IMG/VR virus record: IMGVR_UViG_3300030522_000007
Span: 1 to 57,362 of that record
Source: a virus
Strand: one strand, 5' to 3'
Length of the DNA stretch: 57,362 nt
Under the pieces are notes generated by a model that did no database searches, was not told the DNA's origin, and saw only the letters and a program-made list of their open reading frames with translations. Positions within the stretch are counted from its first letter, which is position 1, and each line of letters begins with the position of its first letter. Position numbers and translations under genes: made by a program. Of this stretch, positions 1-57,362 are shown in pieces.

Positions 1-99
1 TCTGGGCCGCATGGTCGGCGCCCACGATCAATGGCGACGGCGCTGACTGCATGGTCGGCGACCTGGTGGTGCAGCTCACCGCAGGCGCTGCCACGAATT
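1..99. repeat. Terminal direct repeat, left copy
   Basis: Bases 1-99 are identical to 57251-57349. The copies diverge at base 100 (C here, G at 57350). A 99-base exact end overlap that preserves a reading frame is what an assembler leaves when it linearises a circular or circularly permuted phage genome. A true terminal redundancy of this length is possible but less likely. Confidence 0.9.
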
Positions 100-494
100 C
101 GCAGAACGGCCCGCAGATTCCGCGCTACACGGTCTACAACCCACGGACCCGCACGGCGACGCACTCAGCAGTTTCTGTGCAATTCGGTGATACGACCACG
201 GTTGACGAGTTCTATACCTCCAACTCATCGAATACATACGACGGGCCGAGTTTGGTCTATGACCCGGTGGCAAATCGTTATTACTTCTGGACGCTAATGC
301 AGGCCAATGCAATGCAGGCGTTCGAGGTAAATCCGACCACCACGCCGTGGACGCTGACGAAGAAGACATTCACCGGCGCCGCGCCGAATCCGCACAAGAT
401 CATGGGCCGCAAGATGATGTTGCTAACGGCTGCAAATGCCATCGTGTTTTTCAACGACGGCAGCACAGATGCTTACCTGTACAAACTGAGATAG
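1..494 (+). CDS. C-terminal end of the large tail/receptor-binding protein (continues from 53437)
   Basis: The frame is open from base 3 and stops at 492-494. It is the end of the 1,435-residue protein that starts near 53437: the 99-base terminal overlap joins the two pieces in the same frame. The segment contains short beta-rich blade-like repeats (PSLVYDPVANRYYFWTL, then a block ending YLYKLR), consistent with the last blades of a kelch-like beta-propeller. It probably recognises the host surface at the tail tip; that role is inferred from domain type and position. The methionine at 51 is internal and not a start. The next gene begins 7 bases downstream. Confidence 0.85.
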   Translation, partial: WAAWSAPTINGDGADCMVGDLVVQLTAGAATNSQNGPQIPRYTVYNPRTRTATHSAVSVQFGDTTTVDEFYTSNSSNTYDGPSLVYDPVANRYYFWTLMQANAMQAFEVNPTTTPWTLTKKTFTGAAPNPHKIMGRKMMLLTAANAIVFFNDGSTDAYLYKLR

Positions 495-501
495 AGCGAA
501 G

Positions 502-1143
502 ATGACGACACTCGTTGTTCACGACACTACCAAGCGCGTCGGCGGTTCCGATGAGGCGCTGACTGGCAGTACGCCTGACACCGTTGGCTCGGGGGCCTGG
601 TCGAAGATCAGTTCAGGCCCGGACATGACCCGAAAGGTCAATTACTCCGAGCCGAACACCGCAGCAACGGTCACGCGCTACAGCAACGCGCAAGACCCCG
701 GCGACGACGTGTACGACGTGTACGTCGAATCGCCAGGCGGCGACGATGGTATCTGGGCGTGCGGTCGCATGCAGGTGGACGGTTCATGCTACGGCCTATT
801 TGCGCGCAAGACAGGCGATTATGCGCAGCTTGAACTGGTGGCTGCCGATGGGAGCCGGTCAAGTATCGGAGCCCAGGTAAACACGATAGGCCTGAATTCG
901 GCTTGGCGTGCCGCCTGCAAGATTGCATTCAGCGGAGCGAATATCACCTGCACGGTGTACTACAGCACCGACGGCTCTGACCTTGTGGCCGCGACGCCAT
1001 TCGTCCGCACTGACTCGACGATCACGAGTCGCGGCAAGGGCGGGCTGATGTCCTACGACGGCCGCATCAACGTCTTCAAAGTGACAAATGCAGCGACCGT
1101 CGCCACTGGCGTAATTCGGCGCGCCCTTCTGGGCATCGGGTAA
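502..1143 (+). CDS. Virion-associated protein, unknown, beta-rich
   Basis: A protein of 213 residues starting ATG at 502, only 7 bases after the stop of the tail protein. It is rich in Ser, Thr, Gly and Asp, with alternating hydrophobic residues typical of beta-sandwich folds. The segment GIWACGRMQVDGSCYGLF and later strands resemble a concanavalin/LamG-like carbohydrate-binding sandwich, but I cannot confirm the family. No signal peptide or membrane segment is seen. Its place between the tail spike and other structural genes suggests a tail accessory protein. Function is inferred from context only. Confidence 0.75.
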   Translation: MTTLVVHDTTKRVGGSDEALTGSTPDTVGSGAWSKISSGPDMTRKVNYSEPNTAATVTRYSNAQDPGDDVYDVYVESPGGDDGIWACGRMQVDGSCYGLFARKTGDYAQLELVAADGSRSSIGAQVNTIGLNSAWRAACKIAFSGANITCTVYYSTDGSDLVAATPFVRTDSTITSRGKGGLMSYDGRINVFKVTNAATVATGVIRRALLGIG

Positions 1144-1171
1144 CTCAGCAAACCATCGAAAGGAATTAAGC

Positions 1172-1675
1172 ATGAGCGACAACTACACTGCAAATGCAGG
1201 GTCCGGCGGCGACACATTCGCAGCCGACGACATCGCTGGCGTCAAGCACCCGCGCGTCAAGGTCGGGTGGGGCGCCGATGGCGCTGCGACCGACGCATCA
1301 GTGACCGCGCCGCTGCCGGTGCAGACGAGCATCGAGTCGAGCCAGATGATGATCGGTGGCGTGGTGGTGACGCCGAAGTTTGCCGCCATCGCTGCGTCGA
1401 CAAGCGGCAACAACACCATCGTGGCCGCAGTCACGAGCAAGAAGATTCGGGTGCTGTCCGCGTGGTTCGTCGCCGCCGGCACTGTGAATGCAAAGTTCCA
1501 GAGCGGCGCAAGCGGCACTGATCTTACGGGCCTGTTCTACGGGGTCATCAACGCTGGTGCGGTGCTGCCGTTCAACCCGGCCGGCTGGTTTGAGTCGGCT
1601 TCTGGTGTGCTGCTGAACCTGAACCTGTCGGCAGCGATCGCCGTTGGCGGCTCCATCACTTACATCGAGGTGTAA
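1172..1675 (+). CDS. Phage structural protein, unknown
   Basis: A protein of 167 residues. The ATG at 1172 follows a good ribosome-binding site (GAAAGGAAT at 1159-1167). The sequence is small-residue rich, with a polar N terminus (SDNYTANAGSGG) and hydrophobic strands such as KKIRVLSAWFVAAG, a pattern common in phage tail-fibre-associated or decoration proteins. Catalytic motifs are absent. It sits in the rightward tail cassette between two other beta-rich genes. Role inferred from neighbours. Confidence 0.75.
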   Translation: MSDNYTANAGSGGDTFAADDIAGVKHPRVKVGWGADGAATDASVTAPLPVQTSIESSQMMIGGVVVTPKFAAIAASTSGNNTIVAAVTSKKIRVLSAWFVAAGTVNAKFQSGASGTDLTGLFYGVINAGAVLPFNPAGWFESASGVLLNLNLSAAIAVGGSITYIEV

Positions 1676-1678
1676 CCA

Positions 1679-2281
1679 GTGGCCAGCTCGCCGGCCCCGC
1701 TGCCTAGCCTTGGGCTGCTCAACGGCCTCGGTGTTTCTGGCGTCACGTTCGCGGGGACAGTCCCGTCCAAGACCGGGACGATCGGGGTGCCGTTTGCCTG
1801 GGCGTCGCCGGCCCTCGACTCCTACTTCACCGGCGGCGGCACCTATGCGCTGCTGACCGGTACTCTGCCGCCTGGTCTGACGATCAATGCCACGACCGGC
1901 CACCCCGAAGGCACGCCGACCTTTGCCGGAAACTACACGATCTCGATCCGAAAGACCGCCACCAGCGGCAGCCCGGCGACTGCCGACACCAACGCCTTCA
2001 CGATCACGATCAGCGCCGCTGGGGCCTACTCGACATCGCTCGGGCCGTTCGCGCTCAACACCGGCAGCGGGCCCCGTCTGGGACATGCGTGCTCCTGGTC
2101 GATCTTCCACGGCGGCGCCATCGGCTCGCTGACTGGCTGCGTGCTGGAAGAAGGCACCGGCACCACGGACGTGACCACGGGGCTGCTGTTCATCACCGGC
2201 CTCAGTGCGTTCGGCGCGGCCGAGGCGCAAGTGCTGTTCAGCGATGGCGGCAGCGCGCGCAAGCAGGTGGTGATTTCGTGA
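1679..2281 (+). CDS. Putative Ig-like domain protein of the tail cassette
   Basis: A protein of 200 residues with a GTG start at 1679, 3 bases after the preceding stop. Residues about 40-105 carry the pattern of a bacterial Ig-like (He_PIG type) domain, visible in LPPGLTINATTGHPEGTPTF. Such domains in phage virions usually bind surfaces weakly or act as spacers. The C-terminal third is small-residue rich. The stop overlaps the next start as GTGA at 2278-2281, so the two genes are likely co-translated. Domain call moderate, virion role inferred. Confidence 0.75.
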   Translation: MASSPAPLPSLGLLNGLGVSGVTFAGTVPSKTGTIGVPFAWASPALDSYFTGGGTYALLTGTLPPGLTINATTGHPEGTPTFAGNYTISIRKTATSGSPATADTNAFTITISAAGAYSTSLGPFALNTGSGPRLGHACSWSIFHGGAIGSLTGCVLEEGTGTTDVTTGLLFITGLSAFGAAEAQVLFSDGGSARKQVVIS

Positions 2282-2793
2282 GCGACATGCTGCGCAACTG
2301 GTCCGAGACGCTGCCGGGAGGCATGCTTATCTCTGGCACCGAGTTCTGCGGCTTGCTGGCCGAGGACATCGAGATTGCCGCGGCGGGCGGAGATGTCGGC
2401 GCCGGGATCATGAGCGGCTTCGGCCTGGTCGCCGGCAAGCGGTACAAGCTCGTGATCGACACCAGCACCTTCGAACCTGGCAGGCTGTGGCTGAACGAAG
2501 ACGGTTCGGGGTACTCCTACGGCCCGGGAACTTTCACGTTCAACCTGTACGAGGAATCGCTCTTGATCGGCGCCCCGCTTGCCGACCGCGTGGTGACCAT
2601 CACGGTGGGCGACGACGCCGGTCCGATCAGCTACGTGCGGATGCGCGAGGTGGCGCTGTTCATGAGCGAGTTGCACTTGATCCATGGCCTGCTGGCAGGA
2701 TCCCCGCTGACCGTCACCCAAAGCTCGCGCGACGCCGGCAGCATCAGCCAGACGCTGACGGGCACGAGTTCGGTGGTTGTCGAGAGGGCCTAA
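2278..2793 (+). CDS. Phage protein, unknown (tail cassette)
   Basis: The GTG at 2278 overlaps the upstream stop by 4 bases, giving 171 residues; an ATG at 2287 is the alternative. A longer reading frame upstream is open but lies inside the previous gene. The product is acidic with beta-strand-like segments (YKLVIDTSTF, RVVTITVGDDAG) and no recognised motif. It is tightly packed with its neighbours, so it is probably part of the same structural operon. Confidence 0.7.
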   Translation: MSDMLRNWSETLPGGMLISGTEFCGLLAEDIEIAAAGGDVGAGIMSGFGLVAGKRYKLVIDTSTFEPGRLWLNEDGSGYSYGPGTFTFNLYEESLLIGAPLADRVVTITVGDDAGPISYVRMREVALFMSELHLIHGLLAGSPLTVTQSSRDAGSISQTLTGTSSVVVERA

Positions 2794-3027
2794 GTGCTCT
2801 CGCCGCGGCTGGTCCAGGCGCAAGGCTTTGGGGCCGGCAGCACGCCATTCCTGATCGCCGTGCAGGGCCTGTGGCATGTGTCTTCCACAGAAAACGGCCC
2901 AATGGGAGGCGGATACTTGCCGCCGCATGTTGAGCCAGACCGGTTCGACCGACAGCGCACTTTGTTGGAGTTGGATGACGAAGACATCCTGCTCATCATG
3001 GCGCACCTTCATAGGATCGTCCAATGA
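2794..3027 (+). CDS. Small phage protein, unknown
   Basis: A protein of 77 residues. The GTG at 2794 directly follows the TAA at 2791-2793, and its own stop overlaps the next start (ATGA at 3024-3027). The N-terminal half is Gly- and Pro-rich; the C terminus is likely helical (LLELDDEDILLIMAHLHRI). It lies directly before the giant polyvalent gene and may be translated with it. Function unknown. Confidence 0.65.
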   Translation: MLSPRLVQAQGFGAGSTPFLIAVQGLWHVSSTENGPMGGGYLPPHVEPDRFDRQRTLLELDDEDILLIMAHLHRIVQ

Positions 3028-6000
3028 CAGCCGCGACGTGCCTGATGCTTCACTTTCGGCCGGGCTCGCCGATCCATGCCTACCGGGCCGCGATGGCCGA
3101 GGACGTGCGCGCCCTCATCGCCTCGGGAACAAGCCTGGAAGCCGCGTGGACGGAAGTGGCCGAGGGCAAACTTGCGGACCTGAGCGCCGAGCGCCAGCGC
3201 ATCGCTGACGAGCTGCAGGAGGCTTACGCCAAGACCCCGGCGGGCCAGCGCGCGGCCACGCCCAAGCCCCAGAAAGCCACGCTCTACCGCACACGCGAAG
3301 CCGCAGAGCAGGCGCGCGACGCGCTGGGCAACACCCACCGGCTGCAGGCGGTGAAGGGCGGCTTCATCCTGAGACAGTCGACCGACAAGGAACTGGCCGC
3401 GGCCGAGCGCAACGGCCGGCGCCTGGCCAGCGGCGGTGGCGTTGATGTGGAGAACGATTCGCTGCTCACGGCCATTGCCAAGCTGGGCGGCATCGCCATG
3501 AAGGAGCGCGCCGACACCATCGGCACCGGCAACCGCAACATCGGCGGCAAGATGCTCTTTCGCCTGGGCGGCAAGGACATCGACACGCTGGCGACCGAGG
3601 CGCTGCAGGAGTTCGGCTACATCCCTGCCGACGTGCGCGGCGACCCGACGAACTGGCTGCGCAGCGCCATCGCGGCCGAGTTTGCGGGGACGCAGACCTA
3701 TCACAGCGAGCAGGGCACGGAGTGGATGGAAGACGCCCAGCGCCGCTACGAGGATGGCATGGGCGACCCCGAAGCGCTGGCTGATTTCACGCCAGACGAT
3801 CTTGAATCCGGGGGGTACACTGGCGTCTCGCCGGCAGTGCAGGCCGCGACCGAAAGCATGCTGGCCGACGCCGCGGAGCAGGGCATCGACATCGAAGCCT
3901 TGCAGGAACGCGCGGCCACTGCCACGCAAGAAGGAACCGTCGATGAGTACCACGCAGAAGTCGCACGAGCCGTCGCCGAAGCTGTTGAAACTCTCCAAGC
4001 GCAGCGCCGGGTTGCTGGCGGACCTGACGCCGCAAGAGCGCGAGCAGGCGATCAGGGTGACGGCGAATCTGCTGGCGAAGCGGGCCAAGAACAAGGCGAC
4101 GAAGGCCTGACCCTCGAAGCGCAGGACGCCGAGAGCCTGCGCGCTAAGACCGACCGCGAAGCCGCGGCGCTGGACGCCGAACGCACCGGCAAGGCTGCAG
4201 AGCAATCGCGCCTTGCCAGGGAAGCGCAAGACCGCGAAGTCAACGACCGCGCGCGGCAGGATGCCAGTGCGGAGAACTTCCAGCTCGGCCAGGACGCGAA
4301 CGATGCGCTTGCTGGGCAGGGCGGGCTGTTCGAGGCGGCGCCCCCAGCAAGTGACCAGCAAGTGAGCGGGCCGGCTGAGGAAAAGGGCGCTGCGGGGCCG
4401 GTGAAGGCCGCGCGCCTGACGGACGCAGGCGAGGAGTTGATCCGCAACCGCCGCGGCAAGCTCAAGGGCCTGGCCTGGGATGACGTCTCGGCCATGAACG
4501 ACACGCTCAAGGTCGCGCAGGTGGTGAAGTCCAACGTGTGGCCGCGCCCCGACTACGCCAAGATGGTCGAAGACGGCGCCCCCGCGTGGAAGGCTGCCGC
4601 ACTCAAGGCGGTGTACGACAAGCTCGCCGCGGCGCCAGTCACTCGTACCGCACCGACCGATGCCGACCTCAAGGCCTACATCGAGACGATGCACCAGGTG
4701 CGCGATACGCTGCTGGCCGAACTCGATCGCGTGCAAGAGGCCGGTGGCGGCGGGGATTTGTGGAAGAGCCTCAAGGCCGGCAACGTGTTCGGCAAGGTCT
4801 TCCCAATCCCTGCCGACGCCAGGCCAATGTATGGAGCGCCAAGCCCATTCGACCGCGTGAGCGAGCAAGGCAAGGCCAACAACAAGCGCGCTCTGCTGAT
4901 CGGTGGCAACGGCGCCGTGCAGGCGCTGCAGTTCAGCCACCGCATGCTGTCCAAGGTCAAAGACCTGCTGGCCGATGGCTTTCCGGCAAAGCAGGAGGCC
5001 TGGCAGAAGTCCTACGCAGTTGCCCCGCTGTTTGCGAAGGATGGTCGCTGGGTGGTGGTCGAGAAGGGCTCTACCAGCCGCTCTTACCAGCGCATCGCCA
5101 AAGGGTCGGACCTGGCCGGATACGAGTCACCGGAACTGGCCGAAGCCGTGGCGCGCAGCCTGGTGACGATCAAGAAGCCGGCTGACACGCCGCCGCCGAG
5201 TCGCGGACTGGACCTCGCCGACGCCAATCGCACCGGCCCGGACTGGCGCGGCGGCAAGGATGTGACGGCCGAGCAGGTCATGTCGCACTTCGGGTTCCGC
5301 GGCGTCAACCTGGGCGAGTACGTCAAGGCCAAGCAGGGCGTGGCGCAACTGCACTTGAACCACGTCTTCGACGCCTTCAGCGACCTCGCCGATCTGCTTG
5401 GCGTGCCGCCCAAGGCCATGAGTCTGAACGGCACGCTGGGCGTGGCCGTTGGCGCGCAGGGCAGCGGCAAGGCGCTGGCGCACTTCGTGCCGGGCGTGAA
5501 CGAGATCAACATCACGCGCGACTCTGGGGCCGGTGCGCTGGCCCATGAGTTCGGCCACGCGATGGACCACTACTTTGCGACCCAGCATGGCCGCGCTGTG
5601 TCGATGGCCAAGCGCCCTTACCTGTCGGCGGTTGTGGAGACCATCGGCGACGCCGGCAGCGTGCGTCCTGAAGTCATGGAAGCGATGCGCGCCGTGATGA
5701 AAGCCATCAACGCGCGGCCGATGAGTGAGGCCGAAGCGCGCAAGTACCTGACCGAACAGCGCGAGTTGAACCAGCGCCACCTGGACCGCTGGGTCAAGGA
5801 ATTCAAGGGCAACAAGGGCGCGGACGCCGCGGCGCTGGATGCGGTGGCTGAGAAGTTGAAACGAGGGGATGTTGGCGAGCCGCAGGACACGGACGTTGAA
5901 ACCAACCTCTCCGAGTTCATGCGCGCCGCTGGCCTGAAGCCTGGCAACGCCATCGCCGGCAACGCATTCGCTGTGGCCTACCGACTGCGCGATCTGGCCG

Positions 6001-9000
6001 ACGAAGCGCGCTTCATGGCCTCGCACATCCCCCAGGTGGACACCGATTACGCCAAGGCGTCGGCCGCGATGGACGCCAAGAAGGCGGCCGGCGAGGGCTA
6101 CTGGTCCACGCCATGGGAGAAGTTCGCCCGCGCCTTCGAGACGTTCACCATGGACGCGCTGAAGGACCGCGAGCGCGAGAGCCTGTACTTGAGCGGCTTG
6201 GTCGACAGCGCGGGCTGGCGGGCGTGGGCTGCGGAGACTGGCAAGGCCATCCCGTACCCGGCAGGCGATGAGCGCATGGCGCTGCAGCAGGCGTTTCAGA
6301 AGATGGCTGACACCATCCAGACCCGCGAGGACGACGCCGGCAACGTGGCGATGTTCAGCCGCGCCGTGCGTGAGCAAGGCCTCCCGCGCGAAGCGGCCGA
6401 GATCCACAGCGCCCGCGACACCACCGCGCTGAAGGCCCACCCGGACTACAAGGCCGCCAAGGCGGGCGACGCGGAAGCGGCGGCGCGCCTGGTGCGCGAC
6501 CTCGTGAGCGATGCCGACATCGCGGCGGCGGCAGAGAAGATAGGACCAGGCGCCGTGTGGGTGTTTCCGCACGCCGAGGAAGCCACAGGGCACAACAAGA
6601 TCCCTGCAATGATGGCTGCGCGTTACGCCGCCGAAACTGGCGGATCGGTGGGCCCGCTGATCGTCCAGACAAATCGCGCGTTTCACACCGGCGCAGACGC
6701 CATGCAGCGGCTGATCGCACGCCCATTGTTCGACGGTCAAGTGACTGAAGGCGCGCGCTACGTCATCGCCGACGACGTGTCAACGATGGGCGGGACACTG
6801 GCCGAGTTGGCCGACCACATCCGCGCCGGCGGCGGCAAGGTCGTGGGCGTTGTCACGTTGGCGAACGCGGGCCGCGCGCCTACAATGGCAGGACTGCGCC
6901 TGCAGACTGGCTTGATCGAGAAGCGCTATGGTCAAACTCTCCGAGACACCTTCCACATCGACCCCGCCGCCCTCACCCGCGACGAGGCAAGGTACGTCCT
7001 CGGCTTCCGAGATGCTGACGCCCTCCGAACTCGCGCGGCTGCGGCAGAGCGGCAACGAGGCGATCGCCTACGGGCAAAGGGTCTTTCAGCCCAAGAAGTA
7101 GGCGACCCCTCGGGAGAGGGCGACGGCGGCTTCAGCCGCACCAGCCGCGCCCCCCGCGGTGTGCCCATGGCCGACGCCAAGGCTGTTGTCGCAGCCATCC
7201 GCGAGGCCATGCCAACGGCCCCGGCGATCTACCTGCACGAGACGGTTACGCAGGCCCCAAAAGCCCTGCGCGACGCCATCAAGAGCGCGGGGGCAGAGAA
7301 CGACGTTGAGGCCGCGTACCACGAAGGCGAGATTCACGTCTTCCCGCGCCAGCTCGCATCAGTGGAGCGGATGATGTTCGTGGTGGGCCACCACGAGATC
7401 CGCCACCACGGCCTGCGCTCGATGCTGGGCCCGCGCCTGGGCCCAGTGCTGCTGTCGATGTGGAGTAGCAACCCGGCGCTGAAGGAGGCCGCCCAAGCCA
7501 AGATCGACGCCGGCTTTGCGGGCAGCCGCACGATGGCGGTAGAAGAAGCCCTTGCCGACATGCCGGTGGAACAGATGGAAGCGCTGAACGGCTGGGACAA
7601 GATCGTGGCCGCGGTGCGGCAGTGGCTGCGCCAGGTGGCCGCGCGCCTGCGCCGGTCGGAGTTCAGCGCGCTGGCCGACATGCTCGAGCCCGAGGCCTGG
7701 ACCGACCGCGACGTGGCGGCGATGGTGAACCGTGCCGAGAGCGTGAGCAAGGGCGGGGCGGCGCTGTTTCGGACAGGTGGGACGGTATTTTCTGATGGCG
7801 CCGAGGGGGCGCAATTCAGCCGCACCGTCACGCCGGACTGGATCACCGCCGGCAGCCCAGCGCTGCAGGCCGCGGCCGGCAAGATCGCCACCTACGCCCC
7901 AGCCCAGCCGCTGGCTGAGAAGGCGCGCGCCATGGCCGCGGGCTGGCAGCAGAAACTGGTGCAGGGTGCCTTCGATGCCTACGCCCCGCTCAAAAACCTG
8001 TCCACCGACGCCTACATCGCTGCGCGCATGACCAAGGGTGCCGACGGCGCCTTCGAGGGCATGCTGATGTACGGCAAGCCTGTGATGACTGCCGACGGCG
8101 GTATCCAAGGCGACCTGGACGGCGGCGGGTTCATGGGTGTCATGCGCGAGCTCAAGGGTGAGCACGACCGGTTCTTCATGTGGCTGGCCGGCAACCGGGC
8201 CAAGCGCCTGGCGGGTGAGGGCAAGGAAAACCTGTTCACGCCCGAAGATATCGCCGCCATGGTCAAGCTCAATGAGGGCGTCATGGCCGACGGCACCTCG
8301 CGCGCGCTGGCCTTCAAGAAGGCGCACGACGGATTCAACGACTACAGCAAGTCGGTGCTCGACGTGGCCGAACAGTCCGGCCTGATCGAAGCCGAATCGC
8401 GCAAGCTCTGGGAGCACGATTTCTACGTTCCGTTCTACCGCGTGAACGACGACATGGAGATTGCCGGCCCCAGCAAGATCAAGGGGCTGGTGCGGCGGCG
8501 GGCGTTCGAAAAACTGAAGGGCGGCAAGGAGAACCTCGGCGACCTGATGGACAACACCTTGCGCAACTGGTCGCACTTGCTCTCTGCCTCGCTGGCCAAC
8601 GTGGCGGCGAGCAAATCGCTGCTGGCGGCCGAGAGCGCTGGCATCGCCATCGAGGCCAAGGAAGCCGACGCCAAGGAGATCGCCAAGGCCACCGGCAAGA
8701 AGGGCGGGGCGGTGTACTTCATGGACTCCGGCCTGCAGCGCTGGTTCGTGGTGGAAGACCCGGCGGTGCTTACGGCCATCTCGTCGCTCGAAGCGCCGGC
8801 ATTGTCCGGCCTGCCTTTGAAGATCATGGGCAAGTTCAAGAAGTACCTGACCATGGGCGTGACCGTTGCGCCAGCCTTCAAGGTGCGCAACCTGATCCGC
8901 GACACGCTGGCCGCTCCTGCAGCCAACGAGATGTCATTCAACGTGGCGAAGAACTTGGCGCAAGGCTGGAAGGCCACCGACACCAAGACCGCCAACTACG

Positions 9001-10334
9001 CGCAGATGCTGTTCAGCGGTGGGCTGATGAAGTTCGGCACCTACCTGGAAGGCGACCGCGCAGAGAACGTGAAGCGCCTGATCGCGCAGGGGGTGGAACC
9101 CTCCACCATTCTCGACAGCCCGAACAAGGTGCGTGCCGCGCTGGGCAAGATGTGGGACACCTGGCAGGACTTCGGCGATCGGCTGGAGAACATCAACCGC
9201 ACGGCGCTGTACCAGCAGTTGATCGAGAAAGGCATGAGCCCGCGCGACGCGGCCTTCCAAGCCCGCGACATGATGGACTTCAGCCTTCAGGGCGCCTGGG
9301 CCGGCATGCGCACACTCAATGCCGTGGTGCCGTTCCTGAACGCCCGCATGCAGGGCCTCTACAAGTTGGGCCGCGCCGCAAAGCAAGATCCCAAGCGCAT
9401 GGGCTACATGGTGGCCGCAGTGTCGCTGGCGTCGATCGCGCTGATGCTGGCCTACGGCGATGACGACGACTGGAAAGCGCGAGAGGACTGGGACAGGGAT
9501 GGATTTTGGTGGATCAAGATCGGCGACACCGCTTTCCGCATCCCCAAGCCCTTCGAGCTGGGCGCCATGGGCACCATCGCCGAGCGCTCCGTCGAACTCA
9601 TGGTCAGCGACGAGATGACCGGCGCGCGCTTCGGCGAGCGCATGAAGCAAATGGTCATGGACACCTTCGCCATGAACCCGGTGCCGCAACTGTTCAAGCC
9701 CATGCTCGACTTGTACGCCAACAAAGACAGTTTCACCGGGCGCCAGATCGAAACGCTGGGCATGGAGCGGCTGAGCAAGGGTGAGCGGTACGGACCCAAC
9801 ACCACGGCGCTGGCCAAGGCGCTGGGCGCGGCCGGCGGCTACACCGGCGTATCGCCGGTTCAGGTCGACCACATGATCCGCGCGTACTTCGGGTGGCTTG
9901 GTGTGCAGGCGGCCACGGCGGTGGATGTCATCGCCAGCCCGCTCGACGCCACAGTCAAGCCGGCCTCAAAGCTCGACGACTGGGCGGGCGGGTTTGTGAA
10001 AGAACTCCCGGCGGCACAGTCGCGTTACCTGGAGGACTTCTACAAGCAGGCCAAGGCCGTTTCCGAGGTCATGGCCGACCTGAAGCGAGCCCGGGAGACC
10101 GGCGACCTGGAGAAGGCGGCGGGGATACTGGAAGCGGACGGCGACAAGATCAAAGCGCATCGCCTGTACCAACACGCAGAGCGCCAAATCGGAGAGATCA
10201 ACAAGCGCATCCGGATCCTGCGCTACAGCCCGCTCGGCACCGCCGAAGAAAAGCGCGAGCAACTGGATGGCCTAGTGGAGTCGCGCAACCGCTTGGCCAA
10301 GATAGTCAGTACTCGGCAGCCGACCCTGCAATAA
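3024..10334 (+). CDS. Giant polyvalent protein: LPD1 metallopeptidase-like, phosphoribosyltransferase, second HExxH and LPD38-like domains
   Basis: A protein of 2,436 residues; the ATG at 3024 overlaps the previous stop. Residues about 755-845 match the LPD1 type (FGFRGVNLGEYV, then a peptidase-like HEFGH at about 841). Residues about 1173-1303 form a phosphoribosyltransferase-like domain with the PRPP-loop motif VIADDVSTMGG at about 1247. A second zinc-peptidase-like HEIRH is at about 1457. The stretch near 1937-1966 (KVRNLIRDTLAAP) and the C terminus resemble the LPD38 type. Such polyvalent proteins are thought to be ejected with the DNA and to counter host functions early in infection (family knowledge). 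Two short frames are nested inside it, at 3943 and 6928. Which domains are enzymatically active is unknown. Confidence 0.85.
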   Translation: MTAATCLMLHFRPGSPIHAYRAAMAEDVRALIASGTSLEAAWTEVAEGKLADLSAERQRIADELQEAYAKTPAGQRAATPKPQKATLYRTREAAEQARDALGNTHRLQAVKGGFILRQSTDKELAAAERNGRRLASGGGVDVENDSLLTAIAKLGGIAMKERADTIGTGNRNIGGKMLFRLGGKDIDTLATEALQEFGYIPADVRGDPTNWLRSAIAAEFAGTQTYHSEQGTEWMEDAQRRYEDGMGDPEALADFTPDDLESGGYTGVSPAVQAATESMLADAAEQGIDIEALQERAATATQEGTVDEYHAEVARAVAEAVETLQAQRRVAGGPDAARARAGDQGDGESAGEAGQEQGDEGLTLEAQDAESLRAKTDREAAALDAERTGKAAEQSRLAREAQDREVNDRARQDASAENFQLGQDANDALAGQGGLFEAAPPASDQQVSGPAEEKGAAGPVKAARLTDAGEELIRNRRGKLKGLAWDDVSAMNDTLKVAQVVKSNVWPRPDYAKMVEDGAPAWKAAALKAVYDKLAAAPVTRTAPTDADLKAYIETMHQVRDTLLAELDRVQEAGGGGDLWKSLKAGNVFGKVFPIPADARPMYGAPSPFDRVSEQGKANNKRALLIGGNGAVQALQFSHRMLSKVKDLLADGFPAKQEAWQKSYAVAPLFAKDGRWVVVEKGSTSRSYQRIAKGSDLAGYESPELAEAVARSLVTIKKPADTPPPSRGLDLADANRTGPDWRGGKDVTAEQVMSHFGFRGVNLGEYVKAKQGVAQLHLNHVFDAFSDLADLLGVPPKAMSLNGTLGVAVGAQGSGKALAHFVPGVNEINITRDSGAGALAHEFGHAMDHYFATQHGRAVSMAKRPYLSAVVETIGDAGSVRPEVMEAMRAVMKAINARPMSEAEARKYLTEQRELNQRHLDRWVKEFKGNKGADAAALDAVAEKLKRGDVGEPQDTDVETNLSEFMRAAGLKPGNAIAGNAFAVAYRLRDLADEARFMASHIPQVDTDYAKASAAMDAKKAAGEGYWSTPWEKFARAFETFTMDALKDRERESLYLSGLVDSAGWRAWAAETGKAIPYPAGDERMALQQAFQKMADTIQTREDDAGNVAMFSRAVREQGLPREAAEIHSARDTTALKAHPDYKAAKAGDAEAAARLVRDLVSDADIAAAAEKIGPGAVWVFPHAEEATGHNKIPAMMAARYAAETGGSVGPLIVQTNRAFHTGADAMQRLIARPLFDGQVTEGARYVIADDVSTMGGTLAELADHIRAGGGKVVGVVTLANAGRAPTMAGLRLQTGLIEKRYGQTLRDTFHIDPAALTRDEARYVLGFRDADALRTRAAAAERQRGDRLRAKGLSAQEVGDPSGEGDGGFSRTSRAPRGVPMADAKAVVAAIREAMPTAPAIYLHETVTQAPKALRDAIKSAGAENDVEAAYHEGEIHVFPRQLASVERMMFVVGHHEIRHHGLRSMLGPRLGPVLLSMWSSNPALKEAAQAKIDAGFAGSRTMAVEEALADMPVEQMEALNGWDKIVAAVRQWLRQVAARLRRSEFSALADMLEPEAWTDRDVAAMVNRAESVSKGGAALFRTGGTVFSDGAEGAQFSRTVTPDWITAGSPALQAAAGKIATYAPAQPLAEKARAMAAGWQQKLVQGAFDAYAPLKNLSTDAYIAARMTKGADGAFEGMLMYGKPVMTADGGIQGDLDGGGFMGVMRELKGEHDRFFMWLAGNRAKRLAGEGKENLFTPEDIAAMVKLNEGVMADGTSRALAFKKAHDGFNDYSKSVLDVAEQSGLIEAESRKLWEHDFYVPFYRVNDDMEIAGPSKIKGLVRRRAFEKLKGGKENLGDLMDNTLRNWSHLLSASLANVAASKSLLAAESAGIAIEAKEADAKEIAKATGKKGGAVYFMDSGLQRWFVVEDPAVLTAISSLEAPALSGLPLKIMGKFKKYLTMGVTVAPAFKVRNLIRDTLAAPAANEMSFNVAKNLAQGWKATDTKTANYAQMLFSGGLMKFGTYLEGDRAENVKRLIAQGVEPSTILDSPNKVRAALGKMWDTWQDFGDRLENINRTALYQQLIEKGMSPRDAAFQARDMMDFSLQGAWAGMRTLNAVVPFLNARMQGLYKLGRAAKQDPKRMGYMVAAVSLASIALMLAYGDDDDWKAREDWDRDGFWWIKIGDTAFRIPKPFELGAMGTIAERSVELMVSDEMTGARFGERMKQMVMDTFAMNPVPQLFKPMLDLYANKDSFTGRQIETLGMERLSKGERYGPNTTALAKALGAAGGYTGVSPVQVDHMIRAYFGWLGVQAATAVDVIASPLDATVKPASKLDDWAGGFVKELPAAQSRYLEDFYKQAKAVSEVMADLKRARETGDLEKAAGILEADGDKIKAHRLYQHAERQIGEINKRIRILRYSPLGTAEEKREQLDGLVESRNRLAKIVSTRQPTLQ
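3943..4110 (+). CDS. Possible overlapping small gene nested in the polyvalent gene
   Basis: A frame of 55 residues inside the polyvalent gene, in a different frame. The ATG at 3943 has a strong ribosome-binding site (AAGGA at 3931-3935, spacing 7). The product is basic and helical, with natural-looking composition (LLADLTPQEREQAIRVTAN and a lysine-rich end). Over the same bases the long frame reads a low-complexity string rich in Ala, Gly, Gln and Glu, as expected where another frame is under selection. No homologue is recognised. The evidence is the start signal and composition only. Confidence 0.45.
   Translation: MSTTQKSHEPSPKLLKLSKRSAGLLADLTPQEREQAIRVTANLLAKRAKNKATKA
6858..6886 (+). promoter_or_regulatory. 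Sigma70-like promoter inside the polyvalent gene
   Basis: TTGGCG at 6858-6863, a 17-base spacer, then TACAAT at 6881-6886. The predicted start is near 6893, about 35 bases before the nested frame at 6928. The match is good for sigma70 (4 of 6 and 5 of 6) but lies within coding sequence, so chance is possible. Confidence 0.4.
6928..7101 (+). CDS. Possible second overlapping small gene nested in the polyvalent gene
   Basis: A frame of 57 residues starting ATG at 6928, with GAGAAG at 6918-6923 as a moderate ribosome-binding site and a sigma70-like promoter about 40 bases upstream. The second half reads like a real small protein (MLTPSELARLRQSGNEAIAY) and ends in FQPKK. It begins at the end of the phosphoribosyltransferase domain and covers the linker to the next domain. 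The long frame across it is also plausible, so both may be used. Homologues unknown. Confidence 0.45.
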   Translation: MVKLSETPSTSTPPPSPATRQGTSSASEMLTPSELARLRQSGNEAIAYGQRVFQPKK

Positions 10335-10446
10335 GCGCGATCAGCAGGATCGCACCGCCGATGGCCTTGCGCCAGTCCGGCGGGATGGCTTCGATCACCA
10401 GCATGCTGAGCAGACCGAAGCCGAGTGCAGCGAAGAGCAGACCCAT
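10306..10446 (-). CDS. Small two-helix membrane protein on the opposite strand
   Basis: A frame of 46 residues, strongly hydrophobic, with likely membrane segments at residues 2-19 and 29-43 separated by EAIPPDWRKA. That layout is typical of small phage membrane proteins (holin, pinholin or exclusion type). Its 3' end overlaps the end of the polyvalent gene by 29 bases, tail to tail. A clear ribosome-binding site is missing, which weakens the call. It is the only leftward candidate in this rightward segment. Role not assignable. Confidence 0.45.
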   Translation of the reverse strand: MGLLFAALGFGLLSMLVIEAIPPDWRKAIGGAILLIALIAGSAAEY

Positions 10447-10476
10447 TGGCGCGGATGATAAGGGTGGGAGAATAGC

Positions 10477-10513
10477 GAGGCTGGGTGCGGTGGTCGAAGA
10501 CCGCCCCAGCCTC
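10477..10513. other. Long inverted repeat upstream of the HNH gene
   Basis: GAGGCTGGG (10477-10485) pairs with CCCAGCCTC (10505-10513), and inside the loop GGTC-GAA-GACC pairs again. This is a stable hairpin in either strand. Neither side has a T-run, so it is not a standard terminator. It may be an operator, an mRNA structure before the HNH gene, or a recombination or homing site. Confidence 0.5.
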
Positions 10514-10539
10514 TGACCACTCAGCGAAGGAACCGCATC

Positions 10540-11037
10540 ATGGCTGCCGCCGATCTTACCGCCGCGCGTCTGCGCGAACTGCTGCACTACGCATCTGACA
10601 CTGGCGTCTTCACTTGGCGCGTGTTCCGTTGCGGGCGAGCCATGCCAGGTGCTGTGGCCGGGAGAAAATCGGGCCAATACTGGTGCATCAACATCGACGG
10701 TCAGACGTTCAAGGCGTCGCGTTTGGCATGGCTCTACGTGACGGGAGAGATGCCCGAGAACGTCGTTGACCATTGGGACACCGACAAGCTCAACAACCGG
10801 TGGTCGAACCTGCGCGACATCCCGCAGTCGCACAATATCCAGAATCAGCGGCGAGCGCAGGCCGACAACATTCTTGGCGTGCTTGGAGTCACGCATCACG
10901 CCAAGAACAACAAGTTCCAAGCGCGGATTACTGTGGGAGGCCGGACACGTAGTCTCGGCTACTTTGCGTCAGCGGTTGAAGCCCACGCTGCCTACCTTGA
11001 GGCCAAGCGTACGTTGCACGCCGGCTGCACCATCTGA
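10540..11037 (+). CDS. HNH homing-type endonuclease with AP2-like DNA-binding end
   Basis: A protein of 165 residues; the ATG at 10540 has AAGGA at 10527-10531. The centre carries the HNH core with VDHWDTDKLNNRWSNLRDI followed by SHNIQNQR. The C terminus (GVTHHAKNNKFQARITVGGR, then LGYFASAVEAHAAYLEAKR) is the AP2-like three-strand DNA-binding element seen in phage homing endonucleases. It most likely nicks or cuts DNA at one site and spreads itself. It is preceded by a hairpin and followed by a promoter-like gap, so it looks like an independent insertion. Confidence 0.88.
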   Translation: MAAADLTAARLRELLHYASDTGVFTWRVFRCGRAMPGAVAGRKSGQYWCINIDGQTFKASRLAWLYVTGEMPENVVDHWDTDKLNNRWSNLRDIPQSHNIQNQRRAQADNILGVLGVTHHAKNNKFQARITVGGRTRSLGYFASAVEAHAAYLEAKRTLHAGCTI

Positions 11038-11148
11038 ACCGCACTTGACCTCTGTGGCGCGCTCGCGGGCCGCCGCGCACATCGTAGTGCTGCTGGTGAC
11101 GGTACGGCGCTGACGGGGCGCCGCGGCCACCCCCCACCGCGGCATCCG

Positions 11149-11183
11149 GCACCCACTAAATTCGCCGGCCGGGTGCGCATCAT
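11149..11183 (+). promoter_or_regulatory. Late-promoter-like element, copy A
   Basis: GCACCCACTAAA at 11149-11160 is identical to elements at 32966 and 49088. It lies 31 bases before the ATG at 11192. This copy lacks the CCCCG extension and has only a poor -10-like sequence (CATCAT at 11179-11184). The 154-base gap 11038-11191 holds no other feature I can support. Confidence 0.55.
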
Positions 11184-11191
11184 GCGTTGCC

Positions 11192-11479
11192 ATGAGCACC
11201 GAGACCGCCAGCGACCGTGCCGACGCGCTGACCCTGCGCAACCACACCGTTGATCTGCGCAACCACAACGTTGACGAGCAGTTCGCCGAGTTGGCGGCGA
11301 CAGTGAAGCGCATCGACGAGAGCACCGCCGAAATAGTGGAGATTTTCAAGGCGCTCAAGGGCTGGTTCAGGGTCGTGGGCTGGTTCGGCAAGCTGATCGA
11401 GTGGTCGGTAAAGATCGGCGCCGGCCTTGCTGCCGTCTGGGTCGTTCTGATAGGCCTGAAGGCCTGGCTCAAGCCGTGA
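11192..11479 (+). CDS. Holin-like or membrane-anchored small protein
   Basis: A protein of 95 residues. The first 60 residues are polar and helical, with coiled-coil heptads (VDEQFAELAATVKRIDES). A single membrane segment lies near residues 74-92 (IGAGLAAVWVVLIGLKAWL) and ends in KP. C-terminally anchored phage proteins of this kind often sit in lysis cassettes as holins or spanin-type components. It is the first gene after late-promoter-like element A, and its stop overlaps the next start (GTGA at 11476-11479). Lysis role inferred from topology and context. Confidence 0.7.
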   Translation: MSTETASDRADALTLRNHTVDLRNHNVDEQFAELAATVKRIDESTAEIVEIFKALKGWFRVVGWFGKLIEWSVKIGAGLAAVWVVLIGLKAWLKP

Positions 11480-11733
11480 GTGAAGACCTCTACCCCACCG
11501 TCCTGCAGTACAGCGGCCTGGCGGGCGTGGCGAAGTTGAACGGCAAGCGCGTGGACCTGATGGACAACCCGATCCTGTGCGGGCAGCGCATCTTCCACCT
11601 GCACTACATCCCTCGCACCTGCTACCAGATTCGCCGCCGGCCTCACGACGCGATGAGCGAGATGAGCCACTTCGAAATTGCCGCAGCCGACGCGCTGCTG
11701 ATCGAACTCACCACCACGAAAGGCACGCCATGA
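11476..11733 (+). CDS. Small phage protein, unknown (lysis-type cassette)
   Basis: A protein of 85 residues with a GTG start at 11476 inside the upstream stop and an ATGA overlap with the next gene at 11730. It is soluble, with two cysteines (ILCGQRIF, RTCYQIRR) and an acidic helical end (FEIAAADALLIEL). Glycosidase, amidase and peptidase motifs are absent. The coupling on both sides places it in the same operon as the holin-like and lipoprotein genes. Function unknown. Confidence 0.65.
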   Translation: MSEDLYPTVLQYSGLAGVAKLNGKRVDLMDNPILCGQRIFHLHYIPRTCYQIRRRPHDAMSEMSHFEIAAADALLIELTTTKGTP

Positions 11734-12071
11734 AGAACCTCACCACCAGCCTGATTGCCATGCTTTGCGCGCTGCTCATCGGCTGCGCCGCAGTGGGCAT
11801 CCCGACGCCGCAGACCATGAACGAGCGTGTGGCCATGGCGCAGTCCACCGTGACCCAATTGCGAGCGACCGCGACGGTGCTGCTCAACGCAAAGCGGATC
11901 AGCAGCAAGGACGCCGAGAACGTGCTGAAGCAAACCGACGCAGCCACCGAAGGTATCGCGCTGGCGCTGGCGATTTCAGCGACAGACCCGGCCGAGGCCA
12001 GCACGAAGCTGCAGGCCACGCTGACGGTGCTGACCGCACTCCAGGCCTATCTGGCCTCCAAGCAGAGCTGA
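11730..12071 (+). CDS. Phage lipoprotein
   Basis: A protein of 113 residues with a lipoprotein signal peptide: MKNLTTSLIAMLCALLIGC, where LIGC is the lipobox and Cys19 the expected lipidation site. The mature part is helical, Ala- and Thr-rich, without an enzymatic motif. Lipoproteins in lysis cassettes can be outer-membrane spanins (Rz1 type), but those are usually shorter and proline-rich, so this could also be a superinfection or lysis-timing protein. Its start overlaps the upstream stop by 4 bases. Confidence 0.75.
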   Translation: MKNLTTSLIAMLCALLIGCAAVGIPTPQTMNERVAMAQSTVTQLRATATVLLNAKRISSKDAENVLKQTDAATEGIALALAISATDPAEASTKLQATLTVLTALQAYLASKQS

Positions 12072-12082
12072 AGGACACACCC

Positions 12083-12280
12083 ATGGACCAACTTGCACTT
12101 GTGACCCTGTTGCTGGGCATCATCGAACGCGCTGCCGCGGTGGGCGCGCTCATCAACACGGCCCGCGCGCAGGGCCGCGACATCACCACGGCCGAGCTCG
12201 AATCGCTGATGGATGCCGACGACGCCGCCCGCGACGCGCTGAAGACCGCCATCGCCGCCGCGAAGGCCGACGGCCGCTGA
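12083..12280 (+). CDS. Small helical phage protein, unknown
   Basis: A protein of 65 residues; the ATG at 12083 follows AAGGA at 12071-12075. The N-terminal 24 residues are hydrophobic and could be a membrane segment (LALVTLLLGIIERAAAVGAL); the rest is acidic and helical (ELESLMDADDAARDAL). It is the last gene of the rightward cassette before the attachment region. Similar small proteins occur next to lysis genes in Burkholderiales phages, but no function is known to me. Confidence 0.65.
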   Translation: MDQLALVTLLLGIIERAAAVGALINTARAQGRDITTAELESLMDADDAARDALKTAIAAAKADGR

Positions 12281-12352
12281 AGTCGTAAAGACTCTCAACA
12301 GCCAGCGGCAGCGCCAGGATACGGCTCCCACACCGGTATCCCGTGATGCGCG

Positions 12353-12433
12353 GGTGGTGGCATAGGTCGCCAAGTGAGGGCGCAGGCGCACGAGTTCTTC
12401 TTCGAAGGCGAGGCACCACTCGTCGCGGGTCAT
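12353..12433 (-). pseudogene. Possible 5' remnant of a small phage gene
   Basis: On the minus strand an ATG at 12433 opens a frame whose first 27 residues read like a real phage protein (MTRDEWCLAFEEELVRLRPH). The sequence then loses that character and runs antisense through the neighbouring gene. It may be a gene truncated by a recombination event close to the attachment site. No ribosome-binding site is visible, so confidence is low. Confidence 0.25.
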
Positions 12434-12471
12434 GGGGTGGCGTTCGTGAGTGAAAAAAGTGTGAATCCGTG

Positions 12472-12496
12472 GACGGAATCAGACGGTTCTGGACGG
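12472..12496. repeat. Three helically phased GACGG repeats beside attP
   Basis: GACGG occurs at 12472, 12482 and 12492, exactly 10 bases apart; the outer two are part of an 8-base repeat TGGACGGA (12470-12477, 12490-12497). They lie 47 bases before the attachment core and could be arm-type sites for integrase or excisionase. Apart from these and attP, the 329-base gap 12281-12609 holds only a weak inverted repeat (GGATAC/GTATCC near 12317-12341). Confidence 0.35.
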
Positions 12497-12542
12497 ACGC
12501 CGCAAGCGCCGCTACCAGTGAAATCAACGCTGTTTGATGGCC

Positions 12543-12568
12543 TGCCCGGAGGGACTCGAACCCCCGAC
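12543..12568 (-). other. attP core: copy of a tRNA 3' end (T-arm and acceptor)
   Basis: Read on the minus strand, these 26 bases are a T-arm with the invariant GGTTCGAGTCC followed by an acceptor strand CTCCGGGC. The tRNA has no 5' half, so it is not a gene but the short identity segment that tRNA-targeting phages carry at attP. The wording is closest to tRNA-Arg of proteobacteria (from memory, not searched). It lies 42 bases beyond the 3' end of the integrase gene, the usual place for attP. Confidence 0.75.
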
Positions 12569-12609
12569 GCACCGGCCGATAACCCGCATGGATACTAGCG
12601 AATCTCACT

Positions 12610-13815
12610 TCAGCCTGTTTCGTGTGTGACAGATGAGTGAATCGCATCGTCCCACAGCCGGCGCATGCCGTACTGCCGCGGCGGCCGGTCGAAGCCCAGG
12701 CGCTCACCCTGCTCGATGAACCGGGCATAGTTGCGCATCACCATTTCCACCGTCTTGTGGCCCAGAAGCCGTGCGATGTAGGCCAGGCTCTCGCCCTGGC
12801 TCAAGAGCTGCGAGGCGAAAGAATGCCGGAGCTGATAGGGGTTGCGGTAGCGGATGCCGGTGCCCTTGTGCGCTGCCCGCCAGACCTTGGCCAGCGTCTT
12901 GTCGTCCCAGGCCCGGTCGTCGCGCGTGCTGCGGGGGTTGACCGTCACGCGGTCGCTGCCCAGCAGGGTGTAGGCCCGCATCAGATCGATGGCCTCGCGC
13001 GCGGCCGGCAGCAGCGGGATGGTGCGCACGCCGGCGGGCGTCTTGGGCCTGGCCTTGTCCAGGCGGGCAGTGGTTGTTTCGACGATCTTGATGGCGCCGG
13101 CCTCGAGATCCACCCGCGGCCAGCGCAGGCCGATCAGCTCGCCAGTTCGAATCCCCGTGTAGGACCACAACTGGAACGCCAGGCGCTCGGGCAAGATCAT
13201 GTTCTTCAGCAGCGTCAGCACCTCGGCCTCGGTGTACGGGTCGGGCTCGAAATCGCTCACGCGCTGGGCCGGCGCCACCAGCTTGGCGAGTTTCAGCTTG
13301 GCCAGCGGGTTGAAGTCGATGAGGCCGTCGGCCACCGCCTCATCCAGCACCGCGCGCAGCGGCAGCAGGAGGTTCCTGATGCGCTTGAGGCTGACAGTGA
13401 GCAAGCCCACCCAGTCGCGGATGTCGGACGCGGCGAGTTCGTGGATGCGCTTCTCGCCGCACCATGGCACCAACACATTGTCGATGGCCTTGCGGTAGCC
13501 GGCATAGGTGGACGGCTCCATCGTCTTCTTGATCCGTTCGCGGTAGGCTTCCAGGGCCACCTTGAGCTTGCGCACGCCGGCAGGGCCTTGGCCGAAAAGG
13601 GCTGCGCGCTTGCTGTCCGGGAAGTAGTCGCCGTACTTGAACGTGCCAAGTTCGATCCGGCGATTGATCTCGTTGCGCGTGCCTTCGCAGTAGGCGAGAT
13701 TGCCAGCCGTGTGCCGCAGGGCCATCGTTTCGCGGCACTGCACTCCGCGGTAGCTGAAGGCCAGGATGTAAACCTGCTTGCCGCCCTTGCGGGTCACCTG
13801 GCGAACGCCGATCAC
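12610..13815 (-). CDS. int: Tyrosine recombinase (site-specific integrase)
   Basis: A protein of 401 residues with a GTG start at 13815, chosen because it overlaps the excisionase stop as GTGA; the frame stays open further upstream but inside the excisionase gene. An N-terminal Arm-binding-like segment (VTRKGGKQVYILAF) leads into a core-binding domain and the catalytic domain, with Arg in TGIRTGELIGLRW, the LRHSFASQ box, LLGH and the nucleophile Tyr in MRNYARF. All catalytic boxes are present, so it should be active. It integrates the circular genome at the tRNA-derived attP just downstream. Confidence 0.92.
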   Translation of the reverse strand: MIGVRQVTRKGGKQVYILAFSYRGVQCRETMALRHTAGNLAYCEGTRNEINRRIELGTFKYGDYFPDSKRAALFGQGPAGVRKLKVALEAYRERIKKTMEPSTYAGYRKAIDNVLVPWCGEKRIHELAASDIRDWVGLLTVSLKRIRNLLLPLRAVLDEAVADGLIDFNPLAKLKLAKLVAPAQRVSDFEPDPYTEAEVLTLLKNMILPERLAFQLWSYTGIRTGELIGLRWPRVDLEAGAIKIVETTTARLDKARPKTPAGVRTIPLLPAAREAIDLMRAYTLLGSDRVTVNPRSTRDDRAWDDKTLAKVWRAAHKGTGIRYRNPYQLRHSFASQLLSQGESLAYIARLLGHKTVEMVMRNYARFIEQGERLGFDRPPRQYGMRRLWDDAIHSSVTHETG

Positions 13816-14021
13816 TTTGCGCTTCCGTGCTGGTGCGCCGGCTTCTTGCCCGCCGCCCAGTCGTTCACCGCGTCCAGGTTCACCCACAGCGTTTTGCTCC
13901 CTTGGGGCACGCGGGCGTGCACATCGCGCAACCATACACCCGTGCGCAGGCGCTTTTCGACAGCTTCAGCCGTCTCGCCCGATTCGGCGATGTACTTGTT
14001 GATGCGGACCCAGCGGAGCAT
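13812..14021 (-). CDS. xis: Excisionase-like DNA-binding protein
   Basis: A protein of 69 residues. The N terminus INKYIAESGETAEAVEKRL followed by the beta-wing-like WLRDVHARVP is the small winged-helix pattern of phage excisionases that sit directly before integrase. The ATG at 14021 overlaps the stop of the upstream gene by one base (TGATG), and its own stop overlaps the integrase start. It would bend attachment-site DNA and favour excision. The call rests on size, fold pattern and position. Confidence 0.75.
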   Translation of the reverse strand: MLRWVRINKYIAESGETAEAVEKRLRTGVWLRDVHARVPQGSKTLWVNLDAVNDWAAGKKPAHQHGSAK

Positions 14022-14455
14022 CAGGCCAGATGAAGCAAGTCCAGCGGGCTGCGCACGCCGGCTGCGCCCACGCTGGAAACATGCGTGTAGATCATGGTCG
14101 TGCTGACATCGCTGTGGCCAAGCAACTGCTGGATGGTGCGGATGTCCTTGCCGTCTTCCAGCAGGTGCGTGGCAAAGCTATGGCGCAGCGTGTGCGAGGT
14201 CACGTGCTTGGTGATGTCGGCACGCTTGGCGGCGGCGCCGAGCGTGCGATTCAGCGTGGCAAGGTGCGACAGCCATGCCTGCACGCGGTCAGCACCCAGC
14301 GTGGCCGGGTGCTTCAGGCCGGCCCAGCGAACGAATTGCTTGTACCAACGCACATAGGACCGCTCCGTCGCCAGGCCGTAGTGGCGGACGCGGCAAGCCT
14401 GCCGAATCTGCTCATCGAGTTTCATCGGCTTGGCTTGGGGCGTGTTATCGGACAT
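14021..14455 (-). CDS. Internally shortened integron-type integrase (IntI-like)
   Basis: A protein of 144 residues, against about 320-340 for the family. Residues 13-70 match the IntI N-terminal domain ([24 protein letters not shown]). From about residue 78 it jumps to the IntI C terminus ([38 protein letters not shown]). The middle of the protein, with the first catalytic Arg, the Lys and the attC-binding insertion, is missing. The frame is intact and coupled to the excisionase gene, so it is translated rather than plainly dead. It cannot cut alone; it may bind DNA as an accessory or inhibitor, or be a relic of an integron integrase. Confidence 0.75.
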
Positions 14456-14463
14456 GGTTGGAG

Positions 14464-15171
14464 TTACCGGACAGGTGGTGTCCGAGAATTCACGTTATGG
14501 GTCAGCGGCCAGCGTTGCCGATCAAGCCATGCCGCCTCCCGGGCGATTCGGCGTTGCAGCTCGGCAACCGCGCCAGCGCCAGGCTCGGCCGCGTCCTGCG
14601 CCTCAGCAGGCCCGCGCAGCAGTGGCAGCCCACTGCTGATGGATTCGTCCACCTCGGCGCGCGTCGCTGGCCGGCCTTCCGCGTACCACTCGGCGTGCTC
14701 GGCCTCGCCGATGGAAAACAGGAACTGGCCGCCGACCCGATGCGCCTGGAATTCGAGTGTGGTCCACACGCAGACCGCGCCCGGGTTGCGCTTCAGCCCT
14801 TCGCCGGCCGGGTCCACGATGCCATCCGGCAGGTTCGATTCGCGGCGCTTCGCGCGCGGGCGAGTCATCCACGGACACGCCTGGGCCGCGTACCGCGCGC
14901 ACTCAAGGTGCGACGGCGGTTCGCTGATCGTGCGCGAGATCGAGCACATCGGGCCGATGCAGAAAGACTTGAAGCGCCCTAGCGCCTGGCCGCACAGCCA
15001 GCACAGCCCGAGCTTCACGGCCTGCGGCATCTTGGCGCCATCTGCAATGCGGTGGTCGGGCTTGCCGTCCACCCACGCCACGAAGTACGGCACTGGGTAG
15101 CCGCGCTCGTCAATCTGCAGGCTGCTCATCTTGGGCGGCAACGGTGGCAGCCCGGGGCGAATCGCGTTCAT
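14464..15171 (-). CDS. Cysteine-rich phage protein, unknown
   Basis: A protein of 235 residues. The ATG at 15171 is chosen because of AAGGAG just upstream (15177-15182 on this strand). Two CxxC-type clusters (LCWLCGQ; FCIGPMC) and further cysteines ([15 protein letters not shown]) suggest zinc binding. The family is common in Burkholderiales prophages but unnamed to my knowledge. Its 3' end forms a hairpin (CGGACA/TGTCCG), and inverted copies of GTTATGGGTC (14494-14503, 15194-15203) bracket the gene. Confidence 0.75.
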
Positions 15172-15196
15172 AGTTCTCCTTGCTTCGGAAACAGAC

Positions 15197-15252
15197 CCAT
15201 AACTGGTCATTCGAGCGGAGGCCTGACGGCCCCGCTCAATTCGGCGTTAGGC
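15197..15252 (-). other. attC-like hairpin at the 3' end of a cassette-like gene
   Basis: Read on the minus strand: GCCTAAC (15252-15246, a perfect RYYYAAC box), then a long imperfect stem (ATTGAGCGG-GGCC / GGCC-T-CCGCTC-GAAT with a GTCA loop), then GTTATGG (15203-15197, 5 of 7 for GTTRRRY). The 56-base length, the stem with an extrahelical base and the position over a stop codon are those of an integron attC site. The right-hand box is degenerate. An IntI-like gene lies about 740 bases downstream. Confidence 0.4.
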
Positions 15253-15560
15253 CCCAAGTCCCCTCTTGCGTTGGCGTCCAGTTCCGCCCACTCTTCTGGG
15301 CTCGGACCTTCGCGCATGGTCTGTAGGTACTCCAGCGTTTCCAGCGTCAAGCCGGTGTGCGTCGCAATCAGAGCCGCGATGCGCTGCTGCTCAACCACTC
15401 TGGCGGTTTCCGCCAACGTCACAGCGTGCGCTTTCAGCCGCTCAATCTCGGCCGCCTGTGCTCGCAACACCGCTGCAGCATCGTCGTAGAGTTTCCGCAA
15501 GCGCGGCGACATGGTGCCCACGTTCGAGAGCGCCACCGCCAGCGCCTCGGGGTCCGTCAC
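15207..15560 (-). CDS. Small coiled-coil phage protein
   Basis: A protein of 117 residues with a GTG start at 15560. The central part is a long charged helix (LRAQAAEIERLKAHAVTLAE) likely to form a coiled coil. The C-terminal 15 residues (NAELSGAVRPPLE) are the translation of the attC-like hairpin, so they may not be part of the folded protein. It is soluble with no catalytic motif. It belongs to the leftward early operon. Confidence 0.65.
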   Translation of the reverse strand: MTDPEALAVALSNVGTMSPRLRKLYDDAAAVLRAQAAEIERLKAHAVTLAETARVVEQQRIAALIATHTGLTLETLEYLQTMREGPSPEEWAELDANARGDLGPNAELSGAVRPPLE

Positions 15561-15605
15561 TGGCGGGCTCTTGTCCCGGATGAATGCGTCGCCCGTGAAA
15601 ACGAT

Positions 15606-15839
15606 TCAGGCGTCGGGGGCCGTTTCGACCTTCTCGAACGTGCGGCCCTTGAAGAGCGAGCCGAAGGCCTTGCCCTTCGATTCGGCGGCCTCGAACTTGG
15701 CCGCGTCCTCGGGCGAGGTGTCCGGGTAGTCGTAACGCTTGGTGCTGCGGTGGAACACGATCGACATGGTTTGACTGGTGGCGTCGTAGCCGTAAGAGGC
15801 GATCTGCGTGCTGCCGGTGACGGGCTTGAGTGGGGTCAT
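15606..15839 (-). CDS. KTSC-domain-like small protein
   Basis: A protein of 77 residues. The ATG at 15839 has AAGGAG eight bases upstream, so the longer upstream frame is rejected. The pattern STQIASYGYDATSQTMSIVF, then YDYPDTSPEDAAKFEAAES and GKAFGSLFKG matches the KTSC family, a small domain found in phage and RNA-polymerase-associated proteins with no firm biochemical role. It lies in the leftward early operon. Confidence 0.75.
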   Translation of the reverse strand: MTPLKPVTGSTQIASYGYDATSQTMSIVFHRSTKRYDYPDTSPEDAAKFEAAESKGKAFGSLFKGRTFEKVETAPDA

Positions 15840-15858
15840 GGTTTCTCCTTTGGTGCCT

Positions 15859-16530
15859 TCAGGCTTGTTGTGCAAACGAAGGGCTGTTGCCGGCCATCGC
15901 CGTGCGCAGAATCGACACCGTGCGCAGCATGTTTCTGCGCTCGGTGTAGGTCTTGTTGATGGCCTTGCGGTCCTTCGGCTTCGGCCGCGGCGCGTCGTTG
16001 CCGCAGCCAAAGGCGAAGATCGGCTCAGGGCGGCCGCCACTGGTGGGTTTGTTCGGCCAGCGCGCGATGCGCACCAGCTTCGCCGCCTTCAGCTGGCGCA
16101 CGGCGTGATAGGCCGTGGTCTCGCTGATGCCGACGGCCGCCGCAAGCTCGGCTGAACTTGAAGGCCCAGCGCGCAGTTCTTCCAGCAGGCTGAAGAACGA
16201 CAGCAACTCAGTCAAGATCGGCGCCGGCTTGATCGTGAACGGCCGCGAGCGGACGGGTTCACCGCTGGGGCGGTGCGTTGGATACGGCGCGTCGACGCCA
16301 TGGCCGAAGGCCCACACTTCGACCGGAAGGCTGCGGTGCTCCATCTGCCATCCGACGATGTGCGCCCAGCCCATGCGGTGCGCGCTGCGCAGGAATCGTC
16401 GCACCGTCCCGCGGGTGGCGATATCCGCGTCGGTCAACTGCATTGCTGTCATCGGCGCACGCAGAGCTGACAGGAGGCGCGCGTAGATAGCCATGCCAAG
16501 GCCGTGCTTGCGACACTTGCGCTGCATCAT
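15859..16530 (-). CDS. Winged-helix DNA-binding protein
   Basis: A protein of 223 residues. Near residues 125-160 the sequence SSAELAAAVGISETTAYHAVRQLKAAKLV is a helix-turn-helix followed by a wing, in the style of IclR/MarR-like readers. The N-terminal half (DADIATRGTVRRFLRSAHRM) looks like a second helical DNA-binding unit. The C terminus is basic. The start overlaps the end of the upstream gene by 4 bases. It is a likely transcriptional regulator of the phage; target unknown. Confidence 0.7.
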   Translation of the reverse strand: MMQRKCRKHGLGMAIYARLLSALRAPMTAMQLTDADIATRGTVRRFLRSAHRMGWAHIVGWQMEHRSLPVEVWAFGHGVDAPYPTHRPSGEPVRSRPFTIKPAPILTELLSFFSLLEELRAGPSSSAELAAAVGISETTAYHAVRQLKAAKLVRIARWPNKPTSGGRPEPIFAFGCGNDAPRPKPKDRKAINKTYTERRNMLRTVSILRTAMAGNSPSFAQQA

Positions 16531-18413
16531 TTGCCTCCGAGCGCGGCTTCGATCCGCGGCTGCAGGTCTTCGATCTGCGCGCGCACCGTGTTCCAGTAGG
16601 TAGCGTCCGGCTTTGGGTGGCTGGGAAACCTGCCAGAGAAGGCGGTCATCACCAGCGCGTTCACTTGCTGGCTTTCGGCCAGCAGCGCGAGCAACACCAG
16701 TGGGCTTTGCAGGACGGCCCAGTCCACGGTGTAGGCGCCAAGTTGCGCCACCGGGAAGAACTGGTCTGGATCGGCCGCTCGATCAAAACTCGGATCTGAG
16801 TTTTGTTCTCCAGCGGGGGCCGCGGCGGCGGCTTGCCCTGCGCCCATTGCGCCGCCGCGCGGGCTTGCATCGGCAGCGGTCCCGCGGTCGGTAGCGTCGG
16901 CCGTTGCGCTCTCGGTCATCGCCCGATCAACGGACCACCCGTCGTCGAGCCTCCACTTCAGGGTACTGAACGCAAGCCCGGTGATCTCGCACCACTCGAC
17001 CAGGGTCTTTTGCTGACCCTGCCATTCGACAATGCGGTTGCTGCGCCGATTCCTGTTGTTCTCGCTACGCAGCACCCAACGACAGTTCCCGGGCTCGTAG
17101 CCCCTATCGTTGTCTTCACGATCCAGTTCGTGAAGGTCGGACGGCTTGGCCCCCATGTCCTCGATGAAGGCAGCGACGCTGCTCAGCCATCGCTCGCACA
17201 TCGAGATGCCCCGTCCGCCGTAGTTTTCCCATGCTGCGTTCTCAGGGTCCGTGCAGCGCTTCATGGCCGTCTGCCATGCGCGATATTCCACTGTCTGAGA
17301 AAAGCCGTGCGTTGGATGCGACTTCGAACTCTCCGCCGGCTTCGGCTCAAGGACAATCGGTGCGGCTTCGGCGTTGCCAGCGCCAGGAGTGACCGCCTTC
17401 CCCTCGCCCGTGGGCGTTGGCGCGCTGATGAATTCCGAGGCGGCTTCGGGCTCCTGCCCTGGGTTCTCCGCCATCCCTGCCGCGCTGTCCGGCGCGTCGG
17501 CGATGGCAGCGGCCACCGGCGCTGCGGCGCTTGCTTGCGCCGCTTCGAGTTTCTGTCGGTTCAACGCCGCGGCCTGGCGCAGCAGCTCGGCCGCGGCGGC
17601 ATCGTCCTTTTCCCGCTGCAGTTCCTGGGCCTGCCTGCGCAAGTCGGCCGCCTCCTGGGCGATCCGCGCGCGCTCGGCGGCCAGCTCGGCCGCCACGCGC
17701 TCGTTCTCCTGGCGCAGCAGTTCCTGGCGCGCGGCTTCTTGCTCGCGGCCCAGGGCAGCGGCGTGCAGCAGGCGCATGGACTCCAGCGTCTCGCACTGCG
17801 CGTTCGCGGCGGGCACTGCAAACTCTTCCCACTCGGGGCCGAAAGTCAGCGCCTGCAGCGCGGCCATGCCGTTGGCGATGCGCGCAGAGGTCATGCCAGG
17901 CGCGTGGCATCGGTCCAGATAGCAGCGGATGTTCTCGATGCCGCTGCGGTGCTTTTCCTTGCGGGCCGCCTCTTCGGCGTCGCGCTGGGCCTTCTCGGCA
18001 GCAAGCTCCTTTTCGCGCGCTTCGATCAGCGGCAGGATCAGCGCATCGGCTTCGGTGTAGGCGGCCTCGATGCGCTCCAACTCTGCGCCCACAGCCTTGC
18101 TGGCCTGTGCCATCTTCGACTTGATGCCGGCGGACACCTTGCGCACGGCCGCAAGCGGGTCGCCGATCAGGCGCTGGCGCAGCGCGCGGGCTTCCTTGAC
18201 CTTTGCCCCGGTGCTCAGGTCCAGCACCAGCGTGGAGAGGTTGGCCTTCGTGGCGCCCACGTCTTCACGCCAGTTCCCGTACTGCGCAAGCGCCACGTCT
18301 GTGAGGTCGATTCGCTTCAGGTCGATGGCGCCGGCCGCCGCGGTGGCGATGGCGGTGCTGGCAGACGCGGCCGGCGCGTCGATTTCTGGAAAGTCCAGGG
18401 TGTCGGTGCTCAT
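16527..18413 (-). CDS. Coiled-coil recombination-associated phage protein with inserted HNH-like domain
   Basis: A protein of 628 residues. Residues 30-300 are a helical, coiled-coil domain resembling the DUF1351 type found beside phage recombinases (long runs such as EAAYTEADALILPLIEAREK). Residues about 362-500 are a separate domain (EYRAWQTAMKRCTDPENAAW, ENYGGRGISMCERW, EPGNCRWV, ENNRNRRSN) of the HNH-related type usually found free-standing or in introns as homing endonucleases. The C terminus is helical (LVLLALLAESQQVNALVMTA). The insertion is in frame and flanked by Ala/Pro-rich linkers. It belongs to the recombination gene set with the two genes upstream. Confidence 0.75.
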   Translation of the reverse strand: MSTDTLDFPEIDAPAASASTAIATAAAGAIDLKRIDLTDVALAQYGNWREDVGATKANLSTLVLDLSTGAKVKEARALRQRLIGDPLAAVRKVSAGIKSKMAQASKAVGAELERIEAAYTEADALILPLIEAREKELAAEKAQRDAEEAARKEKHRSGIENIRCYLDRCHAPGMTSARIANGMAALQALTFGPEWEEFAVPAANAQCETLESMRLLHAAALGREQEAARQELLRQENERVAAELAAERARIAQEAADLRRQAQELQREKDDAAAAELLRQAAALNRQKLEAAQASAAAPVAAAIADAPDSAAGMAENPGQEPEAASEFISAPTPTGEGKAVTPGAGNAEAAPIVLEPKPAESSKSHPTHGFSQTVEYRAWQTAMKRCTDPENAAWENYGGRGISMCERWLSSVAAFIEDMGAKPSDLHELDREDNDRGYEPGNCRWVLRSENNRNRRSNRIVEWQGQQKTLVEWCEITGLAFSTLKWRLDDGWSVDRAMTESATADATDRGTAADASPRGGAMGAGQAAAAAPAGEQNSDPSFDRAADPDQFFPVAQLGAYTVDWAVLQSPLVLLALLAESQQVNALVMTAFSGRFPSHPKPDATYWNTVRAQIEDLQPRIEAALGGK

Positions 18414-18422
18414 GCCAGATCC

Positions 18423-19274
18423 TCAGAAATTCGGGGTTGCGAGTTCCACCGCGCGCACTGGCGCTGCGGCGGGCGTGGCGGGTGCTGCTGGCGCGGGCGC
18501 GGCGGCCCAGGGCGGCGTGTCGGCAACTGGCGCTGCGCCGCCGTGCAGGCGATCAAACTCGTTGAGCACTTCGCGGTAGTACCGGCGCGCGGCCAGCACC
18601 TTGTCCACGATCAGCGACTCAATCGCGCGGTTGCGCTTCACCAGCCAGCTGGTCCAGCGCAGCGCCTCGGGGATGTGGTCCACGTAGTGCAGCGACGACG
18701 GCTCGAAGCCGATCAAATCCTCGGGCGTGTTGACCAGCAGGTAATCCACGCTCCAGGTTTCTGCGTCCCACAGGATCTCGTACCCCTGCATCTGGTGCTC
18801 ATAGTCGCTGTCGTAGCAGTCGGCCAGCACGATGGGCATGCTCTCCATCGAGAAGGGCGCCTTCACGTCGCGGCCGTGGCGCAGCGGGGCGTCGAAGATG
18901 TCGCATTCGCCGGTGATGAGGCCATTGCTGCGGCGCTCGGTGTTCTTCGCCAGCGGGCGCCCGGTCAAGCGGGCCAGCAGCGCGATGCATTCAGCCTCTA
19001 CCTCGCGGCCCTTGAGGATGGGGCGGGTGTGCAATTCGGCCGGCTCGAAGCCGTACACCGACTCGCGCACCAGCGTGCGCACATGCGTCTTGCCGCCGGC
19101 CGACAGGCTCTTGCGGCGCACGTCATCGAGCACCGACTTTTCCTCATCGCTGCGCTTGGTCTTGGCGATGATGAGGCGCACTTCATCGGTCAGCAGGCTC
19201 GCGTGGATGTCGGCGTTTTCGGGCTTCGCCATCAGCTTGCCGATGCTGCTGCAGCGAACGATCAGCTCGCTCAC
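18423..19274 (-). CDS. PD-(D/E)xK exonuclease-like protein (YqaJ-type)
   Basis: A protein of 283 residues with a GTG start at 19274 overlapping the upstream stop (GTGA). The motif GECDIFD near residue 123, followed by RDVKAPF, is the D...(D/E)xK core of phage recombination nucleases; Tyr and Gln in YEHQMQGYEILW further down fit the YqaJ pattern. It probably resects DNA ends for the ERF-like annealing protein encoded just upstream. The last 45 residues are an Ala/Pro-rich tail. Family call moderately sure. Confidence 0.75.
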   Translation of the reverse strand: MSELIVRCSSIGKLMAKPENADIHASLLTDEVRLIIAKTKRSDEEKSVLDDVRRKSLSAGGKTHVRTLVRESVYGFEPAELHTRPILKGREVEAECIALLARLTGRPLAKNTERRSNGLITGECDIFDAPLRHGRDVKAPFSMESMPIVLADCYDSDYEHQMQGYEILWDAETWSVDYLLVNTPEDLIGFEPSSLHYVDHIPEALRWTSWLVKRNRAIESLIVDKVLAARRYYREVLNEFDRLHGGAAPVADTPPWAAAPAPAAPATPAAAPVRAVELATPNF

Positions 19275-20146
19275 GGCTGGCCTCCCTTGTCGGCCACGGC
19301 AGCAGCGCGACGCATGGCGCCGAACTCGCTGTTCAAAGCGTTGCGCTGCTTGCTTGTGAGCTTCCCCCACCAGGCAGTAAGCGCAGGCGTGCCTTTCAGC
19401 GCTTCGTCGCGGCCGGCGGTGATGAGCGCGTCGGTTTCGTTGGCTTGCCCTGCGTCGCCTTCGGCGCCGCGGCCCTTCAGCTGGCCCTCGTCGTCCTCGC
19501 TGCCGGTGGGCGTTCCCGTGATGGCCAGCAGCGACTGACGCTTCAGCACGCTGCCGGTCACCTGCATGTTCTGCACGGGGGTGTTGGCGGTGTTGTCGCT
19601 GGGCGGCCCCTCCAGTTGCAGGCGTTCGCTGTGGCCGTCATCGTGTTCGAGGTAGCAGGTGACGTAGACCCACGGAATGTCGTTTTCCACACCATCCGTG
19701 GTCCACTTCTTCGACCCGAACACCTGGTCGTGACGGAACCCAAAACCGCACTCGGCCAAGGCCGGCTTGAGCAGGTTGCTGGCCGCGTGGAACTCTGCGT
19801 GCCAGAAAGACCCGGCCCTGCCGCGGTCCACGAACTTGCCCTTCGGGATGGTGATGTTCTTGCCCATGAGGCGGGCGAAGGCCTTGCGGAAAGCGAGGAT
19901 CGAAGCGGCTTCGCGGTCCTCCTTCTCCATGACGCGGCGCTCTTTGAGCATGGCCAGCTGGTGGTTGTCGGCCTGCACCTGTAGCTCCAGCAGCGCGCGG
20001 ACTTCCGCCACCGGCGCGCCAGATTGCACGGCGTACTCGACCACCGACAGTTGGCGCTGCGGCCGAATGGCCGAAAGGTCGGCCACGTTGGCGGCGGCGC
20101 CCACCGGCGCTGGCTCGATCAATTCGATTCGTTGGGGTGCGTTCAT
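19271..20146 (-). CDS. ERF-family single-strand annealing protein
   Basis: A protein of 291 residues. The ATG at 20146 is preferred because the frame upstream has no signal and the protein begins naturally MNAPQRIELIEP. The core has the ERF-like order: FRKAFARLMGKNITIPKGK, then FHAASNLLKPALAECGFGF, then VYVTCYLEHDDGHSERLQL and NMQVTGSVLKRQSLLAITG. It would anneal complementary strands during phage recombination, working with the nuclease coupled downstream. The C-terminal 90 residues are a variable tail. Confidence 0.8.
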   Translation of the reverse strand: MNAPQRIELIEPAPVGAAANVADLSAIRPQRQLSVVEYAVQSGAPVAEVRALLELQVQADNHQLAMLKERRVMEKEDREAASILAFRKAFARLMGKNITIPKGKFVDRGRAGSFWHAEFHAASNLLKPALAECGFGFRHDQVFGSKKWTTDGVENDIPWVYVTCYLEHDDGHSERLQLEGPPSDNTANTPVQNMQVTGSVLKRQSLLAITGTPTGSEDDEGQLKGRGAEGDAGQANETDALITAGRDEALKGTPALTAWWGKLTSKQRNALNSEFGAMRRAAAVADKGGQP

Positions 20147-20177
20147 GGGGGCTGTCTCGTTGTTGGTCAGTGAATGG

Positions 20178-20531
20178 CTACCAGAGCGCCGCAATCGCTG
20201 CCACGGCGGCAACCAGCAGCAGCGGCCACATCGGCAGCAGTGCCACCAGCTCGGCGAGCGTCACGGCCTCCCATGACGGGCTCAGGCCGGGCTCGCCTTC
20301 TTCGTCCGGCAGCCTGCAGGCAGCAGGCGTTGGGCACTTGGAGCGGCCCTGGTTGCATCGGTCGCCGCGGCACGCCCGCATGGCGTGCGTCGTTTGCCCG
20401 GCCTCTGGCTGATAGGCCGCGGCTTGCTGCCGCGCCCGCTCTTGCTCGACTGAGCGCATGCGACTCGGCGGAATCTGCGCGATCTTGTCCATTGCATGCA
20501 CCTCGAATTGAGTGGGGAGGAAGGTGGGCAT
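20178..20531 (-). CDS. Small protein with C-terminal membrane anchor
   Basis: A protein of 117 residues. The ATG at 20531 has a perfect AGGAGG six bases upstream. The N-terminal part is polar with four cysteines in the middle (MRACRGDRCNQGRSKCPTPAAC) spaced like a zinc site. The C terminus is a membrane segment (LLPMWPLLLVAAVAAIAALW). It sits in a cluster of three small membrane genes in the leftward early operon. Function unknown. Confidence 0.7.
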   Translation of the reverse strand: MPTFLPTQFEVHAMDKIAQIPPSRMRSVEQERARQQAAAYQPEAGQTTHAMRACRGDRCNQGRSKCPTPAACRLPDEEGEPGLSPSWEAVTLAELVALLPMWPLLLVAAVAAIAALW

Positions 20532-20541
20532 GTCAGGCCTC

Positions 20542-20667
20542 CTAGTCGAACTGGCCGGCCGCGATCAGCAGCACGAAGAGGACGAAACAAGCGAGCGCCA
20601 CGCGATCACACACGCGAGCGATGCGGTCGCGCGGGCTGATGTCGGGCAGGTGGCGGCGAGGTTTCAT
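20542..20667 (-). CDS. Small single-pass membrane protein
   Basis: A protein of 41 residues: a basic N terminus (MKPRRHLPDISPRDRIARV) and one membrane segment near residues 23-38 (ALACFVLFVLLIAAG). Its ATG overlaps the stop of the upstream 35-residue gene (ATGA at 20664-20667), so the two are coupled. Below the usual size cut-off but well supported by coupling. Confidence 0.6.
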   Translation of the reverse strand: MKPRRHLPDISPRDRIARVCDRVALACFVLFVLLIAAGQFD

Positions 20668-20771
20668 CGCTTGCCCTTCCACGCGACCAGCAGCAGCAGC
20701 CCGAGGATCGCGACCTGCGCCAGCAGTGCCAGCAGCATCACGATCAGCACCCAGGTCGGGATGGCGCTCAT
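20664..20771 (-). CDS. Very small single-pass membrane protein
   Basis: A protein of 35 residues, almost entirely one membrane helix (WVLIVMLLALLAQVAILGLL), ending WKGKR. The ATG at 20771 has GGAGGAAGCC directly upstream and overlaps the stop of the 119-residue gene. Good translation signals on both sides make it real despite its size. Confidence 0.65.
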   Translation of the reverse strand: MSAIPTWVLIVMLLALLAQVAILGLLLLVAWKGKR

Positions 20772-21127
20772 GGCTTCCTCCCGAGCGCCTTGGCCAAGTC
20801 AGCCTCGATCTGCGAAATCGCAGTGGCCGCCAGCGACACGCTGATGTCGACGCCGTTGACCTGCACTTCCTGCAGGCCGTAGGCTTCACCGATCGCGCGC
20901 CCGCCGCTCAGATCGAAGTTTTCACGGGCGCTCACGTACTCGAAGCCGCAGCGGATCGGCAGCGTGGTGTCCGGCAAGGTCAGGTCAAACCAAGCCAGGG
21001 CCGGGTTCTCGATGGGCTTGGCCTGGGCGCCAGCGGTGCCGGCGGGCCAGGCCGCGCGGGGCTGCCGGTCCCTGGCAGCAACTTGCGGCCACTTGGCGGC
21101 GGCGCTGGGCGCTTGGGTGGTTTCCAT
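20768..21127 (-). CDS. First gene of the leftward early operon, unknown
   Basis: A protein of 119 residues; the ATG at 21127 has AGGAG eight bases upstream. It starts about 45 bases after the predicted PL transcription start. The N terminus is Ala- and Pro-rich; the second half is compact (WFDLTLPDTTLPIRCGFEYV, VNGVDISVSLAATAISQIEA). First-position genes after PL in lambdoid phages often act early in recombination or antitermination, but nothing here identifies such a role. Confidence 0.7.
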   Translation of the reverse strand: METTQAPSAAAKWPQVAARDRQPRAAWPAGTAGAQAKPIENPALAWFDLTLPDTTLPIRCGFEYVSARENFDLSGGRAIGEAYGLQEVQVNGVDISVSLAATAISQIEADLAKALGRKP

Positions 21128-21178
21128 GTAGGTGGCTCCTGGCCGCGGTGGGTGGCGGGTCTTTTGGTGCGATGACGC

Positions 21179-21208
21179 ATCCTACCGAATGCGGTTAGCC
21201 GGTGTCAA
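21179..21208 (-). promoter_or_regulatory. PL: leftward early promoter
   Basis: On the minus strand: a perfect -35 TTGACA (21208-21203), an 18-base spacer, and -10 TAGGAT (21184-21179). It reads towards the gene at 21127. Both boxes are overlapped by repressor operators, and the arrangement mirrors PR at 23189-23218. Confidence 0.75.
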
Positions 21209-21219
21209 CCGTTTTCGGT
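21184..21219. promoter_or_regulatory. Left operators (two ACCG-N4-CGGT palindromes)
   Basis: ACCGAATGCGGT at 21184-21195 touches the PL -10, and ACCGTTTTCGGT at 21208-21219 touches the -35. Centre-to-centre distance is 24 bases. They share their half-sites with the three right operators, so one phage repressor probably binds all five. Confidence 0.7.
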
Positions 21220-21261
21220 AGGACGCTGGCACAATGTTCTGCAGCGCCCATCCCGGGCGCG

Positions 21262-21285
21262 AAAAAGCCGCCTCGCGGGCGGCTT
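21262..21285 (-). terminator. Rho-independent terminator of the lysogeny operon
   Basis: On the minus strand AAGCCGCC, a five-base loop and GGCGGCTT form an 8-bp stem (21265-21285) followed by a run of five T (21266-21262). It ends leftward transcription from the repressor operon before PL. A second, weaker hairpin (GCGCCC/GGGCGC, about 21244-21260) follows it. Confidence 0.8.
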
Positions 21286-21308
21286 AGGAGTTCAGGTGAT
21301 GGCTAACG

Positions 21309-21581
21309 TTAAGGCTGTGGCTGCGACACGTACTCCACGGGACGTTCCGCAAGGTACAACACGCGATGAGCGAGCCCGAGACGTTCAGCGTGAGCTACAA
21401 CGGCTACGAGAATCGCAGTGTCACTTTCAAGGTCAAGTAGCCACGAGTTTTCGGCAACTCTTGATGTTTTCTGGGATCGTGGCGCGAACGATTGCGCTTC
21501 GCGTAGGAACCCGGGCCACGGGCCTTGCATTCGATCTTTGTGAGCGATGGGGGCTTCGACAATTACGAGCGCGTATCTCAT
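21309..21581 (-). CDS. Small phage protein, unknown (end of lysogeny operon)
   Basis: A protein of 90 residues. The ATG at 21581 has AAGGAAC about nine bases upstream. The sequence (MRYALVIVEAPIAHKDRMQG; SWLLDLESDTAILVAVVAHA; HRVLYLAE) has the alternating strand-helix pattern of a small alpha/beta fold. A rightward frame covering the same bases is less credible. It is the last gene before the terminator at 21262 and lower in GC than its surroundings, so it may be a lysogeny-expressed cargo gene. Confidence 0.6.
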   Translation of the reverse strand: MRYALVIVEAPIAHKDRMQGPWPGFLREAQSFAPRSQKTSRVAENSWLLDLESDTAILVAVVAHAERLGLAHRVLYLAERPVEYVSQPQP

Positions 21582-21673
21582 TCTTGGAGTTCCTTGTAGA
21601 GCCGCGGATCACAACGGGGTGCTGGTGTTCGTCATGTCTTGCCGAACGTGACGCTGCGCTGCGCAGGTACTTT

Positions 21674-21991
21674 TCATGGCCTACGCTGCGGTAGGTTTGG
21701 CCGGCACAACTTCACTTCAACGCGCGTCTTGGCTTTGTGCTCTTCGATGGTGAGCCATTGCAGGTTGTCCAGCTCATCGCGCCCACCGCAGATCAAGGCG
21801 TCTTTGTGATCGACTTGATGGCCTGGGCAGGGGCCGCGCGTGGCGCCGTTGGCAGGGCATGGGTTCGCGCGCTGGAACTCGGCGCGGGCGCTCTTGGAGC
21901 GGGCGTCTGCTTCAGGCGCATGGCCCAACAGCACAACGCCGGCGAAGCAAGCGATTGCGAACTGGCGAAGCGCAGCTACTTGCGCGGGCAC
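21674..21991 (-). CDS. Secreted (periplasmic) HNH endonuclease
   Basis: A protein of 105 residues with a GTG start at 21991, AGGA nine bases upstream, overlapping the Rap1a-like gene by 16 bases. Residues 1-29 are a signal peptide (FAIACFAGVVLLGHA, cleavage after EADA). The mature part has NPCP...GPCPG and the HNH core HQVDHKDALICGGRDELDN, then WLTIEEHKAKT, with all catalytic residues. The family is a small exported nuclease found in many prophages. In a lysogeny operon it could destroy incoming phage DNA in the periplasm; that role is inferred. Confidence 0.8.
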   Translation of the reverse strand: MPAQVAALRQFAIACFAGVVLLGHAPEADARSKSARAEFQRANPCPANGATRGPCPGHQVDHKDALICGGRDELDNLQWLTIEEHKAKTRVEVKLCRPNLPQRRP

Positions 21992-22308
21992 GGGAACGCA
22001 TCCTGCAGCGCTTTGATGACAAGTTGGTCCGCGGACAGGTGCAGCAACTTCGGGTTGTCGGCGAGGTACTTGGACACAATGGCGTCGAGTTGTCCTGCCG
22101 TGACTCCATCCGGCGTGCAGAACGAGCCGTTCCATGCGTCGTGAACGCCCATCACGTAGCCTAAGCCGACCTGGTATCGGGAGCCAGTTTTCTTCGCCAG
22201 CCTGTCTTTTAGTTCGTTGCCGTCTACAAAGTAACCTATCGAGGCCGCATACGCACTCGTCAAAACGAACCAGAGTAGCGCGAGGATGGCCTTCTGAAAC
22301 GCACTCAT
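21976..22308 (-). CDS. Rap1a/Tai-like secreted protein
   Basis: A protein of 110 residues. Signal peptide MSAFQKAILALLWFVLTSAY with cleavage after AYA. The mature part has the Rap1a/Tai pattern: GYVMGVHDAWNGSFCTPDGV, then QLDAIVSKYLADNPK, and ends DAFPCPRK, with the two conserved cysteines. Named members are periplasmic immunity proteins against T6SS amidases, but many phage members have no known target. It is translated with the secreted HNH gene downstream, which hints at a paired function. Confidence 0.75.
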   Translation of the reverse strand: MSAFQKAILALLWFVLTSAYAASIGYFVDGNELKDRLAKKTGSRYQVGLGYVMGVHDAWNGSFCTPDGVTAGQLDAIVSKYLADNPKLLHLSADQLVIKALQDAFPCPRK

Positions 22309-22327
22309 CGCGTGCGGGGGGCGACGT

Positions 22328-22603
22328 TCATGGCTCCCATCCTTGAGGCGTCTGCCCGCGAGCCAGTAGGCCAAGCGCATCATGCAGATCGGCGACCACA
22401 CCACGGGCCCAGATCGGGCTGCGGTACATCTCACCGGTCGCGTTTGTGAAGCACCGACGCCCGTCGGCGCCGACGACCATAGCCGCGAACGCCAAGCCCC
22501 GCAGTGGCGACCGTCTCCGCCTTGCCATCTCAAGAAGCTGCTCAAGAGCCTCCACCGTTTCCCGACTTACTCTGTCGGATACCAAGGTGACTGGGGACTT
22601 CAC
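22328..22603 (-). CDS. Small phage protein following the repressor
   Basis: A protein of 91 residues with a GTG start at 22603 overlapping the repressor stop (GTGA), so it is expressed with the repressor in the lysogen. The N-terminal helix (VSRETVEALEQLLEMARRRR) is followed by FAAMVVGADGRRCFTNATGE. Similar small proteins occur in other Burkholderiales prophages, function unknown. Confidence 0.65.
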   Translation of the reverse strand: MKSPVTLVSDRVSRETVEALEQLLEMARRRRSPLRGLAFAAMVVGADGRRCFTNATGEMYRSPIWARGVVADLHDALGLLARGQTPQGWEP

Positions 22604-23152
22604 TTGCCTTCGCCTTTCTTGCGCGTCGCCGCTGGCCGGCTTGACTGTTTGTGGTCGATGAAAGTCGTCTCTGGGGGGTCGCGGCGGGCGCGCCCATAGG
22701 CGCTTTCGTCTGGCGTCGCTTCGGCCGGCGCTGGCGTTGTTGGGACTGATGTCAGGGTGGGGCGTGCGCGCGATTGATCGTTGATGGCGTTGGCCATTGC
22801 GCCTTGCGCGAATGCGCGGGCCGTCCCATCCAGCCTGTAATAGGCCGTTCGGTCAACCAGGGGCAGCGGCCAGGCGGTGTTGTCCACCGTCAGACCGGGC
22901 GGTTGCCGAACGTTGACTTCCGGCACAAGCAACTGCCAGGGCTGCAGCCTGAACTTCTCGGCCAGCTCCTGCACAAGATCCAGGCCGATGCTGGGTCTTG
23001 CCCGCGAGAACGCGTTGCGCGTTGCCTTGGGCGATGCCTATGCCGGTCAACTTGGACACGCCACTCTGCCCGGCAGGCAGCGGCCCTCCGTTGTCGCGCT
23101 CTATGAGCGCGCGCACGTTGGCGGCGACGGTCGCCTTCAGTTCCTTGGTCAT
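22600..23152 (-). pseudogene. Prophage repressor (XRE/CI-like), split by a +1 frameshift
   Basis: The ATG at 23152 opens a frame with an HTH-type N terminus (MTKELKATVAANVRALIE; GIAQGNAQRVLAGKT). At 22993-22996 the natural continuation SIGLDLVQELAEKFRLQPWQ is found one frame over. Dropping one C from the ACCC run (minus strand) gives a single 183-residue repressor ending at 22600, whose stop is coupled to the next gene. As it stands the product would stay in the wrong frame. It may be a real clear-plaque-type mutation, a sequencing error in a short C run, or less likely programmed frameshifting. Confidence 0.75.
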
Positions 23153-23213
23153 CCGAATACGGTAAGCGTGGCGTAACACCGAATCCGGTTGACTGCTACT
23201 TACCGAATCGGGT
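23152..23213. promoter_or_regulatory. Right operators (three ACCG-N4-CGGT palindromes)
   Basis: TCCGAATACGGT (23152-23163, on the repressor start codon), ACCGAATCCGGT (23178-23189) and ACCGAATCGGGT (23202-23213). Centres are 26 and 24 bases apart, about the same helical face. The middle and right sites cover the PR -35 and abut its -10; the left site could let the repressor control its own gene. Confidence 0.7.
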
Positions 23214-23218
23214 AGGCT
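23189..23218 (+). promoter_or_regulatory. PR: rightward early promoter
   Basis: TTGACT (23189-23194), an 18-base spacer, TAGGCT (23213-23218). The expected transcription start is within a base or two of the ATG at 23226, so the first mRNA may be leaderless. Same geometry as PL. Confidence 0.7.
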
Positions 23219-23225
23219 ACGGCGC

Positions 23226-23435
23226 ATGGAACTCGACATCCCAAGCGCGGAGCAAGTCCGCGCGGAACTTGCCCCGCTGTCACTCAAGCAGCTGGACAAG
23301 CTCGCCGAACTCTCAAAGGTGCCAGCGACCACGATTTACAAGATCAAGAGGGGTGAAACGGCGAACCCGGGCGTCGAAACGCTGCGGAAATTCCTGCCAC
23401 ACATCAGAGCCGCTTTGAAGGCGGTCGCCGCATGA
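23226..23435 (+). CDS. Cro-like HTH protein
   Basis: A protein of 69 residues. The helix-turn-helix is LKQLDKLAELSKVPATTIYK followed by IKRGETANPGVETLRKFLPH, the pattern of small XRE-type repressors. It is the first gene from PR, with no leader and no ribosome-binding site, which suits a leaderless message. As the counterpart of the divergent repressor it probably acts like Cro, binding the same operators. Its stop overlaps the next start. Confidence 0.8.
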   Translation: MELDIPSAEQVRAELAPLSLKQLDKLAELSKVPATTIYKIKRGETANPGVETLRKFLPHIRAALKAVAA

Positions 23436-23728
23436 CCCGCGCCAAGAACGCCCTGTACTTTGCCCTTGGCATGGCCGCAGCCGTGTGCCTTACTGGCCGC
23501 GCGCAGTTCGAATGGCGTGACGTAGCGCGCCTGGACAGCGGCGCTGTCTGGAGCATCAGGCTGGGCACCGTCGCCGCTGTGAACGTGGGCGGCAAGCCCT
23601 CGATCACGGCCGTGGCCCGGCACAAGCTGGGCGAGGCCGAGACGACGTACCGGGTGGTGGTGCCGGTAGCCCACTGCGGCCTACCGCGGGGCGACGTTCC
23701 GGACTTGACTCCGGAGAGCGTGGAATGA
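23432..23728 (+). CDS. Small exported or membrane-anchored protein
   Basis: A protein of 98 residues with an N-terminal signal or anchor (NALYFALGMAAAVCLTG) and a beta-rich remainder (AVWSIRLGTVAAVNVGG; TTYRVVVPVAHCGLP). The ATG overlaps the upstream stop, and its own stop overlaps the next ATG (23725). Expressed at once from PR; possible membrane or periplasmic early function, unknown. Confidence 0.65.
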   Translation: MTRAKNALYFALGMAAAVCLTGRAQFEWRDVARLDSGAVWSIRLGTVAAVNVGGKPSITAVARHKLGEAETTYRVVVPVAHCGLPRGDVPDLTPESVE

Positions 23729-24021
23729 AGCGGACTCGCCCCACAGAACTGACCTCGGCGCCCGCAGCCGGAGCCGAGTTCGACTTCTCGGGCCTCACCC
23801 CCGCTCAATCACTCCTGATGACGTTCGGCGGCTGGAGCCCAGGCGCCGGCAGCCGCAAGCAGCCCTTGCCGTCCACCGCGCGAGCGCTGGTGCAGCGCGG
23901 GCTTTTGGTCGAGCGCGACATCCTGTTTGCGGGGGTGGTGATCAAGACCTATGAGGCGCCGGTCGCAATTCATCGGGCCTGGTGCGAATGGTGTTCGGCG
24001 CAGGAAGGCGCAAAGGCATGA
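23725..24021 (+). CDS. Small early phage protein, unknown
   Basis: A protein of 98 residues, coupled at both ends by ATGA overlaps. The middle (PSTARALVQRGLLVERDILF) looks like the recognition part of a winged helix, and the end has a CEWCSAQ pair of cysteines. It may be a small regulator, but no family is recognised. It directly precedes the DNA methyltransferase. Confidence 0.6.
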   Translation: MKRTRPTELTSAPAAGAEFDFSGLTPAQSLLMTFGGWSPGAGSRKQPLPSTARALVQRGLLVERDILFAGVVIKTYEAPVAIHRAWCEWCSAQEGAKA

Positions 24022-25823
24022 GCGCCCGCCAGTTCATCTTGCCACTGGCCGCCGGCCTGATCGTCGACTTGTTCGCTGGCGGCGGCGGCATGTCCGAGGC
24101 ATTCCAGCAGGCGCTGGGCCGGCACGTCGATATCTCAGCCAACCACAACGACGACGCTTGCAGCATGCACGCAGTCAACCACCCGCAGACGAAGCACTAC
24201 ATCGCGGACGTGTTCGAGGTGTGCCCGAGGTTGACCACGCACGGCGTGCCGGTGTGGTGGCTGCACTTGTCGCCCGACTGCACCCATCACAGCCAAGCCC
24301 GTGGCGGGCAGCCGCGCGATGAACGCATCCGTGGGCTGTCCTGGGTGGCGATCCGTTGGGCCGGCCAGGTGGGGCCCGACGTTATCTCGCTTGAGAACGT
24401 CAAGCAGATCACCCAGTGGGGCCCGCTCATCGCCAAGCGCGACGCGGCGACTGGCCGCGTGGTCAAGCTCGACGGAACGGTGGCCGAGCCAGGTGAGCAC
24501 GTGCCGCGACGCCGGCAGTTCCTGGTGCCCGACATCAAGCGGGCCGGCGAAACGTGGCGCCGCTTTGTGTTCATCCTGGAGAGCCTGGGCTACGTGGTGG
24601 AAACCAAGGTTCTCTGCGCCGCCGACTTCGGCGCGCCCACCACGCGCGAACGCCTGTTCATGGTGGCCCGCCGCGACGGCAATCCGATCTGCTGGCCCGA
24701 GCCGACCCACTTCAAGGACCCGAAGAAGGGCCAACAGCGGTGGCGTGCCGCTGCCGAATGCATCGACTGGTCCATCCCCGGCCGCTCGATCTTCGACCGT
24801 CCGAAGCCACTGGCCGAAGCCACGCTGCGCCGGGTGGCGCACGGCATGAAGCGTTACGTGCTCGACAGCGGCGACCCGTTCATCGTGCCCGTGACCCACA
24901 GCGGCGGCATCCGCGTGCACGACATCAACGACCCGCTGCGAACCATCACCACCGCCCAGCGCGGCGAGTTCATGGTGGCCGCACCTGTCATGGTGCAGGC
25001 TGGGCACGGCCATGGCAAGCCAGGCGCTCGCCGCTGGAGCTACGGTGCGACCGACATCGAGCAGCCGGTGGGCACGATCACCGCCAGCGCTGGCGGCCAC
25101 GCCCTGGCGGCGGCCACGCTTGTGCAGGTGGGCTACGGCGAGCGCGAAGGCCAGGCGCCCCGGGCGCTCGACCTGGGCCTGCCGCTCGGCACGGTGGTGG
25201 CTGGCGGCGGAAAGCATGGCGCGGTGACAGCCTTCATGGCCCAGGCCAACGCCGGCTTCAACACCACGCCGGGCCACGACATCCGCCGGCCGCTGACGAC
25301 GGTGACGAACACCGGCAGCCAGCAGCAGCTGGTCACCGCTCACCTCGCGCACCTGCGCGGCAACTGCGATGCGCGGGATCTGCGCGAGCCGCTGCGCACG
25401 GTCAGCGCTGAGGGCCAACACCACGGTCTGCTTGAGTACACGCTCAGCAAGGAACACGAGGACGGTGCGCTGCGCTGCGCGGCGTTCCTGATCCGCTACT
25501 ACGGCGATGGCGGCCAGTGGAGCGATCTGCGCGACCCGATGGCCACGATCACCACGAAGGACCGGCTTGCGCTGGTCACGGTGTGGCTCAAGGGCGAGCC
25601 ATGGGTGGTGGTGGACATCTGCCTGCGCATGCTCACACCGCGCGAGCTCTACAACGCGAACAGTTTCCCCGCCGGCTACGTCATTGACCGCGGACACGAC
25701 GGGCGCGTGTTCACGAAAGAGAAGCAGGTGCGCATGTGCGGCAACAGCGTGCCGCCACTGCTGGGGGCCGCCCTCATCCGCGCCAACGACACCGAAGGCC
25801 TGGCACTGAAAGCCGCAGCATGA
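24018..25823 (+). CDS. DNA (cytosine-5) methyltransferase
   Basis: A protein of 601 residues; the ATG at 24018 overlaps the previous stop. It has motif I DLFAGGGGMSEAF, the catalytic Cys in SPDCTHHS (the phage variant of PPCQ), motif VI ENVKQI, motif VIII TTRERLFMVARR and motif X GNSVPPLLGAAL. The target-recognition region (about 300-510) holds six repeats of the form D(I/L)xxPxxT(I/V). It methylates phage DNA, probably to evade host restriction. Full-length with all motifs, so likely active. Confidence 0.92.
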   Translation: MSARQFILPLAAGLIVDLFAGGGGMSEAFQQALGRHVDISANHNDDACSMHAVNHPQTKHYIADVFEVCPRLTTHGVPVWWLHLSPDCTHHSQARGGQPRDERIRGLSWVAIRWAGQVGPDVISLENVKQITQWGPLIAKRDAATGRVVKLDGTVAEPGEHVPRRRQFLVPDIKRAGETWRRFVFILESLGYVVETKVLCAADFGAPTTRERLFMVARRDGNPICWPEPTHFKDPKKGQQRWRAAAECIDWSIPGRSIFDRPKPLAEATLRRVAHGMKRYVLDSGDPFIVPVTHSGGIRVHDINDPLRTITTAQRGEFMVAAPVMVQAGHGHGKPGARRWSYGATDIEQPVGTITASAGGHALAAATLVQVGYGEREGQAPRALDLGLPLGTVVAGGGKHGAVTAFMAQANAGFNTTPGHDIRRPLTTVTNTGSQQQLVTAHLAHLRGNCDARDLREPLRTVSAEGQHHGLLEYTLSKEHEDGALRCAAFLIRYYGDGGQWSDLRDPMATITTKDRLALVTVWLKGEPWVVVDICLRMLTPRELYNANSFPAGYVIDRGHDGRVFTKEKQVRMCGNSVPPLLGAALIRANDTEGLALKAAA

Positions 25824-26221
25824 GCGTCGCTCCATCCATCCGCCTCGTTGCCTTCGAAGACCGCCAAGCGCAGTTCGTGTTCGTGGCGGTGCCAAATGAG
25901 CGCGGCCGCTACCTGCGCACCGACCGCAGCGTGGTGCTGGTGGGCTGCACTCTGTGCAAGGCCATCAAGGGCGAGCCCTGCCGCAACCGTGACTGGCACT
26001 ACAACGCCGGCACGCACGCATGGCGGCGCAGTTCGGCGATGGCCCTGTCACGGGAAGAGCGTGGTGGTTGCGATGACCTGATCGAGGCTGTCGATCTGCA
26101 CGCGCCGGAGCCGACCGCGCCGGCGTTCCCGCCGGACACGCCGCTGCCTGAAATCGAGATCCTGATCCGGCCCAAGATTTTGGGCTGCATCACGCTCTGT
26201 GAGCCGAGGCCGGTGGCATGA
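25820..26221 (+). CDS. Small phage protein with cysteine cluster
   Basis: A protein of 133 residues, ATGA overlap with the methyltransferase stop. It has a possible zinc site CTLCKAIKGEPCRN and an HYNAGTHAW segment, and ends in an acidic Pro-rich linker plus EIEILIRPKILGCITL. Its stop overlaps the next ATG. Unknown function; its position suggests an accessory to methylation or replication. Confidence 0.65.
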   Translation: MSVAPSIRLVAFEDRQAQFVFVAVPNERGRYLRTDRSVVLVGCTLCKAIKGEPCRNRDWHYNAGTHAWRRSSAMALSREERGGCDDLIEAVDLHAPEPTAPAFPPDTPLPEIEILIRPKILGCITLCEPRPVA

Positions 26222-26490
26222 GCCAAGCCCCCCACATCAACCGCACCGGCCACCAACGCCGCGCCAAGTCCGCGCCGGCCGCCGAAGTGGTGCGCCGGCC
26301 CGGCTACTTCACCGAGCCCGTGCGCGCATGGTGGCCGGACTTCAAGAGCCAGCTCGCGCCCATTTTCACCAAGCGGGCTACAGCAGCGCAATGCAGGGCT
26401 GCAGACGGGCATGCGTCGATACCTCTGAACCTGCCGGGCGCGGAGCGGTACACGAACCGCGGGCCTGGGGATTTGAAGGGTGGAGCGTGA
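26218..26490 (+). CDS. Small basic phage protein, unknown
   Basis: A protein of 90 residues, basic N terminus (HINRTGHQRRAKSAP) then a Trp-rich stretch (VRAWWPDFKSQLAPIFTKR). Coupled upstream (ATGA) and downstream (GTGA at 26487). Not recognised; possibly DNA-binding from its charge. Confidence 0.55.
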   Translation: MSQAPHINRTGHQRRAKSAPAAEVVRRPGYFTEPVRAWWPDFKSQLAPIFTKRATAAQCRAADGHASIPLNLPGAERYTNRGPGDLKGGA

Positions 26491-27554
26491 CTGAACCGCT
26501 GGCCCCGCCGTATCCAGCCGACACCCGTGCGAAGGGGTGGCGGTTTGAACTGGACTACGAAAAGATCGAGCAGTCCGACACATGGGGCCTGGCCGGCGAC
26601 ATCCCCATGGCGCAGCACGCGCTCCTGATGATGTGGCTTGTGGCGTGGCGTCAGGTGCCGTGTGGCTCGCTGCCGGCGGACGACAACCTGATCCGCGCGC
26701 ACTGCCGCATTCCGCCTGCAATCTGGCCGAAGGTTCGCAGCGTGCTCATGCGCGGCTGGTGGCTCGCCGACGACGGGCGCATGTACCACGACACGCTCGT
26801 GCAGAGAGTGCGCGAAATGATCGAGCACCGCGGCGGCGAAGCGTCGCGCAAGAAGTTGTTCGACGAGAAGTTCTACGCGATCCGCGCCCGCGATGGCGGG
26901 GCCTGCGTGTATTGCGGCGCCACGAAGTACCTATCTCTCGATCACCTCGTTGCGCGGTCGCGGGGCGGCGGGGGCGATGACTCCAACCTCGTCACGGCCT
27001 GTCGTTCGTGCAACTCGCGCAAGGGTGCCCGCACGCCGGACGAGGCCGGAATGACGTTCATCAATTCGGCCGCACGCAGTCTGTGGTTGTCGATCCGCGG
27101 AATGTATTTGAACGGCTTCGTAACGCGTGACAAAGACTGTACGAACAACAACAAAGACACCGGAACCGGAACCGGAACCACTTCTACACCTTCGGTGCAG
27201 AAGACAGCGCGCAAGCGCGCCGCCCCAGAAGGCCCGCCATGCCCCGACGACGTGGACCCGGGCGTTTGGACGGACTGGCTGGCGCATCGGAGGGCGAAGA
27301 AGGCCACCGTGACGGCCACCGTGATCGACGGCGCCCGCGCCGAGGCCGCCAAGGCTGGCATTTCGTTCGAGGCGTTTCTCCGCATCTGGTGCCGCCGTGG
27401 CACCCAGGGCCTGGAGGCTGCTTGGCTTTCAGCCGACGAGCGGCGCGGCGCCACCGTGGTGCCGATCAACAAGCAGGAAGCGCTGGAGAAGCGCAACAGG
27501 GCCGTCGGCGACGAATGGCTCAGGCAACAGGAGGCCGCAGATGCGACCCGATGA
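26487..27554 (+). CDS. Replication-type protein (DUF1376-like) with internal HNH domain
   Basis: A protein of 355 residues; the GTG at 26487 overlaps the upstream stop. Residues 15-110 (DIPMAQHALLMMWLVAWRQV, WWLADDGRMYHDTLVQRV) resemble the winged-helix DUF1376 domain of phage replication proteins. Residues about 138-181 are an HNH nuclease with paired CxxC (CVYCGATKYLSLDHLVARSR, CRSCNSRKG). The C-terminal part is helical (TDWLAHRRAKKATVTATVI) and common in replication initiators. It probably starts or licenses phage DNA replication; the nuclease could nick the origin or be a homing graft. Confidence 0.72.
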   Translation: MTEPLAPPYPADTRAKGWRFELDYEKIEQSDTWGLAGDIPMAQHALLMMWLVAWRQVPCGSLPADDNLIRAHCRIPPAIWPKVRSVLMRGWWLADDGRMYHDTLVQRVREMIEHRGGEASRKKLFDEKFYAIRARDGGACVYCGATKYLSLDHLVARSRGGGGDDSNLVTACRSCNSRKGARTPDEAGMTFINSAARSLWLSIRGMYLNGFVTRDKDCTNNNKDTGTGTGTTSTPSVQKTARKRAAPEGPPCPDDVDPGVWTDWLAHRRAKKATVTATVIDGARAEAAKAGISFEAFLRIWCRRGTQGLEAAWLSADERRGATVVPINKQEALEKRNRAVGDEWLRQQEAADATR

Positions 27555-28119
27555 CAAGGCCGAGTTTCGGCAACTCATGGCCGACGCGATGGCGTTCTAC
27601 CGGCAAGACGTGAGCGTGTTCGCGCTGTCGGTGTGGTGGCAGGCCTGCGAGCGCTTCGACATGGAGCAGGTGCGCAAGGCGCTGACGGCGCACGCCATGG
27701 ACCCCGAGCGCGGCCAGTTTCCGCCGAAGCCCGCCGACATCGTGCGCCAACTGCAAGGCACGCACGCCGACCGCAGCCTGCTCGCATGGGGCAAGGTCCA
27801 CGACGCCATGCAGCGCATCGGGGCCTACGAGTCGGTGGACTTCGGCGACAACGCCACGCACGGGGCCATCATGGACATGGGCGGGTGGACAGTGCTGTGC
27901 CGATCCACCGTGGACGAACTGCCTTTCTTGCAGAAGCGGTTCTGCGATGCCCACCGGGTGTACTCGCAACGTGGCGCCGCGCAAGCGCCGATGGTGCTGA
28001 TCGGCGAATTCGAGGCGCAGAACCGGCTGGTAGGGAAGATGGTCGCGCCCCCGGTCGTGCTGGGTGTGCGGGTGGTGGCTTCAGAGCGAATTGCGGCCAC
28101 CGAAGGAGCCCCTGCATGA
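27541..28119 (+). CDS. DUF6475-like replication accessory protein
   Basis: A protein of 192 residues; the ATG at 27541 overlaps the upstream gene by 14 bases. The pattern VFALSVWWQACERFDMEQVR, FPPKPADIVRQLQG, then GGWTVLCRSTVDELPFLQKR fits the DUF6475 group that follows replication initiators in Burkholderiales phages. It may load the host helicase, as the equivalent position does in lambda-like phages; that is inference. Confidence 0.7.
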   Translation: MRPDDKAEFRQLMADAMAFYRQDVSVFALSVWWQACERFDMEQVRKALTAHAMDPERGQFPPKPADIVRQLQGTHADRSLLAWGKVHDAMQRIGAYESVDFGDNATHGAIMDMGGWTVLCRSTVDELPFLQKRFCDAHRVYSQRGAAQAPMVLIGEFEAQNRLVGKMVAPPVVLGVRVVASERIAATEGAPA

Positions 28120-28316
28120 GCCGCGGCCCCTTGACCGACCCAGCCTATGTGCAGCAGCTGGTCGACCGCGCCAAGGCCGCGGTGCCGGCGCATGCCGATT
28201 CGCTGTCATGGGCCCGCGAATTGCGCCGGCGCGAGCTGCGCTGCGAGCGCTTGTCGAAGGCCCAGCGCGAGGCCTGGCGCGTCGCACTGAGGCGTGAACT
28301 GGAGAGCACCCCTTGA
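28116..28316 (+). CDS. Small basic helical protein, unknown
   Basis: A protein of 66 residues, Arg-rich helices (LSWARELRRRELRCERLSKA). ATGA overlap upstream; the stop overlaps a TTG start. Probably nucleic-acid binding from its charge, otherwise unknown. Confidence 0.6.
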   Translation: MSRGPLTDPAYVQQLVDRAKAAVPAHADSLSWARELRRRELRCERLSKAQREAWRVALRRELESTP

Positions 28317-28582
28317 CCCACGACCGATCCGAGCGCGTTCCACTGCCCGCCAGCGAATCGCGGTGCGAGCCGCAGCGGCCGTGCGTGGTGCGCGCGCGCT
28401 GCGCCCGCTACCAAGCCGCGCTGCTGCAGGGCGGCAGGCTCGAAGACTTCACCACGGGGGACAACCTGCGCGACCAGATAGGCGGCACGGCGCAGTGCCC
28501 TGGCTACGTGGACACGGCCAGCCTGCGCAAGGCACACGCGCCGGCGCCGAGCCCGAAGCCACCGATGCGGGGGTTGGGCTGA
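28313..28582 (+). CDS. Small cysteine-containing protein, unknown
   Basis: A protein of 89 residues with a TTG start at 28313 overlapping the previous stop (TTGA). Four cysteines (CEPQRPCVVRARCARY) could bind metal. The C terminus is Pro-rich. Its stop shares a base with the next ATG. The rare start lowers confidence. Confidence 0.55.
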   Translation: MTHDRSERVPLPASESRCEPQRPCVVRARCARYQAALLQGGRLEDFTTGDNLRDQIGGTAQCPGYVDTASLRKAHAPAPSPKPPMRGLG

Positions 28583-29103
28583 TGGCTGAGATCACGCTTG
28601 TGCGCCAGCAGGCGGCCGAGATCCCGGAGGCCGAGCGCGAGATCGCGCGCCGGGTGCTGTTCGGGGCCATCGACGGCCTGGGCGACCGCGGGCGCAAGCA
28701 GTGGCGGCGGTTCATCGGCGGGCTCTTCAAACTTGAGCCTGGCGAGATGGTTGAGATACGCACGCACCGCGAGCGGCTTGGCTGGTATCACCGGAAGCAT
28801 ATGGCCTTGGAAAGCCGTGTGTTCGAGGCGCAAGAGAAGTTCGAAGACTTCGAAACGTTCCGCACCTGGATGAAGGTTGGCAGCGGCTTCGTGACGTGGC
28901 ACGCCGGTCCGAAGGGTGGCGTCATCCCGGTGCCCAAATCGATCAGCTACGCCAAGCTGGAACAGGGCGAAATGGAACAGGTGCACGCCGACATCATCGC
29001 CTTCCTGCGCACGGACCATGCAGCCAAGACGCTGTGGCCGAAGATGGCGCCAGCCTTGCGCGCGAATGCGATTGAACTGGTACTGGCGGAGTTCGATGAG
29101 TAG
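28582..29103 (+). CDS. DUF1367-like phage protein
   Basis: A protein of 173 residues starting ATG at 28582. The segment WYHRKHMALESRVFEAQEKF, then FRTWMKVGSGFVTW, is like the DUF1367 family found in the nin-type region of lambdoid phages. No enzymatic motif is known for it. It lies in the rightward early operon and overlaps the next gene by 8 bases. Confidence 0.65.
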   Translation: MAEITLVRQQAAEIPEAEREIARRVLFGAIDGLGDRGRKQWRRFIGGLFKLEPGEMVEIRTHRERLGWYHRKHMALESRVFEAQEKFEDFETFRTWMKVGSGFVTWHAGPKGGVIPVPKSISYAKLEQGEMEQVHADIIAFLRTDHAAKTLWPKMAPALRANAIELVLAEFDE

Positions 29104-29323
29104 CCCAACCACCACCAGACGCGTCGCGCGCCGTGTTTCAAAGACCGCCGCGATCCGGGCCTTCTTCGAAGCCAACCCTGGCGAGTACATGACCTATGAC
29201 GACATGGCCACGAAGTTCGGGCTGGCCCGCAACACTGTGATGAAAACGGAGGACAGGCTCAAGAGCGAGGGCCTGCTGCTGAGCGCGGTGCTGGTGTTCG
29301 TTGACCCGGAGAGACCGCGATGA
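29096..29323 (+). CDS. Winged-helix regulatory protein
   Basis: A protein of 75 residues, basic N terminus (TTTRRVARRVSKTAAIR) and a winged helix (YMTYDDMATKFGLARNTVMK, TEDRLKSEGLLL). Likely DNA-binding regulator within the early operon. ATGA overlap with the next gene. Confidence 0.65.
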   Translation: MSSPTTTRRVARRVSKTAAIRAFFEANPGEYMTYDDMATKFGLARNTVMKTEDRLKSEGLLLSAVLVFVDPERPR

Positions 29324-29979
29324 CCAACGATGCAACGGAGAACGACATGAGCCCAGCCGATGCGGCCGATCTGCCGGCGCTGCCTGAAGGCGAAGAAGCA
29401 ATGATGTTCATGGGCGGGACCGTCGTTTACAGCGCCAACCAAATGCACGCCTACGCCCGCGCAGCCATTGCCGCGGACCGGGCGCGAGGTGCTGATCCGA
29501 TGGCGTGGCATTGCTTTCACTGTGGCGAGGCATTCACCGACAAGGAGTCGGCGCAGATTCACTTCGGGCCGAGCGAGAACGATCAGCCGATCTGCCAAAT
29601 GGACGCGGAGTACATCCGCTGGTTGCTGGCTCAACACCGCCGCAACGTTGACGATGACAGCGAGGCGTTACGGACCGTGAGAAGTCTGGCCAACGAGCAT
29701 GAAACGCTGCGACGCCGCGCGGAGGAAATCGGCTACGCACGCGGGCTGGACGATGCCAAGAAGCATCCTGAACAACTCGGGCTCTACGCAGCCCCACCAG
29801 CGCCTGCTGCGGTAGCGCTGATGGATGAGCGCCTGCTTGAACTCGCGCGCCAGCACCTGGACAAGGGCCTGTCGTGGGCGCCTCACATCACGAGATGCAC
29901 GGACCTTGAAATCCGTGCGTTCGCCCGCGCCATCGAAGCCGCGCACGGAATCACGCCGCACCCGGAGAAGCCGACATGA
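29320..29979 (+). CDS. Phage protein with zinc-finger-like site
   Basis: A protein of 219 residues. Centre: WHCFHCGEAFTDKESAQIHF, a C2-type zinc knuckle followed by His, as in small DNA/RNA-binding phage proteins. N terminus acidic, C-terminal half helical (ALRTVRSLANEHETLRRRAE). Proteins with this layout are common cargo in Burkholderiales phages, unnamed. Coupled on both sides. Confidence 0.65.
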   Translation: MTNDATENDMSPADAADLPALPEGEEAMMFMGGTVVYSANQMHAYARAAIAADRARGADPMAWHCFHCGEAFTDKESAQIHFGPSENDQPICQMDAEYIRWLLAQHRRNVDDDSEALRTVRSLANEHETLRRRAEEIGYARGLDDAKKHPEQLGLYAAPPAPAAVALMDERLLELARQHLDKGLSWAPHITRCTDLEIRAFARAIEAAHGITPHPEKPT

Positions 29980-30512
29980 GCCCCGCTGAGATTGCGCTGC
30001 GCGAGTTGGTAGCCCTGCATGACTTGAAAGACGACATCGAGCGCTGGGTACGCGACGATTCAACCGGCCAGCAGTGGCCGCAGATGCAACCTTACGAACG
30101 GCGCATGGCTGCGGTCGATGACTACAACCGCCGCAAGCCCATAGCCTGGGAAGCCGCACGCGACGCGCTGAGGGCAGCAGCCGCGGTGCCCCAAGCGCCA
30201 GCACCTGCGCCGGCCGAGCCCTACAAGAACCTGCTTCTGGCTGCGCTGATGTCGCTGAACGACCTTCGCACTGCGGCTATTGCTCGCGGCCTTACAGACA
30301 CGGATGCCCGCCTGATCGTGGCCTGCGCCGTCATGGAGAGGATCGAAGCCGAGTTGCTGCAGCCTGATGACGACGCGCCGGCCCAGGCTGCGCCGCTGGT
30401 GGGGCCAGATGTGGCAACCGCAATCAGGATGATGGTCAGCCACTACGGCAACGACCCGCGCACTGAGTGCGTCAGGCAGTGGCTTGCCGAGGCCCAAGGA
30501 GCGGCCAAGTGA
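29976..30512 (+). CDS. Phage protein, unknown
   Basis: A protein of 178 residues, ATGA overlap upstream. The N-terminal helix (IALRELVALHDLKDDIERWV) and the AWEAARDALRAAAAVPQAPA linker are a stock pattern in phage cargo proteins; the C terminus is helical and ends DPRTECVRQWLAEAQ. No catalytic motif. Function unknown. Confidence 0.6.
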   Translation: MSPAEIALRELVALHDLKDDIERWVRDDSTGQQWPQMQPYERRMAAVDDYNRRKPIAWEAARDALRAAAAVPQAPAPAPAEPYKNLLLAALMSLNDLRTAAIARGLTDTDARLIVACAVMERIEAELLQPDDDAPAQAAPLVGPDVATAIRMMVSHYGNDPRTECVRQWLAEAQGAAK

Positions 30513-30556
30513 CCGCGCCTCAATTTTCCCCACCACGCTCGAAAGGAGCGCTCTCC

Positions 30557-30982
30557 ATGATCTACGAAGACATCGCCCGGATCTGCCACGAGGCCAACCG
30601 AGCCCTTTGCATCGCAGCCGGCGACCTGAGCCAACGCGAGTGGGCCGAGGCCCCGGCGTGGCAGCGCGACTCGGCCATTGCCGGTGTCGAGTTCCGCGAC
30701 CGCAACCCGCACGCACCTGCCAGCGCCACGCACGACGCCTGGAGCGAAGCCAAGACGCGCACCGGCTGGGTGTACGGCGAAGTGAAGGACGAGAACGCCA
30801 AGACGCACCCGTGCCTGGTGCCGTTCGAGCAACTGCCGCCGCACCAGCGCGCGAAGGATGTGCTGTTCGGTGCCATTTGCTCAGCCCTGCTGCCGCTGGC
30901 CCAGCCGCCGGCCGACAACGCGCATGTGGCGCCCGGCGCCTCCCTGTTCGGTGAGCCCGAGGCCTGCCAGACCGCGCCCTGA
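30557..30982 (+). CDS. RyR-domain protein
   Basis: A protein of 141 residues. The ATG at 30557 follows GAAAGGAG at 30540-30547; an in-frame GTG at 30509 is less likely. The RyR repeat pattern covers most of it: IYEDIARICHEANRALCIAA, then HDAWSEAKTRTGWVYGEVKD, KTHPCLVPFEQLPPHQRAKD. In bacteria and phages this domain has been predicted to bind nucleotide-type ligands in conflict systems (family knowledge, function unproven). It lies 50 bases before a short unknown gene and the Tad2-like gene. Confidence 0.8.
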   Translation: MIYEDIARICHEANRALCIAAGDLSQREWAEAPAWQRDSAIAGVEFRDRNPHAPASATHDAWSEAKTRTGWVYGEVKDENAKTHPCLVPFEQLPPHQRAKDVLFGAICSALLPLAQPPADNAHVAPGASLFGEPEACQTAP

Positions 30983-31033
30983 ACCCAGGCGAGCCGCCTG
31001 CCTTTGAAGCGCGGCATTTGAAGGACTGAAAAC

Positions 31034-31318
31034 ATGATCAAACCCACCATCGGCCGCAGAGTCTGGTTCTGGCCCAACGGCAGCACCGCGGTCGGCGCAA
31101 CGTCGGTCACAGTCATCGACGCGGCACAGCCATTCGATGCCGGAATCGTCTTCGTCTGGAACGACCGCATGGTCAATCTGGACGTGAAGGACCACTACGG
31201 CAAGGCCGCATCGGCCACCAGCGTGACGCTGCTGCAGGAAGAAGATTCAATCCCGCAGATCGGGTTCTACGCGACCTGGATGCCGTACCAAACAGGCCAA
31301 GCCAAGGCGGCGGCATGA
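31034..31318 (+). CDS. Small conserved phage protein, SH3-like
   Basis: A protein of 94 residues. Beta-rich: PTIGRRVWFWPNG, FDAGIVFVWNDRMVNLDVKD, and an end WMPYQTGQAKA that recurs in many phage genomes. Function is not known. It lies between the RyR gene and the Tad2-like gene and is coupled to the latter (ATGA at 31315). Confidence 0.7.
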   Translation: MIKPTIGRRVWFWPNGSTAVGATSVTVIDAAQPFDAGIVFVWNDRMVNLDVKDHYGKAASATSVTLLQEEDSIPQIGFYATWMPYQTGQAKAAA

Positions 31319-31674
31319 GCGGGTCCACTTTCGAGCGAGGCGACCGGCAGCATGGCGCGTTACTCGGCGGCCTCGAACAAGCGGCGAACGCTTGCGGCCA
31401 AGGCTACAGCGAGCCGCCCTATGTCCGCACGACAGTCGATGTGCGCGCGACGGCCAGCTTTGGCGAAGCGCTGATGGCGATGCGCGGCGGACAAAAGATT
31501 ACGCGCCGCGGCTGGAATGCAAGCGATCAATGGGTCGCCGTGCATCACCCACTCAAAGGCGCCTTCATCAGCGTGCCATTCGCCTGCCTGAAGAACTCGC
31601 GCGGAGATATGGTGCCGTGGGTGCCAAGCCAGGGCGATATGTTCGCCGAAGACTGGGCAATTCTGCCGGGCTAA
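31315..31674 (+). CDS. DUF2829/Tad2-like anti-defence protein
   Basis: A protein of 119 residues. Residues about 49-119 follow the DUF2829 pattern: FGEALMAMRGGQKITRRGW, then ISVPFACLKNSRGDMVPWV, then PSQGDMFAEDWAIL. Family members called Tad2 inhibit the Thoeris defence by sequestering its signal, a glycocyclic ADP-ribose (established for the family). This copy has an extra 48-residue N-terminal stretch that the shortest members lack. Whether it binds the same ligand is inference. Confidence 0.8.
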   Translation: MSGSTFERGDRQHGALLGGLEQAANACGQGYSEPPYVRTTVDVRATASFGEALMAMRGGQKITRRGWNASDQWVAVHHPLKGAFISVPFACLKNSRGDMVPWVPSQGDMFAEDWAILPG

Positions 31675-31676
31675 CC

Positions 31677-32129
31677 ATGCTCAAGAGCCGCGGCTTCCAG
31701 CCCCAGCGCCCACCGGCGCGCGACCGAACGGATGAGTTCAAGTCATTCGTCCTGCCGCGGCCGGTGGCGCGCATGGCTGGCGCCGCGGACATGGCCAGGC
31801 TTGCGCCTGCGCTGTTGGCGCCCATCGACCACTACAAGCCGGCAGCCACCGATGCTGCCGGCGCGCGGCACATGGGAAAGGTCGCTGCCCTGGGCTGCGT
31901 GCTCTGCCGGCGCCTCGGGCTTGGCACCACCGCGGCCGAGGTGCACCACGTGCGCGAGGGCCAGGGTGGAGCCCAACGCGCGAGCGACTTCCTTTCCGTG
32001 CCGCTCTGCCCGGAACACCACCGCGGCAATAGCGGCCTGCACGGGCTGGGCACCCGCGCCTTCGAGCGCCGGTACGGCATCGACGAACTCGGCCTGCTGG
32101 CCGAAACCATTGCGGAAATCACAGCGTGA
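31677..32129 (+). CDS. Ref-like HNH nuclease
   Basis: A protein of 150 residues starting ATG at 31677. The C-terminal 80 residues have the Ref/HNH pattern: HMGKVAALGCVLCRRLG, EVHHVREGQGGAQRASDFL, PLCPEHHRGNSGLHGLG, ERRYGIDEL, with paired cysteines for zinc. P1 Ref is a RecA-dependent nuclease (family knowledge). The N-terminal 65 residues are a disordered tail. It probably acts in recombination or host-DNA cutting. Confidence 0.75.
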   Translation: MLKSRGFQPQRPPARDRTDEFKSFVLPRPVARMAGAADMARLAPALLAPIDHYKPAATDAAGARHMGKVAALGCVLCRRLGLGTTAAEVHHVREGQGGAQRASDFLSVPLCPEHHRGNSGLHGLGTRAFERRYGIDELGLLAETIAEITA

Positions 32130-32335
32130 AGCGCCGCCCCAAGCCCACCAAGCGCCAGCGCCAGAAGCGCGAGCACAAGGTGCACCGCGACCGGCTAAGC
32201 GCTGGCCGCGTCTTCCGGGTGCGCCCAAACCCTGCCGAGCCGTTCATCGTCGAGGTCCGCCTTTGCGCGCGACGGCCGGCGCATGCGAGGCCTGATGAAC
32301 TTCCACGACGGCCAGGCCTTGACCGCCGACATTGA
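32126..32335 (+). CDS. Small very basic protein, unknown
   Basis: A protein of 69 residues with a GTG start overlapping the Ref-like stop. The first 30 residues are almost all Lys and Arg (MKRRPKPTKRQRQKREHKVH). The last third overlaps the next gene by 53 bases and may be less constrained. Likely nucleic-acid binding, otherwise unknown. Confidence 0.5.
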   Translation: MKRRPKPTKRQRQKREHKVHRDRLSAGRVFRVRPNPAEPFIVEVRLCARRPAHARPDELPRRPGLDRRH

Positions 32336-32624
32336 GCGCACCGTCATGGGCCTAGTGCGCACTTGGTACGGAAAGCGCACTCGCCGCGAAGCCGTGACCC
32401 GCCCGCGCGGCCTGGTCGCCCGCATGTACCTCAACGTGCGCGACCTTCGCGACAAACCCGGCGAAATCATCGCCCACGAGTGCACGCACGCGGCCATGGG
32501 CTACAGCCGGCTGAAGCGCGCGAACCTAGACGTCATGCCCGGCGAAGAAGTCCTGGCGCACGCCGTTGGCCGCCTGGTGAGCCAGGTCAACCGAATCTGC
32601 TACGCGCACGGAGTGTGGTCATGA
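32283..32624 (+). CDS. Small zinc-metallopeptidase-like protein
   Basis: A protein of 113 residues; the start is ATG at 32283, or 32295. The motif IIAHECTHAAMG contains HExxH at about residues 62-66, typical of zinc peptidases, and a following Glu in PGEEVLAHAVGRL could be the third ligand. It has no signal peptide, so it acts inside the cell. Small phage peptidases of this kind are seen near replication or packaging genes; substrate unknown. Confidence 0.65.
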   Translation: MRGLMNFHDGQALTADIERTVMGLVRTWYGKRTRREAVTRPRGLVARMYLNVRDLRDKPGEIIAHECTHAAMGYSRLKRANLDVMPGEEVLAHAVGRLVSQVNRICYAHGVWS

Positions 32625-32962
32625 ACATGCCAGCAGCCGTTGGGCGCCCATCCGAAGCCGTGGCCTTGATCGAGACAAGCCCGCCGCCGGTACCAGCCTG
32701 CTGGACCAGCAAGGCCGACTGGCAGAGCTGGCTGATCTCCGCGCACCTGTCCGGCGAGCTGATCACCAGGGTGGAAGACCGCGGCGGCTACGGTGGCCGG
32801 CCAAGGGTCGTGCGCCACGTGTTCGTCACCCACATCGACCACTGCATCGACTGCCACGCCGCTGCGCGGGCCCGGGCGCAGGCAGTGGGGAAGTGCAACC
32901 CATCGCCGCAGCAACTGGACCGGGATGAGGAAAACAGAGCGGCGGCTGACCCCGAAGGGTAG
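32621..32962 (+). CDS. Last gene of the early rightward operon, unknown
   Basis: A protein of 113 residues, ATGA overlap upstream. Short patterns DHCIDCHAAARARAQAVG and WTSKADWQSWLISAHLSGE are recognisable in many phages directly before the terminase genes. The cysteine/histidine cluster could bind metal. Function unknown. Confidence 0.6.
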   Translation: MNMPAAVGRPSEAVALIETSPPPVPACWTSKADWQSWLISAHLSGELITRVEDRGGYGGRPRVVRHVFVTHIDHCIDCHAAARARAQAVGKCNPSPQQLDRDEENRAAADPEG

Positions 32963-32965
32963 GCC

Positions 32966-33000
32966 GCACCCACTAAACCCCGGAAGGCCGCCGATATAAA
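32966..33000 (+). promoter_or_regulatory. Late-promoter-like element, copy B (terminase operon)
   Basis: GCACCCACTAAACCCCG at 32966-32982, then GCCGATATAAA at 32990-33000, 15 bases from the AAA to GATA. The TATAAA would place the transcription start close to the ATG at 33008. The first 17 bases are identical to copy C at 49088. The box has no good sigma70 -35; TAAA plus GCCGATA recalls flagellar sigma28 promoters but with a spacer 3 bases shorter. Confidence 0.65.
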
Positions 33001-33007
33001 CGGCGGC

Positions 33008-33697
33008 ATGGTTTCAACTGCAACCTCGAAGGACGCCCCGGCCCGCAAGAGCGTCGACTACGAGCGCATCGAGCCGGACTGGCGCGCAGGCATCAAGAGC
33101 CCCGGTCAACTCGCCACCGAGTACACCGCCGCCACTGGGCAAAGCGTCTCGCGCGTTGCGATCATCAAGCACTTCGAGAAGCTGAAGGTTCCACGCGACC
33201 TTAAGGCAAGGATTCAGGCAAAGGCCGATTCGCTGGTTGCAGCGTCGCTGGTTACAGGCGCGGTTTCAGATGAAACCAAGGCGCGGGATTCGGAGATCGT
33301 CGCGGCGGGAGCGATTCGTTCCGCCACGATCCAGCTGTCACAGCGAACGGACATCGCCAGGGCGCGCAAACTGGCCATGGGCCTACTGGCCGAACTGGAG
33401 GCGCAGACAGGCAACCTGCCCGGCATGGTCGAACTTGGCCAGATCCTGCGGGCGCCGAACGAGCGCGGCAGCGACGAGCTCAACGACCTGTACCGGTCGG
33501 TGATCTCGCTGCCTGAGCGCACCAAGACCATGAAGGCGCTGGCCGAAACGCTCAAGCACCTGATCGGGCTTGAGCGCGAAGCCTACGGGTTGACAGCCGA
33601 CAAGCCGGAAACGCCGATCAAAGACCTGAGCGACGACGCTTTGCTAGACCGGTTCGCCCGCCTGTCGGCCCAGGCCAGCCAGAAGGCCGCGAAGTGA
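33008..33697 (+). CDS. terS: Terminase small subunit
   Basis: A protein of 229 residues. It has an N-terminal helical DNA-binding part (VDYERIEPDWRAGIKSPGQL, SRVAIIKHFEKL) and a long helical oligomerisation part (ARARKLAMGLLAELEAQTGN; MKALAETLKHLIGLEREAYG). The layout is that of phage small terminases, which recognise the packaging site and feed DNA to the large subunit encoded next, coupled by GTGA. Family call from pattern and position. Confidence 0.8.
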   Translation: MVSTATSKDAPARKSVDYERIEPDWRAGIKSPGQLATEYTAATGQSVSRVAIIKHFEKLKVPRDLKARIQAKADSLVAASLVTGAVSDETKARDSEIVAAGAIRSATIQLSQRTDIARARKLAMGLLAELEAQTGNLPGMVELGQILRAPNERGSDELNDLYRSVISLPERTKTMKALAETLKHLIGLEREAYGLTADKPETPIKDLSDDALLDRFARLSAQASQKAAK

Positions 33698-35169
33698 ACG
33701 CCAGGCTCAACCTCGCTGCCATGAGCGCCGTCGAGCGCGCCGAGTTCGCGGCGGTGATGGAAGAGATGGAGCGCCGGCAGACGCGCAAGCTGCTTGGCAC
33801 CATGTTCCCGGACACTGGACCGCTGCGGCGCGAACTGTACCCGCGCCAACTGCAATTCTTCGCCGACGGCGCCAAGAAGTCGGAGCGGGTATTTCTGGCC
33901 GGCAACCGGATCGGCAAGACGATGTGCGCCGGCACCGAGTGCACATTCCACCTGACCGGGGTCTATCCGGACTGGTGGGACGGCAGGCGGTTCGACAAGC
34001 CGATCCGCGCTCTCATCAGCGGCGACACCCACGACTCCACGCGGGACATCTTGCAGTTGAAGATGCTGGGCGCCACCACAGACCGGCCCGACAAGATCGG
34101 CACCGGCCTGATCCCGGGCGCGCTCATCAATTCCTGGGTGCCGCGGCCGCACGTCAAGGGAGCCATTGAGAAGGTGATGGTCCACCATGTCAGCGGCGGC
34201 GAGTCCGAGTTGTGGATTCGATCCTACGTGCAGGGCCGCGAGCTGTTCCAGGGCTTCGAACTCGACCTGTTCTGGCCCGACGAAGAGTGCCCCGAGGATG
34301 TTTACGACGAGGGCCAGATTCGCCTGATGACCAACCGCGGCATCAGCATGCTCACCTTCACGCCGATCAACGGTCTCACGCCGCTGGTGGCGCGCCTGAC
34401 CGACACCGAAAACGAAGGCGCCGCGCATCGGTCTGTCGTGATGTGCGGCTGGGACGACGTTCCCCACCTCGATGAGGCGATGAAGGCCGAGATGCTGGCC
34501 AAGCTTCCGCCGCACCAGCGCGACGCCCGCACAAAAGGCATACCGGCGCTTGGCTCAGGCGCGATCTACCCGGTGGCCGAGTCGGAGGTGGTCTGCGAGC
34601 CCTTCGTGATCCCTGACCACTGGGCCCGCTGCTACGGCATGGACGTGGGGTGGAACACCACGGCGGCTGTCTGGGGCGCGCACGACCGCGACGCGGATGT
34701 GGTCTACATCTACACCGAGCACTACCGCGGCCAGGCCGAGCCCAGCGTGCACGCCGAGGCCATCAAGGCGCGCGGCAAGTGGATTCAGGGTGCGATCGAC
34801 CCGGCGTCACGCGGGCGCCTGCAGGATGACGGCGCGCAACTCTTGCAGATGTACACCGACCTTGGTTTGCTCCTTGCCGAGGCTGAAAACGCGGTCGAGT
34901 CCGGGCTCTACGAGGTGTGGCAGCGGCTGTCTACCGGCCGGTTGAAGATTTTTCGGACCTGCGTCAACACCCTGGCCGAGTACCGCCTGTACCGGCGAGA
35001 CGCAAAGGGCCGCCGCGTGAAAGAGCGCGACCACGCGATGGACGCGCTGCGGTATCTGGTCATGAGCGGCCTTGCGATCGCGCGGGTCAATCCCATCGAC
35101 GACAAGACGGAGCGCTGGCGCGACCGCCTTGGCAAACTCACCGGCAACCGCAGCGCGGTTGGAACCTGA
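33694..35169 (+). CDS. terL: Terminase large subunit
   Basis: A protein of 491 residues with a GTG start overlapping the terS stop. The ATPase domain has Walker A AGNRIGKT at about 69-76 and Walker B LDLFWPDEECP at about 190-200. The nuclease domain starts with YGMDVGWNTTAAVWG (Asp about 317) and ends with KERDHAMDALRYLVMSG. It cuts the concatemer and pumps DNA through the portal. All motifs present. Confidence 0.92.
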   Translation: MNARLNLAAMSAVERAEFAAVMEEMERRQTRKLLGTMFPDTGPLRRELYPRQLQFFADGAKKSERVFLAGNRIGKTMCAGTECTFHLTGVYPDWWDGRRFDKPIRALISGDTHDSTRDILQLKMLGATTDRPDKIGTGLIPGALINSWVPRPHVKGAIEKVMVHHVSGGESELWIRSYVQGRELFQGFELDLFWPDEECPEDVYDEGQIRLMTNRGISMLTFTPINGLTPLVARLTDTENEGAAHRSVVMCGWDDVPHLDEAMKAEMLAKLPPHQRDARTKGIPALGSGAIYPVAESEVVCEPFVIPDHWARCYGMDVGWNTTAAVWGAHDRDADVVYIYTEHYRGQAEPSVHAEAIKARGKWIQGAIDPASRGRLQDDGAQLLQMYTDLGLLLAEAENAVESGLYEVWQRLSTGRLKIFRTCVNTLAEYRLYRRDAKGRRVKERDHAMDALRYLVMSGLAIARVNPIDDKTERWRDRLGKLTGNRSAVGT

Positions 35170-37337
35170 TGGCAGACCAAACCGCTTCAGAAACACCAGA
35201 CCCCAACGTCGACGAGAAGGCCGTCGCGTCGGAGAACTGGGACCGTTACCGCTACGTGGTGCAGCGCGGCCACCGCGAGTACACGCGCCAGGCGCAGATA
35301 TGCGAGCGCATGTACCTCGGTGGCGGCCGACAGTGGGATCCTGATGAAGCGGCAGCGCTGCGCGCCCAGAAGCGCCAGCCCTACGAGTTCAACGAGATCC
35401 TGCCCAGCATCAACAGCGCCATTGGGCACCAGATTCGCAACCGGCTCGACATCGCGTTCCGGCCGCGTGGCGGCAAGTCAGACCAGGCGCAGGCCGACAT
35501 CCGCAGCAAGGTGATCATGCAGATCGCCGACCGGACGCGCCTGCACTGGAAGGAAACCGAAGTCTTCGGCGATGGCTTGATCCAGCAGCGCGGGTACTAC
35601 GACGTGCGCATGGAGTTCGGCCAGAACATGCAGGGGAACATCAGGATCGATGTGCTCGACCCGATGGACGTGATCCCAGACCCGGACGCGAAGACCTATG
35701 AGCCCGCCGGCTGGGAGGACGTGATCCGCACGCGCTGGCTCACCGAGTTCGATATCGTCAACGACTACGGTCAGGCCGCGGCGGACAAGGCCATGGCCTC
35801 GAAGCCAGACGATGCCGACGTTGGGGAGTACGACGACACGGGCGCGGCGCGCTCGAAATTCGCGGACCCCAACAAGCACGGACTCAGCTACGACGCCTAC
35901 TACACCGACGGCAAGATCAGGCGCGTCCGTGTGGTGGAGCGCCAGCGCTGGATCAACACCATGAGCCGGGTTCTGTTCTACCCACGCACCGGTGACCGCA
36001 AGCTGGCCGACAACCTGACGCCCGAGGTCATCAAGAAGCAGACCGAGGCGGGCGCGCTCATGACCAAGGCCATGCAGCGCCGCGTCAAGTGGGTGGCCAG
36101 CACCACCGACGTGACGCTGCACAACGACTGGTCGCCCTACGACACGTTTTCGATCATTCCTTACTTCGCGTTCTTCCGGCGCGGCCAGACGCTGGGCCTG
36201 GTGGACAACGCCATCGGACCGCAGCAGGCGCGGAACAAGGCCCTGGCGCAGTTCGTGCACATCGTCAACAGCGCGGCCAACTCGGGCTGGGTGTCAGAGC
36301 AAAACTCGATCACGAACTTGAAGCCAGGCGAGCTTGAATCGAAGGGTGCGATGACCGGCCTGCACATCGAGGTGATGAAGGGCGCGAAGTATCCCGAGAA
36401 GATCGCGCCGAATCAGGTGCCCACCGGCGTCGACCGCCTGGTGGAAATCACGACCAACGCGCTCAAGAGCGTGACGGTCCCGGATGCCATGCGAGGCCAG
36501 GATGGCGAGGACACCAGCGGCGTGGCCCGCCAGACCCAGCAGTTCGCCGCTCAGCAGCAGATCGCGGTGCCGCTGGACAACCTGGCCCGCACGCGCCACA
36601 TGCTCGGCGAGAAACTGCAGCAGCTCACGCAGCAGTACTACACCGAAGAGCGCACCTTCCGCATCACCGAGACCGACTTCGCCACCGGCAAGCCGGTCGA
36701 GACGCCCATCACGATCAACCAGTTCGATCCCGTCACCGGCGCTTTCATCAACGACCTCACCGAGGGCGAATACGACGTGGTGGTGTCCGAGCAGCCCATC
36801 GCGGCGACGTTCGAAGACAGCCAGTTCAACCAGGCCATGGACATGCGCAAGGCTGGCGTGGCGATACCCGACGTGGCCGTGGTGCAGTCCAGCAGCCTGA
36901 GCCGCAAGGCTGACATCGTGGAGCAGATGCAGGGCGCGAACACCGTGGACCCGACCGTCGAAGCCAAGACGGCACTGCTGAAGGCGCAGACCGAAAAGAC
37001 CCAGGCCGAGACCGTGCAGGCGGCCGTGACGAGCATGTTCAGCGCGACGCAGGCGGCCAATCAAATCGCTGCCGTGCCAGGCGTCGCGCCCATGGCCGAC
37101 ACGATGCTGCGGTCGGCGGGCTACGTGGACAAGGATGGCGCACCGCTGATACCAGACGCTGGCATTGAGCCGCTGGGCCCGGCCGCCAAGGGCCCTGGCC
37201 AGCCCGCCACGCACCCAGCGCCTGGTGGCGTGCCTGCGAACACCTCCCCCAACTTCCCGCCCAAGCCGCAGGCCGCCGACATCGGCGCCGCGGCCGGCAT
37301 CGAACGCGCCGATGCGGCGCTTGGAGAACCACGATGA
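35169..37337 (+). CDS. Portal protein (P22-like)
   Basis: A protein of 722 residues. The ATG at 35169 shares a base with the terL stop (TGATG); the longer open frame upstream is rejected. The N terminus ENWDRYRYVVQRGHREYTRQ, QWDPDEAAALRAQKRQPYEF, INSAIGHQIRNRLDIAF and the middle DVIPDPDAKTYEPAGWEDV are typical of P22-type portals. It forms the dodecameric DNA channel at the capsid vertex. Coupled to a 60-residue gene downstream. Confidence 0.88.
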   Translation: MADQTASETPDPNVDEKAVASENWDRYRYVVQRGHREYTRQAQICERMYLGGGRQWDPDEAAALRAQKRQPYEFNEILPSINSAIGHQIRNRLDIAFRPRGGKSDQAQADIRSKVIMQIADRTRLHWKETEVFGDGLIQQRGYYDVRMEFGQNMQGNIRIDVLDPMDVIPDPDAKTYEPAGWEDVIRTRWLTEFDIVNDYGQAAADKAMASKPDDADVGEYDDTGAARSKFADPNKHGLSYDAYYTDGKIRRVRVVERQRWINTMSRVLFYPRTGDRKLADNLTPEVIKKQTEAGALMTKAMQRRVKWVASTTDVTLHNDWSPYDTFSIIPYFAFFRRGQTLGLVDNAIGPQQARNKALAQFVHIVNSAANSGWVSEQNSITNLKPGELESKGAMTGLHIEVMKGAKYPEKIAPNQVPTGVDRLVEITTNALKSVTVPDAMRGQDGEDTSGVARQTQQFAAQQQIAVPLDNLARTRHMLGEKLQQLTQQYYTEERTFRITETDFATGKPVETPITINQFDPVTGAFINDLTEGEYDVVVSEQPIAATFEDSQFNQAMDMRKAGVAIPDVAVVQSSSLSRKADIVEQMQGANTVDPTVEAKTALLKAQTEKTQAETVQAAVTSMFSATQAANQIAAVPGVAPMADTMLRSAGYVDKDGAPLIPDAGIEPLGPAAKGPGQPATHPAPGGVPANTSPNFPPKPQAADIGAAAGIERADAALGEPR

Positions 37338-37516
37338 GCAGAAGCAAAACCATTGGCCTCGACCAGAACTGGATGGCCCAGTCCGACATGCGCACGCTGA
37401 TCGAGGCCCAGGTGATCCAGAACGACCCGAAGCGCTTCAAGGCGGCCAAGGCCGAAGCCAAGAAGCAGGCAGCAGCGCTCGGAGAAGCGTTCGAGCCGAC
37501 CACGAAGAAGCCCTGA
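37334..37516 (+). CDS. Small structural-operon protein, unknown
   Basis: A protein of 60 residues, ATGA overlap with the portal stop. Lys/Ala-rich helix (FKAAKAEAKKQAAALGEAFE). Short proteins of this type between portal and scaffold are frequent in podoviruses; function unknown. Confidence 0.65.
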   Translation: MSRSKTIGLDQNWMAQSDMRTLIEAQVIQNDPKRFKAAKAEAKKQAAALGEAFEPTTKKP

Positions 37517-37561
37517 CCCACCACGCCGCATCAGACGGCTCAACCACCCGAAGGAATCAAC

Positions 37562-38467
37562 ATGACCACCGCCACCGAAGTTGACCAAGACCTCGATGTA
37601 GTCGTCGTCGAAGACAACGGCAACACGCCCCAGACACCCGAAGAGATCGCGGCCGCCGAAGCCGCACGCACCGCAGCCCTGCGCCAGGTCGCGGCTGGCA
37701 TCGACGATCCGGAGGCTGGCGCCGGCAAGGGCCAGTTCATCCCCAAGGGCCGGTTCGATGAGGTCAACGTTCGAAAGAACGCGCTCGAACTGGAAAACGC
37801 CCAACTGCTGGCGCTGCTGGCTGCCGGCGGGAAGGCGCCTGCACCTACTGCTGGCGCACCTGCGGCCGCAGCCGAGTTCGACGCACGGGCTGCAATGAAG
37901 GAAAAGATCGCAGCCCTGGTGGCCGGCGACGACGACAAGGCGCTCGAGCTCGAAGAGAAGATCAACGCCCACAACATCAAGGTGGCAACGGCCCAGGCGC
38001 GCGCGGAGTTCGAGCAGTCCAACACCGAGCGCACGGCGAAGCAGCAGACCGAAGCGCTGCAGACCGCCGCCGCCGAGATGAAAAAGGCCTACCCGCAGCT
38101 CGACGAGAAGAGCGACAAGGTGGACCCCGACGCGATCGACTTCGTGATCGCCAAGCGGGACGCGCTGGCCCGCACCGGCATGCCGCCGGACGCTGCCCTG
38201 CGGGAGGCCGTGAAGGTCGTGGCGAAGCGTTTCGGGTTCGATGAGCCGGCCGATCACGGCGCACCCAGCAAACCCAACGCGGCCGATGACAGACTCGTTG
38301 CTGCGCGCGCACGGGCTGCGACGGCCGCGGCCCAACAGCCACCGAACCTGGGTGGCAAAGGGGACCGGGCAACGCAGACCGCGCGCCAGAATGTCGAGAC
38401 GATGACAGACGAGGAATTCGCCGCTCTGCCGGACGCTGAAAAGAGGCGGCTGCGCGGCGATATGTAG
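37562..38467 (+). CDS. Scaffolding-like protein
   Basis: A protein of 301 residues; the ATG at 37562 has AAGGA upstream. Highly acidic N terminus (DVVVVEDNGNTPQTPEEIAA), long charged helices (ALELENAQLLALLAAGG; KINAHNIKVATAQARAEFEQ) and a basic C terminus ending KRRLRGDM. Position directly before the capsid gene and this composition are typical of internal scaffolds that guide procapsid assembly and then leave. No protease motif. Confidence 0.75.
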   Translation: MTTATEVDQDLDVVVVEDNGNTPQTPEEIAAAEAARTAALRQVAAGIDDPEAGAGKGQFIPKGRFDEVNVRKNALELENAQLLALLAAGGKAPAPTAGAPAAAAEFDARAAMKEKIAALVAGDDDKALELEEKINAHNIKVATAQARAEFEQSNTERTAKQQTEALQTAAAEMKKAYPQLDEKSDKVDPDAIDFVIAKRDALARTGMPPDAALREAVKVVAKRFGFDEPADHGAPSKPNAADDRLVAARARAATAAAQQPPNLGGKGDRATQTARQNVETMTDEEFAALPDAEKRRLRGDM

Positions 38468-38629
38468 GAGGCCCAACCGGGCCGGACTCGCACCCCGCAA
38501 AGGTGCGTACTCGCCGAGCTTGCGGCGTAAACCAAAGCGGGCCCGCGGACCCTCACTCCGTGATCTCGCGTGGAGCGGCGAACTGCTCAAGACACCCCGT
38601 GTTTTGAACATTTCGAAAGGGCACACATC
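38468..38629 (+). promoter_or_regulatory. Structured leader before the capsid gene
   Basis: 162 bases without a gene. Hairpins: CGCACC/GGTGCG around 38490-38508 with a seven-base loop, and short GC-rich repeats (GCCC/GGGC, GCGGGCCCGCGG). No clear sigma70 promoter and no T-run. It may be a processed or stabilised 5' leader that raises capsid translation. Confidence 0.4.
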
Positions 38630-39730
38630 GTGTTCACCGCATTCAGCGAGCTAACCACTCAACAAAAACTCGTTTGGTCCCGCGACGTTTGGCAGGCGGC
38701 GCGCGACCAGATGTTCATCGGCAAGTTCATCGGCACCGGCGACAACGCCGTGATCCAGCGGATCACCGAACTTACCAAGACCGAGAAGGGCGAGCAGGTC
38801 ATCATGCACCTGGTTGCCGATCTGGTCGAAGACGGTGTGATCGGCGACAACGAGCGCGAAGGCAACGAAGAGGCGATGCAGTCGTACAGCCAGGTCATCA
38901 ACATCGACCTGCTGAGCCACGGCGTTCGCAACAAGGGGAAGATGAGCGACCAGAAGACGGTCATCAACTTCCGCGAGATGGGCCGTTCGCGCCTGTCCTA
39001 CTGGCTGGCCAACCGTGCCGACCAGCTGGCGTTCCTGACCCTCTCGGGCGTGGCCTACAGCTTCAAGAACAACGGTGCCGCGCGCACCGGCTCCCCGTTC
39101 CCGCTGCTGTCGTTCGCCGGCGACGTCGCCGCGCCGTCCAGCGCCCGCGCGCTGATGTGGGACGGCACCTCGCTGGCCACTTCGAACACCGCGTCCATCG
39201 CCAGCACGTACCTGCCCAGCTACAAGATGATCGTGGACCTGGTGGCCTACGCCAAGGAGCACTACATCAAGCCGCTGATGTCGGGCGGCAAAGAGTACTA
39301 CGTGATGTTCGTGGCACCTGGCACGCTGGCCAACCTGAAGAAGGATGCCGACTACCAGCGCGCCGTGGTGGGCGTGGCCACCAAGAGCGGCCTGGACTCG
39401 CCGTGGTTCACCGGCGGCACCGTCACGATCGACGGCGTGGTCCTTCACGAGCACCGCCTGGTCTACACGACCAAGGGCGCGGCGTCGGGCTCGAAGTGGG
39501 GTTCGGGCAGCGCCGTCAACGGCACGCGCACGCTGCTGTGCGGCTCGCAAGCCCTGGGCATGGCCGACCTTGGTTCGCCGGACTGGGTGGAAAAGCTCTT
39601 CCAGTACGACAGCCAGTGCGGCATCAACGTCGACAAGATGTTCGGCCTGCTGAAGCCGAAGTTCTACAGCATCTACGACGGCTCGGCCCAGGACTTCGGC
39701 GTCCTGACCTGCGACCACTACCTGCAATAA
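38630..39730 (+). CDS. Major capsid protein (N4-gp56 family)
   Basis: A protein of 366 residues with a GTG start at 38630; AAAGG lies ten bases upstream and the leader contains no earlier start with a signal. The pattern TQQKLVWSRDVWQAARDQM, IHRITELTKTEKGEQ-like region, GNEEAMQSYSQVINIDLLSH, NRADQLAFLTLSG, and the C-terminal KFYSIYDGSAQDFGVLT belongs to the N4-gp56/DUF4043 capsid family with the HK97 fold. It builds the icosahedral shell with the scaffold and portal encoded upstream. Confidence 0.88.
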   Translation: MFTAFSELTTQQKLVWSRDVWQAARDQMFIGKFIGTGDNAVIQRITELTKTEKGEQVIMHLVADLVEDGVIGDNEREGNEEAMQSYSQVINIDLLSHGVRNKGKMSDQKTVINFREMGRSRLSYWLANRADQLAFLTLSGVAYSFKNNGAARTGSPFPLLSFAGDVAAPSSARALMWDGTSLATSNTASIASTYLPSYKMIVDLVAYAKEHYIKPLMSGGKEYYVMFVAPGTLANLKKDADYQRAVVGVATKSGLDSPWFTGGTVTIDGVVLHEHRLVYTTKGAASGSKWGSGSAVNGTRTLLCGSQALGMADLGSPDWVEKLFQYDSQCGINVDKMFGLLKPKFYSIYDGSAQDFGVLTCDHYLQ

Positions 39731-39742
39731 GCAGGCACCCGG

Positions 39743-39766
39743 GCGCGCGTCAGTTCTGCCGCGCGC
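39743..39766 (+). other. GC-rich hairpin after the capsid gene
   Basis: GCGCGCG (39743-39749) pairs with CGCGCGC (39760-39766), ten-base loop, followed by a pyrimidine-rich stretch but no true T-run. It may attenuate or protect the capsid transcript. Confidence 0.35.
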
Positions 39767-39796
39767 TCTCCTTCGTTTCTTGCAAGGAGTTCTGAA

Positions 39797-40198
39797 ATGG
39801 CAATCACTAAAAACCGCGGCCGCCAAGGCGTCATCTTCGCCTACGTGGACGTGTCCTTTGCGGACATCGTGAGTGGCACGGCCGCTGTGGCCATCGACCT
39901 TCCGGTCGGTGCCTCGCTGGTCAACGGTGGCGACATCGTTGTGACCACGGCCTTCAACTCGGGCACGTCCGACGTGATCGTGATCGGCGATGCGTTGTCG
40001 GCCAACCGCTACTTCGCCAGCGCGTCCATCGCGGCTGCCGGGCGCACCGCGCTTCTGACCACGGGGTATGTGGCGCTGAGCACGTCCAACCAGATCAAGG
40101 TCACCTGGACCGCTGTGGGCACCGCGGCCACCGCCGGCGCGTTCCGTCTGCGCGTGGCCTACATCGTGGACAAGCGCGCGGCGTTCGCGCAGGGCTGA
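39797..40198 (+). CDS. Decoration or minor head protein
   Basis: A protein of 133 residues; the ATG at 39797 has AAGGAG upstream (39783-39788). It is beta-rich and small-residue rich (ADIVSGTAAVAIDLPVGASL; DVIVIGDALSANRYF) and ends DKRAAFAQG. Position after the capsid gene and before a strong terminator suggests a head decoration protein made in similar amounts to the capsid. Role inferred. Confidence 0.7.
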   Translation: MAITKNRGRQGVIFAYVDVSFADIVSGTAAVAIDLPVGASLVNGGDIVVTTAFNSGTSDVIVIGDALSANRYFASASIAAAGRTALLTTGYVALSTSNQIKVTWTAVGTAATAGAFRLRVAYIVDKRAAFAQG

Positions 40199-40217
40199 TC
40201 TCCCCTTGATCGGGTTT

Positions 40218-40248
40218 CCTGGCTGGACCCGTTCCAGCCAGGCTTTTT
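40218..40248 (+). terminator. Rho-independent terminator after the head genes
   Basis: CCTGGCTGG (40218-40226) pairs perfectly with CCAGCCAGG (40234-40242), seven-base loop, followed by C and five T (40244-40248). Strong intrinsic terminator. It should reduce transcription of the connector and tail genes relative to the capsid. Confidence 0.88.
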
Positions 40249-40269
40249 GCCGAAGAGCGAAAGACAACC

Positions 40270-40626
40270 ATGAAATTCAAATCCCCGACTGAAACACCCG
40301 TGTACCTTGGCCTGCTCTCAGGCCACACACTCGTCATCGGCCCGACGCTGGTCGAGGAACCGCAGCAGTTCCACCGCATGGCCGTGGCCGAGGGCTGCAT
40401 TCCCGAGGGCATGGCTTCGATGCCGCCGGCAGAAGACCATGCCGCGGCCACGAAACAGGGCCTGATCGTGACCGCGATCAAGAAGATGGTCGCGGCTCAG
40501 AAGAAGGGCGACTTCAACAACGACGGCCGGCCGGACGTGAGCAGGCTGTCTGCGCACGTCGGGTTCACAGTGCTGGCCGCCGAGCGCGACACCGCCTGGC
40601 AGACCCTGAGCGACGACGACGCGTGA
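40270..40626 (+). CDS. Virion-operon protein, unknown
   Basis: A protein of 118 residues starting ATG at 40270. First half compact and hydrophobic (VYLGLLSGHTLVIGPTLVEE), second half FNNDGRPDVSRLSAHVGFTV, a pattern seen in small head-completion or assembly proteins. No enzymatic motif. It lies just after the terminator, so its expression may depend on read-through. Confidence 0.65.
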   Translation: MKFKSPTETPVYLGLLSGHTLVIGPTLVEEPQQFHRMAVAEGCIPEGMASMPPAEDHAAATKQGLIVTAIKKMVAAQKKGDFNNDGRPDVSRLSAHVGFTVLAAERDTAWQTLSDDDA

Positions 40627-40630
40627 TGCC

Positions 40631-40723
40631 ATGCCGGCCCCGCCCTACGCTCTGACGCCGACCGCGGCCGCCGCGCGGATGCTGGCGTTCGCGATGTTCT
40701 TCTCCAAGGAGGCGAACTCGTGA
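40631..40723 (+). CDS. Very small protein, 30 residues
   Basis: ATG at 40631 to TGA at 40723, product ending MFFSKEANS. Its stop overlaps the GTG start of the next gene, the coupling seen throughout this operon. AAGGAG near its end (40707-40712) serves the next gene. Could be only a leader peptide for coupling. Confidence 0.4.
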   Translation: MPAPPYALTPTAAAARMLAFAMFFSKEANS

Positions 40724-41391
40724 CGATGGGCGAGCTCATGGATGCGTTCCGGGCGCGGGCCTTCGACACCGTTGTTCCATACCTGTGGAGCGACGATGAG
40801 GTGCGCGAGTACGCTGACGACGCCGAGAACGAAGCCGCCGAGCGCGCGCGCCTGCTGCGCGACTCGACCACCGCCGAAATCTGCGAGGTCGAAGTGGTGG
40901 CCGACACCGCGGCGTACATCCTGGACTCGCGCATCCTGAGCGTGGAGCGCGCGAAACTGGACCTCGGCTCGTCGCCGCTGTCGCTCACATCGACGCCCGC
41001 GATGGACGCCGAGAACGGCCGCTGGGAATCCTGCACCGGCACGCCCAGCCGCATGGTGCTCGACGCAGAGCAGGGGACGTGGAAGGCCACGCTCAACCCG
41101 ACCCCGCAGGTGAACGACACCCTGCGGCTGCAGGTGTACCGCCTGCCGATCGCGCTCCTGTCCACCGACGAAAGCAACATCCCCGAGATCCACCCGCGGC
41201 TGCACATCCGCCTGGTGGACTGGATGATGGCCAGGGCCTACCGCAAGCAGGACGCCGAGACGCGCGACGAGCTGAAGGCCCAAGAGCACGAGGCCATCTT
41301 CGAATCGGCGTTCGGCCGGCGCATAGACGCCAACGTGCGGCGCAAGCAGGAGGACCTGGTGCCATCCGTCGTGCAGTTCCGGGAGTTCTGA
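40720..41391 (+). CDS. Head-tail adaptor-like protein
   Basis: A protein of 223 residues with a GTG start at 40720, AAGGAG eight bases upstream. N terminus LMDAFRARAFDTVVPYLWSD, a central beta-rich part, and a C-terminal helix LHIRLVDWMMARAYRKQDAE followed by KAQEHEAIFESAFG. This order matches the adaptor proteins placed between portal/capsid and tail genes in podoviruses. It would join the portal to the tail hub. Confidence 0.7.
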   Translation: MTMGELMDAFRARAFDTVVPYLWSDDEVREYADDAENEAAERARLLRDSTTAEICEVEVVADTAAYILDSRILSVERAKLDLGSSPLSLTSTPAMDAENGRWESCTGTPSRMVLDAEQGTWKATLNPTPQVNDTLRLQVYRLPIALLSTDESNIPEIHPRLHIRLVDWMMARAYRKQDAETRDELKAQEHEAIFESAFGRRIDANVRRKQEDLVPSVVQFREF

Positions 41392-41394
41392 GCC

Positions 41395-42669
41395 ATGGAC
41401 GGCCGCGAGCTCGAACTGTCCCTCGGCACGCTGCTGGGGTTGAACAACCGCCTGCCAGAGTTTCGGCTTCGAACCGAGGCCGGAACGTTTGTGCGGGCGG
41501 CGGCCAACGTCGACATCTCCGATGGCTTCAACGCGAAGCGCAGGCAGGGCTTCGCGCGCGCCGTCGCGGGAACCGACTGCCATTCATTCTGGGTCGATGA
41601 AGTGACCAACCTGGCGCTGTTTGCCGACGGCGCCTCGCTCTACAAGCTCGTGCCGACGGCTACCGGCGTCGCCGGCAATCTGCTTTCCGCGACGGCCGCG
41701 GGGTACCGCCGGGCACTGTCGTACGTGCGGGTCAACGACGAGATCCTTTTCACCAACGGCAGCGCGAACTATGCGCTGCGGGATGGCGAGACCGTTGTGC
41801 GCCCGCTGGGCATGGCGCCGCTGAGCGCCGCGCCTGCCGTGGCCGCCAGCGCGGGCGGCGCGCTCGAAGCGGGCTACTACACCGTGGCATTCGCCTTCGT
41901 GAACGGCGAGGGCGAACTGTCCGCGCTCACCGAGGCCGCGCAGGTCTCCGTGGCCGCCGCCGGCGCGCTGGCCATCACCGGCCTGCCGGCGTCCTGGCCC
42001 ACCGATGCGACCGGCCTGCTGGTGTACGTGAGTCCGCCGAACGGCGAGGTGCTGTTTCTGCAAGCCAGGCTGTCAGCTCCGGCTGCGAGCCGGACCATCA
42101 CGACGCTTGGCGTGGGCGGCGCGCAGGCGGCGACGCAGTTCATGGTGCCGATGCCGGCCGGCCAGATCATGCGGTACTTCGGCGGCCGACTCCACGTGGC
42201 CGCCGGCTCCACGCTCTGGTACAGCAACATCTACTCGCCAGCGCTGTGCACGCCGACCAAAGGCTACGTGCAGTTCCCGGCGCCGATCACAGTCTTCGAG
42301 CCCTGCGAAGACGGGTGCTATCTGGTCGCCGATGCCACCTACTGGCTGGCCGGCGACATCGCCTCGGCTACGGCCCAGAAGGTATCTGCGGCGCGCGGCG
42401 TGCTCGGCACCGGTGGCCGCAGCACCGTGGCGCAGCAATGCTTCTGGATGTCCGACAAGGGCCTGGTGGCCGGCAGCCCGGGCGGCGCAATCAAGTTGCT
42501 GCAGGACCAGAACGTCGTGGTCGACAGCGCCCAGGTCGGCGCGACCCTGTTCCGCGAAGCCGATGGCCAGCGCCAGTTGGTCTCTTCGCTCTTCGGTGGC
42601 GACGGCTCAACGGCCGCCGCCAGCAGCTACATGGATGCCGAGGTCGTCAGAAAAGGAACCACGCTTTGA
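41395..42669 (+). CDS. Tail/hub structural protein, beta-propeller-like
   Basis: A protein of 424 residues. It opens LELSLGTLLGLNNRLPEF, then repeated blade-like strands (LALFADGASLYKLVP; LSYVRVNDEILFTNG; YFGGRLHVAAGSTLWYSNIY; GCYLVADATYWLAGD; CFWMSDKGLVAG) and an Ig-like module at about 140-230. Similar proteins form tubes or hubs in short tails. No catalytic residues. The stop overlaps the next start (TTGA). Confidence 0.7.
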   Translation: MDGRELELSLGTLLGLNNRLPEFRLRTEAGTFVRAAANVDISDGFNAKRRQGFARAVAGTDCHSFWVDEVTNLALFADGASLYKLVPTATGVAGNLLSATAAGYRRALSYVRVNDEILFTNGSANYALRDGETVVRPLGMAPLSAAPAVAASAGGALEAGYYTVAFAFVNGEGELSALTEAAQVSVAAAGALAITGLPASWPTDATGLLVYVSPPNGEVLFLQARLSAPAASRTITTLGVGGAQAATQFMVPMPAGQIMRYFGGRLHVAAGSTLWYSNIYSPALCTPTKGYVQFPAPITVFEPCEDGCYLVADATYWLAGDIASATAQKVSAARGVLGTGGRSTVAQQCFWMSDKGLVAGSPGGAIKLLQDQNVVVDSAQVGATLFREADGQRQLVSSLFGGDGSTAAASSYMDAEVVRKGTTL

Positions 42670-43169
42670 AGCAATCTCTCATCCTGCGCGTCGGCTTCAA
42701 GTACACCTTCGAGGTGCTCAAGCGCGGCGTCGTGATCGACTTGTTCGACATCACGAACCTCATGCCCACCCAGGGCCTGAACCACATGCTCAGCACCGTC
42801 TTCAAGAGTGGCACGCCGGTGGCAACGTGGTACCTGGGCCTGTACGAGGGCAACTACACCCCGGTGCTGACCGACACCGCGGCTACGTTCCCAGGGTCTG
42901 CGACCGAGTGCACCGCGTACACGGCTTCAACCCGCGTCGCGTGGGTGCCTGGGACCGTTGCCGCGGGCGTGCTCGACAACTCGGCGAGCAAGGCCGAGTT
43001 CGTCGCCAACGCCACCAAGACGATCTACGGCGGGTTCATGACCTCGGTGGCAGCGAAGGGCGCGATCACCGGCTCGCTCATCTCGGCGGTGCGCTTCCCT
43101 TCGCCCCGCGTCCTCGATGCCGACAGCACGCTGCGCGTGACCGCCGGCATCACCCTCACGTCCGCTTAA
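42666..43169 (+). CDS. Tail-associated protein, unknown
   Basis: A protein of 167 residues with a TTG start at 42666 overlapping the previous stop; no ATG with a better signal exists nearby. Beta-rich: SLILRVGFKYTFEVLKRGVV, then ATWYLGLYEGNYTPVLTDTA, a pattern repeated across many phage tail cassettes. Structural role inferred. Confidence 0.65.
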   Translation: MKQSLILRVGFKYTFEVLKRGVVIDLFDITNLMPTQGLNHMLSTVFKSGTPVATWYLGLYEGNYTPVLTDTAATFPGSATECTAYTASTRVAWVPGTVAAGVLDNSASKAEFVANATKTIYGGFMTSVAAKGAITGSLISAVRFPSPRVLDADSTLRVTAGITLTSA

Positions 43170-43182
43170 TCAGGAGGCCGAC

Positions 43183-43623
43183 ATGGCACTCATTCCGTCG
43201 ACCGGCCTGCGCAACAAGATGCTGGACACCGGCTCGCTCAAGACCATCATGGCCGCCGGCCTGATCAAAATCTACAGCGGCGCGGTGCCGGCCACGGCCG
43301 ACGCCGCGGTGACAGGCACGCTGCTGTGCACGATCAGCATCGGCGGTGCGGGCACCGGCATCAACTTCGAAGCCGCGGCCGTGTCGGGCGTGCTGGCCAA
43401 GGCCACCGCCGAAACCTGGAGCGGCACCAACGCCGCCACCGGCACGGCCAGCTACTACCGCCACGTGGCCGCCGCTGACGACGGCACGCTGTCGACCACG
43501 CAGGCCCGCCTGCAGGGCACCGTGAGCACGGTGGGCGCCGACATGAACCTCAGTTCCGTGTCGCTGGTGGCTGCCGCTTCGCAGGCGATCGACTTCTACT
43601 CCGTCACGCTGCCGGTCGCGTAA
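43183..43623 (+). CDS. Tail-associated protein, unknown
   Basis: A protein of 146 residues starting ATG at 43183, with AGGAGG upstream (43171-43176). N terminus STGLRNKMLDTGSLKTIMAA, then a beta-sandwich-like part rich in Ala, Gly and Thr. It resembles the preceding gene in composition, so the pair may be related copies. Structural role inferred. Confidence 0.65.
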   Translation: MALIPSTGLRNKMLDTGSLKTIMAAGLIKIYSGAVPATADAAVTGTLLCTISIGGAGTGINFEAAAVSGVLAKATAETWSGTNAATGTASYYRHVAAADDGTLSTTQARLQGTVSTVGADMNLSSVSLVAAASQAIDFYSVTLPVA

Positions 43624-43638
43624 GCAGGGGCCCAGGAA

Positions 43639-44643
43639 ATGGCCCGCATCGTCGTCCTGCGACTTTCGTCGCAGGAGATTTATTACTCTGACGATAGTGG
43701 GGCCAGTTGGGTTGCCACCGGACAAGTCTTTCCGGGAAGCAACTTCTATTGCCTATGGAGCGGCACGCAGTTTGTCGGCGTGATTAGCGGCGGCGCTGCG
43801 AATTCCATCTATACCAGCCCGGACGGGATTACCTGGACGCAGCGGACAGCGCCAGCCGGGAGTTGGACCATCATGGGTTTCAACGGCTCGATGTACGTCG
43901 CGGCCGCCTCACCCACCACGACAACGTTTGACTGGCTCACCAGCCCCGACGGCATCACGTGGACCGCTCACAGCATGGCAATAGCCGCTGTGGTGTTGAT
44001 TGTGCGCCACGTCCTATGGACTGGTACGCAATGGATTGCCGGGACAAACCACGCGACCACCTTTTTCACCAGCCCCGACGGCATCACATGGACCGTGAAG
44101 ACGCGGGCTACATCAGGAACAGAAACGCCTGCGTACTTCATGGCCCCATCTGGCGGCCTTGCCACGTGGATCCAGAGTACTGGTGGAAATCATCTCACAA
44201 GCACCGACGCTGCCATCGATACGACGACAGCTAGAACGCATACCCCAAGCGTCACCGGCTTCACAGCGCCGCCGATCGTGGCCACGAACGGAGCGATCAC
44301 CTGCATCGCCAGCAACGTGGGGATTTTTTCGGCGACCGATGGTGTCACGCTGACGCAGCGCACAACATCGACTATCAGGTTCGTTGGCTGGGATGGAGTT
44401 GCATTCATTGCGCTGGAGACCAGCAACGTCCGCCGAAGCACCGACGGCATCACTTGGGCCACCCCGAACGCAATGCCGTGGACGGCAACCGGGCGTGGCG
44501 CACTCTCGGACACGTTGGGAGGATCGCCGCCAACCTACGGCGCGACCACCTCGCTGCCGGCGCTGCGCATGATCGACCTCAACGTGCTCTCTGGCAAGAA
44601 CGCGTTCTGGACCAGGTTCCGGCAGACGCATGAAGTCTCCTAA
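43639..44643 (+). CDS. Beta-propeller-like tail protein with DGITWT repeats
   Basis: A protein of 334 residues. At least four blades carry the same signature (TSPDGITWT three times, STDGITWAT once, with DDSGASWVATG as a degenerate one), the Asp-box-like pattern of sialidase/BNR propellers. It is visibly less GC-rich than its neighbours, suggesting separate acquisition. As an outer tail protein it is a candidate receptor-binding module. The end overlaps the next gene by 14 bases. Confidence 0.75.
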   Translation: MARIVVLRLSSQEIYYSDDSGASWVATGQVFPGSNFYCLWSGTQFVGVISGGAANSIYTSPDGITWTQRTAPAGSWTIMGFNGSMYVAAASPTTTTFDWLTSPDGITWTAHSMAIAAVVLIVRHVLWTGTQWIAGTNHATTFFTSPDGITWTVKTRATSGTETPAYFMAPSGGLATWIQSTGGNHLTSTDAAIDTTTARTHTPSVTGFTAPPIVATNGAITCIASNVGIFSATDGVTLTQRTTSTIRFVGWDGVAFIALETSNVRRSTDGITWATPNAMPWTATGRGALSDTLGGSPPTYGATTSLPALRMIDLNVLSGKNAFWTRFRQTHEVS

Positions 44644-46084
44644 GCTCATCGGCGGATTGACCGACGCAGCCCCCATCGGCTTCGCGCAAGCGCGGGCGCT
44701 GCAGCAGACCGGGGCGCCATATCTAACATCGACGGCGCCAGGCGTGCGCACGCGCCTGAAGAACGGATCGGTCGAAGTGGAGACGTTCGACGAAGCGGTG
44801 GCGCTCAGCCCGTATCTGTGGGCTTCGAGCGGCCTGACCGGCGTCTATGCGCAGACCACGACATCAGAACCATCGGCTCGCCTCGGCACCAGGTCAGTCC
44901 CAGTCGCGGCAGATGGCCTTGTGGGGAACCTCCTGTCCTATGACGCTTCGCAGGGTCAGGCCCACCTGTGGGTCGGCGGCCGCATGCTCACAGTTCGGCG
45001 CAGCAGCGCGAGCGAGTATTGGCCCGTGCTGATGCGTCCGACAGATGCCCGCGAGGTGCTGCCCGGCGACGCGCTCGAAGCCAAGCGCGCGATCTCTTTC
45101 GTGGCCGCCGCCTCGGCCGCCAGCACGAGCCAGGTGAACACCTTTGCGTCGGGTGCGGACGCGCGCGGGCACCGGTGGGGTATGGCCTACACGACTGGCG
45201 TTAGCGCCGTGCGGGATCACTGGGTTTTGCTCGGCAGCTCGGGCGACACCGCGACCAGCGTCATCGCGCTGCCCGCCCCACTGACGGCTGGCGCGTACAC
45301 GTTTCGCAGCCGCGTGTTCTGCACTGGCTTCGGACGGCTGATGTACTTCAGCGTCGAATTCGGCGGCGTGTATTTCCACACCTCGACCGACCACGGCGAG
45401 ACGTGGGCGAGCGCTGATGCCACGTTCCTGCGCGCCTGGCTGACCGACCCAGGCGGCGACACCTACGACGTGAACCAGAGCATCCTGGTGTTCCCGGAAA
45501 TCGCCGGCTACTACCTTGGCGACGGCAAGAGCCTGTTCATGTTCCCAGCGCTCGGCACCGCGCCGGCGACCATCGACCGCGACAAGCGCTGGCAGTTCCG
45601 CTGCTTCGTTCACGATTCGGTGGCCGGCACGTTCACGAACCTGGCCTGGCCCGGCGAAGACCCGAGTTTCTTCAATTCCCCGCCGTTCATTCGCCTCGGT
45701 GGCGGGTGCTTCGGACAGGGCTGCCTGGCCATCCTGTGTTTCCAGATTGGTGACCCGAAGGTCGCCTACACCACGGATTTCGGGTCGACCTGGACCGTAC
45801 GCTCAGCGCCGTTCGCCAGTCAGCGCATGGCCCCGATCACGGTGGCGCCCTACGTCAGCCCAGCCCGCCGCGGATCGATTCTCTTTGCCGTGCCGCGCGA
45901 CGAGGTGCCTGACTTCACCGACACCAGCGGCACGGACGTGTGGCGCACGGATGGCTCGTTCGCGCAGTTCAAGAAGGTCGGCCCCATCTTCGGCAGCGTG
46001 ACCGCCGGCCTGGGCATCGAAACCTATGGTGCTGTCCCGTTCCTGAACCGCTCCAAAGCCCGCCCAGAGCTGGGCGAATTCTGA
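44630..46084 (+). CDS. Sialidase-like propeller tail protein
   Basis: A protein of 484 residues starting inside the previous gene. It has Asp-box-like blades (YFHTSTDHGETWASAD; YTTDFGSTWTVRSA) and a block of alternating strands up to the end. The N-terminal 130 residues are a separate domain that could attach it to the tail. Catalytic residues of sialidases cannot be assigned, so it may only bind glycans. Confidence 0.72.
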   Translation: MKSPKLIGGLTDAAPIGFAQARALQQTGAPYLTSTAPGVRTRLKNGSVEVETFDEAVALSPYLWASSGLTGVYAQTTTSEPSARLGTRSVPVAADGLVGNLLSYDASQGQAHLWVGGRMLTVRRSSASEYWPVLMRPTDAREVLPGDALEAKRAISFVAAASAASTSQVNTFASGADARGHRWGMAYTTGVSAVRDHWVLLGSSGDTATSVIALPAPLTAGAYTFRSRVFCTGFGRLMYFSVEFGGVYFHTSTDHGETWASADATFLRAWLTDPGGDTYDVNQSILVFPEIAGYYLGDGKSLFMFPALGTAPATIDRDKRWQFRCFVHDSVAGTFTNLAWPGEDPSFFNSPPFIRLGGGCFGQGCLAILCFQIGDPKVAYTTDFGSTWTVRSAPFASQRMAPITVAPYVSPARRGSILFAVPRDEVPDFTDTSGTDVWRTDGSFAQFKKVGPIFGSVTAGLGIETYGAVPFLNRSKARPELGEF

Positions 46085-46094
46085 TCGGGACACG

Positions 46095-48047
46095 ATGACT
46101 CTCGCTGTTGGCTTCCGCCTCGAACGCGACACGACGCGCGTGCTCGTGACGCCTGGCGTGCCTGCGACGACCGGCGGCACCACCACGGTCTCGACGCTCG
46201 TGTGCGGCTGGTATCCGAGCGCGCCTCTGCTCGCGGCAGTGCACAGCCTGGCGACCGAGTTCGGCTTCGATTATTCCGACGCGTACCGCCGCCGGCTGGG
46301 CGCGCTGCTGGACTACAGCCGCCTCACGTCGTCGCCGCCAATCAGCCCCGCGGACGCTGCCACGCTGCGCGACGCCTACTTCTCGGGTGCCGGCATCTCG
46401 CCGTTCTACTCGTGGGCCTACACGTGCGCTTACTTCAACGTGCCGGTCGTCACCCTGCCGACGCCCGAGGTGCTGCCCGTCTACCGCGATGACGACACGC
46501 CAGGCTGGGACGCCGCGGCCGAATCGCTGCAGCGCTTCCTGGCGCCGGGCCGGGCGAAGTTCCGTGTGCAGCCGGGCAAGCAGTTCCTTGTCGGGCTGCA
46601 GGTCGGTGACCCGCTCGTGCCTGTCTCGCGCTTCTTCGGCTTCCGCTGCTACGGCGACTGGTTCCAAGACTTTCGCCGCCAGCCGGACGGCACCGAACCC
46701 GACGTGCTGACCGGCAACTCTGTGGGCGGGACGTTTTTCCCGGCTGGGCGCCCGCTGCTTTTCTCTGTCGAGCTGCTGCACAGCGTAGCCACGTTCAAGG
46801 TCATCTACGAAGACACCGGCTCCACGCTCTACAGCGCGACCTACGCGCTCACCGGCGCCTACGACGCGCCCGGCGTGTGGAGTCTCAGCGCTGTGATCTA
46901 TTCCCCCGGCACCTGGGTGGAGGGGATCGAGGTGCTCGGCTATTCCGGTGGCGACGGTGTGCTGCCGCCGCTGCGCGGCATCTGCGGTGAAGGCACGCCG
47001 CTCTCGGGCAGCATCGGCAGGCTGCCGCGCCTGACCGGCAGGGCCTACATGGCAACGCGCAGCGCGGGTGTCTTGCCGGCGCTGCTCGGCTTGGGCGGCG
47101 TGCCCTACTCCATCTCGTCGGGCGAGATGCCGGCGATGACCAGTCGCGCGTCAGTGGCGCCGCCGGTGTCACTGCCGCCGCGCAGCGCGGGGAGCCTACC
47201 GGCGCTGACTGCTCGCGGCCACTCGACGGTCGGCACGGTGGGCAACAGCGCAGGCCGGCTGCCGGCGCTGCGTAGCCGCGGCGGGCGACCGATCGCCGAG
47301 TGCTACGGCGTGCTGCCACCGCTGCAGGGCCTGGCGGCTGCACTTGCGCCTGGCGAAGCGCGGATGTACTCGCACAGCGACATCGCCGCGACGATCCTGG
47401 CCGATCGCCTTGTCGTGGTGACGATGGACAGCGCCGGCACCGTGACGGCTGCCATGGTCAGCGCCTATCTCTACGATGCCGACATCAGCAGCGCCGCGGT
47501 GATCCTGACGCCTTCGGTGATCTCGGCCATTCTCGACGCGCTCATGTCGACCGTGGTGTTCACCGACGCCGGCACGCCGCTGTTCGACCAGCCCGCCCAG
47601 GTGTGGGTGCTCAACTTGGCCAACAACGCAACCTCTTCGTACGAGGGTTTCGACTTCAACTCCTTCGGCACCGTCAGCGGCAAGAGCTACGGGGTCAAGG
47701 CCGATGGGGTCTATCTGCTCGAAGGCGCCACCGACGCCGGTGCGGCCATCCGCGCCAGCGTGTCGTACGGCGCGCAGGACTTCAAGACCAAGACGCTCAA
47801 GAACATGACCCGCGCGTACGTTGGCGCATCGTCTACCGGCGCGCTGTACCTGAAGATCATCGCCAATGGCACGGAGTATGTGTACCAAGCGCGGGCATCG
47901 TCGGCGCAGGCGAAGCAGCAGCGCTTCGACGTTGGCCGCGGCTTGAAGGGCACCTACTTCACGTTCGAGATCTTCAACAAGGACGGCGGCGACTTCGAAC
48001 TCGACAGCGTGTCGTTCTTCGCCGCCGAATTCATCCGGAGGGTCTGA
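46095..48047 (+). CDS. Large tail protein with repeated LPAL motifs
   Basis: A protein of 650 residues. Residues 1-220 form one domain (SLATEFGFDYSDAYRRRLGA, the start of a DUF-like tail part). Residues about 290-420 contain repeats of a short motif, each about 20-30 residues apart: GVLPPLRG, GRLPRLTG, GVLPALLG, GEMPAMTS, GSLPALTA, GRLPALRS, GVLPPLQG. They look like a small solenoid or blade series. The C-terminal 200 residues are beta-rich and probably bind sugar or the next protein. Confidence 0.7.
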   Translation: MTLAVGFRLERDTTRVLVTPGVPATTGGTTTVSTLVCGWYPSAPLLAAVHSLATEFGFDYSDAYRRRLGALLDYSRLTSSPPISPADAATLRDAYFSGAGISPFYSWAYTCAYFNVPVVTLPTPEVLPVYRDDDTPGWDAAAESLQRFLAPGRAKFRVQPGKQFLVGLQVGDPLVPVSRFFGFRCYGDWFQDFRRQPDGTEPDVLTGNSVGGTFFPAGRPLLFSVELLHSVATFKVIYEDTGSTLYSATYALTGAYDAPGVWSLSAVIYSPGTWVEGIEVLGYSGGDGVLPPLRGICGEGTPLSGSIGRLPRLTGRAYMATRSAGVLPALLGLGGVPYSISSGEMPAMTSRASVAPPVSLPPRSAGSLPALTARGHSTVGTVGNSAGRLPALRSRGGRPIAECYGVLPPLQGLAAALAPGEARMYSHSDIAATILADRLVVVTMDSAGTVTAAMVSAYLYDADISSAAVILTPSVISAILDALMSTVVFTDAGTPLFDQPAQVWVLNLANNATSSYEGFDFNSFGTVSGKSYGVKADGVYLLEGATDAGAAIRASVSYGAQDFKTKTLKNMTRAYVGASSTGALYLKIIANGTEYVYQARASSAQAKQQRFDVGRGLKGTYFTFEIFNKDGGDFELDSVSFFAAEFIRRV

Positions 48048-48049
48048 CC

Positions 48050-49066
48050 ATGACCATGCTTTCACTGCCCCCGCTGACGGGCGGTCCTGGCCAGTACGTG
48101 CCGATCATCATGTCGGCGGCCTGGGCCAAGGCCGCAGAGCTTTCTGGTGTTGTCGATGCTCGCGTCGACGAAGCACTGGCGCTGGCCAGCAGCGCGCCGT
48201 CGACCGCGGCGCCGGATGCAGTGCTCGTTCCGACGCTGCCGGCATCGCCCGCCCTGCCTGGGACAACACAAGCCGAGGCTTCTGGCTTGCTCGACGCCGC
48301 GCGCGACGACGTGACGAACCTGCTGGTGGGCAAGTTCACGGAATTCCTCACGGCCTACTTTCCAGAGGACCAGTACATCACCGACGCGCAGGACTGGCTG
48401 CACCGGGCCATTGCCGTTGGCGGTACCGGCATCAGCACCGCGGTGGAGAGCCAGCTGTGGGAGCGCGCCCGCGCCCGCGCGCTGGCAGATGCCGCGCGTG
48501 CGCAGGAAGAACTGTCGCAGACCTTCGCGGCCCGGCGCTTCGCGGTGCCGCCCGGCGCGTACCTGCACGCCTCGCTGCAGATCGCGCGCGGCGCCCAGGA
48601 CGCCACGGCCGAGGCCGCGCGCGAGCAGGCCATCAAGAGCTTCGAAACCGAGGTCGGGAACACCCGCCTCGCCATCGAGCGCGCTATCAGCCTGCGCGGC
48701 CTGGCAGTTCAGTCAGCCGGGCAGTACATCGGCACGCTGGCCGCCGGGTCGCAAAGCGCGGTGGCTGCGGCAAGCGTTGTCGTCGAGTCGCAGAACCGCC
48801 TGGCCGCGACGCTCACGGACTACTACCGCGCGCAACTCGTGGCCATCGAACTGCCGGTGCGGGTGGCCACGACGAACGCAGAGCTCGGCGTGCGCACCAG
48901 CGAAGCGAACCTGCGCGCCGCGGTGGAAACACTTCACCGCCGCGTCGAGGCGGTGCTCGCCAATGCGCAGATGCTGGGCACGCAGGCTGCGGCCGCGTTC
49001 AACGCGCTGCACACGCAGGCGTCTGTCTCCGGCAACGACTCGACGACGACCAGCATTCAAGGGTAG
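48050..49066 (+). CDS. Helical virion protein, unknown
   Basis: A protein of 338 residues starting ATG at 48050. Mostly long amphipathic helices (ARALADAARAQEELSQTFAA; NLRAAVETLHRRVEAVLANA), in strong contrast with the beta-rich genes before it. It could be a tail needle, internal core or DNA-ejection protein. It is the last gene before late-promoter-like element C. Confidence 0.65.
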   Translation: MTMLSLPPLTGGPGQYVPIIMSAAWAKAAELSGVVDARVDEALALASSAPSTAAPDAVLVPTLPASPALPGTTQAEASGLLDAARDDVTNLLVGKFTEFLTAYFPEDQYITDAQDWLHRAIAVGGTGISTAVESQLWERARARALADAARAQEELSQTFAARRFAVPPGAYLHASLQIARGAQDATAEAAREQAIKSFETEVGNTRLAIERAISLRGLAVQSAGQYIGTLAAGSQSAVAAASVVVESQNRLAATLTDYYRAQLVAIELPVRVATTNAELGVRTSEANLRAAVETLHRRVEAVLANAQMLGTQAAAAFNALHTQASVSGNDSTTTSIQG

Positions 49067-49087
49067 CCCAGGGCGCGCGCCAGCCGC

Positions 49088-49122
49088 GCACCCACTAAAC
49101 CCCGCTCGCCGGCGGATAGATT
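49088..49122 (+). promoter_or_regulatory. Late-promoter-like element, copy C (internal-virion operon)
   Basis: GCACCCACTAAACCCCG at 49088-49104, then GCGGATAGATT at 49112-49122, with the same 15-base distance between AAA and GATA as in copy B. The ATG is at 49142, with AGAAGGGGA as ribosome-binding site after the predicted start. Confidence 0.65.
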
Positions 49123-49141
49123 GCGGCGAGAAGGGGATCGA

Positions 49142-50632
49142 ATGGCTACGACTGCCGACATCGGGTCAATGACCCCGTACCGCGACCCACGCACGGCGTT
49201 CGGTCGCCAACTCCCTGTTGGCCAGGCCACGGTGGGGACGATGGCCGACTTCGAGCGCGCTGCTGCGCCAGCCGCGATCGACCAGCCAGTGCAGCAACCT
49301 GCGCAGCCGCAGGGGCGCGTTGCAAGGGCAGTGGGTGCCGTTCGTAGCCCGGCCGTTGCGACGCTTGGCAAGGTCGGTGGCGTGGCAGCCGCGGCAGCGC
49401 CGGAAGTGCTCGACATTGGCAAGGTGGCGGCCAACCCGGCGTCCAGCGGCATCGACATTGCGACGCAGGCCGCAGAAGGAGCCGGACGACTGGCTTCTGC
49501 TGGCGCCAGCGGTTTGGCCGGCGCGAAGATTGGCGCCGGCATCGGCACGTTTATCGCACCGGGGCCCGGCACGATCATTGGCTCTGCCATTGGCGGCCTG
49601 GCGGGCGCGGCCGGCGGCTACTACGCTGCTGGCGAGGGCATCAAGGGGTTGCGCAGCGCCGTTGGCGCGGACCCAAGTTCGCCAGTCGATCGACTTTCGA
49701 CGCCTCCAGCCGTTGCGGCCCGGCCAGCCACATGGGCGCCCGGCACCGCTGGCGCGGGCCGAGGCCTCGTCAACCCGCCGCTCATTGGGCAGCCGCAGCC
49801 TGGCGCAAACCCAGCCGGTGTGATCCAGCGTGACGGCAACAGCTACTCGGGCGCCAACATCAAGGCAGGCGCCGACATCGCCGCGCCCGGCGGCGCGCTG
49901 CGCCCGCAGGCGCGGGTGTCGTCCATCGAAACACCGGGCGTGGCCGGCTACCAGGCCCAGCTCGCAAACATCCGCGCGATCGGCGACGCGCCGGCCTTCA
50001 TGGAGAACGGCACTCTTGCGCCGAATCCAGGCATGACAGGCTTCGGCGGTGCGACTCTTTCGAGCGAGGCCAACGCCAGGTTCAACGCCACGCAAGGCGG
50101 GGGCGGTGATCGCCTGATCGAAGCGCTGACCCGCAACGGGTCGCGGCGCTCGCTTGGCGAGGCGGCCAGCCTGGCCGTGCACCGCGATACCGCGGCCCGC
50201 GGCCAGGACATCGGCCTGGTGGGCCAGCAGGTGGCGGCTGGCACGCAGCGCGACGTGGCTGGCTCGCACGCCCAAGTGACGGCACGCGGCCAGGACATCG
50301 GTGCTGGCGTGCAGCGCGACGTGGCCAACATCGGCGCCGACGCGCGCACCTCGGCGGCCGAGACCGCGGCGAACGCGCGCGCAGCAGCGGCGGAATCTGG
50401 CGCGAAGCGGTACATCCACATGCCCGGCGGCACGAGGATTGTGGACACGGCCAATGGTCCGATGGCGGTGAAAGACCCGGACATGGTCTTCGACACGCGG
50501 ACCGGCCAGAAGGTGGACACCCAGCCGGCGCAGGGCCTGCAGGACACGCCCGCGCGGCGAGCCATTCGTGACGATCCGAAGCTGACCCGCGAACAGAAGA
50601 TCGCCAAGCTGAAGGCGCTGGACGCGAAATGA
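49142..50632 (+). CDS. Internal virion-like protein with Gly-zipper segment
   Basis: A protein of 496 residues; the ATG at 49142 is preferred over a weaker upstream ATG. Residues 120-170 contain a glycine-zipper hydrophobic stretch (GAKIGAGIGTFIAPGPGTII; GSAIGGLAGAAGGYYAAGEG) of the kind that inserts in membranes during DNA ejection. The C-terminal half repeats Arg-Asp-Val elements (RGQDIGLVGQQVAAGTQRDV, RGQDIGAGVQRDV). Probably ejected with DNA. Coupled to the next gene (ATGA). Confidence 0.7.
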   Translation: MATTADIGSMTPYRDPRTAFGRQLPVGQATVGTMADFERAAAPAAIDQPVQQPAQPQGRVARAVGAVRSPAVATLGKVGGVAAAAAPEVLDIGKVAANPASSGIDIATQAAEGAGRLASAGASGLAGAKIGAGIGTFIAPGPGTIIGSAIGGLAGAAGGYYAAGEGIKGLRSAVGADPSSPVDRLSTPPAVAARPATWAPGTAGAGRGLVNPPLIGQPQPGANPAGVIQRDGNSYSGANIKAGADIAAPGGALRPQARVSSIETPGVAGYQAQLANIRAIGDAPAFMENGTLAPNPGMTGFGGATLSSEANARFNATQGGGGDRLIEALTRNGSRRSLGEAASLAVHRDTAARGQDIGLVGQQVAAGTQRDVAGSHAQVTARGQDIGAGVQRDVANIGADARTSAAETAANARAAAAESGAKRYIHMPGGTRIVDTANGPMAVKDPDMVFDTRTGQKVDTQPAQGLQDTPARRAIRDDPKLTREQKIAKLKALDAK

Positions 50633-53205
50633 GCCAGTACGAGGCGTACCTCGACGCGCCGCCGGCCGACGAGTACGAGGCCTATCTCGGGCCCGCCAAG
50701 CCGCCGCCCAAGACAGGGGTTCTGCGTGGCATCGGCGACACGGCCATATCGCTCGGGCAGGGCGTTGTCGGCGGCGTCAAGAGTCTCGTGGATGTTGGCG
50801 GTACCGGCACAAAGGCGAGCCGCGTCCTCGGCGACATCGGGCAGGCGATGGAGGGCGCGTATTCGCCAGCGCGCGCCGCTGAGCGCCAGGCCCGCCAAGC
50901 CACGGTCGAAGAAGCTGACGCATCCGGCAGCACGCTCAAGACCATCACGTCGCGCCTCGGCGGCTTCGCCGAAGCGCCAATCGACACCCTCGCGCAAGGC
51001 ATCGGGTCGATGGCACCGACTCTGATCGGTGCGATTGCCACAAAGGGCAAGTCCATTGCCCCGCGACTCGGCATCGGCGCTGGCATGGGCGTTGGCTCGA
51101 TCAAAGGCGGGAACTACGATGCGGTCAAGGGCGAGGCACTGAAGGCGGGACGCAGCGAGGCCGAGGCGGAAGCGCTGGCCACGCGCGCGTCGGAGTACAG
51201 CCGTGAGAACGCGCCGCAGCAGGTCCTGGGCGGCGTGCTGGGTGCGCTGGATGCTTGGAGCGGCGTTGAGCGCCTTGTCGGCGGCCTGGCGGGCGGTGTT
51301 CAGAAGGTCGGCGGCGGGCTACTGAAGCGCGTCGGCAAGGCGGCCGCTGAAGAGGCTGCGCCTGAGTTTGCGCAAGGGGCCCAGGGTAAGTACGCCGAAA
51401 ACGAGGCGTTGAACCGGGCCGGCTTCACAACCGACCCAATGAGCGGCGTTCTGGGGTCCGGCATCCACGATGCGGCCGTTGGTGCGGTGCTTGGTGGCGC
51501 TGTCGGCGTGCCGCGCGGGCGCCAGCACGCTGCAGCGCCGGCTACGCCTGCCCAGCCTGCCGCTGAGCCTGCTGCTGCTTCAGCCGAGCAACCTATCGTG
51601 CAGCCATTGCCAGGCGATGAAATCCGGGCCGGCAAACTGCCCGAGGGCGGGCCGCTCGCCAAGGCCGTCAATGCTGGCGTCGAGAGCCAGGCCCAGGCCG
51701 TGGACGCTGCGACGGCGCCAGCCGCAGCCGCCGGGCCGGCACTGCTGACCGACGATGAGCAAAACGCGGCACTGTTCTACGTGGAACAACGTCGCACCGA
51801 CGGCACGCTGGCCGGCCGCCGGTTCGCTTCCCTGTTCGACGCCGGGCGCATTCCGCCGAGCGAGGCGCTGCGGCTGTTCCTGCTGGATCAGCAGGGTGCC
51901 GACTTCAATCTGCCTGCGCCAGACGTCGAAGCGACCGAGATCAGCTTCGAAGATGCGGCGCGCGCCCAACAAGACCCCAATGCGGCCCTGGATCAGTTGA
52001 CCGGCCTGCCCGTCGGCCAGGCCACAGAGTTGCCGGTCGAGGCCGTCGAGCCAGCGCCAGCTCGAACCCACGTGGGCCCCATCGCGCGAGTGGAGCGTAG
52101 CGCTCAGCCAGCGCCGGCCGCGCCGATGACCGACCCCGACCTGGTGGCGGCCTACGTGGCCCAGCGGCGCGCCGAAGGGACGCTCGCGGGCCGGCGCTTC
52201 GCGGGTGACTTCGACGCCGGGCGCATCAAGCCCGCCGACGTGCTGGCGTTGCTGAAGCCGAAGCAGACGCCTACCGCAGACGAGCGCATCGCCGCGGCCG
52301 CCGGCCAGGCGCCGAAGCCCAAGGGTGGCATCGTGGTGGCCGAGTCGCCGAAGCGCAAGACTGCGGACGCCATCCCAGTCGGCGAGGTCACCGAGGTGCC
52401 GCCCACCGGCGACGTGACCGAGCTCGAGTCCATCCCAGTGGGTGAGGCCTCGGAGGTGATCCCGACTGGCGAGGCCGCGCCGCTGCCCAAGAGCATCCCG
52501 GCTGGCCGGGCCACTGAAGTGGTGCCAGAAACGATCCTCGCCGATGACTTCCTCACCACGGACGGCATGCCGTATGGGTCCAAGGTGGCCGCGAAGTCGC
52601 GCGCTCAGAAGGAAGGCCTGGGCCCCGAGCACCTGGTGGAGATCCAGGGCGCAGGCTGGGTGGTGCGCCCGCAAGCCGCGGCAGACAAACCCGCGGCGGA
52701 GGCCAAGCCAGCAGCCGCACCTGCAGCACCTCAAGACGCGCCTGCGCACAAGGTCGGCGACCTGGTGAAGTTGACAAAGCCCGGGCTGAACGGCCGCGTC
52801 AACATCGCTGGGTCCATCACCCAGCTGCTGCCCGATGGCCGGCTGGAGATTCGCACCCAGAACGACGGCTACATGAAGGTGGCGCCGTCCGAACTCGGGC
52901 ACAAGAAGCCTGAGCCGGCGCCAGCAGCCGCGTCCATCAACGCAGCGGCCCCGGCGACTGAATCCGCGGGTTCATCCGAGGCTCGCGGTGCGCGAACACC
53001 GTCGAAGGCCGCTGCACCCACCAAGCCCGCGCAGATCACGGTCCCGCCGTCGTTCGCCCGAAAGCACATGGTCACCACCATGGCCTTTCACGAAGCGACG
53101 GGCGATCTCCAGCCGACCGAGATGGACGCCAAGAAGGCGCTCAAGGCGCTGGATGAAGACATCGGCGAAATGCGGGCCTTCGTGGCTTGCCTGAAAGGCT
53201 CCTGA
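50629..53205 (+). CDS. Large internal virion-like protein with duplicated modules
   Basis: A protein of 858 residues. It starts with a repeat (QYEAYLDAP and DEYEAYLGP), continues with a hydrophobic glycine-rich segment (GIGAGMGVGSIKGGNY) and has two copies of a 35-residue module (QRRTDGTLAGRRFASLFDAG near 385; QRRAEGTLAGRRFAGDFDAG near 510). Then come PTGE/PVGE-type repeats and an SH3-like part near 705-760 (GDLVKLTKPGLNGRVNI). The layout suits a core protein ejected into the host. The stop shares a base with the next start. Confidence 0.7.
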   Translation: MSQYEAYLDAPPADEYEAYLGPAKPPPKTGVLRGIGDTAISLGQGVVGGVKSLVDVGGTGTKASRVLGDIGQAMEGAYSPARAAERQARQATVEEADASGSTLKTITSRLGGFAEAPIDTLAQGIGSMAPTLIGAIATKGKSIAPRLGIGAGMGVGSIKGGNYDAVKGEALKAGRSEAEAEALATRASEYSRENAPQQVLGGVLGALDAWSGVERLVGGLAGGVQKVGGGLLKRVGKAAAEEAAPEFAQGAQGKYAENEALNRAGFTTDPMSGVLGSGIHDAAVGAVLGGAVGVPRGRQHAAAPATPAQPAAEPAAASAEQPIVQPLPGDEIRAGKLPEGGPLAKAVNAGVESQAQAVDAATAPAAAAGPALLTDDEQNAALFYVEQRRTDGTLAGRRFASLFDAGRIPPSEALRLFLLDQQGADFNLPAPDVEATEISFEDAARAQQDPNAALDQLTGLPVGQATELPVEAVEPAPARTHVGPIARVERSAQPAPAAPMTDPDLVAAYVAQRRAEGTLAGRRFAGDFDAGRIKPADVLALLKPKQTPTADERIAAAAGQAPKPKGGIVVAESPKRKTADAIPVGEVTEVPPTGDVTELESIPVGEASEVIPTGEAAPLPKSIPAGRATEVVPETILADDFLTTDGMPYGSKVAAKSRAQKEGLGPEHLVEIQGAGWVVRPQAAADKPAAEAKPAAAPAAPQDAPAHKVGDLVKLTKPGLNGRVNIAGSITQLLPDGRLEIRTQNDGYMKVAPSELGHKKPEPAPAAASINAAAPATESAGSSEARGARTPSKAAAPTKPAQITVPPSFARKHMVTTMAFHEATGDLQPTEMDAKKALKALDEDIGEMRAFVACLKGS

Positions 53206-53435
53206 TGCCAGCGGTGATCCCAGCCCCTGCTGCGTCGCCGCCGGCCGCGCCAGCGCCAGTGCAGGCCGATCCCGTGCGTGAGGCGGTTGTCCTGCTGGCC
53301 ACCAACGCCGGCGAGGTGACCCGCATCAACGAGTCCATCGCCAAGGCCCTGGCCAACAAGCGCGTCTTCGTCACCGAAGTTGTCGCCTGGACCAGCGAAG
53401 GCCGGATCAAGAAACTCATCACGAGAGAACAGTAG
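53205..53435 (+). CDS. Small virion-operon protein, unknown
   Basis: A protein of 76 residues; the ATG at 53205 shares one base with the preceding stop (TGATG). Pro/Ala-rich N terminus, then VREAVVLLATNAGEVTRINE, a helix, and VFVTEVVAWTSEGRIKKL. It may be a chaperone or small linker for the tail protein that follows two bases later. Confidence 0.6.
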   Translation: MPAVIPAPAASPPAAPAPVQADPVREAVVLLATNAGEVTRINESIAKALANKRVFVTEVVAWTSEGRIKKLITREQ

Positions 53436-53436
53436 C

Positions 53437-56400
53437 TTGCCCGCCATCCCAACAGCAGTAACGCGCGCCGCCCCGGAGGGCACGCACATCGTGCGCTGGG
53501 GCAACATCGCCGCGCACTCGTTGACGTTCGCGCTCGACGACACCGGCACTGTTGGCATCGTTGGGGCGGGGTCGATCGTGAACACTGGCACGACCACTGC
53601 GCCGTGGTCGATCGCCCCCATCGTTGGCATCGCCATCTCGCCAAGCAGCGGGTCACTTGCAGCCGGCGCTACGCAGGTGCTGACGATCACGCTGAGCATC
53701 GCGGGCACCTACGTGGTGGACTTGGTGAGCGCTGGTGCAACGATCGCCGGGAACCCGCAAACCATCATCGCCGCGCCGGCCGTCGCCCCGAGCCTCACCT
53801 GGACGGCGCCAAGCCCGGCCGCGGGCGTTGTCGGGGTGGCGTCTGGCAACTTCACGGCCACGCTTTTGAACGGTGTTTCGAGCGTTGTGGTGACGCCGGC
53901 TTCGACGCTGGCAGGCACATGGACGCCCACCACGCGCACGCTCACGGTCGGGTCGCCGACCAGCACTTTCACGTTCACGCCGTCGGCGTCCGGGGCGCAC
54001 TCGGCCAGCCTCGGCAACAACGCGCTCATCACGCCGCCGGCAGCAGTCGGCTACGCCGCCAGCGCAGCGGCAACGGCCTTCACGCTGGCAGGGTCCACGA
54101 GCGGCATCACGGGCATTGCGACGACGTTCACGGTCACGCCCAACGCGCCGCTGTCCGCTGCCTGCACGGTCAGCATCACGGCCGCTGGCGCCACGCTGAG
54201 CACCGCGAGCCTGAGCTTCGCCTCGGGAGCCATCGCGGCACAGACCTTCACGGTCACGCGCGCCACCGACGGCACCACCAGCGTCAGCATCACCAACAGC
54301 CTGGGCCTGACCAACACCGGCAGCCCGATCAGCTACGCCACCAGCGCGTCGACGGTCGCGTCACTTCTGGTCTACCCATCGACCACAGGAACATCGCTGC
54401 CCTACAGCGCAACGGTGCTGCCGCTTGAAGGGGCACTGCCCGCCGGGTACGAGTTCTCGAGCCCGGACGATGCGACGATCAGAACCAGCGTGCTGTCCAC
54501 CTGGAGCGACGGAAGCGCGGCTGTGGCCATCGTGACCGGCGCAGCTAGCGCAGTGGCCGGTACGCCGTCGACCGTCCGCTTGCTGGCTGTGGCCGCTGGC
54601 AGCAGCACACCCCTGACTTCATCAGCGATCTCGGCGCTTGTGTCGTCTGTTTCGGTGGCCTTTGGCAGCCCATATGGCACGGCCAGCATCATCAGTTTCT
54701 CCACTCCAGAGCGAATCTGGTGGGCAAACGCGCACACGATCTGCGCGCGGTATCGAGTGGCCGCGCCAACGCCAGGCACCACCGCGCTTGAGGCGGTGAT
54801 CGACATCCACGCATGGGCCGGTCGCGCGTTGGTCGAGGTGACTGTCGAGAACGGCAAGATGACCACGGCAACGCCGACAAAACCAACCGCGGCCAGTTAT
54901 ACGGGCGCCACCGTCAGCATCAACGGCGGCGCGGCCATCGCCACAGTTAATGCAAGTGGTGCACCGGAGGGCAACCACGCAGCGTTCCGCAGTTGGTACG
55001 CCATCGGTTGGATCGGTGGCGACCCCGGGCTGCGAGTGACACAGGCCGTTGCCGAGTTGCAGAGACACCCGCTGTTGTGGAAGATGGATCAGTCGAACAG
55101 CACATTCGACATGACCGGCTACGCCAGCGACGCTTACACGCCGTGGGGCAATGGTCGGCATCCTGCGTCGGGCATGGGCGGCACTGGTGACGCTGATTTC
55201 ATCGGCCCACTGCCGAAGTGGGAGGCCCGTTTCCTGCAATCAGGCGACTACCGCGCGGCGCGCGCCACAGAAGTCGCCGCCCTGGCGGTGCTGGGCTTCA
55301 ACGTCAACTACCGCGACAGCACCACCGGCCTGGTGCCCACCTTCGCCGAGTTGACCGGCAAAACCCAGCAGGGCGGCGTGTGGCCAAGCCAGAGCAACGG
55401 CGGCGATCAGATGATGTGGGAGGTAGCCCACCATCCCGCCGCTGGCCTGATGGCCTTCATCTGTCGTCCGAGCCCGGTGTTCATCGAGATTGCGCAGAAG
55501 GTGGCTGTGTGGAACGGCACCTGGAGCACCGCACGCAATGGAGGCCCAACGATCACCACAGGCGTGTTCGGCCAGACCTACCAAGGGCGGGGCCGGGCCT
55601 GGTGCCTGCGCAGCCTGGCGCACGCAGTCTTTCTCACGCCCGACGCGCTGCCGTGGAAGGCTGCCGGCAAGACATCGATCAGCGACAACGTTACTTGGAT
55701 GCAGGGATTCAGCGGCGCTGCTGCATTGACGTTGAACTGCAGCATTGAGCAGGCATGGTACGACCCACAGAGCGGGCAGACAGGCGCCAACCGCTTCGTG
55801 CACCCGGTGTGGTTCCACCACTACCAGGTGACCGAGCTGCACAAGGTTGCCAGTGCGCGGCTGCTCACCGGCAGCGCACAGACCGCGCTCAACGCCCTGG
55901 CGGACTGGTTTGCGCTGCAGCCCGTGCGCTGGGTCAACGAACAGAGCGGCACGGGCGACTCGACAATCGACGGCGGGTGGCGCTACATCCCTTACGAGTT
56001 GTCCATCGGCAAGAACATCACCACGGTCGACTCGGAAACGACCTGGGGCGCGCAGATGAAGTGGTGGTACCAGACGGGCGCCACGCTCAACGGCGGCGGG
56101 CCATTCGCCAGCTCGCCCAGTGGAGCGTCAGGCGCGATCAGTAGCAGCGTGGTCGCGGTGCCCAACACCTACGCCGACTTCAGCACCGAGAGCGCGGCGG
56201 GCGGGTACTACCCGAGCTACTGGTGGGCGGCGCTGCAGGCTGCTTACGAGCGCGGCGTGAGCGGATCAGGGCTGGCCATGGCCACTGTGGTGCAGAACGC
56301 GTCGAACTTGGCGACGTGGCGCCAAGGCTTCCAGGCCGACCCGCGCTGGGGAGCGTTCGCGCGCAACTACGTGCCGGCAGGATTCGGAACCGACTCAAAC

Positions 56401-57362
56401 GCAGGCACGTACAACGCGGGCACGTTCACATGGACACCTGGCCGCGATGGGGCGGGCCTGGTCAACGCCGCGTCCTGGGCGCTGGTGCCGACAGGGACAT
56501 GGGTGCGCATCGCCGGTACGCGGCTCGACGCGCTCGACGCGCCGGTCAAAGCCGCGCTGCTGCCGGCAAGTTGGGGGGATATCAGCGGCACCTGGCACGC
56601 GCTAATCATCGAGTCTTGGGGCGGCTTCTGCGTGGACTACGCGAGCGGCGCTCGCATGTGGTGGGCCGGCGGCGGCCACGGGGCCAGCGCCAACAACGGC
56701 CTCTATGGTTTCAGCGCCTTCAAGATGTCTTGGTACATCGAGGCCCTGCCTACGGTGCTTTCGGGCAACGGAGCGGATTGGACGAACGGCATTGCGGGGT
56801 CTGGCGGCCTGGTGACGATCCAAAACGCCACCCTGGCGAAGTACGACGCCACCACACTGCAATTGCAAAACGACACCTACGGCGACGAGGTTCAGGACGG
56901 CAAGCCATGGGCGCGCCATTGGTATCGATCGATGGTGTACGCGCCCGAGATCAACCGCATCATTGGCACGCACCGCCGCCTGTGGTCCTACTCGCTTGGC
57001 AGCGCGCCGATGACGGGCTCGTGGGACTACAAGTGCTTGGCGCAGGGCGTCATGCCGTTGCGGACTCGCGTCGTGCAAATTCAGTCGAACCTCGACCCCA
57101 GCGAGGGCGTTGCTCAAGTCGGCCGCAGTGCCTGCATGGACCCAGAGCACGGCCAGGGCATGTGGGATTCGGTGGCTGGCGAATACCTCATTAGTTCCTA
57201 CGGCAGCAGCGGTATCCCGGACTCGGGCCGTCTGAAGTGGAGCGACAAGATCTGGGCCGCATGGTCGGCGCCCACGATCAATGGCGACGGCGCTGACTGC
57301 ATGGTCGGCGACCTGGTGGTGCAGCTCACCGCAGGCGCTGCCACGAATTGTCGAGGCGGTGC
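53437..57362 (+). CDS. Large tail protein (N-terminal 1,304 residues; continues at base 100)
   Basis: The first start is TTG at 53437, two bases after the previous stop; GTG at 53491 with GGAGGG ten bases upstream is the alternative. Across the circular join (57349 to 100) the protein is 1,435 residues. Residues about 90-290 are two Ig-like domains rich in Ser, Thr and Ala; a central part of about 500 residues follows (WYAIGWIGGDPGLRVTQAVA; GYYPSYWWAALQAAYERG). From about residue 1040 kelch-like blades begin (WWAGGGHGASANNGLYGFS; ACMDPEHGQGMWDSVAGEY). Probably the main adhesin or spike of the tail; an enzyme role cannot be excluded. Confidence 0.82.
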   Translation, partial: MPAIPTAVTRAAPEGTHIVRWGNIAAHSLTFALDDTGTVGIVGAGSIVNTGTTTAPWSIAPIVGIAISPSSGSLAAGATQVLTITLSIAGTYVVDLVSAGATIAGNPQTIIAAPAVAPSLTWTAPSPAAGVVGVASGNFTATLLNGVSSVVVTPASTLAGTWTPTTRTLTVGSPTSTFTFTPSASGAHSASLGNNALITPPAAVGYAASAAATAFTLAGSTSGITGIATTFTVTPNAPLSAACTVSITAAGATLSTASLSFASGAIAAQTFTVTRATDGTTSVSITNSLGLTNTGSPISYATSASTVASLLVYPSTTGTSLPYSATVLPLEGALPAGYEFSSPDDATIRTSVLSTWSDGSAAVAIVTGAASAVAGTPSTVRLLAVAAGSSTPLTSSAISALVSSVSVAFGSPYGTASIISFSTPERIWWANAHTICARYRVAAPTPGTTALEAVIDIHAWAGRALVEVTVENGKMTTATPTKPTAASYTGATVSINGGAAIATVNASGAPEGNHAAFRSWYAIGWIGGDPGLRVTQAVAELQRHPLLWKMDQSNSTFDMTGYASDAYTPWGNGRHPASGMGGTGDADFIGPLPKWEARFLQSGDYRAARATEVAALAVLGFNVNYRDSTTGLVPTFAELTGKTQQGGVWPSQSNGGDQMMWEVAHHPAAGLMAFICRPSPVFIEIAQKVAVWNGTWSTARNGGPTITTGVFGQTYQGRGRAWCLRSLAHAVFLTPDALPWKAAGKTSISDNVTWMQGFSGAAALTLNCSIEQAWYDPQSGQTGANRFVHPVWFHHYQVTELHKVASARLLTGSAQTALNALADWFALQPVRWVNEQSGTGDSTIDGGWRYIPYELSIGKNITTVDSETTWGAQMKWWYQTGATLNGGGPFASSPSGASGAISSSVVAVPNTYADFSTESAAGGYYPSYWWAALQAAYERGVSGSGLAMATVVQNASNLATWRQGFQADPRWGAFARNYVPAGFGTDSNAGTYNAGTFTWTPGRDGAGLVNAASWALVPTGTWVRIAGTRLDALDAPVKAALLPASWGDISGTWHALIIESWGGFCVDYASGARMWWAGGGHGASANNGLYGFSAFKMSWYIEALPTVLSGNGADWTNGIAGSGGLVTIQNATLAKYDATTLQLQNDTYGDEVQDGKPWARHWYRSMVYAPEINRIIGTHRRLWSYSLGSAPMTGSWDYKCLAQGVMPLRTRVVQIQSNLDPSEGVAQVGRSACMDPEHGQGMWDSVAGEYLISSYGSSGIPDSGRLKWSDKIWAAWSAPTINGDGADCMVGDLVVQLTAGAATNCRGG
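57251..57349. repeat. Terminal direct repeat, right copy
   Basis: Identical to bases 1-99. The 13 bases after it (57350-57362) do not continue like base 100 onward; the same 13-mer occurs at 48944-48956, so the very end may be a chimeric read or assembly tail. Confidence 0.9.

Follow-up and report, generated by a model that had tools for sequence, protein, structure and literature searches.

The Tad2 family and the RyDEP family are the closest described relatives of the genes considered here, and both act on small nucleotide signals of antiviral defence. Among Tad2 proteins the ligand varies, gcADPR being bound by the SPO1 protein and His-ADPR by ModTad2 (PMC13299392). The gcADPR pocket is formed by the β1-β2 loop, the β3-β4 loop, strand β4, the β4-α3 loop and helix α3, while a long insertion between β2 and β5 has been tied in a review to the binding of cyclic dinucleotides by Tad2 (PMC12043709). 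RyDEP proteins, which are phage RyR-domain anti-Thoeris proteins, were described in a preprint of May 2026 (PMC13232231). The first RyDEP described acts as a glycosidase and opens 2'cADPR as well as 3'cADPR, homologues sequester both molecules, and Thoeris is evaded by either kind; residues H75, W78, H100 and D117 are ligand-contacting or catalytic (PMC13232231). A further family, PF13876, is that of the anti-CBASS sponge Acb4 (PMC11722364).

This study examined a window of 57,362 nucleotides, the whole of the analysed stretch of IMG/VR virus record IMGVR_UViG_3300030522_000007, and focused on a Tad2-like gene and the two genes upstream of it. A preliminary description had proposed the first of these as an anti-Thoeris candidate, with a complete DUF2829 core and an N-terminal extension of about 48 residues that could change ligand or partner, but did not include the RyDEP-family and phrog_2293 neighbours. 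The three genes together probably form a counter-defence cassette against TIR/Thoeris-type signals, with a compact Tad2 sponge as its last member.

Results

The Tad2-like gene

The open frame at positions 31315 to 31674 (plus strand) specifies a protein of 119 aa. Residues 48-116 matched the Tad2-like profile PF11195 with 70.8 bits (E 1.4e-19), against a curated cut-off of 25 bits, and the alignment spanned profile positions 2-72 of 73, so that the core is complete, as had been described. Profile alignment and model confidence place this compact core domain at 31456 to 31662. A single-sequence query of the PDB recovered ModTad2 (9eib, E 3.2e-9), SptTad2, SPO1 Gp34.65 and AcrIIA7/HgmTad2. In an AlphaFold2 model built from 60 sequences the core reached a pLDDT of about 90, and in a Foldseek comparison with the PDB ranks 1-24 were all Tad2/AcrIIA7 structures (TM normalised by target, 0.59-0.86), including SPO1 Tad2 with and without gcADPR (the 1''-3' gcADPR complex). 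Core residues R64, G66, W67, N68, P101, W102, S105, Q106, D108, D113 and W114 were kept, and with them the motifs RxGWN, PW, SQxD and DW. Sequence and predicted fold thus confirm the product as a Tad2-family protein, with agreement well above what chance would give. Searches of NCBIfam and PADLOC gave zero matches for the gene, no close relatives were found in bacterial genomes, and plasmids gave no match.

The window copy shares the full domain, the fold and the RxGWN, PWxxSQxD and DW motifs with SPO1 gp34.65, ModTad2, SptTad2 and HgmTad2/AcrIIA7, but differs from the solved proteins in being compact, in its β1-β2 loop and in its orphan N-terminal extension. Alignments with the solved chains and with relatives showed that about 13 residues are missing after strand β2, and the insertion that marks the cyclic-dinucleotide subtype is absent. 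Compact members were common among the collected relatives, and compactness alone is not unusual. The β1-β2 loop reads NASDQ, the usual form being NGKGM/L. Position 69 is A in the window copy and G in 58 of 59 aligned relatives, a figure somewhat inflated because part of the sample was retrieved by a pattern containing that G, and position 70 is S in place of the K of most aligned relatives. The earlier statement that family members sequester the Thoeris signal was too simple: gcADPR (SPO1), His-ADPR (ModTad2) and, in members with the long insertion, cyclic dinucleotides are all bound within the family, and the β1-β2 loop of the window copy is unusual. Since the ligands of SPO1 Tad2 and ModTad2 differ, that of the window copy is not assignable from family alone.

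The N-terminal extension

Residues 1-42 (31315 to 31440, plus strand) precede the core, and their coding status is uncertain. The ATG at 31315 is the earliest possible start and overlaps the upstream stop codon as ATGA, which favours the long, 119-aa form; an in-frame GTG at 31441, which has no clear ribosome site, would give a plain compact core of 77 aa. The extension of about 48 residues therefore stands if translation begins at the ATG, and falls away if the GTG is used. Homologues were sought in phage records, where one chance match (E 8) was the only hit, and in viral contigs, where there were none. The tblastn alignments that entered the extension read through stop codons and lay upstream of the annotated starts in other phages. 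The codon score was about zero (-0.10 bits per codon, compared with +0.36 for the core), and model confidence was mostly below 55, with pLDDT values of about 39-54 over the first 40 residues. The lack of relatives, the stop codons, the low pLDDT and the weak codon signal speak against a conserved domain, and the extension did not match the N-terminal domain of phrog_872 or phrog_1048, of which it might have been a relic.

The extension is probably translated, but is probably not a defined module. Were it a functional module with an effect on ligand, oligomer or partner, this would accord with the ATGA-overlapping first start, with a possible helix at residues 10-28 of the model, and with the fact that other Tad2 proteins bear N-terminal domains, the YLVEY-type one of phrog_872 among them. 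However, the extension is unlike all of these domains, and given its orphan sequence, low model confidence and near-zero codon score such a role is improbable; the proposal that it alters ligand or partner found no support.

The two upstream genes

A RyR-domain gene of the RyDEP family (PF02026, 48.9 bits) lies at 30557 to 30982 on the plus strand, begins with ATG preceded by AAGGAG, encodes 141 aa, and ends about 330 bases upstream of the Tad2-like gene. Its residues H59, W62, H84 and D101 have spacings of 3, 22 and 17, identical to those of the ligand-contacting or catalytic H, W, H and D of RyDEP, and all four are invariant across 11 aligned phage sequences. At the level of these residues, the protein could either degrade its signal or merely bind it.

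Between this gene and the Tad2-like gene is a member of the phrog_2293 family (31034 to 31318, plus strand; E 2.1e-4), a protein of 94 aa (KPTIGRRVWF...WMPYQ). The gene order is RyDEP family, a gap of 51 bases, phrog_2293, the ATGA overlap, and Tad2. The 33 viral relatives of the phrog_2293 protein shared 37-57% identity with it, and the motifs KPTxGRxVW and WMPYQ are common to its relatives. The AlphaFold2 model (pLDDT 86.5) has five strands and a C-terminal helix, which the authors would read as SH3-like in outline. A convincing match was absent from both the PDB (best E 0.11) and viral models (best E 0.0065), so that function cannot be read from the structure.

Remainder of the window

One stretch of DNA in the structural genes shared 81% identity with Acidovorax phage AP1, and the terminase shared 57% identity with a terminase from a Rubrivivax MAG; together these suggest a host among the Burkholderiales. 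Directly 3' of the Tad2-like gene (31678-32129) is a RecA-dependent-nuclease/HNH-like protein with at least 593 viral relatives, a common phage gene. The stretch from the cassette to the terminase genes also includes a phrog_1365 ORF of 113 aa (32283-32624) whose HECTH motif is metallopeptidase-like. At about 24393-24889 the DNA shares 73% identity with the cytosine methyltransferase gene carried by Pseudomonas phage F116.

The same partnerships in other phages

In other phages the components of the cassette recur in different orders, together on one strand. The nearest parallels to the window trio are loci L268, L423, L350 and L281. In L268, a terminase relative, phrog_2293 is followed by a PF13876-RyR fusion and a compact Tad2, with ATGA overlaps throughout; L423 has Acb4-family PF13876, RyR and Tad2 in a row, and L350 has phrog_2293, RyR and PF13876. 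RyR is paired with phrog_2293 in L281 (in the order RyR, phrog_2293) and in L309. Another terminase relative, L023, carries phrog_2293 and Tad2 in one ORF of 325 aa, followed by a PF13876 gene. Tad2 precedes phrog_2293 in L117 and in mycobacteriophage Curiosium (gp4 and gp5, the latter matching phrog_2293 with 121.8 bits), and precedes an Acb2/Tad1 hairpin gene in MalagasyRose. A PF13876-RyR fusion occurs in Vibrio phage 1.151.O, and RyR is fused to the Acb2/Tad1 hairpin domain in Sulfitobacter phage phiCB2047-B (L275, 2477-3043). Coliphages sortkaff and IME_EC2 share an upstream flank of 1.3 kb with 75.6% identity, and the gene slot that follows it is filled by RyR in sortkaff and by Tad2 in IME_EC2. 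In related loci PF13876 thus adjoins, or is fused to, each of Tad2, RyR and phrog_2293; a profile search of the window itself did not find this domain.

Profiles for six domains were compared over loci that took in about 3 kb of flanking sequence, after removal of near-duplicates, and 67 loci around other phage genes served as controls. PF13876 was near phrog_2293 in 20/85 loci and 0/67 controls (p 3.4e-6), near Tad2 in 11/85 and 0/67 (p 0.0025), and the Acb2/Tad1 hairpin was near RyR in 7/69 and 0/67 (p 0.013), with p-values that ignore shared ancestry among loci and come from several pairings examined; the strongest would survive correction for their number. Tad2, RyR, PF13876 and the hairpin were each absent from all 67 control loci, and no neighbouring pair lay on opposite strands. 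Around unbiased Tad2 loci neither phrog_2293 (1/85) nor RyR (0/85) was significantly enriched, so the exact trio of the window is uncommon. A RyR profile search, shown to work on the window, on L255 and on the record of L025, found nothing in 50 Tad2 records and 37 phrog_2293 records.

Fusions within single ORFs joined phrog_2293 to PF13876 in 20 cases (14 clusters at 90% identity), three of which were confirmed with both Pfam and PHROGs. The others were phrog_2293-Tad2 (3), PF13876-Tad2 (2), PF13876-RyR (2), RyR-hairpin (2) and YLVEY-type-Tad2 (13). Two ORFs that combine Acb4-family PF13876 with a compact Tad2 (L120, 2686-3249, and L193, 2737-3240) are possible two-signal sponges. The YLVEY-type domain is the front half of phrog_872, and its fusions to Tad2 include L117 (2791-3237) and L007 (4800-5300); it is also fused once to PF13876 and once to the Acb2/Tad1 hairpin, and phrog_18865 appears to link it to RyR, making it a second candidate accessory domain.

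In Aeromonas phage Ahp1_CNU-2021 (L272, 2483-4411), a compact Tad2 gene is followed, after 115 bases, by a gene for nicotinamide phosphoribosyltransferase, and RyDEP has been reported within an NAD-rebuilding NARP1 operon; a pairing with genes for NAD recovery may thus be shared by the two anti-Thoeris families.

Discussion

By itself the Tad2-like gene is an ordinary new member of its family. Its anti-Thoeris candidacy is supported by sequence, by fold, and by the RyDEP-family neighbour, and the locus is best read as a cassette in which two known anti-Thoeris families are joined by an uncharacterised partner. The TIR-domain defence proteins of Thoeris would make an NAD-derived alarm molecule, which the compact Tad2 sponge would bind and withhold, so that the suicide effector stays inactive. 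The RyDEP-family, phrog_2293 and Tad2-like genes are probably expressed together. The RyDEP-family protein may degrade or bind 2'/3'cADPR, Tad2 may bind the same ADPR signal or a related one, and phrog_2293 might serve either as a third sponge or as a scaffold to the other two. TIR-made ADPR signals would then be lowered in two ways, by breakage or binding through the RyDEP-family protein and by binding through Tad2.

It is possible, though rather less probable than not, that the Tad2 fold has been kept while the pocket was retuned to another nucleotide, such as His-ADPR or an unknown TIR product, and that the defence countered by the protein is not type I Thoeris. Ligands already vary among Tad2 members, the NASDQ loop lacks the NG that is nearly invariant elsewhere, and the insertion tied to cyclic-dinucleotide binding is missing; on the other hand, every other core motif residue is kept, and the RyDEP-family neighbour points to cADPR isomers. 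That the protein is not an anti-Thoeris sponge at all is very unlikely. The presence of AcrIIA7/HgmTad2 among the fold and sequence matches raises the thought of a CRISPR-Cas9 inhibitor, AcrIIA7 being a Tad2-fold protein, and the diverged β1-β2 loop that of a decayed copy, but the open frame, whole domain and conserved motifs carry no signs of decay, and the neighbour from a nucleotide-signal family argues against both.

Because phrog_2293 is fused to sponge domains again and again, the most economical inference is that it acts in counter-defence, as sponge or scaffold. It is tentatively proposed, at somewhat less than even likelihood, that the family is a new nucleotide-signal sponge or a dedicated sponge scaffold, which many phages join to Acb4, Tad2 and RyDEP by fusion or within an operon, and that the window holds a multi-signal cassette built with it. 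The clustering might instead reflect small phage genes piling up in the same places, with phrog_2293 doing something unrelated, perhaps as part of the virion, as it can adjoin portal and capsid genes and most of its loci have no known sponge within 3 kb. This is rather unlikely, however, given that the 67 control neighbourhoods were devoid of the sponge domains and that phrog_2293 is joined within single ORFs to PF13876 and to Tad2. The cassette pattern and the involvement of phrog_2293 are new: in the openly readable papers covered, neither a link between phrog_2293 and nucleotide-signal sponges nor such fusions were found.

So far, the phage genes known to blunt nucleotide alarm signals have mostly come to light singly. 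The loci compared here show that Tad2, RyDEP, Acb4-type and Acb2/Tad1-type domains swap as neighbours and as fused pairs, and the logic of the cassette, together with phrog_2293, merits follow-up more than the Tad2 gene itself. Laboratory strains with Thoeris or CBASS in which the cassette can be tested already exist. Should this pattern prove general, an unknown domain seen repeatedly joined to sponge families would become a ready counter-defence candidate, and phrog_2293 is the clearest of these.
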